Source: Thermodesulfovibrio thiophilus DSM 17215
GTDB lineage: Bacteria > Nitrospirota > Thermodesulfovibrionia > Thermodesulfovibrionales > Thermodesulfovibrionaceae
Assembly (NCBI RefSeq): GCF_000423865.1
Contig: NZ_AUIU01000002.1
Coordinates: 1-38,675, forward strand
Reading direction: 5' to 3'
Length of the DNA: 38,675 bases
Position numbers and translations under genes: made by a program. This document shows positions 1-38,675 of this stretch, in pieces. Position 1 is the first letter of the stretch; the number at the start of each line of letters is the position of its first letter. Below the pieces are notes generated by a model. The model saw nothing but the letters and a program-made list of their open reading frames with translations, was not told where the DNA came from and did no database searches.

Positions 1-2
1 TT

Positions 3-1202
3 TTACTCCAGCACCTCTGTAACCACACCTGCACCTACTGTTCTTCCACCTTCTCTTATCGCAAACCTCAATCCCTCTTCCATCGCTATCGGCGCTATTA
101 ACTCAGCTGTTAGATTCACATTGTCCCCTGGCATCACCATCTCTACTCCCTCTGGTAACTTTATCACTCCTGTTACATCTGTCGTCCTGAAATAAAACTG
201 AGGCCTGTATCCATTGAAAAATGGCGTGTGCCTCCCTCCTTCTTCTTTCGTCAATACATACACTTCTGCCTTGAACTTAGTATGCGGCGTAATGCTTCCA
301 GGCTTCGCTAACACCATGCCCCTCTCTACTTCTTCCTTGCCTATCCCTCTCAACAGTACCCCTATGTTGTCTCCTGCCCTTCCTTCATCCAGTATCTTTC
401 GAAACATTTCTAACCCTGTCGCTACTGTCTTCCTCGTCTCCCTTAACCCTACTATCTCTACTTCATCTCCTACTTTGATTATCCCTCTGTCTACTCTGCC
501 TGTTACTACTGTCCCTCTTCCTGATATCGTAAATACATCTTCTATCGGCATTAAAAATGGCTTGTCTACTGGCCTCTGTGGCTCTGGTATATAGCTGTCT
601 AATGCATCCAGTAACTCTTGTATTGCTTTGTATTCCTCTGCATTGGGATCTTTGCTGCTACTTTCCAATGCCTTTAATGCACTCCCCCTTATTATCGGTA
701 TCTCATCCCCTGGAAATCCATACTTGCTCAATAGCTCCCTTACTTCTAACTCCACTAAATCCAGTAACTCAGGATCATCTACCATGTCTGTCTTGTTCAT
801 AAATACTACTATGTATGGTACCCCTACCTGCCTCGCTAATAAAATGTGCTCCCTCGTCTGCGGCATCGGTCCATCATTCGCCGCTACTACAAGTATCGCT
901 CCATCCATCTGCGCTGCACCTGTTATCATGTTCTTTATGTAGTCTGCATGCCCAGGACAGTCTACATGCGCATAATGCCTCTTGTCTGTCTCATACTCTA
1001 CATGCGATGTGCTTATCGTTATTCCCCTCGCCTTCTCCTCAGGTGCATTATCTATCTGGTCATAACTCTTAAAGTGCGCCATGCCTTTTAAATCCAGATA
1101 CTTCGTTATCGCTGCCGTCAATGTCGTCTTGCCATGATCAATATGCCCTATCGTACCTACATTTACATGCGGCTTCTTCCTCTCAAATTTTGCCTTTCCC
1201 AT
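3..1202 (-). CDS. tuf: Translation elongation factor Tu
   Basis: GTPase that delivers aminoacyl-tRNA to the ribosome in the cytoplasm. The 399-residue protein has the full set of G motifs near the N terminus: GHIDHGKT (P loop), DCPGHAD (G3) and NKTD (G4), followed by the two beta-barrel domains. Its length is normal for the family and it is complete, with the stop at the very edge of the window. It lies 52 nt downstream of tRNA-Thr(GGT), and the gene order Thr-Tyr-Gly-Thr-tuf matches the classical tRNA-tufB operon of proteobacteria. The coding sequence is visibly richer in C and in a restricted codon set than its AT-rich neighbours, as expected for a very highly expressed gene. The ATG start is preceded by a purine-rich GGAGGGAAGGAA stretch. 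Confidence 0.99.
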
Positions 1203-1254
1203 TTCCTTCCCTCCTTATTAAATCTTTTCAATCTCGTTAAACTTTTACTTCGTA

Positions 1255-1327
1255 AGCCCATGACCGGGATTGAACCGGTGGCCTCGTCCTTACCAAGGAC
1301 GTGCTCTGCCGACTGAGCTACATGGGC
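1255..1327 (-). tRNA. tRNA-Thr (anticodon GGT)
   Basis: Cloverleaf read on the minus strand: acceptor stem GCCCATG/CATGGGC, D-arm TAGCTCAGTCGGCAGAGC, anticodon stem CGTCC/GGACG with loop TTGGTAA, and a T-loop GGTTCAATCC. The CCA end is not encoded. It is the last tRNA before tuf in the operon. Confidence 0.97.
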
Positions 1328-1334
1328 ACAAAAA

Positions 1335-1406
1335 AGCGGGAAACGGGATTTGAACCCGCGACCCTCAGCTTGGAAGGCTGACGCTCTACCGCTGAGCTAT
1401 TCCCGC
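1335..1406 (-). tRNA. tRNA-Gly (anticodon TCC)
   Basis: Minus-strand cloverleaf with acceptor stem GCGGGAA/TTCCCGC, anticodon stem TCAGC/GCTGA and loop CTTCCAA giving anticodon TCC. T-arm GCGGGTTCAAATCCCGT. CCA not encoded. Eight bases separate it from the tuf-proximal tRNA-Thr, so both are probably cut from one transcript. Confidence 0.97.
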
Positions 1407-1414
1407 ATTGTATA

Positions 1415-1497
1415 TGGAGGGGGAAGGATTCGAACCTTCGAAGGCTGACGCCAACAGGTTTACAGCCTGTCCCCTTTGGCCACTCGGGTACCCCTCC
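1415..1497 (-). tRNA. tRNA-Tyr (anticodon GTA)
   Basis: Minus-strand class II tRNA with a long variable arm. Acceptor stem GGAGGGG/CCCCTCC, anticodon loop CTGTAAA with anticodon GTA, T-arm AGGTTCGAATCCTT. Discriminator A, CCA not encoded. Second tRNA of the operon. Confidence 0.97.
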
Positions 1498-1530
1498 ACC
1501 AGAATATTATAACCTTTTTAAGAACTTCCA

Positions 1531-1603
1531 AGCCACCGAAGGGATTTGAACCCCCGACCCGCTGATTACAAATCAGCTGCTCTGCCGACTGAGCTACGGT
1601 GGC
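1531..1603 (-). tRNA. tRNA-Thr (anticodon TGT)
   Basis: Minus-strand cloverleaf with acceptor stem GCCACCG/CGGTGGC, anticodon stem GCTGA/TCAGC and loop TTTGTAA, anticodon TGT. T-arm GGGGGTTCAAATCCCT. First gene of the tRNA-tuf unit; its 5' end lies about 8-13 nt downstream of the predicted transcription start. Confidence 0.97.
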
Positions 1604-1616
1604 ATTTATAACTTAT

Positions 1617-1646
1617 AATATAAGAAGTTTTATAAAAGATTGTCAA
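1617..1646 (-). promoter_or_regulatory. Promoter of the tRNA-tuf operon
   Basis: On the minus strand a perfect -35 box TTGACA (1646-1641) is followed after 18 nt by TATATT (1622-1617), 13 nt before the first tRNA base. A 20-nt spacer to TATTAT is the alternative. A consensus -35 suits a stable-RNA operon. Its -35 overlaps the -35 of the divergent promoter at 1640-1668. Confidence 0.75.
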
Positions 1647-1668
1647 CTTTTATAGAAACCTGTATAAT
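1640..1668 (+). promoter_or_regulatory. Promoter of the CBS-DUF47-PiT operon
   Basis: TTGTCA (1640-1645), a 17-nt spacer and TATAAT (1663-1668). The GGAGGT ribosome site of the CBS gene follows about 20 nt further on. Its -35 hexamer is five bases offset-free overlap with the reverse-strand TTGACA of the tRNA-tuf promoter, so the two polymerases probably cannot bind at the same time. Confidence 0.75.
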
Positions 1669-1701
1669 ATTTTAACAAAAACAACCTTCGGAGGTAATAA
1701 A

Positions 1702-2103
1702 ATGAGCACCAAAGTCAAAGAAATAATGAATACCAAACTTGAAACAATCAGACCTGAAGCAATGGTTTACGATGCAATTGAAAGACTTGTTGATAAAAGA
1801 CTTAGATCATTGATTGTTCTTCCAAAAGACGAGAAAGATGTGTATGGTGTTATAACTGTTAGAGATATTGTTTTTAAGGTAATTTCTAAAAATCTTAATC
1901 CACATAAAATTAAAGTAGAAGAAATTGCATCAAAACCTGTAATAAGCATCGATAAAGAAACAGAGTTAGAACATCTCATTGCACTTATGGAAAGATTTAA
2001 TATTGCAAGAGTTTTTGTTCATGAAGGGAAAGAAATTATAGGAGTTGTAGCTTTATTAGATGTGATGAAGGCCTGTTTAATAGAGCAAGCAAGGAGACTA
2101 TAA
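1702..2103 (+). CDS. CBS-domain-pair protein
   Basis: 133-residue soluble protein made of two CBS motifs (about residues 8-65 and 72-130) and nothing else, i.e. one Bateman module. Such modules bind adenine nucleotides or other ligands and usually regulate a partner. The first motif begins VKEIMNTKLETI and ends YGVITVRDIV; the second ends IIGVVALLDVM. Start chosen by the GGAGGT site just upstream. One base separates its stop from the DUF47 start, and the PiT transporter follows, so a regulatory role in phosphate uptake is plausible but inferred from position only. Confidence 0.9.
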   Translation: MSTKVKEIMNTKLETIRPEAMVYDAIERLVDKRLRSLIVLPKDEKDVYGVITVRDIVFKVISKNLNPHKIKVEEIASKPVISIDKETELEHLIALMERFNIARVFVHEGKEIIGVVALLDVMKACLIEQARRL

Positions 2104-2104
2104 T

Positions 2105-2737
2105 ATGTTTAAAAAAATAATTTCTGGAGGTAAATTAGAAAAACAGGTAATAGAAAATATTAAAATACACATAAAAATTTTATGTTCTGCAACCGAATGT
2201 TTTAAAGGTGCAATCACTACAGGAAATACAGAAGCAACTTTTTGTGTGGCAGACTTAGAAAGAGAGGCAGACTCAATCAGGAGAGAAATAATTTCTACAA
2301 TTCACGAAGGTGCATTCCTTCCATTTATAAGACCTAATATTTGTAGATTTATTGAAATGGTAGATGAAGCTTTTGATATTTTAGAAGATGCAGCAGTTGA
2401 ATTTAGAGATTTAAAAATGGAATTTTATAAATTAATTGAACCTGAATGCGTAAAAATTGCTTCGGCAAACATTAATGCATGCCAATTGCTTTTAATTGCA
2501 TTTGAGAGTCTGATAAACAAAGGAGATATTAAAGATAAAAATCTTGCAATTAGAGTTTATGAAAAACAAGTGGATGATCTTAAATTAGATATCTTAGAAA
2601 AATTAAAAAAAATTGAAATAACAAACTTCTGGGATGGTAGAACAGTTTCAAATTTTGTTGATTATATTTCCAAAATAAGCGATTTAATTGAAGATGCAAG
2701 CGATTATCTTTACATAATTGAAGTAAGTTTACGATAA
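2105..2737 (+). CDS. DUF47 / PhoU-like phosphate transport accessory protein
   Basis: 210-residue, all-helical acidic protein of the DUF47 (PhoU_div, TIGR00153-type) family. These proteins are commonly encoded directly before PiT transporters and are thought to regulate phosphate uptake. The family character shows in the regularly spaced Glu/Asp-rich helices (ADLEREADSIRREI, FIEMVDEAFDILEDAAVEF, KISDLIEDASDYLYI), which in PhoU proteins bind metal. No signal peptide or membrane segment, so cytoplasmic. It starts one base after the CBS gene stop and is followed 41 nt later by the transporter gene. Confidence 0.9.
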   Translation: MFKKIISGGKLEKQVIENIKIHIKILCSATECFKGAITTGNTEATFCVADLEREADSIRREIISTIHEGAFLPFIRPNICRFIEMVDEAFDILEDAAVEFRDLKMEFYKLIEPECVKIASANINACQLLLIAFESLINKGDIKDKNLAIRVYEKQVDDLKLDILEKLKKIEITNFWDGRTVSNFVDYISKISDLIEDASDYLYIIEVSLR

Positions 2738-2778
2738 GTTCTTATTGAAGACAAAACCTTCATAACAAAAGAGGGAGA

Positions 2779-3726
2779 ATGACAGAAATCGCTGTTATAG
2801 TGAGCATTCTTATTGCTTTTGGAATTGGATCCAATGATGCATCCAATGCACTCAGCATCTGTGTTGGCTCAGGAATCATAAAATTAAAAAAAGCTATCCT
2901 GTTTTTTGGTGGACTTGTATTTTTCGGCATTATGTTACAGGGAAGTAACGTTATGAAAACAGTTGGTAAAAATCTTGTAGATGTGAACTGTAATATCATT
3001 ATAATTGCTTTGACTATTTCAGCAGCTTTAATTATATTTTCAAACTGGCGCAGGCTTCCTCTTTCAACTACTCAAGTAATAACCGGGAGTTTAATTGGTT
3101 CTGCCGTATCTGCAAATGCCAGGGTAAATTTTTTAGTATTTTCAAAAATTTTTCTTTCATGGGCAATATCACCTTTTGTAGCCGTGATTTTTTCATTTTT
3201 ACTGTATAAAATTCTTGAAAAAACAATTTCCAGATTCTCATTCTTTCAAATTGAGAAACTTCTGCGAATATTTCTTTTGATAAGCGGAGCATTAATTTCG
3301 TATAACACAGGTGCTAATGAGCTTGCCACTGTACTTGGACCAGTGATGCATTCAGGAGCTGAAGCAAATAAAATCTATATATTTTTTATAAGTGCATTAA
3401 TGCTTTTCATAGGAGCAATGCTTTTAAGCCACAGAGTAATTGAAACTGTTGGCAAAGGCATTACAACATTAGATCCATACTCAGGTTTTGCTGCTCAATT
3501 TGGTGCAGGATGTAGTGTTTTATTCTTTACATTTCTAGGAATGCCTGTATCAACAACTTACTGTATCATAGGTGGTATTACCGGAGTTGGCTTAACAAAA
3601 GGAATTCACACTGTAAAACTTTCTCTTATTAAAAGAATTGCTATAAACTGGATTTTAGCTCCATCTTTGGCTTTTTTAATTAGTTATCTGGGTACAAAAA
3701 TTATTTATCTTATTTTAAACTTTTAA
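2779..3726 (+). CDS. Inorganic phosphate transporter, PiT family
   Basis: 315-residue integral membrane protein of the PiT (PF01384) family, which imports phosphate, often as a metal-phosphate complex, with H+ or Na+. Both halves of the inverted-repeat signature are visible: GSNDASNA near residue 18 with LSTTQVITGSLIG near 97, and NTGANELATVLGP near 176 with PVSTTYCIIGGITG near 258. About ten hydrophobic segments are present. The length is at the short end of the family, with no long central cytoplasmic loop. GAGGGAGA sits just before the ATG. Its stop codon overlaps that of the convergent TPR gene. Confidence 0.94.
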   Translation: MTEIAVIVSILIAFGIGSNDASNALSICVGSGIIKLKKAILFFGGLVFFGIMLQGSNVMKTVGKNLVDVNCNIIIIALTISAALIIFSNWRRLPLSTTQVITGSLIGSAVSANARVNFLVFSKIFLSWAISPFVAVIFSFLLYKILEKTISRFSFFQIEKLLRIFLLISGALISYNTGANELATVLGPVMHSGAEANKIYIFFISALMLFIGAMLLSHRVIETVGKGITTLDPYSGFAAQFGAGCSVLFFTFLGMPVSTTYCIIGGITGVGLTKGIHTVKLSLIKRIAINWILAPSLAFLISYLGTKIIYLILNF

Positions 3727-4223
3727 GAATTATTTAATTCAAGACTTTCTTTAATCTGGACAATAATTCTTTGGACGCTTACTTTTAATTTGTCATAATT
3801 TTCAGCAGCATAAGATAAAAAAGATTCATAGTGTTTTATTGCATCAGGCTTTCTGCCCATCCTATAGTAAGTTACTGCCAGATTATAATGAGTTTCAGGA
3901 TTTTTATTATCAATGTCAAGAGCCTTTAAAAAGCTGTTTTCTGCGTTATTATATTCTTCCCTATTTAAATAAACAAGTCCAATATTAATATAAGACAATG
4001 CAAAGTTGTGATTAAGCTCAACTGCTTTTCTGAATTCATCTACTGCCTCGTCAAATCTATTAAGATAAAAAAGAGCAAGTCCATAATTGTTATGTAATTC
4101 CGGTATTTGTGAGTTTTCTCTGATTAATTCACTGTAAATTCTACAGGCTTCTTCATATTGGCTGTATCGAAGAAGTAAGTTTGCTTCTTGAAGTCTTTCC
4201 TCAAATGTCAGTTCTTGTTCCAT
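3723..4223 (-). CDS. TPR repeat protein
   Basis: 166-residue protein containing four or five tetratricopeptide repeats with typical W/L-G-Y-A-F-P spacing, for example PELHNNYGLALFYLNRFDEA, ALSYINIGLVYLNREEYNNA and PETHYNLAVTYYRMGRKPDA. It is a protein-binding scaffold; the partner cannot be read from sequence. No signal peptide is obvious. It is the last gene of the long minus-strand run and follows the receiver-like gene by 20 nt. Its TAA stop shares the TTAA with the PiT gene stop. Confidence 0.88.
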   Translation of the reverse strand: MEQELTFEERLQEANLLLRYSQYEEACRIYSELIRENSQIPELHNNYGLALFYLNRFDEAVDEFRKAVELNHNFALSYINIGLVYLNREEYNNAENSFLKALDIDNKNPETHYNLAVTYYRMGRKPDAIKHYESFLSYAAENYDKLKVSVQRIIVQIKESLELNNS

Positions 4224-4243
4224 AGCATAGAATTATACCAAAA

Positions 4244-4657
4244 TTATTGAGGTTTAGTATACATATACCATGGAGTTTCAGAGGATCTAGCTATATTGCA
4301 CAATTTTGCCACTGCATCAACTATCTGATTGGCGTTAAAAGGTTTTATTATAACATTGTCAACTTTCTTCTCCTGGATGAGTTTAACTATATTCTGTTTT
4401 GCAGTGTCTGGAGAGATTATTAAAAGAATTTTAATCTTTACTTTCTCTCTTAGCTTTTCTAAAAAAGGAATAGTACTTTCACCATCAATAAAAGAATCAA
4501 TAATGATCCCGCAAAAATCTTTGTCAGATTCAAAAGTCTTTTCAAGTTGATACAGATGGTCAAGATACTGAGTGGATACTTCAGTGAGTTCTTTTAATGC
4601 CCAATTGACAACATTGCTTATATCTTTCTGAACACATATTACAACTTTTTTCTTCAT
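4244..4657 (-). CDS. Stand-alone receiver-like (CheY-fold) protein
   Basis: 137-residue protein that follows the response-regulator receiver pattern: D12 near the first strand, a probable phospho-acceptor D54 in GIIIDSFIDGES, S82 after the fourth strand and K105 in VIIKPFNANQI. The usual second acidic residue next to D12 is missing (sequence CVQKDIS), so phosphorylation is uncertain. No output domain is attached. It overlaps the trmB start by four bases and precedes the TPR gene. No histidine kinase is in the window. Confidence 0.75.
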   Translation of the reverse strand: MKKKVVICVQKDISNVVNWALKELTEVSTQYLDHLYQLEKTFESDKDFCGIIIDSFIDGESTIPFLEKLREKVKIKILLIISPDTAKQNIVKLIQEKKVDNVIIKPFNANQIVDAVAKLCNIARSSETPWYMYTKPQ

Positions 4658-5559
4658 ATTGTCTCCTTAAAAAGTATTTGAGCAAGATAATGTAAAGCTT
4701 TTTGTACGCCTTCAGTTTTTAAAATCTCGCTGAATTGCGACACATCTATTATAAAATAATCGTTTTTTTTCTTCACGGTAATTATGAAAGATTGTAAAAA
4801 ATCATTATCTAATAACACGGCTTCAATAGTATAATTTTGTTCATTTTTACATGCAGAAAAGCATTTTAAATAAAGGTTATCTTCTATTTTAAATTCTTGA
4901 TACAGTATTGAACTTATATTTATCTGTTTTGTCAAAACTTTCACTGGAAACAATTCTAATATCTCCTTTATTTCCTTAATTTTTATAGGAAATGGTTCTT
5001 TTTCTTTTTTCAGAATAATATCATAAATATCTTTGTTCATTGAAAGCCATTTTTTTTCATACTTTGTAACAGGTTCGTTTATTGCTGGATTTGAAACAAT
5101 GCATGAAAAACATTGCAAGAGTTTGCTCTCTTTCAATGTAAACTCTACAAATAAATAATCATCGCTTCTAATTCTTATCTCGCCAGTTTGAACTAATTTT
5201 TTTGCATAAATATATAATTTTTCTCTTGTTGTAAGTCTTCTACTAATATGAGATTTCTTAAACCATGGATCTGGATAGTTAATAAGCACTTTTTTCACAG
5301 AAGCATCATCGAACAAAAGCTGGAATGCCCAATAAGCATCAAGTTTAACGCAAAAAATATTATTGAGATTATCCCGATTGCACTTCTTTAAAAGTTTATT
5401 AACGGGTATCCATGATTTTTCTATACCAAAAAATATCTCATTACTGTTTTCTTTTGCCATTTTAACTAAAAAATCTCCTGAGCCAAAACCGATTTCTACA
5501 GTAAAGTTATTGAAAGACAAAGGTTTAATAACGTTACGATAATCTATATAGTTCTGCAT
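4654..5559 (-). CDS. trmB: tRNA (guanine-N7-)-methyltransferase
   Basis: Makes m7G46 in the tRNA variable loop using S-adenosylmethionine. Motifs visible: SAM-binding VEIGFGSGDFL near residue 21, FFGIEKS (strand 2 acidic residue), and the family hallmark NYPDPWFKKSHISRRL near 94. At 301 residues the protein is clearly longer than the usual 210-240; the extra ~90 residues are at the C terminus (from about QINISSILYQEF) and are not recognised. Start ATG lies 5 nt after the M50 protease stop, and its end overlaps the receiver-like gene by four bases. Confidence 0.9.
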   Translation of the reverse strand: MQNYIDYRNVIKPLSFNNFTVEIGFGSGDFLVKMAKENSNEIFFGIEKSWIPVNKLLKKCNRDNLNNIFCVKLDAYWAFQLLFDDASVKKVLINYPDPWFKKSHISRRLTTREKLYIYAKKLVQTGEIRIRSDDYLFVEFTLKESKLLQCFSCIVSNPAINEPVTKYEKKWLSMNKDIYDIILKKEKEPFPIKIKEIKEILELFPVKVLTKQINISSILYQEFKIEDNLYLKCFSACKNEQNYTIEAVLLDNDFLQSFIITVKKKNDYFIIDVSQFSEILKTEGVQKALHYLAQILFKETI

Positions 5560-5563
5560 AATC

Positions 5564-6394
5564 TTAAAACTTAAAAGGTGCGGGGGTAAATGTGAGCAAA
5601 AATATTATAAATGATGCAATACCAACCATTCTTCTACTTAAACTAAGCCTATTTTCCCATACCAATATCGGAGGATGGTCAACTCCGAGGAATAACAGTA
5701 ATATAGCCCAAACAAGCCATCCATACCAGAAAAAAACTCCAAGAATTGCAACCGTAAAGAGGATAATTCTTGAAATACGAGAATGCAAATTCCCAAAGAG
5801 AGCATATGCTATATGTCCTCCATCAAGCTGTCCAACAGGTAAAAGATTCATTGAAGTAACAAAAAGTCCAATCCATCCAGCAAAAGCAACTGAATGAAGA
5901 ACAACATCATGTCCTTGAGGAATATTTCCCAGTATTAACTTGACAAGTACAAAAAAAAGAATGGAGTCTCCAAGCATTAATGCATCTCCTTCGTTACCCG
6001 TCAATGGAATAACTTTTGACATTTTAATCCCTATTATACAAGCAATCAGAGAGAGAATAAAACCTACAATTGGACCTGCTGCTCCTATATCAATAAGTGC
6101 TTTTCTTGTAAAAATAGGAGACTTCATTTTTATAAAAGCGCCGAATGTTCCAATTATTGATGGAGCAGGAATGAAATAAGGCAACGTTGCTTTTGTTCTA
6201 TGCGCTTTTGATGCAAAAAAATGTCCCATTTCATGTCCAAGCAGTATTGTCATTATACTTACTGAAAAGGGATAGCCCTCGAGAATCCGTAACGGCTCTT
6301 TAAATAGATTAACACCCTGCTGAAGTGAACCAGCAAAAAGAGTCGTAAAAACTGTAGCAATAAAAAGAATTAAAGGAACAATATATTCTCTCAT
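5564..6394 (-). CDS. Site-2 protease-like M50 membrane metalloprotease
   Basis: 276-residue multi-pass membrane protein. The zinc site HEMGH is at residues 54-58 inside a hydrophobic segment, and the second motif NLLPVGQLDGGH (D191) supplies the third ligand. This arrangement, without a PDZ domain, is typical of the compact S2P/M50 proteins (EGY1-like group) found in bacteria and chloroplasts, which cut membrane-embedded substrates. The substrate is unknown. Translation is probably coupled to rimO, with a four-base overlap (ATGA). About six or seven membrane segments. Confidence 0.92.
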   Translation of the reverse strand: MREYIVPLILFIATVFTTLFAGSLQQGVNLFKEPLRILEGYPFSVSIMTILLGHEMGHFFASKAHRTKATLPYFIPAPSIIGTFGAFIKMKSPIFTRKALIDIGAAGPIVGFILSLIACIIGIKMSKVIPLTGNEGDALMLGDSILFFVLVKLILGNIPQGHDVVLHSVAFAGWIGLFVTSMNLLPVGQLDGGHIAYALFGNLHSRISRIILFTVAILGVFFWYGWLVWAILLLFLGVDHPPILVWENRLSLSRRMVGIASFIIFLLTFTPAPFKF

Positions 6395-7710
6395 GAAACT
6401 ATAACTCCTTTAACATCATATTCATACGCTTCAGTTATAACTACTTTTAACTTATCTCCTGCTTTCAAATCCAGTATATTCAGTTTTTTGGAATTTTCGT
6501 TCTCAAGCAAAGTGTTACCATTGTCTAATATTACCACACCATCTATCTCAGGTGCATGGCAGTAAAGTCTTCCAACTATCATATCAGCATCGATATAATC
6601 TATCAATGCATCATATTTCTTACCGACAAGCTTTCTATTTTTCTCAAAAGAAATCAATGCCTGTCTTGACATTATTTCATCATATCGTCTGTTTATAATC
6701 GTATCTGGAATCTGTCCTTTTAAACTATATGCCTTTGTTCCATCCTCTCTTGAGTATTTAAAAACTCCAAGACGTTCAAACTGCACATCTTCAATAAAAT
6801 CAACAAGTCTATTAAACTCATCTTCTGTCTCAGTAGGAAATCCTATAATAAATGTGCTTCTAAGAGTAATTCCAGGAATTGCTTCTCTAATCTCGTGAAT
6901 TTTTCTTAAATATTCCTTCTTTGTTCCTGTTCTGCCCATAAGTCTTAATATTCTTTCCTCTGAATGCTGCATTGGAATATCGAGATAGTTAACAATTTTT
7001 TCATTTTCAGAAATTGTCTGAAGCAATGAATTATCTATATCTGTAGGATATAAATAAAGAAGTCTTATCCAGAAATCGCCTTCAATACTACATAAATCCT
7101 TAAGAAGATTATTCAGAGAATATCCCTTTAAATCCTTACCATATTGAGTAATGTCTTGGGCAACAAGAATTAGTTCCTTAATTCCAGATTTTATAAAACA
7201 TTCTGCCTCTCTTAAAATTTTTTCAGGTTCTACACTTCTAAAAGAACCTCTTATTGACGGAATAATACAGAAGGTACATCTTCGATTACAACCATCAGCA
7301 ATCTTTATATATCGATAACTTGATGGCTCAACTGTATAAGTATAACTCTTTGAAATACCAGTTAATTTCTTGAATTGCATCATATAATTTATAATACTGT
7401 CTGCATCATCTACTCCTGCAATGGCATCAATTTCTGGAATTTCTTTTTTCAATTCCTGACCGTATCTTTTTGCAAGACAACCAAATACAATGAGCTTTCT
7501 ATCATTTTTAAACTTCGCTGCCAGTAATATTTCATCAATTGATTCTTCTTTTGCATCATTTATAAAACAGCAGGTATTTATGAGTACAAAGTCTGCCTGT
7601 TTGAACTCTTCAACATATGAGAAACCTTCATTTTTTAAAGCATCTATTAAATGTCGTGAATCAACTATATTTTTCGGGCAACCAAGAGTGATTACTGTAA
7701 AGGTTCTCAT
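6391..7710 (-). CDS. rimO: Ribosomal protein S12 methylthiotransferase RimO
   Basis: Radical-SAM enzyme that adds a methylthio group to the conserved Asp of ribosomal protein S12. It has the three domains of the MTTase family: UPF0004 with cysteines C11, C47 and C78 for the auxiliary [4Fe-4S] cluster, the radical-SAM motif GCNRRCTFC (C141, C145, C148), and a C-terminal TRAM domain (about residues 370-435). The LGCPKNIVDS start and SIRG motif fit RimO rather than MiaB. 439 residues, normal length. It overlaps thiL upstream and the M50 gene downstream by four bases each. Confidence 0.95.
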   Translation of the reverse strand: MRTFTVITLGCPKNIVDSRHLIDALKNEGFSYVEEFKQADFVLINTCCFINDAKEESIDEILLAAKFKNDRKLIVFGCLAKRYGQELKKEIPEIDAIAGVDDADSIINYMMQFKKLTGISKSYTYTVEPSSYRYIKIADGCNRRCTFCIIPSIRGSFRSVEPEKILREAECFIKSGIKELILVAQDITQYGKDLKGYSLNNLLKDLCSIEGDFWIRLLYLYPTDIDNSLLQTISENEKIVNYLDIPMQHSEERILRLMGRTGTKKEYLRKIHEIREAIPGITLRSTFIIGFPTETEDEFNRLVDFIEDVQFERLGVFKYSREDGTKAYSLKGQIPDTIINRRYDEIMSRQALISFEKNRKLVGKKYDALIDYIDADMIVGRLYCHAPEIDGVVILDNGNTLLENENSKKLNILDLKAGDKLKVVITEAYEYDVKGVIVS

Positions 7711-8717
7711 ACTTGTTGAAAATGTTGCCAGCCTTCTGGCCTTGCTGGTATTCTTCTTTTCAGCAGGTCTATTAAATATATTCCTCTGTCCTCAATGATT
7801 CGCCCCACAGGAATTAGACCAAATGATGTAGCAATATCCTCTCTATGAGAAACTACAAGCAGTTCATAATCTTCTCCACCAGAAAGTATTAGATTCATGG
7901 GATCAAGGCTTAAACACTCTGAAACTCGTGTTACAACAGAATGAACTGGAAGTTTATCAATATAAATCTCGGCTCCAACATTATTTTCTTCACAGAGTCT
8001 GTATAAATCAATAAGCAATCCATCACTTATATCCATCATCGCTTTTGCAAGATGTCTAAATTGGTGAGATTGTCTTGCATGAGGCAGAAGATGTCTCTGC
8101 AGGACTTCACCTATCCTATCTATACCAACAAATTTACTATCAAATGCTTTGAAATTTTCAAAATTTCTGATTGATTTGATAACTTTTTTTTCATCATCAG
8201 AAAAATTTTTCAAAGCATAAAGGCCTGCTGCGGATAGCCCGAGATAAGATGTAATAAAAATCCAGTCACCTGCTTCTGCCCCTTTTCTTAAAACAGGATT
8301 ATCAGTTTCTCCAGTAGCAAAACCTGAAAGAATAACTTTTTCACTTTTAGAGAGGTCTCCGCCAACTAAAATTCCTCCATAATGTTTCAATGCATCTTCA
8401 ATACCATCAAATAGCTCCCTTAAATCATTATCTTCAATAGTTTCAGGAATTCCCAGAGAAAACAAAAATCCTTTAAAATCTCCACCCATTGCGTAGATAT
8501 CACTTACATTAACAGATACAATCTTAAATCCGAGGTGATAAAAAGAACTGTAGCTTAAATCAAAATGAATATCTTCAATCATGAGATCTGTTGTAAGAAG
8601 CGCAGAATTAATAAACTTTAATACTGCTGAATCATCTCCAATTCCAATCACTGAACTATCTGAGAATGAAAATCTATCCCGTATTTCTTTTATAATGGTT
8701 AACTCATCTTTTTCCAT
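7707..8717 (-). CDS. thiL: Thiamine-monophosphate kinase
   Basis: Phosphorylates thiamine monophosphate to thiamine pyrophosphate, the last step of cofactor synthesis. Motifs: GIGDDSAVL near residue 26, TTDLMIEDIHF near 43, VNVSDIYAMGG (canonical VNLSDLAAMG), GGDLSKS, and MDISDGLLIDL near 229. 336 residues, normal for the AIR-synthase-like family. It starts 5 nt after lon and overlaps rimO by four bases. No other thiamine gene is nearby. Confidence 0.95.
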   Translation of the reverse strand: MEKDELTIIKEIRDRFSFSDSSVIGIGDDSAVLKFINSALLTTDLMIEDIHFDLSYSSFYHLGFKIVSVNVSDIYAMGGDFKGFLFSLGIPETIEDNDLRELFDGIEDALKHYGGILVGGDLSKSEKVILSGFATGETDNPVLRKGAEAGDWIFITSYLGLSAAGLYALKNFSDDEKKVIKSIRNFENFKAFDSKFVGIDRIGEVLQRHLLPHARQSHQFRHLAKAMMDISDGLLIDLYRLCEENNVGAEIYIDKLPVHSVVTRVSECLSLDPMNLILSGGEDYELLVVSHREDIATSFGLIPVGRIIEDRGIYLIDLLKRRIPARPEGWQHFQQV

Positions 8718-8722
8718 TAATA

Positions 8723-11137
8723 TCAGACAGTTACTTGCTCTTTCTTTTGAGCTTTTGTCTTAGACTTAGAAAATACATGTTTTAACACTTCATCCATTGA
8801 TTCAACAAGTATAAATTTAAGACCCTCTTTCACATATTTGGGCAGTTCTTCAAGATCCTTCTTATTTCTTTTAGGTATTATCACTGTTTTTATACCCATT
8901 CTCTTCGCTGCAAGCACTTTTTCTTTTAATCCTCCAATTGGAAGAACTCTTCCCCGTAATGTAATCTCTCCTGTCATTGCAACATCTTTTCTTAAAGGCT
9001 TACCTGTAAAAACAGATGCTATTGCTGATGCCATTGTTATACCTGCTGAAGGACCATCTTTGGGAATAGCACCTGCAGGAACATGTATGTGTAAATCCAT
9101 TGTGCTGAAAAGTTGTTCATCAATATTTAACTCTTTAGACTTTGATTTTACATAACTTAATGCTGCCTGAGCAGACTCTTTCATAACCTCTCCAAGCTGT
9201 CCTGTAAGAATCAAGTTACCCTTGCCTTTCATAATTGTTGCTTCAACATATATTACATCTCCTCCAGCTTCTGTCCAGGCAAGTCCTGTAGCAACTCCAA
9301 CTTCTTCTTTTTTCAACTCTTCTTCAGGAAGATACTTTGGAGCACCAAGAAATCTGTAGACTTTTTGAGGAGTTATGTAAAATTTTTGTTTTTTATCCTC
9401 GGCAATATATTTTGCAACCTTTCTACATAGGTTAGCTATTTCTCTTTCAAGATTTCTAACTCCTGCTTCTCTTGTATAATGACTTATTATGTATCTTATA
9501 GCTTTATCACTGATTTTTAATATTGAAGAATTCAATCCATGCTCTTCAAGCTGTTTTGGTATAAGATATCTCTTTGCAATTTGAAGTTTTTCCTCCTCTG
9601 TGTAACCGGAAAGATAGATAATCTCCATTCTGTCTCTGAGTGCAGATGGAATCGTATCTGCAATATTTCCTGTGCATATAAACATAACATTGCTTAAATC
9701 AAAAGGAACACCAAGGTAGTGGTCAACAAAACTGTTATTCTGCTCAGGATCAAGAACTTCAAGAAGTGCAGAAGAAGGATCTCCTCTGAAATCCATTCCA
9801 AGTTTATCTATCTCATCAAGCATAAATACAGGATTGTTTGTGCCTGCCTGTCTGATACCCTGAATAATTCTGCCTGGAAGTGCACCAACATAAGTTCTTC
9901 TATGCCCTCTTATTTCAGCCTCATCCCTCACTCCACCAAGAGAAATCCTTACAAACTCTCTTCCTAAAGCCTTTGCAATAGAACGACCAAGAGATGTTTT
10001 CCCCACTCCAGGAGGTCCAATAAAGCAAAGGATTGGACCTTTCATTTTTTCTTTAAGCTTTCTTACACTTAGATATTCAAGTATTCTTTCCTTAACTTTT
10101 TCAAGATCATAATGATCTTTATCAAGAACTGCTTTTGCTGCTTTTATATCAAGGAGATCCTTGGTTGAACGAGACCATGGAAGCTCAGTAAGCCATTCCA
10201 AATATGTTCTTATAACAGCAGACTCTGCAGATTCAGGATGCATCCTTTCAAGTCTTTTAAGCTGCTTTTCAGCTTCTTCTCTAACTTTCTCAGGCATTTT
10301 GGCTTCTTCAATTTTTCTCCTGAATTCATTTATTTCTTCTGCTTTTTCATCAATATCGCCGAGTTCTTTCTGTATGGCTTTAAGCTGTTCTCTTAAAAAA
10401 TACTCTCTCTGTGTTTTGTCTATTTCATCTCTTGCCTCTTGCTTTATTTTCTGTTGTATTGTAAGCAGTTGAATCTCTCTGTTAAGTATTTCTCTTATCT
10501 TATTTAACCTCTCAATAGGATCGGTAATCTCAAGTATTTGCTGTGCCTCAGAACTTTTTAAACCAAGATTGGATGCAATCAGGTCTGAAAGTCTTCCAGG
10601 ATCATCAATATTTTCAATAATCACAGTGGCATCAGGTGGTATATTTTTCCCTAGAGAAATAACTTTTTCAAGCTGTTCCTTTACTGTCCTTATAACAGCT
10701 TCATGTTCAATCGTTATCTCGTTTAATTGAATATCCTCAATTTTTTCTATTTTTGCCACATAAAAACCTTCAAACTGAGAGAACTCCAACGCTCTTGCCT
10801 TGGAGAGTCCCTGAACAAGAATCTTAAGTCTTCCATCAGGAAGTCTTAACATTCTCATAATCATGCAAACAGTTCCAATATTATAGAGGTCAGAAGGCTC
10901 CGGAGTTTCAACATTAAAATCCTTCTGAGTAAGCAAAAGAATAAGTCTATTTGTATTTAAAGCATGTTCCACAGCTTTAACAGAAATCTCTCTTCCAACA
11001 AAGAGAGGAATAATCATGTAAGGGAAAATTACCATATCTCTTACAGCTAAAACTGGGAGTTGTTCAGGAATTTCTATTTCTTTATTCTCTTGCTTTTCAT
11101 CATTTTGTTCGTCTTTTTCTTTTTTTATTTCATCCAT
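8723..11137 (-). CDS. lon: ATP-dependent protease La (Lon)
   Basis: Cytoplasmic AAA+ serine protease that degrades misfolded and regulatory proteins. Domains in order: N-terminal LAN domain ([16 protein letters not shown] onward), coiled helical linker, AAA+ module with [11 protein letters not shown] (Walker A) and VFMLDEIDK (Walker B), then the S16 protease domain with PKDGPSAG containing the catalytic Ser and a Lys about 43 residues later ([11 protein letters not shown]). The ATG at 11137 is preferred over a TTG 18 nt upstream because it follows AGGGGGA at good spacing; this gives about 804 residues, normal length. The N-terminal 25 residues are highly charged (Lys/Glu). Confidence 0.97.
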
Positions 11138-11176
11138 TTTTCCCCCTGAGGACAAATTTTTTAATTTTTCATTTTA

Positions 11177-11185
11177 ATTTTAACA
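11177..11185 (-). promoter_or_regulatory. Possible extended -10 for lon
   Basis: TGTTAAAAT on the minus strand, about 40 nt before the lon start, fits an extended -10 element. No convincing -35 is seen in the AT-rich galU-lon gap. A similar TGTTAAAAT occurs before purF. Confidence 0.3.
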
Positions 11186-11232
11186 ATTTTTTCTGAATTT
11201 TTGATATTTTTAAAAAATTTCTTTAAATAAAC

Positions 11233-12093
11233 TTACAGATTTGAAAACTTGTCTTTAAGAAAAGATACAAACTGATAAGAAATTTCAGTGTCTTTCAAAG
11301 CAAACTCCACTATTGTTTTCAAATAACCAAGTTTTTCTCCTGCGTCATATCTCTTGCCTTCAATAATGTATCCATAAATGACTGTTTCGTCTAAAAGAAC
11401 TTTTAAAGCATCAGTTAGTTGAATTTCTCCTCCTCTACCAGGTTGCAAACTATCGAGATACTTAAATATCTGCGGTGTTAATATATATCTTCCAATTATG
11501 GCAAGATTCGAAGGAGCATGAGCTGGTTCGGGTTTTTCAATCAAATTATCAACTATATAATAACCATCAATTTTTTTCCCTGAAACAATTCCATATCTTG
11601 ATACTTCCTCTAAAGGAACTGCTTCAAGAGCTATTACTGGAGCTTTTTTTTCTTCATATATTTTTATCATCTCATGAAGAACGGAATGGTCCGGATCTAT
11701 TAAGTCATCACTCAGAATTACAACAAATGCTTCGTCCTTCACAAATGGTTTAGCACAGAGTATAGCATCTCCAAGCCCTTTAGGTTCCTTCTGTCTTATA
11801 TAGGCAATATTAAGATTTTCGAAACAGTTTATCTTCTCTAAAAGATCATATTTACCGGCCCTCTTAAGTCTTTCCTCCAGTTCATAGGCTTTATCAAAAT
11901 GGTCTTCAATAGCTCGTTTGTGTTTACCGGTAATGAATAAAAACTCTTCTATCCCGACCTTTACAGCCTCTTCAACAGCATACTGAATGAGTGGTTTATC
12001 AAGAATTGGAAGCATTTCCTTTGGAGAAGCCTTGGTAGCCGGAAGAAATCTTGTACCAAGACCTGCTACAGGTAAAACAGCTTTCTTAATCAT
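11233..12093 (-). CDS. galU: UTP-glucose-1-phosphate uridylyltransferase
   Basis: Makes UDP-glucose from UTP and glucose-1-phosphate for envelope polysaccharides. The nucleotidyltransferase signature AGLGTRFLPATKASPKEMLP is at residues 10-29 with DKPLIQYAVEEA following; LSDD and the sugar-binding E/K residues (IEKPEP) are further on. 286 residues, normal. GGAGG sits six bases before the ATG. Together with galE at 18971 it can feed UDP-glucose and UDP-galactose synthesis, although the two are not in one operon. Confidence 0.96.
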   Translation of the reverse strand: MIKKAVLPVAGLGTRFLPATKASPKEMLPILDKPLIQYAVEEAVKVGIEEFLFITGKHKRAIEDHFDKAYELEERLKRAGKYDLLEKINCFENLNIAYIRQKEPKGLGDAILCAKPFVKDEAFVVILSDDLIDPDHSVLHEMIKIYEEKKAPVIALEAVPLEEVSRYGIVSGKKIDGYYIVDNLIEKPEPAHAPSNLAIIGRYILTPQIFKYLDSLQPGRGGEIQLTDALKVLLDETVIYGYIIEGKRYDAGEKLGYLKTIVEFALKDTEISYQFVSFLKDKFSNL

Positions 12094-12115
12094 TCATGCC
12101 TCCATATAAAAATAA

Positions 12116-12201
12116 TGCCGGAGACGAGACTCGAACTCGTACGGAGGTCACCCTCCGAGGGATTTTAAGTCCCTTGCGTCTACCAGTTCCGCCACTCCGG
12201 C
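12116..12201 (-). tRNA. tRNA-Leu (anticodon TAA)
   Basis: Minus-strand class II cloverleaf: acceptor GCCGGAG/CTCCGGC, anticodon stem GGGA/TCCC with loop CTTAAAA and anticodon TAA, a long variable arm, and T-arm ACGAGTTCGAGTCTCGT. Discriminator A, CCA not encoded. It sits 49 nt after the ilvD stop and 22 nt before galU on the same strand, so it may be processed from the ilvD-galU transcript. Confidence 0.97.
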
Positions 12202-12250
12202 TACTTTTAAAATACAAAAAACATCAAATTTTAATCAAGTAGACTGTCTC

Positions 12251-13903
12251 TTATTCCATTATCGCACCCTTATCAGCAGAACTGACCATCCGTGCGTATC
12301 TCAGTAAATATCCTTTATTGACTTTTGGTTTGGGAGGCCTCCAGGTTTTAAGCCTAGTATTAAGTTCACTTTCTGTGACAAGAAGCTCAAGTTTTCTTTT
12401 TTGTATATCGATTAAAATTCTATCTCCGTCTTTCACTAAAGCAATAGGCCCACCGCGAGTTGCCTCTGGTGAAACATGACCAATGCAAGGGCCACGAGTT
12501 CCACCTGAAAATCTACCATCAGTAATTAAAGCAACTGATTCATTAAGTCCCATGCCAGTTATAGCCCCTGTTGGAGAAAGCATTTCACGCATTCCCGGAC
12601 CACCAGATGGTCCTTCATATCTTATTACAATTACGTCACCCTCTTTAATTCTGCCATCAAGAATTGCCTGCATTGCCTCTTCCTCAGAGTCAAAACAGCG
12701 GGCAGTTCCTTCAAATTTAAACATTTTAGGAGAAACAGCGGTTTGTTTCACCACTGAACCATCAGGCGCGAGATTGCCTTTAAGTACAGCAACGCCACCC
12801 TCTTTATGATAGGCGCTCTTAAGAGGTCTGATTACATCCTCATCATAAATTTCAGCCTCTCTGGCTATGTCTTTTATATCAAATCCAGATACTGTTAAAC
12901 TTGAATATAGCTTATCCTGAAGTCTCTTTAAAACCGCAGGAATGCCTCCAGCTCTGTATAGGTCTTCTGCATAATGCTCTCCCGAGGGGATTATATTAAC
13001 AATATGAGGGGTTTTTCGGCTTAGCTCATCAAATACTTCAAGTGGAAGATTTACTCCTGCTTCATGGGCAATTGCTTTTATATGAAGTACAGTATTTGTT
13101 GAACCTCCAAGAGCCATATCCACTGTAATGGCGTTGTAAAATGCCTGTTTTGTGAGAATCTTCCTGGCATTGAGTTTCTTTTTAATTAATTCAACAATTT
13201 TTACTCCTGTTTCAAAAGCAAGTCTGCGCTTTTCTGACATAACAGCCGGAGTGGCAGCAACGCCTGGAAGACTGAGTCCCAGAGTCTCTGTAACACATGC
13301 CATTGTATTGGCTGTATACATTCCCTGGCATGAACCGGCTGTTGGACATGCACACTGTTCCAGGGCTTCAAAATCCTGTTCTGTAAGAAACCCTTTTTTT
13401 AACTTTCCGACAGCTTCAAATGTGTCAGATGTGAGATTTCGTCTTTGGCCCTTATAAAAACCTGCAAGCATGGGACCTGCGGTAAGAACAATGGCTGGAA
13501 TATCAAGTCTTGCAGCCGCCATAAGCATTCCAGGAGTAATTTTATCGCAGTTTGTAAGAAGTACTATTCCATCAAACTGGTGCGCCTCTACTATACATTC
13601 AATCATATCAGCTATCAACTCTCTTGAGGCTAATGAATATCTCATACCCTTATGTCCCATGGCTATTCCATCACAGATACCTGGAATACCGAAAAAGAAA
13701 GGATAGCCTCCTCCGGTATGAATTCCTTTTTCAATGAATCGGCCAAGCTCATTCATTGAAATATGTCCTGGTATTATGTCTGTAAAACTTGTGGCAACAC
13801 CAATAAAAGGTTTATTTATCTGACTTTTGGGAATCCCTGTTGCATAAAGAAGTGCTCTATGAGGCATCCTTTCAGGCCCTTTTTTGATACTATCACTTCT
13901 CAC
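12251..13903 (-). CDS. ilvD: Dihydroxy-acid dehydratase
   Basis: Iron-sulfur enzyme of valine, isoleucine and leucine/pantothenate synthesis that dehydrates 2,3-dihydroxy acids to 2-keto acids. Family motifs seen: [16 protein letters not shown] near residue 117, [16 protein letters not shown] near 186 (cluster cysteines), [11 protein letters not shown] and [21 protein letters not shown] near the C terminus. 550 residues, normal length. The start is GTG and overlaps the stop of the DUF465 gene (GTGA), so translation is probably coupled. No other ilv gene and no T-box or attenuator is visible nearby. Confidence 0.96.
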
Positions 13904-14130
13904 TTACTATCCCCCTTCATTTTATACTGTCTTATCATCTCTGCCATTTTATCTTTTTTGTAAAGCTTCTCTTTTTGCATTCTCTTTTTCTCAATCTCTT
14001 CTTCCGGAGTTAAATAAGCCTTCTTATTCATCTCATCAAGAAGACTGTCAAGATGCCTGTGTTCCTCATAAAGTTTTCGAAATTCTTCATTCTCTCTTTT
14101 TAAAATTTCAATGATATCTTCTTCTTTCAT
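13900..14130 (-). CDS. DUF465 (YdcH-like) small coiled-coil protein
   Basis: 76-residue highly charged helical protein. The pattern ([21 protein letters not shown], then [26 protein letters not shown]) matches the DUF465/YdcH family of short proteins of unknown function. The ATG at 14130 is chosen because AGGAGG lies seven bases upstream; a longer reading from 14160 lacks such a site. First gene of the long minus-strand run, overlapping the ilvD GTG start. It faces the porin gene across a 45-bp palindrome. Confidence 0.85.
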
Positions 14131-14165
14131 AGAATACCTCCTAAGGATGTTTTTTAACATTTTAC

Positions 14166-14210
14166 AACATAAAAGGGAAAAATTGGTAAAAAATTTTTTC
14201 CTTTTATGTT
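14166..14210. repeat. 45-bp palindrome between divergent genes
   Basis: Left arm aacataaaagggaaaaatt (14166-14184), seven-base loop, right arm aattttttccttttatgtt (14192-14210); 18 of 19 arm positions are complementary. Its right end abuts and its last base is shared with the extended -10 of the porin promoter. The left end is followed on the minus strand by TGTAAAAT, a -10-like sequence for the DUF465-ilvD unit. It looks like an operator shared by two divergent promoters; a cruciform or hairpin role is the alternative. Confidence 0.7.
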
Positions 14211-14215
14211 ATAAT
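14207..14215 (+). promoter_or_regulatory. Extended -10 promoter of the porin gene
   Basis: TGTTATAAT (14207-14215) is a perfect extended -10. The only -35-like sequence, TTGGTA at 14183-14188, is too far away (21 nt), so recognition may rest on the extended -10 or on an activator at the palindrome. GGAGG and the ATG follow 22-31 nt downstream. Confidence 0.6.
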
Positions 14216-14245
14216 TTCTCTCATTTTTTTATTCCCGGAGGATGT

Positions 14246-15640
14246 ATGAAACAATTTTTCAGATTTTTTCTTTTACTTATTTTTTTTATTAATTTCTCTT
14301 ATTCCTTGTGTTTTGCAATGGAAAATGAACCGGGTGCATCTATAAGATTGAGACAGGAAATATGGGACAATGTTGTTGATCTCGGAACAACACCTACGGC
14401 ACAGCCAGACAGAAACTTTTTCCGATTGAGAATTCAACTCTGGGATAATATTAAATTCAATGAAAATTTCGGTAGTTATATCAGAATTACAACTGAGCCA
14501 CGGTATTATACAGGTCCCTATCGCTTAATACTTGACAACGAAACAAACAAAAAGAGATTTGATCAGGATGAAGTTTTAATAGACAATCTTTATTTTGATG
14601 TAAAAAAGCCATTTGACTTACCGGTTAATTTAAGAATTGGAAGACAGGATTTTCTAGGTAAGGACATCTATGGCGAAGGTTTTGTAATTGTTGATGGAAC
14701 GCCAGGAGATGGTTCAAGAACATATTATTTCAACGCTATAAAGGCAACAGTAAGCATTGCAGATGGTCATTCAGTTGACATCGCTTATGTTTCAGATCCT
14801 AAAACTGATATATATCTTCCTATTATTCATCCTTCATACTATGATAAAAGTTCTGGAGGCGTTTACATTCACCATAAAAGAAGACTGACTGGTTCAAATG
14901 AACAGGGTTTCTGGATTTATGGAAGACATAGAATTACAGCTAAATTTAACATTGAACCCTATTATATATATAAAAAAGAAGAAGCCTATGATGTCATTAA
15001 AGAAAGCTATGTAAATACATTTGGTATAAGAGCGGTATTTAAAATGGATTCTTTTTCTCTACGAGGTGAAATTGCAACTCAGGATGGAAAATACAAACAT
15101 GGTCAGGACAGAAGCGGGATTGGTGGATATAGTTTTGCTGAATATCTCATTAAAAACTGTCCTGTTACTCCGGCATTAGAGGTTGGTTATATTTATCTAT
15201 CAGGTGATAAAAGAGGAACTTCAAATAAAGATGAAGGATTTAATCCCGTTTTTTCAAGAGCTCCTCAGTGGAATGAGCTTTTAATTTATACTTTAATACC
15301 TGAAACAGCAAACAAAGGAGGACCAGTTCCAGGTTACTGGACAAATTTAAAAGCCTTGATTACAAATCTCAAAGTTAAACCATTAAAAGATATGACAATA
15401 AAACTATCATATCAGCATTTATGGGCTGATAAAAAATCAAACATAACATCCGGAACATACCAAAATATGTTTACAAATGATGGTAAAAACAGAGGTGATT
15501 TATATGCATTCATTGCAAACTATAATTTCACAAAAGCTTTTGATGGAATGCTCCAGGTAGAGTATTTTGATCCAGGAGATTTCTATAAAAATGCACGGAG
15601 AGCAACTTTTATAAGATGGCAATTGCAGTATAAAATGTAA
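14246..15640 (+). CDS. Outer-membrane beta-barrel porin, alginate-export (AlgE-like) family
   Basis: 465-residue exported protein. Residues 1-24 form a signal peptide (KQFFRF then a long hydrophobic core, probable cut after SLCFA). The rest alternates short amphipathic strands rich in Tyr, Arg and Asp, typical of an outer-membrane barrel. The segment RIGRQDFLGKDIYGEGFVIV followed by DGTPGDGSRT is characteristic of alginate-export-family porins in Nitrospirota and proteobacteria. The substrate is unknown; the name does not imply alginate. Start chosen by GGAGG four bases upstream and by the signal peptide; an upstream in-frame ATG at 14111 lies within the DUF465 gene. The 3' end faces trmJ with only 17 nt between. 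Confidence 0.85.
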   Translation: MKQFFRFFLLLIFFINFSYSLCFAMENEPGASIRLRQEIWDNVVDLGTTPTAQPDRNFFRLRIQLWDNIKFNENFGSYIRITTEPRYYTGPYRLILDNETNKKRFDQDEVLIDNLYFDVKKPFDLPVNLRIGRQDFLGKDIYGEGFVIVDGTPGDGSRTYYFNAIKATVSIADGHSVDIAYVSDPKTDIYLPIIHPSYYDKSSGGVYIHHKRRLTGSNEQGFWIYGRHRITAKFNIEPYYIYKKEEAYDVIKESYVNTFGIRAVFKMDSFSLRGEIATQDGKYKHGQDRSGIGGYSFAEYLIKNCPVTPALEVGYIYLSGDKRGTSNKDEGFNPVFSRAPQWNELLIYTLIPETANKGGPVPGYWTNLKALITNLKVKPLKDMTIKLSYQHLWADKKSNITSGTYQNMFTNDGKNRGDLYAFIANYNFTKAFDGMLQVEYFDPGDFYKNARRATFIRWQLQYKM

Positions 15641-15657
15641 TGAAATTATAAAATTTT

Positions 15658-16404
15658 TTAAAAATCACCTTTGTATTGATAGTTATGCGTTAATAATTCC
15701 TCTATATGAGTGCAAAGCCCATGAAGTAGTTTAAGCTCCCAGAATGTGAGTCCTGTCCTGCCAAAAAAATGTCTGAAATTATTTATCAATCTATTTTCAA
15801 TATCTCTGTTTTCTGATATATAACCAATTTTTTTTAATACTTGGAAAAGTCTCTCATAAAGCTTATTGAGTTCAGACTGATCCACATAAAACTGTCTTTC
15901 TATATGATAATCTTTCAATTCTTCACATCTCATAAGTTCATAGGCGGTAATTAAAACAGCCTGACTTAAATTAAGAGATGGTTGAGCGTTTGATGTAGGA
16001 ATAGTCATGAGATATCCGCATCTTTCAACTTCTTCATTAAATAGTCCTTTATCCTCTCTTCCAAACAGTATGGCCACTTTATTATTCTGAGCAACATCAT
16101 AAATTCTCTTAACTCCATCTTTTATATCAACAATTGCTCCTCTTTTTGAGCCTCGCCTGCGAGTTGTTCCTGTTACCAGTGATTTGTCTTTTAAAGCAAA
16201 ATCCAGATTACTGTATATTTCAGCCTTTTCAATAATATCCTTACTTCTCCATGCCATACAGTATGCTTCATCTGTTAAATCAGCAGGATTTATAAGTACA
16301 AGCTTCGTAAATCCCATATTTTTTATCGCCCTTGAAGCTGCGCCAATATTCCCACTTTCCTTTGTCTCTACCAGAACAAAATAAACATTATCTTTCCAGC
16401 TCAT
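15658..16404 (-). CDS. trmJ: tRNA Cm32/Um32 methyltransferase (TrmJ family, SPOUT)
   Basis: 248-residue RNA 2'-O-methyltransferase with the trefoil-knot SPOUT fold. Motif 1 is ETKESGNIGAASRAIKNMGF near the N terminus, motif 2 LFGREDKGL, motif 3 TIPTSNAQPSLNLSQAV. The C-terminal ~80 residues form the TrmJ-type extension. By homology it methylates position 32 of tRNAs. The ATG at 16404, one base after the xseB stop, is chosen; a longer reading would run into xseB. Last gene of the pdxJ-xseA-xseB-trmJ operon. Confidence 0.87.
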   Translation of the reverse strand: MSWKDNVYFVLVETKESGNIGAASRAIKNMGFTKLVLINPADLTDEAYCMAWRSKDIIEKAEIYSNLDFALKDKSLVTGTTRRRGSKRGAIVDIKDGVKRIYDVAQNNKVAILFGREDKGLFNEEVERCGYLMTIPTSNAQPSLNLSQAVLITAYELMRCEELKDYHIERQFYVDQSELNKLYERLFQVLKKIGYISENRDIENRLINNFRHFFGRTGLTFWELKLLHGLCTHIEELLTHNYQYKGDF

Positions 16405-16405
16405 T

Positions 16406-16627
16406 TTAAAAAGGTTCCTCTTCAGGAGAAACCGGTTCTTCAAGTTCTACAAGTGTTTTCTGAAGCTCTTCTTCTGCGGTTCTTAATTTATTCTTGCAAA
16501 AACGAATTAATTCTGTTGCTCTTTTTACTTTTTCAACCAGAATATCAACATCCACTTCCTGAGCTTCTATATACTTTAGAATGTCTTCAATCTCTTTCAT
16601 TGCTTTAGAATAACTTAGATTCTCCAA
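16406..16627 (-). CDS. xseB: Exodeoxyribonuclease VII small subunit
   Basis: 73-residue helical protein of the XseB family, partner of XseA; the complex degrades single-stranded DNA to oligonucleotides. The family pattern SYSKAMKEIEDILKYIEAQEVDVDILVEKVKRATELIRFCKNKL is clear. The start is TTG, decided by a strong AGGAGG six bases upstream. It overlaps the xseA 3' end by 23 bases. Confidence 0.93.
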   Translation of the reverse strand: MENLSYSKAMKEIEDILKYIEAQEVDVDILVEKVKRATELIRFCKNKLRTAEEELQKTLVELEEPVSPEEEPF

Positions 16628-18071
16628 TGTCTTCCTCCTTAGTAATTACTTTACCTGCAATTTTTCCTTTATAAAGCTGTATCTGAACTTCATATCCAAC
16701 AGATACATCTTCAGAGCTTTTTAAAACTTTACCGTTTAAGTATGTAATGCTATAACCTCTTTTAAGAATGTTCTCAGGACTTAAAAGATAGAGTTTTTCC
16801 CTGATTCTATCGATTTTCATATCTTTAATCATAAGAATATTTTTAATGCTGACTTTAAGATTTTTCATATATGACTGTAACTTAAAATTACCATTATTGA
16901 CATGCTCTACAACTTTAATCCTTATCTTGTTATTAATATTATTGAGGTTAACCTCCTGAATTTTGAAACAACGATTTATGCTTTTATTCAGTTCATGCCT
17001 TAACGAATAAATATTTTCTTGCTGACTGTGCAATTTTTTAAGTACACTGTTATAAATTTCGTTTAGTTTGAGATTTATTTTACCATCAAGCCTCTCAATA
17101 CAATTTTGTGTTGAAGTTCTGAATCTTTCTTTTATACTCTGATTTTTTGAAATCTCCATTTTAATAATTGACTCTGATCTATGTAATATCATTTTACCAA
17201 AATAATCAATTTTTGAATCATAGCTAAAAGCTTTATCAACAATAAACTTTGCAAGCTCAGATGGAGTTTTAAAGCTTTGCCACGCAACATAGTCCGCCAC
17301 TGTCTCATCCCTTGTATGTCCTATACCAGTGAGTACAGGAATTGGCATTAAAGCAATATTTCTCGCCAATTCATAGTCATTAAAACATTGTAAATCAACC
17401 ACTGAACCGCCTCCTCTGATCATGACAACAACATCAAAGTTCTTTATCTCAAGCATGCATCTTTCAAGAGCATTAATTAAAGAATTAACAGCAGATTCTC
17501 CCTGAACATAGGCATCAAAAAGCTTTATATAAAATTTAAATCCATGTTTATTTTCTTTTAAAATTTTTAGAAAATCTTCATATCCAGCAGCAGATTCACT
17601 TGATACAATGGCAATTTTTTGAATAACAAGAGGAAGTTCAATAAGTTTATTTTTATCAATCAAACCTTCACGTGTAAGTCTTTCAATAACCTCCTTTCTC
17701 TTTAAAGCCATCTCACCAAGAGTAAATGAAGGATCAATTCTGATAATGCTTAATTTGAATCCGTATTTTTCATGAAAAGTTGCTTTGGCAAGAAAAAGAA
17801 TTTTGATTCCCTTCTGAAGTTCAATTCCTGTTTTCAGAAAAAAGTTCTGGATTGTTTCAACATTACTACGCCATAAAACAGCACCACACTGAGCAATAAT
17901 CTGATCATCTTTCTTTTCAACAAGATCAATCCAGTAATGCCCGTTTTTATCAGAATCTATCTTTGCAATTTCAGCAACAACCCATTGATAATCAGTTACT
18001 TCCTGTATCAGTTCCCGAATCTCGTTTAAATATTCTGAAAGACTCTGGTATGTAATATCTACATCAAACAT
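16605..18071 (-). CDS. xseA: Exodeoxyribonuclease VII large subunit
   Basis: 488 residues, slightly longer than usual. Domains: N-terminal OB-fold (SLSEYLNEIRELI...WVVAEIAKI), then the catalytic XseA domain with VVMIRGGGSVVDLQCFNDYELARNI and GIGHTRDETVADYVAWQSFKTPSELA, then a long coiled-coil arm (about residues 280-430) and a C-terminal beta segment (RGYSITYLNGKVLKSSEDV). These are the residues expected of an active enzyme. It overlaps pdxJ by eight bases upstream and xseB downstream. Confidence 0.96.
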   Translation of the reverse strand: MFDVDITYQSLSEYLNEIRELIQEVTDYQWVVAEIAKIDSDKNGHYWIDLVEKKDDQIIAQCGAVLWRSNVETIQNFFLKTGIELQKGIKILFLAKATFHEKYGFKLSIIRIDPSFTLGEMALKRKEVIERLTREGLIDKNKLIELPLVIQKIAIVSSESAAGYEDFLKILKENKHGFKFYIKLFDAYVQGESAVNSLINALERCMLEIKNFDVVVMIRGGGSVVDLQCFNDYELARNIALMPIPVLTGIGHTRDETVADYVAWQSFKTPSELAKFIVDKAFSYDSKIDYFGKMILHRSESIIKMEISKNQSIKERFRTSTQNCIERLDGKINLKLNEIYNSVLKKLHSQQENIYSLRHELNKSINRCFKIQEVNLNNINNKIRIKVVEHVNNGNFKLQSYMKNLKVSIKNILMIKDMKIDRIREKLYLLSPENILKRGYSITYLNGKVLKSSEDVSVGYEVQIQLYKGKIAGKVITKEEDIGESKLF

Positions 18072-18792
18072 CCATGCATGCCTCTTTAATCAATTTTTTC
18101 ATCTCTCTCACAGCCTCTTCAATACCAATAAGAACAGCCCTTGAAATTATACTATGCCCAATATACAATCCTCTCAAGCCTCTGATTGCTGCAACTCGTT
18201 TTACATTATAATAATTAAGTCCATGTCCAGCATTTACTTTAAGTCCCATATTTAGAGCATAGGCAACCGCATCTTTAATTCTTTCAAGCTCCTTTAGCTG
18301 AGCTTGTCGTCTTGTCTCAGAATAATATCCAGTATGAATTTCAACCATATCTACACCAATTTTTTTTGAACATTCAATATCAACCCTATCTGGATTAATA
18401 AAAAGACTTACAGGAATTCCTCCATCTTTGATTTTCTTTATTACTTCTTTGAGGGAATCTCTGAGATCAAGAACATTCAGCCCACCCTCTGTTGTCAACT
18501 CCTGCCTTTTTTCAGGAACAATCGTTACCATATCAGGTTTTACAGCTAAAGCAATCTCTATCATCTCCTCAGTTGCAGCCATTTCAAGATTAAGTTCACA
18601 TGGAACAACATCTCTGAGAATTTTCAAGTCTCTATCCTGCGCATGTCTGCGGTCTTCCCTTAAGTGAACTGTTATTCCATCTGCGCCTCCAATTATTGCA
18701 AGAGTTGCAGCCATTACAGGATCGGGCTCAAAAGTTTTTCTTGCCTGTCTGACAGTTGCAACATGGTCAATATTTACTCCTAAAAGCACCAT
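18064..18792 (-). CDS. pdxJ: Pyridoxine 5'-phosphate synthase
   Basis: Condenses 1-deoxyxylulose-5-phosphate with 3-amino-2-oxopropyl phosphate to give pyridoxine 5'-phosphate (DXP-dependent vitamin B6 route). TIM-barrel motifs: LGVNIDHVATVRQAR at the N terminus, TVHLREDRRHAQDRDL, VEIHTGYYS, VNAGHGLNY and YIGHSIISRAVLIG. 242 residues, normal. AGGAGG lies six bases before the ATG. First gene of its operon. Confidence 0.97.
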   Translation of the reverse strand: MVLLGVNIDHVATVRQARKTFEPDPVMAATLAIIGGADGITVHLREDRRHAQDRDLKILRDVVPCELNLEMAATEEMIEIALAVKPDMVTIVPEKRQELTTEGGLNVLDLRDSLKEVIKKIKDGGIPVSLFINPDRVDIECSKKIGVDMVEIHTGYYSETRRQAQLKELERIKDAVAYALNMGLKVNAGHGLNYYNVKRVAAIRGLRGLYIGHSIISRAVLIGIEEAVREMKKLIKEACMDV

Positions 18793-18821
18793 TTAAAACC
18801 TCCTAATGCCTAATTGATTTG

Positions 18822-18851
18822 ATTATATCACTTTCCCTGCATCGATGACAA
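18822..18851 (-). promoter_or_regulatory. Promoter of the pdxJ-xseA-xseB-trmJ operon
   Basis: Minus strand: TTGTCA (18851-18846), 18-nt spacer, TATAAT (18827-18822) with an extended TGA directly before it. The AGGAGG site and ATG of pdxJ follow at 18804-18799 and 18792. Confidence 0.75.
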
Positions 18852-18937
18852 AACAAGAACTTAGCTATTAAAGTTTAATAATATCAGATCCCAACAATCT
18901 TATAAAAAACAATTTTTGAAAAATATGAAGCATTTAA

Positions 18938-19945
<1,008 letters not shown>

Positions 19946-19950
19946 ATTAA

Positions 19951-20106
19951 AATGGATCCCTTTGTCTGTATAAAATAAAAAATTCCACGACGGATTATTT
20001 TTACTTTACGAGCTGCGTTTGACAACCCTGCCTTCTTTATACCCTTTAAATGGTCAATGATGTCTGTTCTTTTTATGTCTTCTATGTACCTGTTACCAAA
20101 AAATGA
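19951..20106 (-). pseudogene. Possible remnant of a phage-type (tyrosine) integrase beside ssrA
   Basis: Minus-strand reading without start codon gives a 52-residue peptide from about FFGNRYIEDIKRTDIIDH to FYFIQTKGSI. It resembles the core-binding (SAM-like) domain of P4-type tyrosine recombinases: an I-x-D-I-x-x-x-D-I turn, then a helix with AARKV and a GIFYFIQTKG stretch in the place of the usual 'vFrYAi..G'. A stop lies upstream at about 20137, and the similarity ends where galE begins, so it is broken at both ends; the Arg-His-Arg-Tyr catalytic part is absent. It lies about 100 nt beyond the ssrA 3' end, a favoured integration site. Assignment by eye only. Confidence 0.45.
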
Positions 20107-20202
20107 AATTACATATAAGATAAAACTTATTGATTTTTAAGGATTTTATTTGATTTTATAAGCAGTAATAGACTATGATGGATTGTGGTAGATAACCTTA
20201 AT

Positions 20203-20553
20203 TGGTGGAGGCGGCGGGAGTCGAACCCGCGTCCGAAGGTGCTACTTCTAAGCATCTACATGCTTAGTTGGAGTTTTAAGCTTCGGGTTTCAGCTCGCCC
20301 TCCAACAGGCTTTCTAAAACCCTACAACCCTTAAATTTCTCTTAAGTGCCGGGTTATACACTTAAGATTAGCTCTGATTTATGACATCTTTCTCAAGTCT
20401 CAGAACAAAGCTTGAGAAGACGGCTACTTTTAATTAAGCAGCGAGTGCCAATTCGTTGTTGGCAGTTGTGTGTTTCCCACCTTTTTTACGTGGCGGTGAG
20501 AACCACGGCATGCAACTTAGCCCTCACTACCTCCGTCGAGTCCTTTCGCCCCC
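20203..20553 (-). ncRNA. ssrA: tmRNA (transfer-messenger RNA)
   Basis: Rescues stalled ribosomes and tags the nascent peptide for proteolysis. The 5' end GGGGGCG AAAGG ACTCGACGG (20553 downward) and 3' end GGTTCGACTCCCGCCGCCTCC-ACCA form the alanyl tRNA-like acceptor and T-arm; seven acceptor pairs, including one G-U, and the CCA is encoded. A tag reading frame at 20463-20434 gives ANNELALAA followed by TAA, a normal degradation tag ending in LAA-type residues; an upstream in-frame extension (GKHTT) cannot be excluded as the resume point. The gene follows smpB by 10 nt. Confidence 0.95.
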
Positions 20554-20563
20554 TTGTAAAAGA

Positions 20564-21007
20564 TCAATTGTTTTTAAGTGCACGCTCAATCTCTCTTTGA
20601 GCTTCTTTCTTTTTTATTATATCTCTTTTTTCGTAAGTCTTTCTACCACGGGCAAGAGCAACTTCAACTTTAACATAAGGTCCTTTAAAATAAAGTTTTA
20701 AAGGAACGAGTGTGTAACCCTGTTGCTGAATTTTTCCCTTAAGTCTCTCAATCTCTTTTCTGTGAAGAAGAAGTTTGCGTGTTCTTAATGGATCGTGGTT
20801 GTAAATATTTCCATGACTGTAAGGGCTTATATGACAATTAAGCAACCAGGCTTCGTCATCTTTGATTATTACGTAACTGTCTTTTAAATTTGCCTTACCT
20901 TCCCTAAGAGATTTAACTTCTGTTCCAGTTAGGACTATTCCTGCTTCAATAGTTTCTTCAATATTATAATCAGCATAAGCTTTTCTATTCTGACAGACTA
21001 TTTTCAT
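20564..21007 (-). CDS. smpB: SsrA-binding protein SmpB
   Basis: RNA-binding partner of tmRNA, needed to load it on stalled ribosomes. 147 residues with the family order [66 protein letters not shown] and a basic tail ([23 protein letters not shown]). The tail is the part that sits in the mRNA channel. It is immediately upstream of ssrA on the same strand, so both halves of the trans-translation system are probably made together. Confidence 0.97.
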
Positions 21008-21040
21008 GATCTGGTCTGCTTACAGCAGAGAATTTCTTCT

Positions 21041-21226
21041 TCAGGCAACTATCTTAGTTCCCTGAAAGAGGCATTTTTCTGTAACTACTCCATTAGGTGT
21101 ATGTATTTGAAATCTTGCATCATCAAGGTATTCAGAAGTTTTTAATACCTGTAATATATCGACAAGTATTGCCTGAATTTTTTCTACAGGTAAGTCTTTA
21201 AATTCAATTTCAACAATAGCTTTCAT
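21041..21226 (-). CDS. Small hypothetical protein, 61 residues
   Basis: Not recognised. The product starts MKAIVEIEFKDLPVEKI, with an alternating beta then alpha pattern and no membrane segment. The ATG at 21226 is four bases after the aminopeptidase stop, which supports translational coupling; the same frame is open further upstream but only because it reads through the aminopeptidase gene. A 33-nt gap separates it from smpB. Real gene status rests on the tight operon spacing and the protein-like composition. Confidence 0.6.
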   Translation of the reverse strand: MKAIVEIEFKDLPVEKIQAILVDILQVLKTSEYLDDARFQIHTPNGVVTEKCLFQGTKIVA

Positions 21227-21230
21227 AGTT

Positions 21231-22361
21231 TTATGATACCATAAGTTGTCCTGTTTGTAAGATTTTAATTTTTTCCCCTTCTTCAGTAACAGCATATAAA
21301 TCAGGATTAAAGAAGATAAAATCCTGATGCATGAGGGTTCTGACTCTTCCACCAAAGGAAGAGTTATCACCAAGTGCGATATGAATTGTCCCAAGAATTT
21401 TTTCTGACTCAAGAATGTTATCGGGTCTAATGGCTTTATCATTCATTCCAATACCAAGCTCTGCGATGTTTCTGTTTTCCTGTCGTTTATTTAAAATAGC
21501 CTCAAGCTCTTTTTTATATGGTTCATTACCTTCAATTGAGATAACTTCTCCTTTTTCAACTTTTAAAATCAGGGGGGATTTAAGTTTTCTCGTTGGTGCC
21601 CATTCAATAACAAGTTTTCCTTTTGCTGAACCTTCTAATGGAGCAAAAAATACTTCACCTGCCGGAAGATTACCAAAAGAGCCTCTTCTTGTTAGAATGC
21701 CTGAGTCAATATAGATTTTCCTCTTTCCTCTAAGTATCTCAATCTCCGTACCATTTGGAGTTTTTATTTTAATTTTTATTCCTCTATCAAGAATTTGTTT
21801 GACCTTTAATGCTCTATGCTTGACTGTCTTCCAGTCTGCGGTCATTGATCCATCAAGCATTGAAAGGTCAAAAAGTGGCATACTTGCATACCTTGTTCCA
21901 CAAAATTTAGTTAAGATGTCCCTGAAGTTTGTATGACTTGTTGAAAAATTAGAAAGAGCAATGACAACATTAACAGCTTCGTTACAATGCTGTTTCACAA
22001 TCTCTTTTATAAGAAGAATTTCCTGAGAAGAGATATTTTTAGAAAGAAGTTTATGAAATAGCTTTGTTTTCTTAAGGTTTTTAATTGTTTTATCGCCAAA
22101 AGCAATCTTCCAGATTGCTTCAGGCGGTTCAATACCTGGAGATCCAAGAGATGGATATTCTGCGTACAGGATTTCTTTACATAAGTCTTTCCCAATTTCT
22201 CTGATTGTTCTAGCTATTGCAACTAAAGAATGCCTTCTGTGTCTTTCCTCAACAGTTAAATTTTCATCCTCTCTGATAGTGTCAGTAAAAATTAATACCT
22301 TCTCGTAAGATTTAACTTTAAGGTTGATTTGATAAATGTTTATAATGGGCTCAAGATTCAT
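21231..22361 (-). CDS. M29-type aminopeptidase
   Basis: 376-residue metallo-aminopeptidase of the thermophilic (AmpS/T-like) family. Candidate metal ligands appear in the family order: Glu in [16 protein letters not shown], Glu in [11 protein letters not shown], His in [11 protein letters not shown], and His-Asp in LMHQDFIFF. The N-terminal half is less conserved. It would remove N-terminal residues from peptides in the cytoplasm. Its start overlaps the purF stop by four bases and it precedes the small protein and smpB genes. Confidence 0.88.
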
Positions 22362-23770
22362 GAAAATAGTTCTATCTGACTTACTTTTTTAGATTCAAAC
22401 TCTATTGGATACTTACTGTTAAAGCATGCCATACAGTAGTTGGTTGAGCTGGGAATTATTTTTTTCAATCCTTCTATGCTTAAGTAACCGAGCGAATCTG
22501 CTGTGATATATTTTCTTATCTCTTCAACTTTATGAGATGATGCAATTAGTTCCTGCCTTGTTGGAGTGTCTATACCATAAAAACATGGACCAATTGCGGG
22601 TGGAGAACTTATTCTCATATGAACTTCTTTTGCTTCTCCAAGTTCTCTTATCATTTTGACAATTTTTTTTGATGTGGTTCCTCTTACAATTGAATCATCT
22701 ATAACTATCACTTTTTTCCCTTTCAGAATTTCTCGTACAGGATTAAGCTTAATCTTAACACCAAAGTGTCGTATACTCTGTTTTGGTTCTATAAAGGTCC
22801 TGCCAACATAATGATTTCTTATTAAACCGAATTCAAAAGGAATACCACTTTGCTCAGCATATCCAAGTGCTGCCGGCACTCCAGAATCAGGAACAGGAAT
22901 GACTATATCAGCATCAACCGGATGCTCTCTTGCCAGTTGTCTACCAAGCTCTTTTCTAACAGTATTTACACATATATGATCAAAAATATAGCTGTCAGGT
23001 CTCGCAAAATAAATAAATTCAAATACGCAGTGAGCCTTTTTATATGAATTGAAAATTTTTAAAGATTTTATACCACCCTCATTTATAATTAGCATTTCTC
23101 CAGGTTCAACATCTCTTATATATGTTGCTCCAATTAAGTCAAAAGCACATGTCTCGGATGCCACTATATAACTGTCATTCAGTTGCCCCAATGACAGAGG
23201 CCTGATACCATAAGGATCTCTGAGAGCTATTAATTCTGTTTCAGACATTAAAAGTATCGAAAATGCTCCTGATACCTGCCTTATAGCATTGGCAACTCGT
23301 TCATGAACTCCACCATCTCTTGCCCTTGCAATAAGATGTAAAATTATTTCACTATCTGAGGTAGTCTGAAATATTGCTCCATCCTTTTCAAGTTTACCTC
23401 TCAATCTTTCTATGTCTATAAGATTTCCATTATGAGCAATTGCAATACTGCCAAGAGAATAGGTAGCCATCAATGGCTGAACATTTTCAAGACTGCTTGA
23501 ACCTGTAGTTGAGTACCGGTTATGCCCTATTGCAATGTGTCCTGGTAGATTCTTTAAAACCTTTTCATTGAATATTTCAGCAACAAGACCGAGGGATTTC
23601 TCAAGATAAAGTCTTGAGCCATCTGATGAACAAATTCCAGCTCCCTCCTGTCCCCTATGCTGAAGAGCGTAAAGTCCGAGATAGGTAAGATTGGCAGCTT
23701 CAGGGTGGCCAAAGATACCAAAAATTCCACACTCTTCATGAATATCGAAAAAGAGATTATTTTCGTTCAT
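22358..23770 (-). CDS. purF: Amidophosphoribosyltransferase
   Basis: First committed enzyme of purine synthesis: PRPP plus glutamine to phosphoribosylamine. The N-terminal Ntn-hydrolase nucleophile is C14 in [10 protein letters not shown], so a 13-residue propeptide must be removed, as in the Bacillus-type enzyme. The PRPP-binding loop is [17 protein letters not shown]-terminal CMAC pair plus other cysteines fits the [4Fe-4S] form. 470 residues, normal. It shares a 78-nt intergenic region with the divergent dikinase-like gene. Confidence 0.97.
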
Positions 23771-23791
23771 TTATGTAAAAACCTTTATTAA

Positions 23792-23800
23792 ATTTTAACA
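23792..23800 (-). promoter_or_regulatory. Possible extended -10 for purF
   Basis: TGTTAAAAT on the minus strand, about 20 nt before the purF ATG. No good -35 is seen. It is the same nonamer as the one before lon. Confidence 0.35.
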
Positions 23801-23832
23801 TACGAAATCTTATGATTACTATAAATTTTTGA

Positions 23833-23838
23833 TATAAT
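23833..23838 (+). promoter_or_regulatory. -10 box of the dikinase-like gene
   Basis: TATAAT ten bases before the ATG at 23849, with no ribosome site between and a poor -35 (TTATGA). The geometry copies that of galE and suggests a leaderless message. Confidence 0.45.
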
Positions 23839-23848
23839 TAAATTACGA

Positions 23849-26800
23849 ATGAAACAGGTTATATGGAAAGAAGTTGAAAAAATAATGAATATTTTTTCTG
23901 CCTATCCTGGAATTTTGAAAAATGCTCTTGATTTAGCTGAAAAGTTAAAATCCTCATCTCACACACCAACCATAGCACAAGAAATAGAAACGCACTATAC
24001 AAAATATGCAGACTATTATTTAAAACATCCGCAGGGATATGACGCAACTTGCTTTTTGATTAATTACTTAATTGAGGGATTTGAGCAAACTGAAGATAAA
24101 GAAGTTTTCTTAAGAGCTGTCTTGAAAATTATTATAAAACTTCTTGAAGAAGACGAGGCAGTAAAAAACTATCTTTTCAGAAACATTATTTCAGATACTT
24201 TGAAATATTTTTATTTCATTGAGCTTGATAATTATTTATCCTATCTCGGGCTTCTAAAAAACATCAGCAAACTATTGCAAAAAAAACAAATTAATGATCC
24301 GCAGTTAATCAACTCCTTTACAAAGCTTTACCAGAAATATCTGCAGAGACTTTATTCACAATTTCTTTCAATTTTACGACCTGATGAGTATTTTAGAAAA
24401 TTTTTCATTGATGGAATTGTTTTTATAAATTCAGCCTGTGAATCCCTATTTCAAGAAATTGAAAAAATGGCTGATGAAATTCCCAAAGTCTATGATCTTG
24501 ACAAACTATTAACTATTCCTTCTGAAACTGAAATTTTAAATAAATTCAGAGAACTTCCAAAAAATTTCTTAGATTCCGGTGACTTATGGATTAATTTATT
24601 GACACATCTTCAATATCTGTGCTGGATACTTGATACAGAACAGTTAAAAGAAATTCATGAGTTTTCAATAAGAGAACTCGGACGAGCAATAAAAAATTTT
24701 TTGATTCATTCACAGCAAATAAATAATAAAAACTTTTTTTTAATTCTTGATACAGTATTTCTTCAATTTGAAAAATTTTTCTATAGACTTCCTGATGCTG
24801 TGATATTTTCACTGGAGGACATTGGAAATGCTATTTATAAAATAAAAAATAAAGAAATTTTAGATTATTATCTTGAGCACTTGATATTATCAGGGTTTCA
24901 TACCCCTCAATTTAAAGGATTTTCTGAAAATTACACTATAAATGTTAATCGCTATCATATAAATAACTTAAGGCTATGGTTTAATTTAATTTCTAAAAGC
25001 CCATTGGATACAAAAGAATTGATAGCAGCACTCTGTATTTATCTATTTTTTGGAGGAGTTCATATAAAGGATACAGACCTTTTCCAGAGAGAAATAACAA
25101 AACTTCTCAATGCTGATATTGCTCCGATATTTTATCTAGTAAAACTGCTCTTAAAGAAAATTCCTGTTTATTTTAACGAAATAAATGCAGAAGGCGAGTT
25201 ACGAATGGTTTCAACCCAAGTTGATGAAATGTTTAAAAGAAAAGATACTCTTGTACATTTTATAAGAAAGCAGATTCATGTTGAAAGCAGTCCTCTGATA
25301 ATTGATTTAATTAAAAAAACAGTAGAATTCTGGATTACTGCTGACAGAAAAGTTCTTGAAAAATATGTACCTGATGAGGTTTTAAAAGATCTTAATTTAG
25401 TTAATGAACATCTGAAAGAGCTTGGATATATATTTAAAAAACTTTCAGATTCTGAGAAATTTGGTTCTGTTGAAACCATCCTTTCAACTCCAATGGATAC
25501 AATAATGAATGAGATAAACTTGATTCCTGTCTCAGATACAGCCAAAACCAAAGCGATTTTAACAGTAAGGCTTTACCAGTTGTTGTATGCAAAATATAAA
25601 ACAGACTGCAAAGAAGTCGAAACTCTTTTAAAAGAGGCTCTTTATCTCGGATTACCAGATGCAACACCGGTAATTGAGGCTTTATCTGAAAACTCTCTAT
25701 TTAGAAAAATTGAGTCAATTATATCTTATCTTGAAAAGTTGAAAAGTATCATGACTTCATCTGAAAAATATGATGCTTTTGAAGATATAACTCACAAGAG
25801 GCATATTGTTGCAGGAATTCCTTCTGTATCAGGAAGATACAGTGAAAGAAAATTTAATGCACTTTCTGTATTTTTAAGACTTGAGAGTTTGCTTAACAGT
25901 TTTCTTGATGAAATTGAGCAACCAATAGACCTCAGCTTCATTACAAGAGCAACTCTTTTTAGAATAGAAAAATATCTTAAACTTTTTGGTAAAATTCTTG
26001 AACTTAATGGAATTTCCTCACAAAAATATATAAATACTCTTGCGATGCTGTCGGTAGCATTGGAGATAAGAAGATTCACATTCTCTCAATATATGGATAT
26101 TTTCAGAAATTTTGCTGAGTCAATAAGTGATATGGTAAATATATATTGCACAGCGCCATACAAGAAATGGCTTAAAAAAATAATAATAAAAATTTCACAA
26201 AATCTGAATAATAGAGAGCTTGATAAGTTTGAACCCATAAGTACTCTATCAGAAAAATTTTTAAGAGATACGGTTGCTCAATATCCGGGTCTAAGCCAGC
26301 TTGATAGACTTATCAGCAGAGTTATTAACGCATCATACAATCAGGCAGAAAAACTTGAATATAAAGACCTTGACCTTCTTATGACATATGACCCCAAGAA
26401 GATTATATGTGATATTTATTATCCAAAAGAGGAAATCAATGATAGAATCCATCTTGGCAATAAAGGGCATAATCTGATAAAACTTGTTCATAAAGGAATT
26501 TCTGTGCCTCCCGGATTCATTTTAACTGCTGAAGTTTTCAGGTGCAGAGAAGCAATCAATAATTTTGAACCTGTAAAAGAACATTTAAACAAAGAGATTC
26601 ATTTAGCCTTAAAAAGACTGGAAAATATTACAAAAAAAACTTTCGGAGATCCGGCTAATCCTTTACTTGTATCTGTAAGAAGCGGAGGAGCTATTTCAAT
26701 GCCTGGAATGATGAATTCTTTTTTAAATGTTGGAATTAATGAAAAAATTATAGATGGACTTATAAAACAGACTGGAAAACCATGGTTTGTCTGGGACAGT

Positions 26801-27934
26801 TACAGAAGATTTTTACAGTGCTGGGGAATGTCTTTTGGACTTGACAGAGATGAATTTGACAATATTATAAATGAATTTAAGAAAAAATATAAGACAGATT
26901 TTAAAATTCAGTTTGTTGCATCTCAGATGAAAGAAGTTGCGACGACATATAAAGAATTTATTTTATCTAAAGGTATCTATATAGAAGAGGATCCGTGGAT
27001 TCAGCTTGACATATCAATTTCACAAGTTTTCAATTCATGGTATTCAAAAAAAGCAAAGTCTTATAGGGAAATTCTAGGAATCTCTGAAGATTGGGGAACA
27101 GCGGTTGTGGTTCAGAAGATGGTATTTGGTAATTTTGATACGAATTCAGGTTCGGGAGTCTTATTTACACGAAATCCAAAAGAGTCTCTTGACAGACTTA
27201 TACTGTGGGGGGATTACACCACAGGAGCGCAAGGTGAAGATATTGTTTCAGGATTGGTGAAAACATATCCTGTTTCAATAGAACAAAAAAATATTGAAGG
27301 TCGAATCAATGAAAAATCACTTGAAGAAACATTCCCTGAAATCTATGCAGCTTTAATAGAAATTGTAGAAAAACTGATTTATAAAGAGAGATGGGATCAT
27401 CAGGAAATTGAATTCACTTTTGAAGGAAGAGGAAAAGATAATTTATATATTCTTCAGACAAGGGAAATGAGTTATGCTAAAAGAGAGCTTATGACAGTTT
27501 TTGTTCCTACTGAAATTTTGAATAAAAGCAGGCTTGGGACAGGAATCGGGGTAAGCGGTGGTGCGATATCTGGGAGATTGGTATTTGACGTGGAGGATAT
27601 AAAAGAATTTAAACTTAAGGAACCTGAAATACCTGTCATCCTTGTAAGGGCTGATACTGTTCCTGATGATATAGTTCATATTGCCTCTGCAGATGGCATT
27701 CTGACTGCCAGAGGAGGTTCTACATCTCATGCATCAATAATTGCAACAAAACTTGGTAAAACCTGTGTTGTTGGCTTTTCAAAAATGATAGTTTACCAGC
27801 ATGAAAAAAAATGCAGAATTGGCAAGAGAATACTCAAAAAGGGCGATCTGATAAGTATCGATGGAAGAAATGGTATGGTTTATCTTGGAAAGCATCCAAC
27901 ACAAACAATTTATCTCTCATCTGAATATTTTTAA
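23849..27934 (+). CDS. Large PPDK-like dikinase with unrecognised N-terminal region
   Basis: 1361 residues. From about residue 865 the protein closely follows pyruvate phosphate dikinase: LGNKGHNLIKLVHKGISVPPGF, LLVSVRSGGAISMPGMM, WDSYRRFLQCWG, DPWIQLDISISQVFNSW, WGTAVVVQKMVFGN, GVLFTRNPKESL, ILQTRE, then the mobile phosphohistidine domain with GGSTSHAS (His1294). It ends about 65 residues later, so the C-terminal PEP/pyruvate TIM barrel is absent. Residues 1-860 are helix-rich, unlike any domain I recognise. By family logic ATP would phosphorylate His1294, and the phosphate would pass to an unknown acceptor, perhaps bound by the N-terminal region. GAPDH follows 21 nt later. It could also be annotated simply as a PEP/pyruvate-binding-domain protein. 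Confidence 0.85.
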   Translation: MKQVIWKEVEKIMNIFSAYPGILKNALDLAEKLKSSSHTPTIAQEIETHYTKYADYYLKHPQGYDATCFLINYLIEGFEQTEDKEVFLRAVLKIIIKLLEEDEAVKNYLFRNIISDTLKYFYFIELDNYLSYLGLLKNISKLLQKKQINDPQLINSFTKLYQKYLQRLYSQFLSILRPDEYFRKFFIDGIVFINSACESLFQEIEKMADEIPKVYDLDKLLTIPSETEILNKFRELPKNFLDSGDLWINLLTHLQYLCWILDTEQLKEIHEFSIRELGRAIKNFLIHSQQINNKNFFLILDTVFLQFEKFFYRLPDAVIFSLEDIGNAIYKIKNKEILDYYLEHLILSGFHTPQFKGFSENYTINVNRYHINNLRLWFNLISKSPLDTKELIAALCIYLFFGGVHIKDTDLFQREITKLLNADIAPIFYLVKLLLKKIPVYFNEINAEGELRMVSTQVDEMFKRKDTLVHFIRKQIHVESSPLIIDLIKKTVEFWITADRKVLEKYVPDEVLKDLNLVNEHLKELGYIFKKLSDSEKFGSVETILSTPMDTIMNEINLIPVSDTAKTKAILTVRLYQLLYAKYKTDCKEVETLLKEALYLGLPDATPVIEALSENSLFRKIESIISYLEKLKSIMTSSEKYDAFEDITHKRHIVAGIPSVSGRYSERKFNALSVFLRLESLLNSFLDEIEQPIDLSFITRATLFRIEKYLKLFGKILELNGISSQKYINTLAMLSVALEIRRFTFSQYMDIFRNFAESISDMVNIYCTAPYKKWLKKIIIKISQNLNNRELDKFEPISTLSEKFLRDTVAQYPGLSQLDRLISRVINASYNQAEKLEYKDLDLLMTYDPKKIICDIYYPKEEINDRIHLGNKGHNLIKLVHKGISVPPGFILTAEVFRCREAINNFEPVKEHLNKEIHLALKRLENITKKTFGDPANPLLVSVRSGGAISMPGMMNSFLNVGINEKIIDGLIKQTGKPWFVWDSYRRFLQCWGMSFGLDRDEFDNIINEFKKKYKTDFKIQFVASQMKEVATTYKEFILSKGIYIEEDPWIQLDISISQVFNSWYSKKAKSYREILGISEDWGTAVVVQKMVFGNFDTNSGSGVLFTRNPKESLDRLILWGDYTTGAQGEDIVSGLVKTYPVSIEQKNIEGRINEKSLEETFPEIYAALIEIVEKLIYKERWDHQEIEFTFEGRGKDNLYILQTREMSYAKRELMTVFVPTEILNKSRLGTGIGVSGGAISGRLVFDVEDIKEFKLKEPEIPVILVRADTVPDDIVHIASADGILTARGGSTSHASIIATKLGKTCVVGFSKMIVYQHEKKCRIGKRILKKGDLISIDGRNGMVYLGKHPTQTIYLSSEYF

Positions 27935-27955
27935 ACTAAAAAGGAGGGTTAAAAA

Positions 27956-29182
27956 ATGACCAAATCTATTCTTGGAATTAATGGTCTGGGAAGAATTGGC
28001 AAGCTTACACTCTGGCATCACATTGGAAGAAAGCATTTTTCTGAAATTATTGTTAATCTTGGCAGAAAAGTTGGCAAATCTCTACAGGATGTAGCTTTTT
28101 ATATTGAACATGACTCCACATATGGAAGGCTACATAACTATCTTTATGGCTATCGTTCAAAAACCGTTGTGGAAAAAATTGATGAATCAAACTCCACAAT
28201 TGTTATTGACGGAATTCCTGTAAAAATTCTTACAGAATACAGAAACCCTAAAGACATAGGATGGGGCAGGTATGGAGCCAGACTTGTTGTAGATACAACA
28301 GGCAAATTTCTTAATCCAACACTGCCTTCTGATGTAAAAGAAGGCTCTGCAAGAGGACATCTTGATTCAGGAGCTTACAAGGTAATAATCAGTGCACCAT
28401 TTAAAATAAAAGATAAAGCAAAAGATATTCCAGATGATTCAGTAACAGTAATTATGGGGATAAATGAGGAGATGTATGACAGTAAAAAACATCTCATTAT
28501 TTCAGGAGCATCATGCACAACAACATGTCTGGCACACATGATGAAGCCACTCCTTGATTACTTTGGAGCGGAAAGAATACTGAGCGTCTCAATGGCAACA
28601 GTTCATGCTGTTACATCATCTCAGCAAGTACTTGATAGAGTTCCAAAAACCGATGCAAAGGATCTGAGAAAAATTCGCTCTGCAATGAATAATATAATTC
28701 TTACAAGCACAGGAGCAGCAAAAACACTTGCACTTGTCTTACCTGAAATGAAAAACATTGGTTTTATCGCGCAGTCAGTTAGAGTTCCTGTTGTAACAGG
28801 TTCATTGATAATACTTGTGTTGGCTTTCAAAGATGAAGAAAGCAATATCATTGATGGAGATTTGATCAATAAAATTTACAGGGATTCTGCTGAAAGACAG
28901 ACAAGAGGTTATCTTCTTTTCACTGATGATCAGAAAGTTTCAACTGATATAATTGGCTTTTTCGGTCCTGCTGCCATAATTGAAGGAAGTGAAACACATA
29001 CAAGAACTGCAATGATTACACTGGATATATCAAAAATGTGTAACATCGGCTCTCCTATTACTGATAAATTACAGATTCCTGTAACTCAGGCTGTGATATA
29101 TGGCTGGTATGACAATGAACTCGGCAGCTACACAAACATGCTCGGTGACCTTACAGTAAAAGTTGCAGAGGATGTCTATTAA
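27956..29182 (+). CDS. Divergent glyceraldehyde-3-phosphate dehydrogenase
   Basis: 408 residues against about 335 for standard GAPDH. The Rossmann motif INGLGRIGKL is near the start; the active-site segment is SGASCTTTCLAH with Cys187, and His217 sits in ATVHAVT. The C terminus has WYDNELGSYTNMLGDL. The normal Asp after the second strand (VNDL in classical NAD-GAPDH) is replaced by Leu followed by GRK, which could favour NADP. Extra length is spread over the coenzyme domain (YGARLVVDTTGKF region) and the C-terminal half. AAGGAGGG precedes the ATG. It lies 21 nt after the dikinase-like gene, probably one operon. Confidence 0.87.
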   Translation: MTKSILGINGLGRIGKLTLWHHIGRKHFSEIIVNLGRKVGKSLQDVAFYIEHDSTYGRLHNYLYGYRSKTVVEKIDESNSTIVIDGIPVKILTEYRNPKDIGWGRYGARLVVDTTGKFLNPTLPSDVKEGSARGHLDSGAYKVIISAPFKIKDKAKDIPDDSVTVIMGINEEMYDSKKHLIISGASCTTTCLAHMMKPLLDYFGAERILSVSMATVHAVTSSQQVLDRVPKTDAKDLRKIRSAMNNIILTSTGAAKTLALVLPEMKNIGFIAQSVRVPVVTGSLIILVLAFKDEESNIIDGDLINKIYRDSAERQTRGYLLFTDDQKVSTDIIGFFGPAAIIEGSETHTRTAMITLDISKMCNIGSPITDKLQIPVTQAVIYGWYDNELGSYTNMLGDLTVKVAEDVY

Positions 29183-29198
29183 TAAATTAGACATAAAA

Positions 29199-29240
29199 AA
29201 GACTTGACAAATCATACAATATAATTTAATGTAAAGTCTT
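29199..29240. promoter_or_regulatory. Dyad symmetry upstream of the cas operon
   Basis: Left arm aagacttgaca (29199-29209), 20-nt AT-rich centre, right arm tgtaaagtctt (29230-29240); 10 of 11 positions are inverted-repeat matches. A TTGACA is inside the left arm (29204-29209) and a TATAAT (29220-29225) in the centre, but these are only 10 nt apart; TTTAAT at 29225-29230 gives a 15-nt spacer. The right arm also forms its own dyad TGTAA-agtc-TTACA (29230-29243). Likely cas promoter and operator region; no U-run, so not an ordinary terminator. Confidence 0.5.
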
Positions 29241-29276
29241 ACATAGGAGTAGATGTTAATTTAAATGGATATATGA

Positions 29277-30068
29277 GTGAGATTTAAAGTTTTTTTTAAA
29301 ACTGACAAACTTCCAATACTTTACAGACAGAGATTTATGGCTCTGATAAAAGAGATACTTTCAAAACAGAGTCCTGAATACAAAAAAATTCTTTATCCAG
29401 ATCAAGGTTTTTCCCATTCAAAAAAAGTAAAGCCCTTTACATTCGGGATTTTAATGCCTCCTCAAAGAAAATCTGTTAAAGAAAAAATATTCATAGATGA
29501 AAAGACAGCAGTTGAGGATATAGTTTTTTATTTTCCCCATAACTCTTATATTTCTTTTTTAATAAGCTCTATTGATTACGAATTTATAATTAATCTTTAT
29601 AACGGCCTTATTGAAGAAAAAACTTTTAATTTTGGAAATGGTATAACCCTTGAATATAATCGAACATCTTTAATCAGAGAGAAAAAGATTGATCATGATG
29701 AAGTTATTTTTAAAACAATCTCTCCAATCTTAATTGAAGATGAGCAAGAAAAACCTGTTTTACCATTCAAAAATAACCTCGAGAGTTTTAATTTTCATCT
29801 TAATGCAATTCATGATCGAATTTTCAAAGATATCCGTAAAAAGGGACTTTCAAGACTTCTAAAGTTTGAACCTCTTCAGATAAAAAAGTCCGTAGTAAAA
29901 CACACACTAAGCGGGTTCAGACAGCAAACAGGAAAACCTTATATGATGCTTACATGCTTTGAAGGCTGTTTCAGAGTAACAGGAGATAAAGAAGATTTAT
30001 CTCTCCTTTATCAAATGGGCATAGGCTTGAGAACAGGTCAGGGATTTGGCATGGTGGATGTGGTGTAA
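29277..30068 (+). CDS. cas6: CRISPR repeat endoribonuclease Cas6
   Basis: Cuts pre-crRNA within the repeats. 263 residues of the Cas6 RAMP family: an N-terminal ferredoxin-like half and a C-terminal half ending in the Gly-rich loop GIGLRTGQGFGMVDV. His47 and Lys52 (FSHSKKVKPF) lie where the catalytic His and Lys of archaeal Cas6 occur, so the enzyme is probably active. The GTG start is forced: the two upstream ATGs in the same frame are each followed by a stop within four codons. First gene of the cas operon. Confidence 0.9.
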   Translation: MRFKVFFKTDKLPILYRQRFMALIKEILSKQSPEYKKILYPDQGFSHSKKVKPFTFGILMPPQRKSVKEKIFIDEKTAVEDIVFYFPHNSYISFLISSIDYEFIINLYNGLIEEKTFNFGNGITLEYNRTSLIREKKIDHDEVIFKTISPILIEDEQEKPVLPFKNNLESFNFHLNAIHDRIFKDIRKKGLSRLLKFEPLQIKKSVVKHTLSGFRQQTGKPYMMLTCFEGCFRVTGDKEDLSLLYQMGIGLRTGQGFGMVDVV

Positions 30069-30115
30069 AGGATTGAAAATTAATTTATAAGAAGAGAAGA
30101 AAAAAAATAAATATC

Positions 30116-31744
30116 ATGAAACATAAACTTTATTTGAGAGATTGGTATTTTAATGCTGGAATAATAGGATTTTTAACGATTGCAGCTGATGGTAAAGAAA
30201 TCTATAGTCTTCCATCATTGACAGTTGGTGAAAACTACATTGAGTTTGATAACGAGATTTTTGATAGTTTTGAAGATAAGTTTATCAAATATGGATTTCT
30301 AAAATTTTTTAATATCCAGGCGTATCTCCAGAGGATACAAAAAGTCTATAAAGAATTAACTGACAGCAAGTCAAAGATTACAACAGAAAAGATTGCTAAA
30401 AAAATTGAAGAGATTGAAAAGCCACCATATAAAGATTTTCTTAAATTGCTGGATATTCCAATAGAAGGATATCAGACTGTGGAAGATTTTCTTTACAATC
30501 TTGAAAATACCAAAACTATAATAGAATCTTTGCCTAAAGAAGAGATTTATAATATATTGAGTAGCACTGATAAAGGCAAGGAATCACTGAATGGTTTTGT
30601 AGAATGGAGATTTAAAGGTGTTTGTTCACATGACAGCATCTCAGAGTATATAAATAAAATTAAGAATACGAATCTACTAAAGAAGCCCAAAAATAACGAC
30701 CTTTGTATATCCTGTCAGGAAAGAAAGGCAGAATATGAATTTAATAATGCTGTGTCCAATATTATTGGTTTCAACAAGGATAATGCCAACTGGATATGGG
30801 GGTTTAAGGCATCAAAACTGAAGATATGCCCATTATGTGCAATTATCTATAACTGTGCCTTTGTATCTTTTGTCTATGTTCTTAAGAAGGTTGAAGGAAA
30901 TTATCTGAATTATTTCTACTTTCCAAACGAAGATACAGAAGTAAAAACATTATTCGAGACAGTCACGAAATTTAATCTTATGCTTGATAATATTCAAGAT
31001 AGCAGCAATCCACTATATTCAATGATTAAACAGACTGTAGAACATATAGTAGCAAAACAAATAAAGAGTATTATAGAGAATATCAATTTTATAGAGATTG
31101 CTGACAATCCCATACTGGCAGGGCAAAGCTCAAAAGGCTATAATATCTACAATTACAATATCAGTCTTGATTTAGCTGAATTTCTTGATTCGCAGTTTAA
31201 AGCAAACAGTATTCCAAAAGGATCCTATGTAATAAGGAATACCCACTACAACATTGAGGAAGAGATCTTAAAGCTTGCAATTCAAAGACAGATTGATTAT
31301 TCAGTTCTGAATAGCTATTTTGCTTATTCATTGAATGCAGACAAATATTTAGCCAAATATAATCTAAATAAAATAATAAAATTTGTATTTGGATATATTC
31401 AAATGATGAGAGGTGAAACGATGGGAAAAAGCGAAAAAATAATAAGTAAAGGATTTAAAAGTGGTATTAGCCTTCGTAATGAACTATTAAAAAAAGACAA
31501 AGAAAATCAAATCAACGGATTGGTTTATGGTTTTCTAAATGATCTGAAGATAGCAGATAGAGAAAAGTTCCTTGACAAATACATCAGAGCAATAATGTCT
31601 CATAGTCTGCCGAATCTATTTGGAAAGGAAGAAATGCTTGACAAAGATTGCTTTTTACAGTTTGGCTACTCATTTGTGAATGGGCTGATGAGTAAAGGGA
31701 TAAAGGAAAGTGAAGATAATTTAAATGAGGAGGATTTGGTATGA
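30116..31744 (+). CDS. cas8b: Type I-B Cascade large subunit Cas8b (Cst1 / CXXC-CXXC type)
   Basis: 542 residues. Two zinc-finger-like pairs, CISC (C197, C200) and CPLC (C238, C241), are the mark of the Cst1 (Cas_CXXC_CXXC) family, the large subunit of the Tneap variety of type I-B Cascade, expected to recognise the PAM. The N-terminal LYLRDWYFNAGIIGFLTI also fits the family. Its end overlaps cas7 by four bases. The 47-nt gap after cas6 has only a weak purine-rich ribosome site. Confidence 0.88.
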   Translation: MKHKLYLRDWYFNAGIIGFLTIAADGKEIYSLPSLTVGENYIEFDNEIFDSFEDKFIKYGFLKFFNIQAYLQRIQKVYKELTDSKSKITTEKIAKKIEEIEKPPYKDFLKLLDIPIEGYQTVEDFLYNLENTKTIIESLPKEEIYNILSSTDKGKESLNGFVEWRFKGVCSHDSISEYINKIKNTNLLKKPKNNDLCISCQERKAEYEFNNAVSNIIGFNKDNANWIWGFKASKLKICPLCAIIYNCAFVSFVYVLKKVEGNYLNYFYFPNEDTEVKTLFETVTKFNLMLDNIQDSSNPLYSMIKQTVEHIVAKQIKSIIENINFIEIADNPILAGQSSKGYNIYNYNISLDLAEFLDSQFKANSIPKGSYVIRNTHYNIEEEILKLAIQRQIDYSVLNSYFAYSLNADKYLAKYNLNKIIKFVFGYIQMMRGETMGKSEKIISKGFKSGISLRNELLKKDKENQINGLVYGFLNDLKIADREKFLDKYIRAIMSHSLPNLFGKEEMLDKDCFLQFGYSFVNGLMSKGIKESEDNLNEEDLV

Positions 31745-32661
31745 ATGAAAACAAATATCTACATCTTGCAGTAGTTTTTAAGGCGTCAAACTTAAATTAT
31801 GGTGAAGGGGTGGGGAATATTCTGACACTTAAAAAGGTTACTACAGAAGGTAAAAACTACTCGTATATAAGCAGACAGGCTTTAAGATATGATATTGTTA
31901 GGATGCTTAAGGAAATGTATGGATATAACCTCGCAGAAGTGAATAAAGACGCAGGTGTTATCCAATTTGCGACGGGGGCGACGATTCAAGATTTTCCAGA
32001 AATAGATTTTTTTGGTTATATGAAAACTAAAGACAGTAATAAAATTAGAAAGGCTGTGGTCAGACTTACAGATGCTGTCAGTCTTGAGCCTTTCTATAAC
32101 GAATTAGAATTTGGAACAAACAAGGGACTCGCAGATAGAATACCCAATAATGTTGGCAATGATATCTTTCAGGCAGAGATTCACCGTTCTTATTACTCTT
32201 ATACGATAACCTGTAATCTTGATGAAATAGGGATTGATCCAATTGACAAAATTGAACTTTCTAATCATGAAAGGGCTGAAAGGGTTAAAAATCTACTCAA
32301 TGTAATTAAACTCCTCAATAGAGACATTAGAGGCAAGAGAGAAAACCTTTCTCCATTATTTGTTTTGGGTGGACTTTATGATGTTGGAAATCCCTTCTTT
32401 TACAATAGGATAAAACTTTCATTTACAAAAGATACGGTTCTGCTCAATGAAAAGCTCATTAATGATACCCTTGCTATTAAGACTTTGCAAAAATCTGTTG
32501 AAGACCAGACGATGTTGGGTTATCTTAATGGTGAGTTTTCGAATATTGAGGATATAAAAATAAATCACTCTGAAAAATTTTCTATAGAAGAATTTTTTGA
32601 AAAACTTAAAAATAAAATTGACAATTTTTATGGTATCCAACATGAGAACAGTAAGGGTTAA
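31741..32661 (+). CDS. cas7: Cascade backbone subunit Cas7 (Cst2/DevR type)
   Basis: 306-residue RAMP protein that binds the crRNA spacer as a helical filament. The N terminus (HLAVVFKASNLNYGEG...ITLKKVT-like segment, then SRQALRYDIVRML) and the middle FPEIDFFGYMKT followed by RKAVVRLTDAVSLEPF match the Cst2/DevR family. GAGGAGG precedes the ATG, which overlaps the cas8b stop as ATGA. Ends 20 bases inside cas5. Confidence 0.9.
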   Translation: MNENKYLHLAVVFKASNLNYGEGVGNILTLKKVTTEGKNYSYISRQALRYDIVRMLKEMYGYNLAEVNKDAGVIQFATGATIQDFPEIDFFGYMKTKDSNKIRKAVVRLTDAVSLEPFYNELEFGTNKGLADRIPNNVGNDIFQAEIHRSYYSYTITCNLDEIGIDPIDKIELSNHERAERVKNLLNVIKLLNRDIRGKRENLSPLFVLGGLYDVGNPFFYNRIKLSFTKDTVLLNEKLINDTLAIKTLQKSVEDQTMLGYLNGEFSNIEDIKINHSEKFSIEEFFEKLKNKIDNFYGIQHENSKG

Positions 32662-33352
32662 ACTTTACCAGAATTTTGTTAATTATAGGAGAGAGCTAAG
32701 CTATGGCTATGTTCAGACATATCCGCTTCCTACCCCTTCTATGGTTAAAGGCATGGTTCATGCTCTGCTTGATCTGGACAAATACCATAATCTCAGAATA
32801 TCCATACAAGGCAATTATGAATCTGTTGTAACAAATATGCAGAAGGTCTATAAGTTTGATAGAGACAGAGCCTCAAGACCAAACAATCCCTATGATGTTG
32901 TGGTCGGAAATTCTAATAAAACTGCCACGCATGGCATTATGTTTGTTGATGAAATTGTGGATATGCAACTTCTTCTCCATATTTCTTTTGATGAAGAAGA
33001 CTTAAATGAAAAACTCCTTGAGGCTGTAAAACAGAAGACAGTTATTTTGGGTAGAAACGAGGATATTGCCCGTGTGGACATTGAAGACACAGGGCTTGTA
33101 GATATTTTCCCCTCTAATGATGAATATAGGCTTTTATATAACATATATCTCAGACCAGAGATTTGCAAAAGTGGAAGGTTAGAAGGGACATATTACAGAC
33201 TACCGTTTTATTATGAACCTGTCAGTTCATTTAGCGATAAGAGGATATTCAAATATGTTGACGTTGTTTATATTGCAAAAGGCAATAAAATCGAGTATTC
33301 AGACATTATTCTTGATAAAGATGGGTACTTGGTAAGTTTTCTCTCAATCTAA
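32642..33352 (+). CDS. cas5: Cascade subunit Cas5 (Cas5t)
   Basis: RAMP protein that binds the 5' handle of the crRNA. The start MRTVRVKLYQNFVNYRRELSY is typical of Cas5t, so the ATG at 32642 is chosen over an in-frame ATG 45 nt upstream that would add cas7-overlapping residues. YPLPTPSMVKGMVHALLDL is the conserved Cas5 helix. 236 residues. Overlaps cas7 by 20 bases; the cas3 start is one base beyond the stop. Confidence 0.88.
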   Translation: MRTVRVKLYQNFVNYRRELSYGYVQTYPLPTPSMVKGMVHALLDLDKYHNLRISIQGNYESVVTNMQKVYKFDRDRASRPNNPYDVVVGNSNKTATHGIMFVDEIVDMQLLLHISFDEEDLNEKLLEAVKQKTVILGRNEDIARVDIEDTGLVDIFPSNDEYRLLYNIYLRPEICKSGRLEGTYYRLPFYYEPVSSFSDKRIFKYVDVVYIAKGNKIEYSDIILDKDGYLVSFLSI

Positions 33353-33353
33353 A

Positions 33354-35546
33354 ATGGCTGTTTACGCTAAATCAAATCCCGCTGAAACTATTGAAGAACA
33401 TAATAGAAAATTGCTTGAAAATTATGAAAAGCTGAAAAAATTTCTTGATAGAGAAAAGATCCAAAAATATGATGAAATTATTAAAAAGATCCTTTATTAC
33501 CATGACCTCGGCAAACTAAACCATAAATTTCAGAACAAGCTTGGATTATCCTCAAAGGTCATAATTCAAGAGTTAAAAGGTTTTGACGAAATCCCTCATG
33601 AATGGTTATCCATAGCGTTTCTCTCAAAAGAAGACAAAAGATATTTTCATACATTTAGCACAGATGGTGTTTTCTTTGCGGACCTCGTCCAATACTGCAT
33701 TGCATTTCATCATTCAAGGACAAAGCCTTTTGATAAAAAGGCCCTTGAAATGACAATCCGTCATGACCTTGAAAAAAATAAATACAAACTCGGGATAAGC
33801 TATCCCTTGAATTCTGACTATGACATAAATAAGGATATAAAACAAAAGATAGAATCTCAAACAAACTTTAAAAATTATTTCGAACTATTAGTCTTTTTAA
33901 AAGGAATTTTACATAAATGCGATTACACAGCCTCTGCTGATATCGAACCTGAGAAAAACTATGATGGTAACTATGAACTGGATTTCAATAATTGGGTATC
34001 TCAACAGGGTTGGCAGCTTAAACCGTTCCAACACGAGGCAAAAAGGCTTAGAGATAAGAATGTCATCTTAATTGCAGCAACTGGTTCAGGAAAGACAGAG
34101 TATTCTATGAACTGGATAAATGGAGAGAAGGCATTTTATCTTCTGGGACTGAAGACAGCTGTAAATGAGATGTATAGGAGATTTAAAGATATTTTTGGAA
34201 ACAACGTTAGCCTTTTGCATGGAGAGATCAGCTATATGCTTGAAAATAACGAGGCAGATGAAAGCTATATTGAAAGGATAGAAACGGCAAGAAAGTTCTG
34301 CGCTCCAATAACCATTGCAACTGCTGACCAGCTTGTTCCAGCAGTCTTTAAATATAATGGATTTGAATTGCCTTATCTGACTGCATCTTATTCAAAAATA
34401 GTAGTCGATGAGATACAGAGCTTCTCTCCAGACTCTATAGCAGCAATAATGGTTTTTCTTAGCGAAATACATAGGGTTGGGGGTAAATTCCTTTTAATGA
34501 CTGCAACGCTCCCACCTTTTATAAAAGATGAATTGAAAGGATTTCAGGATATAGAATTTCCTGAACAAGAGCTTCCACCAACAAAAAGACATAAGATAGC
34601 GGTGTATAATGAATATATTCATAACGATTCTTCATTAACACTGATCGAAAAAGAATTTCAAGCAGGTAAAAAGGTATTGATTGTTTGCAACACTGTCAAA
34701 AGGGCCCAAGAGATGCATGAGGTCTTACTGGATCTTAGCCCCTTATTGATACATTCAAGGTTTATTTTAAAAGATAGAAGGAAGAAAGAGAGCAACAAGT
34801 TTGGAATAATGGCTATTAATGATCCCACACATCCACCTGCAATCTGGATTGCAACACAAGTTGTGGAAGCAAGTCTTGATTTAGATTTTGATGTCTTATT
34901 TACAGAATGTTCTCCTATAGACAGCCTACTCCAGCGATTTGGGCGCTGCTGGAGAAAAAGAAACAAAGAATATGAGGACAATGAACCAAATATCTATATT
35001 TTTAAAACTGAACATACACGGGTTTATGATAGGGAACTGCTTGACAGAACCTATTCCCTGCTTTTGGCTGACTATAACGGTAGGATTATGGACGAGACGA
35101 CCAAACAAAATGCAATAGTTATGGTTTTCAAGGATATTGAGAAAACAAAATATTATGAAAAATACAGACGGAATAAGGAATTGCTTGAATTGGGCCTCAG
35201 AGCGAGTTCAAGGGTTGAGGCCGAAGACCTTTTCAGAAACATTTTTTTTAATTATTGCGTTATCCCGCGCCCTGTGTATGAAAAAAATGAAAGAGAAATA
35301 ACCGCATTGTTAAAAGATATTGACAGTAAAAACGTTGAAAAAATGCAACGCATTCAGGCAAAAAGTAAATTGAAGGAATTCACCGCTCCTGTTCAAATAT
35401 TTAATCATCCTAAATGTTTATCTCCGGTTGCAGATTCGGAATATTGCAGGAGAAATAATATAATGATAATGAACGATGTAACATATTCTTATGAGAAGGG
35501 GCTTGAGCTGACAGACAAAGAAGGAGAAGGTGTATTAGTCTTATGA
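33354..35546 (+). CDS. cas3: Cas3 helicase-nuclease
   Basis: 730 residues, single-chain HD nuclease plus SF2 helicase that unwinds and degrades target DNA after Cascade binding. HD part: H16, H50-D51 (YYHDLGK), H82, H119-H120 (AFHHSR). Helicase: AATGSGKTE (K247), VVDEIQ (D352-E353), MTATLPP, ASLDLDFDVLFTE and LLQRFGRCWRKR. All catalytic motifs are present. The N terminus begins MAVYAKSNPAETIEEH, so the HD domain starts at once. A 48-nt gap with its own ribosome site separates it from the ERCC4 gene. Confidence 0.96.
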   Translation: MAVYAKSNPAETIEEHNRKLLENYEKLKKFLDREKIQKYDEIIKKILYYHDLGKLNHKFQNKLGLSSKVIIQELKGFDEIPHEWLSIAFLSKEDKRYFHTFSTDGVFFADLVQYCIAFHHSRTKPFDKKALEMTIRHDLEKNKYKLGISYPLNSDYDINKDIKQKIESQTNFKNYFELLVFLKGILHKCDYTASADIEPEKNYDGNYELDFNNWVSQQGWQLKPFQHEAKRLRDKNVILIAATGSGKTEYSMNWINGEKAFYLLGLKTAVNEMYRRFKDIFGNNVSLLHGEISYMLENNEADESYIERIETARKFCAPITIATADQLVPAVFKYNGFELPYLTASYSKIVVDEIQSFSPDSIAAIMVFLSEIHRVGGKFLLMTATLPPFIKDELKGFQDIEFPEQELPPTKRHKIAVYNEYIHNDSSLTLIEKEFQAGKKVLIVCNTVKRAQEMHEVLLDLSPLLIHSRFILKDRRKKESNKFGIMAINDPTHPPAIWIATQVVEASLDLDFDVLFTECSPIDSLLQRFGRCWRKRNKEYEDNEPNIYIFKTEHTRVYDRELLDRTYSLLLADYNGRIMDETTKQNAIVMVFKDIEKTKYYEKYRRNKELLELGLRASSRVEAEDLFRNIFFNYCVIPRPVYEKNEREITALLKDIDSKNVEKMQRIQAKSKLKEFTAPVQIFNHPKCLSPVADSEYCRRNNIMIMNDVTYSYEKGLELTDKEGEGVLVL

Positions 35547-35594
35547 ATGCACAGCTTCTGTAGTATCTGTTGAATTTTTTTATGAGGAGAGTAA

Positions 35595-36668
35595 TTGATA
35601 GATATGACAACCCTTTACATTCTTGAATCCGTCAATAGCGAGAAATTTCCTTATCGTCTGACTATCAGACAGGGAGATAAGTTGTTACTTGCTCTCAGAG
35701 TGCAGGATAAATGGCCTGGACAAAAAGGCAATATCTTCTGTATCAGAGAAGAAAATCATGAACTTGAACCACCTGTGAAAGAAATTGAGAGAGTTCCCGT
35801 CATTTCCCTAAAGCGTTTTGGTAAAAGGCTCGCTATTGTCCTTGATAGATCTATAAACAAAAGATGCGATTTTTTATTCCTGAAAAAGAAGTATAAAACC
35901 AGAGAAGGAGAATACGAACAAATATTCTGGAGGACTCAAAGAGGACTAACAGAAAGAAAGCCCAGAGTTAAACTCTCAACTTATCATAAAGGCATGGTTC
36001 ACGTAATAATTGATACAAATGAAAGATATCCCTGGCGATTTCCTAAAGATAGTATTGAGAAAGCTAAACTGCCTGTAGGAGACTATGCTTTAAAGGTACA
36101 TGACAGAATTCTTGCTGTGGTCGAGAGAAAGACCTTTGAGAATCTTCTCGCAGAATTTGGTAGGATGGCAATATTTCATCAACAGCTTGGGGAACTTTCA
36201 ACATATAAGTATTCAGCTCTTGTTATTGAAGCAAATTATTCAGATTTTTTAAATCTTTCTAAGTTGAAATTTTATAATCCTTCATTCGCGGCGAAGGCAA
36301 TTGGTGAGCTGTATGCCTTGCATCCAGACATTACCATAGTGTTTACTGGAAATCGCAAGCTTGCAAATGAATGGACTTATAGATTTTTTGATGCCATAAA
36401 CGCTCATGAAAATGATCTTCCTAATGAAACAATTTCGGAAATAATAGAAAAATACGATGCATCTTCAAAGACAAGAAGAGATGCTTATTTTGAGATAAAA
36501 AAGAAAATTATCAACAACCTGCCACCAGAGTTTACACTTTCTATGATAGAACAACTGTTTCCAGATACACCATACACAACCATCAAAAAGGTGATTAATG
36601 ATCTCAGAAAAGAGGGTGTTATTGAAAAATATGGCAAAGGAAAGAAGAGCTATTGGCAGAAGATATAA
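35595..36668 (+). CDS. Predicted ERCC4/XPF-family nuclease with C-terminal winged helix, inside the cas operon
   Basis: 357 residues. Residues 1-130 are beta-rich, not recognised. Residues 135-270 follow the ERCC4 nuclease fold: IIDTNE (D140, E143), VGDYAL (D163), AVVERKTFENLL (E177, R178, K179, then N183 where ERKx3D has Asp), and RMAIFHQQL. Residues 305-357 (LSMIEQLFPDTPYTTIKKVINDLRKEGVIEKYG) resemble a winged-helix DNA-binding domain. The start is probably TTG, five bases after GAGGAG; ATG at 35604 is possible. The end overlaps cas4 by 16 bases. It is not a standard cas gene that I know. A role in adaptation, or as branched-DNA nuclease, is inference from position. Confidence 0.8.
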   Translation: MIDMTTLYILESVNSEKFPYRLTIRQGDKLLLALRVQDKWPGQKGNIFCIREENHELEPPVKEIERVPVISLKRFGKRLAIVLDRSINKRCDFLFLKKKYKTREGEYEQIFWRTQRGLTERKPRVKLSTYHKGMVHVIIDTNERYPWRFPKDSIEKAKLPVGDYALKVHDRILAVVERKTFENLLAEFGRMAIFHQQLGELSTYKYSALVIEANYSDFLNLSKLKFYNPSFAAKAIGELYALHPDITIVFTGNRKLANEWTYRFFDAINAHENDLPNETISEIIEKYDASSKTRRDAYFEIKKKIINNLPPEFTLSMIEQLFPDTPYTTIKKVINDLRKEGVIEKYGKGKKSYWQKI

Positions 36669-37177
36669 TTGATATAATTAATTTTCAATCTTTAAAAACT
36701 ACTGGAATTAAGGTCAATTACCTTTATGTCTGCGAACGGAAGCTATGGCTTTTTGACAGAGGCATCCAGATGGAGTCTACGTCTGATAAGGTCTTGATAG
36801 GAAAGCTGCTCGGAGAAGATTCATATCCAAGGGAAGAGAAGAGGGATATGATGATTGATAACCTTATAAATATAGATATTGTCGGTAATAACGAAATACG
36901 GGAAGTGAAATATAGCAACAGGATGTATAATGCAGACAGGATTCAATTGCTCTATTATCTCTATTACCTGAAGCAGCTCGGAATAGAAAAAAAGGGCATT
37001 ATAAACTATCCAAAGATGAGGAAGCGGGAAGAGATAATCTTGACAGATGATGGTGCAAGAGAGGTTGAGGCAGCACTGGTGCGGGTGAAGGAGATTGTAG
37101 GCATGGATAAGCCGCCTGAGTTGCAAAAAAAACCTTACTGCACAAAGTGTGCATATTATGAATTCTGCTTTGGATAA
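36653..37177 (+). CDS. cas4: CRISPR adaptation exonuclease Cas4
   Basis: RecB-like Fe-S nuclease that trims prespacers and helps select PAM-flanked DNA. 174 residues: C27 in YVCERKLWLF, D75, the E84-x-K86 pair in REVKYS, Q98/Y101-Y102 in QLLYYLYYL, and C163, C166, C172 in CTKCAYYEFC for the [4Fe-4S] cluster. The expected histidine in the 'GKLxHE' position reads GKLLGED (G54), so motif I seems altered. The start is TTG, within the ERCC4 gene end; alternatives lie shortly downstream. Confidence 0.9.
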   Translation: MAEDIIDIINFQSLKTTGIKVNYLYVCERKLWLFDRGIQMESTSDKVLIGKLLGEDSYPREEKRDMMIDNLINIDIVGNNEIREVKYSNRMYNADRIQLLYYLYYLKQLGIEKKGIINYPKMRKREEIILTDDGAREVEAALVRVKEIVGMDKPPELQKKPYCTKCAYYEFCFG

Positions 37178-37180
37178 AAG

Positions 37181-38158
37181 ATGAGAAACTACTACATATT
37201 CTCAAATGGCAGGATAAGACGTAAAGAAAATACCGTGTATATCGAAAATGAACAGGGCGAAAAAAGGGCTATACCTATTGAGGATATTGATACCATACAT
37301 GTCTTCGGAGAGGTTGATCTAAATACAAAACTACTCAATTTCCTTGCCCAGCAAAATAAAATTGTGCATTTTTATAATTATTATGGTTTTTATTCAGGAA
37401 GTTTCATGCCGAGGGATAGAAATGTTTCTGGAGAACTCCTTGTGAAACAAGTAGAATATTACCTTGATAATGAAAAAAGATTCTACCTCGCATATTCTTT
37501 TGTAGAAGGTGCCACATTTCACATTCTGAGAAATTTAAGAGAATATAAAAATACAGAGAATTTTCAGGAAAAAATAAGAACTGAAATGATAAAAGCATTA
37601 GAAACTAATACAATTAACGAGTTAATGGGATGTGAAGGAAGAGCGAGAGATATATATTATGAAGCTTTCAATGTGATACTGAAGCCAGAATTTTTTATAG
37701 ACAAAAGACAAAAAAGACCCCCAACAAACCCAATAAATGCTTTAATTTCTTTTGCAAACAGCATGATTTATTCCACAGTGCTTTCTGAGATTTATCACAC
37801 ACAGCTCAATCCAACCATAAGTTATCTTCACGAGCCCAGACAAAGAAGATACTCTTTAAGCCTCGATATTGCAGAAATCTTTAAACCTCTAATCGCAGAT
37901 ACAATTATTTTTAAGTTGGTAAACAATAACATGCTCAAAATAGAAGATTTTGAAGAAGATGTCAATTACTGTTATCTAAATAATACAGGAAGAAAAAAAT
38001 TCATCAAAGAGTTTGACCAAAAACTTGCCACTACTATAAAACATAGAAAATTAAAACGACATGTGTCTTATAGAAGTCTGATAAGATTTGAATGTTATAA
38101 ACTTATAAAACATCTGATAAATGATGAGCTATATAAACCATTTAAAGCATGGTGGTGA
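37181..38158 (+). CDS. cas1: CRISPR integrase Cas1
   Basis: Integrates new spacers into the array with Cas2. 325 residues of the type I-B clade. The metal-binding residues are present: E152 (MGCEGRAR), H217 (SYLHEPRQRRYSLSLDIAE) and D229/E232. N-terminal beta domain starts YYIFSNGRIRRKENTVYI. Three bases separate it from cas4. Confidence 0.97.
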   Translation: MRNYYIFSNGRIRRKENTVYIENEQGEKRAIPIEDIDTIHVFGEVDLNTKLLNFLAQQNKIVHFYNYYGFYSGSFMPRDRNVSGELLVKQVEYYLDNEKRFYLAYSFVEGATFHILRNLREYKNTENFQEKIRTEMIKALETNTINELMGCEGRARDIYYEAFNVILKPEFFIDKRQKRPPTNPINALISFANSMIYSTVLSEIYHTQLNPTISYLHEPRQRRYSLSLDIAEIFKPLIADTIIFKLVNNNMLKIEDFEEDVNYCYLNNTGRKKFIKEFDQKLATTIKHRKLKRHVSYRSLIRFECYKLIKHLINDELYKPFKAWW

Positions 38159-38160
38159 TT

Positions 38161-38427
38161 GTGCCCTATTTAATCGTTACTTATGATGTTGGCGAAGAAA
38201 GAGTGAATAAAGTAAGAAAAATTTTAAAAAAGTATTTCATGTGGGTGCAGAATTCTGTTTTTGAAGGAGATATTACAGAAGGAAAGTTTTTAAAATGCCG
38301 AATTGAACTTGAAAAAGTCATAGATAAACAAGTTGACTCAATTTATTTTTACACTCTCGAAAACAGACTAAATTACCGAAAAACAATTCTGGGAATTGAA
38401 AAAGAATTAACAGAGAACATATTTTAG
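38161..38427 (+). CDS. cas2: CRISPR adaptation protein Cas2
   Basis: Small ferredoxin-fold dimer that bridges two Cas1 dimers. MPYLIVTYDVGEERVNKVRK carries the conserved Asp after the first strand, and FMWVQNSVFEGDI is the family's second signature. The GTG at 38161 is preferred because Cas2 proteins begin directly with this strand; an in-frame ATG at 38149, within the cas1 end, would add four residues. 88 residues. Last gene before the leader. Confidence 0.93.
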   Translation: MPYLIVTYDVGEERVNKVRKILKKYFMWVQNSVFEGDITEGKFLKCRIELEKVIDKQVDSIYFYTLENRLNYRKTILGIEKELTENIF

Positions 38428-38641
38428 AAATCGCATCGAAGATGGATTTTGATACTTAATTGAATTTTTACTGAAAAATCAATGAATTATAGTCAGTTAA
38501 TTTTCATTAATTAAAACACAATTAAAGGTTCAATGCAAATAAGTTAATTGCATAAACTATTTACAAAAATTAAAAAATAGCCTAAAATAGTTGTTAAATG
38601 AAGCATTAAAATAAAGATTATAGTTCTTTGAGAAGATCGGC
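38428..38641 (+). other. CRISPR leader
   Basis: 214 bases of very AT-rich, non-coding sequence between cas2 and the presumed first repeat. No ORF or RNA gene is seen. It contains a promoter at 38560-38588, consistent with transcription of the array, and its last part (ttctttgagaagatcggc) is the likely integration-anchoring segment. Confidence 0.75.
38560..38588 (+). promoter_or_regulatory. Promoter in the CRISPR leader
   Basis: TTTACA (38560-38565), 17-nt spacer, TAAAAT (38583-38588). Each hexamer matches the consensus at five of six positions with ideal spacing. Transcription would begin near 38595, about 45 nt before the first repeat. Confidence 0.65.
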
Positions 38642-38670
38642 GTTTCATCTGAACCATGTGGGATATAAAT
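38642..38670 (+). CRISPR. Probable first CRISPR repeat, array cut by the window end
   Basis: A 29-base segment beginning GTTTCATCTGAACC and ending GTGGGATATAAAT directly after the leader. It has the layout of the 29-30-base type I-B repeats of clostridia, which start GTTTTAT and end ATGTAAAT. Only this one copy and five further bases are in the window, so the repeat length cannot be fixed from repetition. A 5' crRNA handle of AUAUAAAU would follow from Cas6 cutting eight bases before the spacer. Confidence 0.75.
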
Positions 38671-38675
38671 TGTGA

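Follow-up and report, generated by a model that had tools for sequence, protein, structure and literature searches.

A type I-B CRISPR-Cas operon of Thermodesulfovibrio thiophilus DSM 17215 was found to carry, between cas3 and cas4, a gene for a protein with an ERCC4 nuclease fold and a conserved core, which is co-inherited with the adaptation block of the operon through exchanges of the effector genes and is present in only some related operons. From these properties we infer a nuclease activity, its substrate and its step of action, and tentatively propose, at a confidence somewhat short of even, that the protein is an optional XPF/Hef-like nuclease of branched DNA, situated where the effector genes meet the adaptation genes and most likely aiding adaptation. 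The stretch of DNA analysed, here called the window, is 38,675 nucleotides in length. The 357-residue open reading frame was verified at its position, with ATG 35604 as a possible other start judging from homologues. The operon and the domains of the protein are arranged as follows.

29277..30068, + strand: cas6
30116..31744, + strand: cas8b1/cst1
31741..32661, + strand: cas7b/cst2
32597..33352, + strand: cas5b, from a TTG start; the real start is probably further downstream
33354..35546, + strand: cas3 (HD and helicase)
35595..36668, + strand: accessory gene for a 357-aa ERCC4-domain protein, after cas3 and before cas4
35607..35951, + strand: LigD-phosphoesterase-like eight-strand barrel (residues 5-119), without PE catalytic residues
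35994..36410, + strand: ERCC4 nuclease domain (residues 134-272), with D140, E143, D163 and E177-R178-K179
36471..36665, + strand: C-terminal winged helix (residues 293-357), resembling the tail of a Fic (Fido) protein
36653..37177, + strand: cas4
37181..38158, + strand: cas1b (HMARI type)
38149..38427, + strand: cas2
38642..38669, + strand: first CRISPR repeat, GTTTCATCTGAACCATGTGGGATATAAA, where the contig terminates

Gene order is cas6-cas8b-cas7-cas5-cas3-ERCC4-cas4-cas1-cas2, all on the forward strand, and the gene content (cas8b, cas7b, cas5b, cas3, cas6, cas4, cas1b and cas2, together with an array) fits type I-B, in agreement with the placement given in the original prediction from the sequence. 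The ERCC4 gene begins after a gap of 48 nt from cas3, and the 16-nt overlap with cas4 that had been described holds provided that cas4 starts at TTG 36653. Contig 18 of this genome carries further copies of the window's CRISPR repeat at array spacing, and no second ERCC4 protein is encoded in the 1.87 Mb of the genome.

The assignment of the domain to the ERCC4 family, first proposed by inspection, was borne out by a match to Pfam PF02732, which scored 34.5 bits over residues 154-264 (cut-off 24), and by an AlphaFold2 model of the protein (pLDDT 82.7), in which the nuclease domain of Hef (1j24) is the fold match with Z 15.2 and 2.1 A over 127 residues. The GDx(n)ERK core with its upstream D..E is present as D140, E143, G162-D163 and E177-R178-K179. 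Alignment of 39 homologues showed that E143, D163, E177, R178 and K179 are identical throughout and that D140 is almost invariant; these are the same residues that the original prediction had singled out. Likeness to XPF, Mus81 and Hef thus extends to the fold (Z 12-15) and to the IDxNE, GDY and ERK core residues. However, neither a helicase nor a helix-hairpin-helix pair was identified in the window protein, which adds a PE-like domain at its N-terminus, and where the orthologues of these enzymes have tandem helix-hairpin-helix motifs after the nuclease domain, the model shows a winged helix at residues 293-357, as had been suspected of this segment. A further difference is Asn183, which aligns with the last Asp of the ERKx3D motif of XPF and is also Asn in 37 of the 39 aligned homologues; because of this replacement, nuclease activity of the window protein is not assured. 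Hef was the only family named in an NCBIfam search, far under its cut-off. Purifying selection was evident between the Thermodesulfobacterium copies L005 and L029 (dN/dS 0.23), which argues that the gene is maintained by selection, and together with homologues of 43-75% identity in many phyla indicates that its presence is more than chance.

Along with the Asp-to-Asn change in ERKx3D, the original prediction had overlooked the N-terminal domain, which appears to resemble the 3'-phosphoesterase (PE, PF13298) of LigD in its eight-strand barrel. When the domain was predicted alone (pLDDT 88) and its fold matches were re-ranked with VIA-align, ranks 1-5 were taken by five solved LigD PE structures (Z 7.8-10.5), these five being all the solved PE entries found; 3p43 was the top match (Z 10.5), and the next unrelated structure reached Z 3.3. 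The PE likeness is visible only in this re-ranking: Foldseek with the N-terminal domain alone gave no significant match, hhalign of the domain against 25 LigD_N sequences returned a probability of 2%, and Pfam PF13298 found no match in the window protein. The catalytic set of LigD PE comprises His42, His48, Asp50, Arg52, His84 and Tyr88 (PMC8656161). No counterparts of these residues are present in the barrel, and a conserved His is absent throughout the N-terminal domain in the homologue alignment. Since the PE catalytic residues are missing, the domain, though PE-like in its modelled fold, is probably not a phosphoesterase; it probably serves to bind an end or a strand of DNA. Elsewhere the same genome encodes a LigD-type 3'-phosphoesterase that stands alone and scores well over the Pfam cut-off (G000:C9:101617-101922). 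At the other end of the protein, the winged helix has sequence likeness to the tail of a Fic (Fido) protein, and membership in a known defence family was considered and rejected, the lone PADLOC match being a weak match of this tail to SoFic.

Homologues were found at 47 loci in many phyla, and their occurrence is sparse, with five full-length copies in 346 Nitrospirota genomes and about eight full-length or near-full-length copies among 395 genomes from the phylum to which L014 belongs. The gene lies directly upstream of cas4-cas1-cas2 in six loci (the window, L003, L004 of Thermodesulfovibrio sp. N1, L005, L006 and L029), where it overlaps cas4 or stands a few bases from it. At L014 a very different, unrelated cas1-cas2 pair occurs just downstream, and at L002 a Cas3 tail, apparently a relic, precedes the gene. 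Cas linkage that recurs in several lineages, the original expectation, was therefore seen in part: adjacency recurs in at least two phyla, as for a CRISPR accessory gene, but approximately 40 of 48 homologous loci are without cas neighbours, as are three further loci examined, and the protein tree places the six cas-linked copies, with those of L002 and L015, in one supported clade (97/90), so that the main cas association may have arisen only once. The outcome named at the start as refuting the prediction, homologues dispersed away from cas genes, is thus half borne out.

This distribution bears upon the strongest rival to an adaptation role, namely that the protein is a stand-alone nuclease of defence or DNA repair, doing the same job as the solo copies, and simply occupies a cargo slot in the cas3-cas4 interval, where it gains co-expression but has no dedicated part in adaptation. 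Such an explanation is only a little less likely than the one we prefer, given that about 85% of the homologues are solo and that their neighbours are varied, a number of genes of defence or toxin-antitoxin type (HEPN-MNT pairs, a MADS-like mad3, RhuM-Fic) being among them. It accounts less readily for the single clade of cas-linked copies, which stayed with the adaptation block while effectors were exchanged, or for an xpf-like gene near adaptation genes in another subtype, I-G, reported in a published account considered below. No general partner of the solo copies was apparent, HEPN-MNT pairs or single members being near the gene in about five loci of several phyla (L002, L008, L011, L013 and L040). 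In three actinobacterial MAGs, the ERCC4 gene is followed by a large gene whose C-terminal part resembles mad3 (MADS) (L008:11195-14002).

The patchy spread of the gene across phyla, at 43-75% identity, could also be read as that of a selfish or mobile nuclease gene from which CRISPR gains nothing. Proteins of actinobacterial plasmids annotated as 'ERCC4 domain-containing', or in some cases as Lsr2, share 28-34% identity with the window protein over approximately residues 9-272, a match that takes in the PE-like and ERCC4 parts and leaves out the winged-helix tail. Their genes adjoin recombinase, transposase or toxin-antitoxin genes, and no annotated cas genes were present in the three neighbourhoods viewed. 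Nevertheless, the exact placement within six operons, the strong conservation among homologues, and the lack of any associated integrase, repeats or boundaries make a selfish gene the least probable of the explanations weighed here, and a very unlikely one. A relationship to viral proteins was considered and rejected: viral contigs yielded no relative, the only sequence match was a short ERCC4 one in a halovirus, and those viral fold matches that bear a name are themselves ERCC4-domain proteins.

Comparison of sister operons revealed how readily the gene can be dispensed with. Sixteen loci with closely related Cas1 (66-83% identical to that of the window) have an ERCC4 gene in the cas3-cas4 interval in six cases, a DUF4143/AAA_14 ATPase in three, a UPF0149-SEC-C protein in two (one of them with a PIN gene), and nothing in the remaining five. 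Sisters whose Cas1 is about 80% identical and whose repeat is the same fill this position with a DUF4143 AAA ATPase, UPF0149 or PIN, or leave it empty, and in most of the sister systems the 28-nt repeat is identical or within a few mismatches. In a tree of Cas1 and Cas4 the contents of the slot are intermixed, and four changes are needed for ERCC4. That related operons replace or omit the gene shows that adaptation works without it, and makes it look like an optional helper and not a core part of CRISPR, as had been anticipated from the sequence. The acceptance of unrelated genes (DUF4143-AAA_14, UPF0149-SEC-C, PIN) in the slot is also consistent with a stand-alone nuclease carried as cargo. 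The ATPases are located at L072:3124-4335(-), L135:2838-3854(-) and L136:2720-4012(-), and the UPF0149-SEC-C proteins at L137:10485-11237(+) and L138:3686-4432(-). At L003 a short SEC-C open reading frame (265-486) is kept just upstream of the ERCC4 gene.

An association with the adaptation genes was seen in two Thermodesulfobacterium loci, L005 of T. thermophilum and L029 of T. hveragerdense. Between them cas6 (93% identity), ERCC4 (96%), cas4 (91%), cas1 (94%) and cas2 (99%) are closely similar, whereas the effector genes cas8, cas7, cas5 and cas3 share only 21-32% identity, which indicates that the effector was replaced and the ERCC4 gene kept. Because the gene stays with the adaptation genes when effectors are swapped, a role in adaptation is favoured. 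Known ERCC4 enzymes act on flaps, and this activity, with the position of the gene 48 nt after cas3, would suit a helper of interference that cleaves the R-loop flaps or branched products which Cas3 leaves behind. Across the set, however, the gene occurs with three Cas3/effector types, which disfavours a role tied to one Cascade or Cas3, and it is missing from operons with approximately 75% identical Cas3. A part in interference is thus improbable, and like the selfish gene it ranks below both the adaptation and the stand-alone readings.

A further constraint came from the arrays. The repeat-to-repeat unit averages 65.55 (sd 0.97, n=74) where the gene is present and 65.54 (sd 1.21, n=224) where it is absent (p=0.81), a comparison of spacer-plus-repeat length and not of acquisition rate or PAM. 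With unit lengths equal, the ERCC4 protein does not set spacer length, and it was rejected as a determinant of that length; the equality also speaks for the stand-alone nuclease. The protein could act earlier than the setting of spacer length, in making fragments, or later, in clearing flaps. The suggestion of an adaptation role in the original prediction therefore retains the support of co-inheritance with the adaptation block, and is weakened by sister operons in which the gene is missing or replaced by unrelated ones and by the equal spacer lengths.

Under the preferred adaptation role, the PE-like barrel would hold a DNA end or strand and the winged-helix tail would bind DNA, while the XPF/Hef-type domain would act in adaptation by cutting DNA with branches or flaps. 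The cut might free fragments for use as prespacers from the branched source DNA that Cas3 leaves behind, or it might clear flaps around a half-integrated spacer. The gene would move as a unit with cas6, cas4-cas1-cas2 and the repeat while effector modules change. A fuller version of this scheme, in which the protein is a further adaptation nuclease that works with Cas4-Cas1-Cas2, binds ends by its PE-like barrel, generates or trims prespacers from branched DNA or removes the displaced flap where a spacer is half integrated, and passes between type I systems within the adaptation module, is rather unlikely.

The association of ERCC4 proteins with adaptation is not wholly new. One report describes an uncharacterised 'xpf-like' gene (WP_012638991.1) in Thioalkalivibrio sulfidiphilus, where it lies in a type I-G locus between csb2 and cas4-1, together with toxin-antitoxin genes, and prespacer processing was suggested by its authors (PMC9638904), an independent precedent for the reading preferred here. 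Like the window gene it belongs to a type I locus and has Cas4-Cas1 close by, but the subtype is different. In the literature searched, from which most subscription journals were absent, neither type I-B operons with ERCC4 genes nor the PE-like fold of the family is described. In E. coli, prespacers are supplied by host nucleases (PMC9699676). For many type I systems the making of prespacers and the resolution of integration intermediates have yet to be explained, and a structure-specific nuclease whose gene adjoins cas4-cas1-cas2 and is passed on with them would be a directly testable candidate, for which sister systems with and without the gene offer natural comparison pairs. The combination of PE-like, ERCC4 and winged-helix domains, solo in many phyla, also points to an unstudied family of bacterial nucleases.

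Two further variations in these operons were observed. The cas6-cas8 interval is a second variable slot, containing apparent toxin-antitoxin and regulator genes (L135:3332-3996, L137:3358-5010 and L136:3884-4743, with L135 and L136 in flipped-copy coordinates). At L005:11619-19208, type III-B (cmr)-like genes, as read from the sequences, lie between cas4 and cas1 and split the adaptation module.
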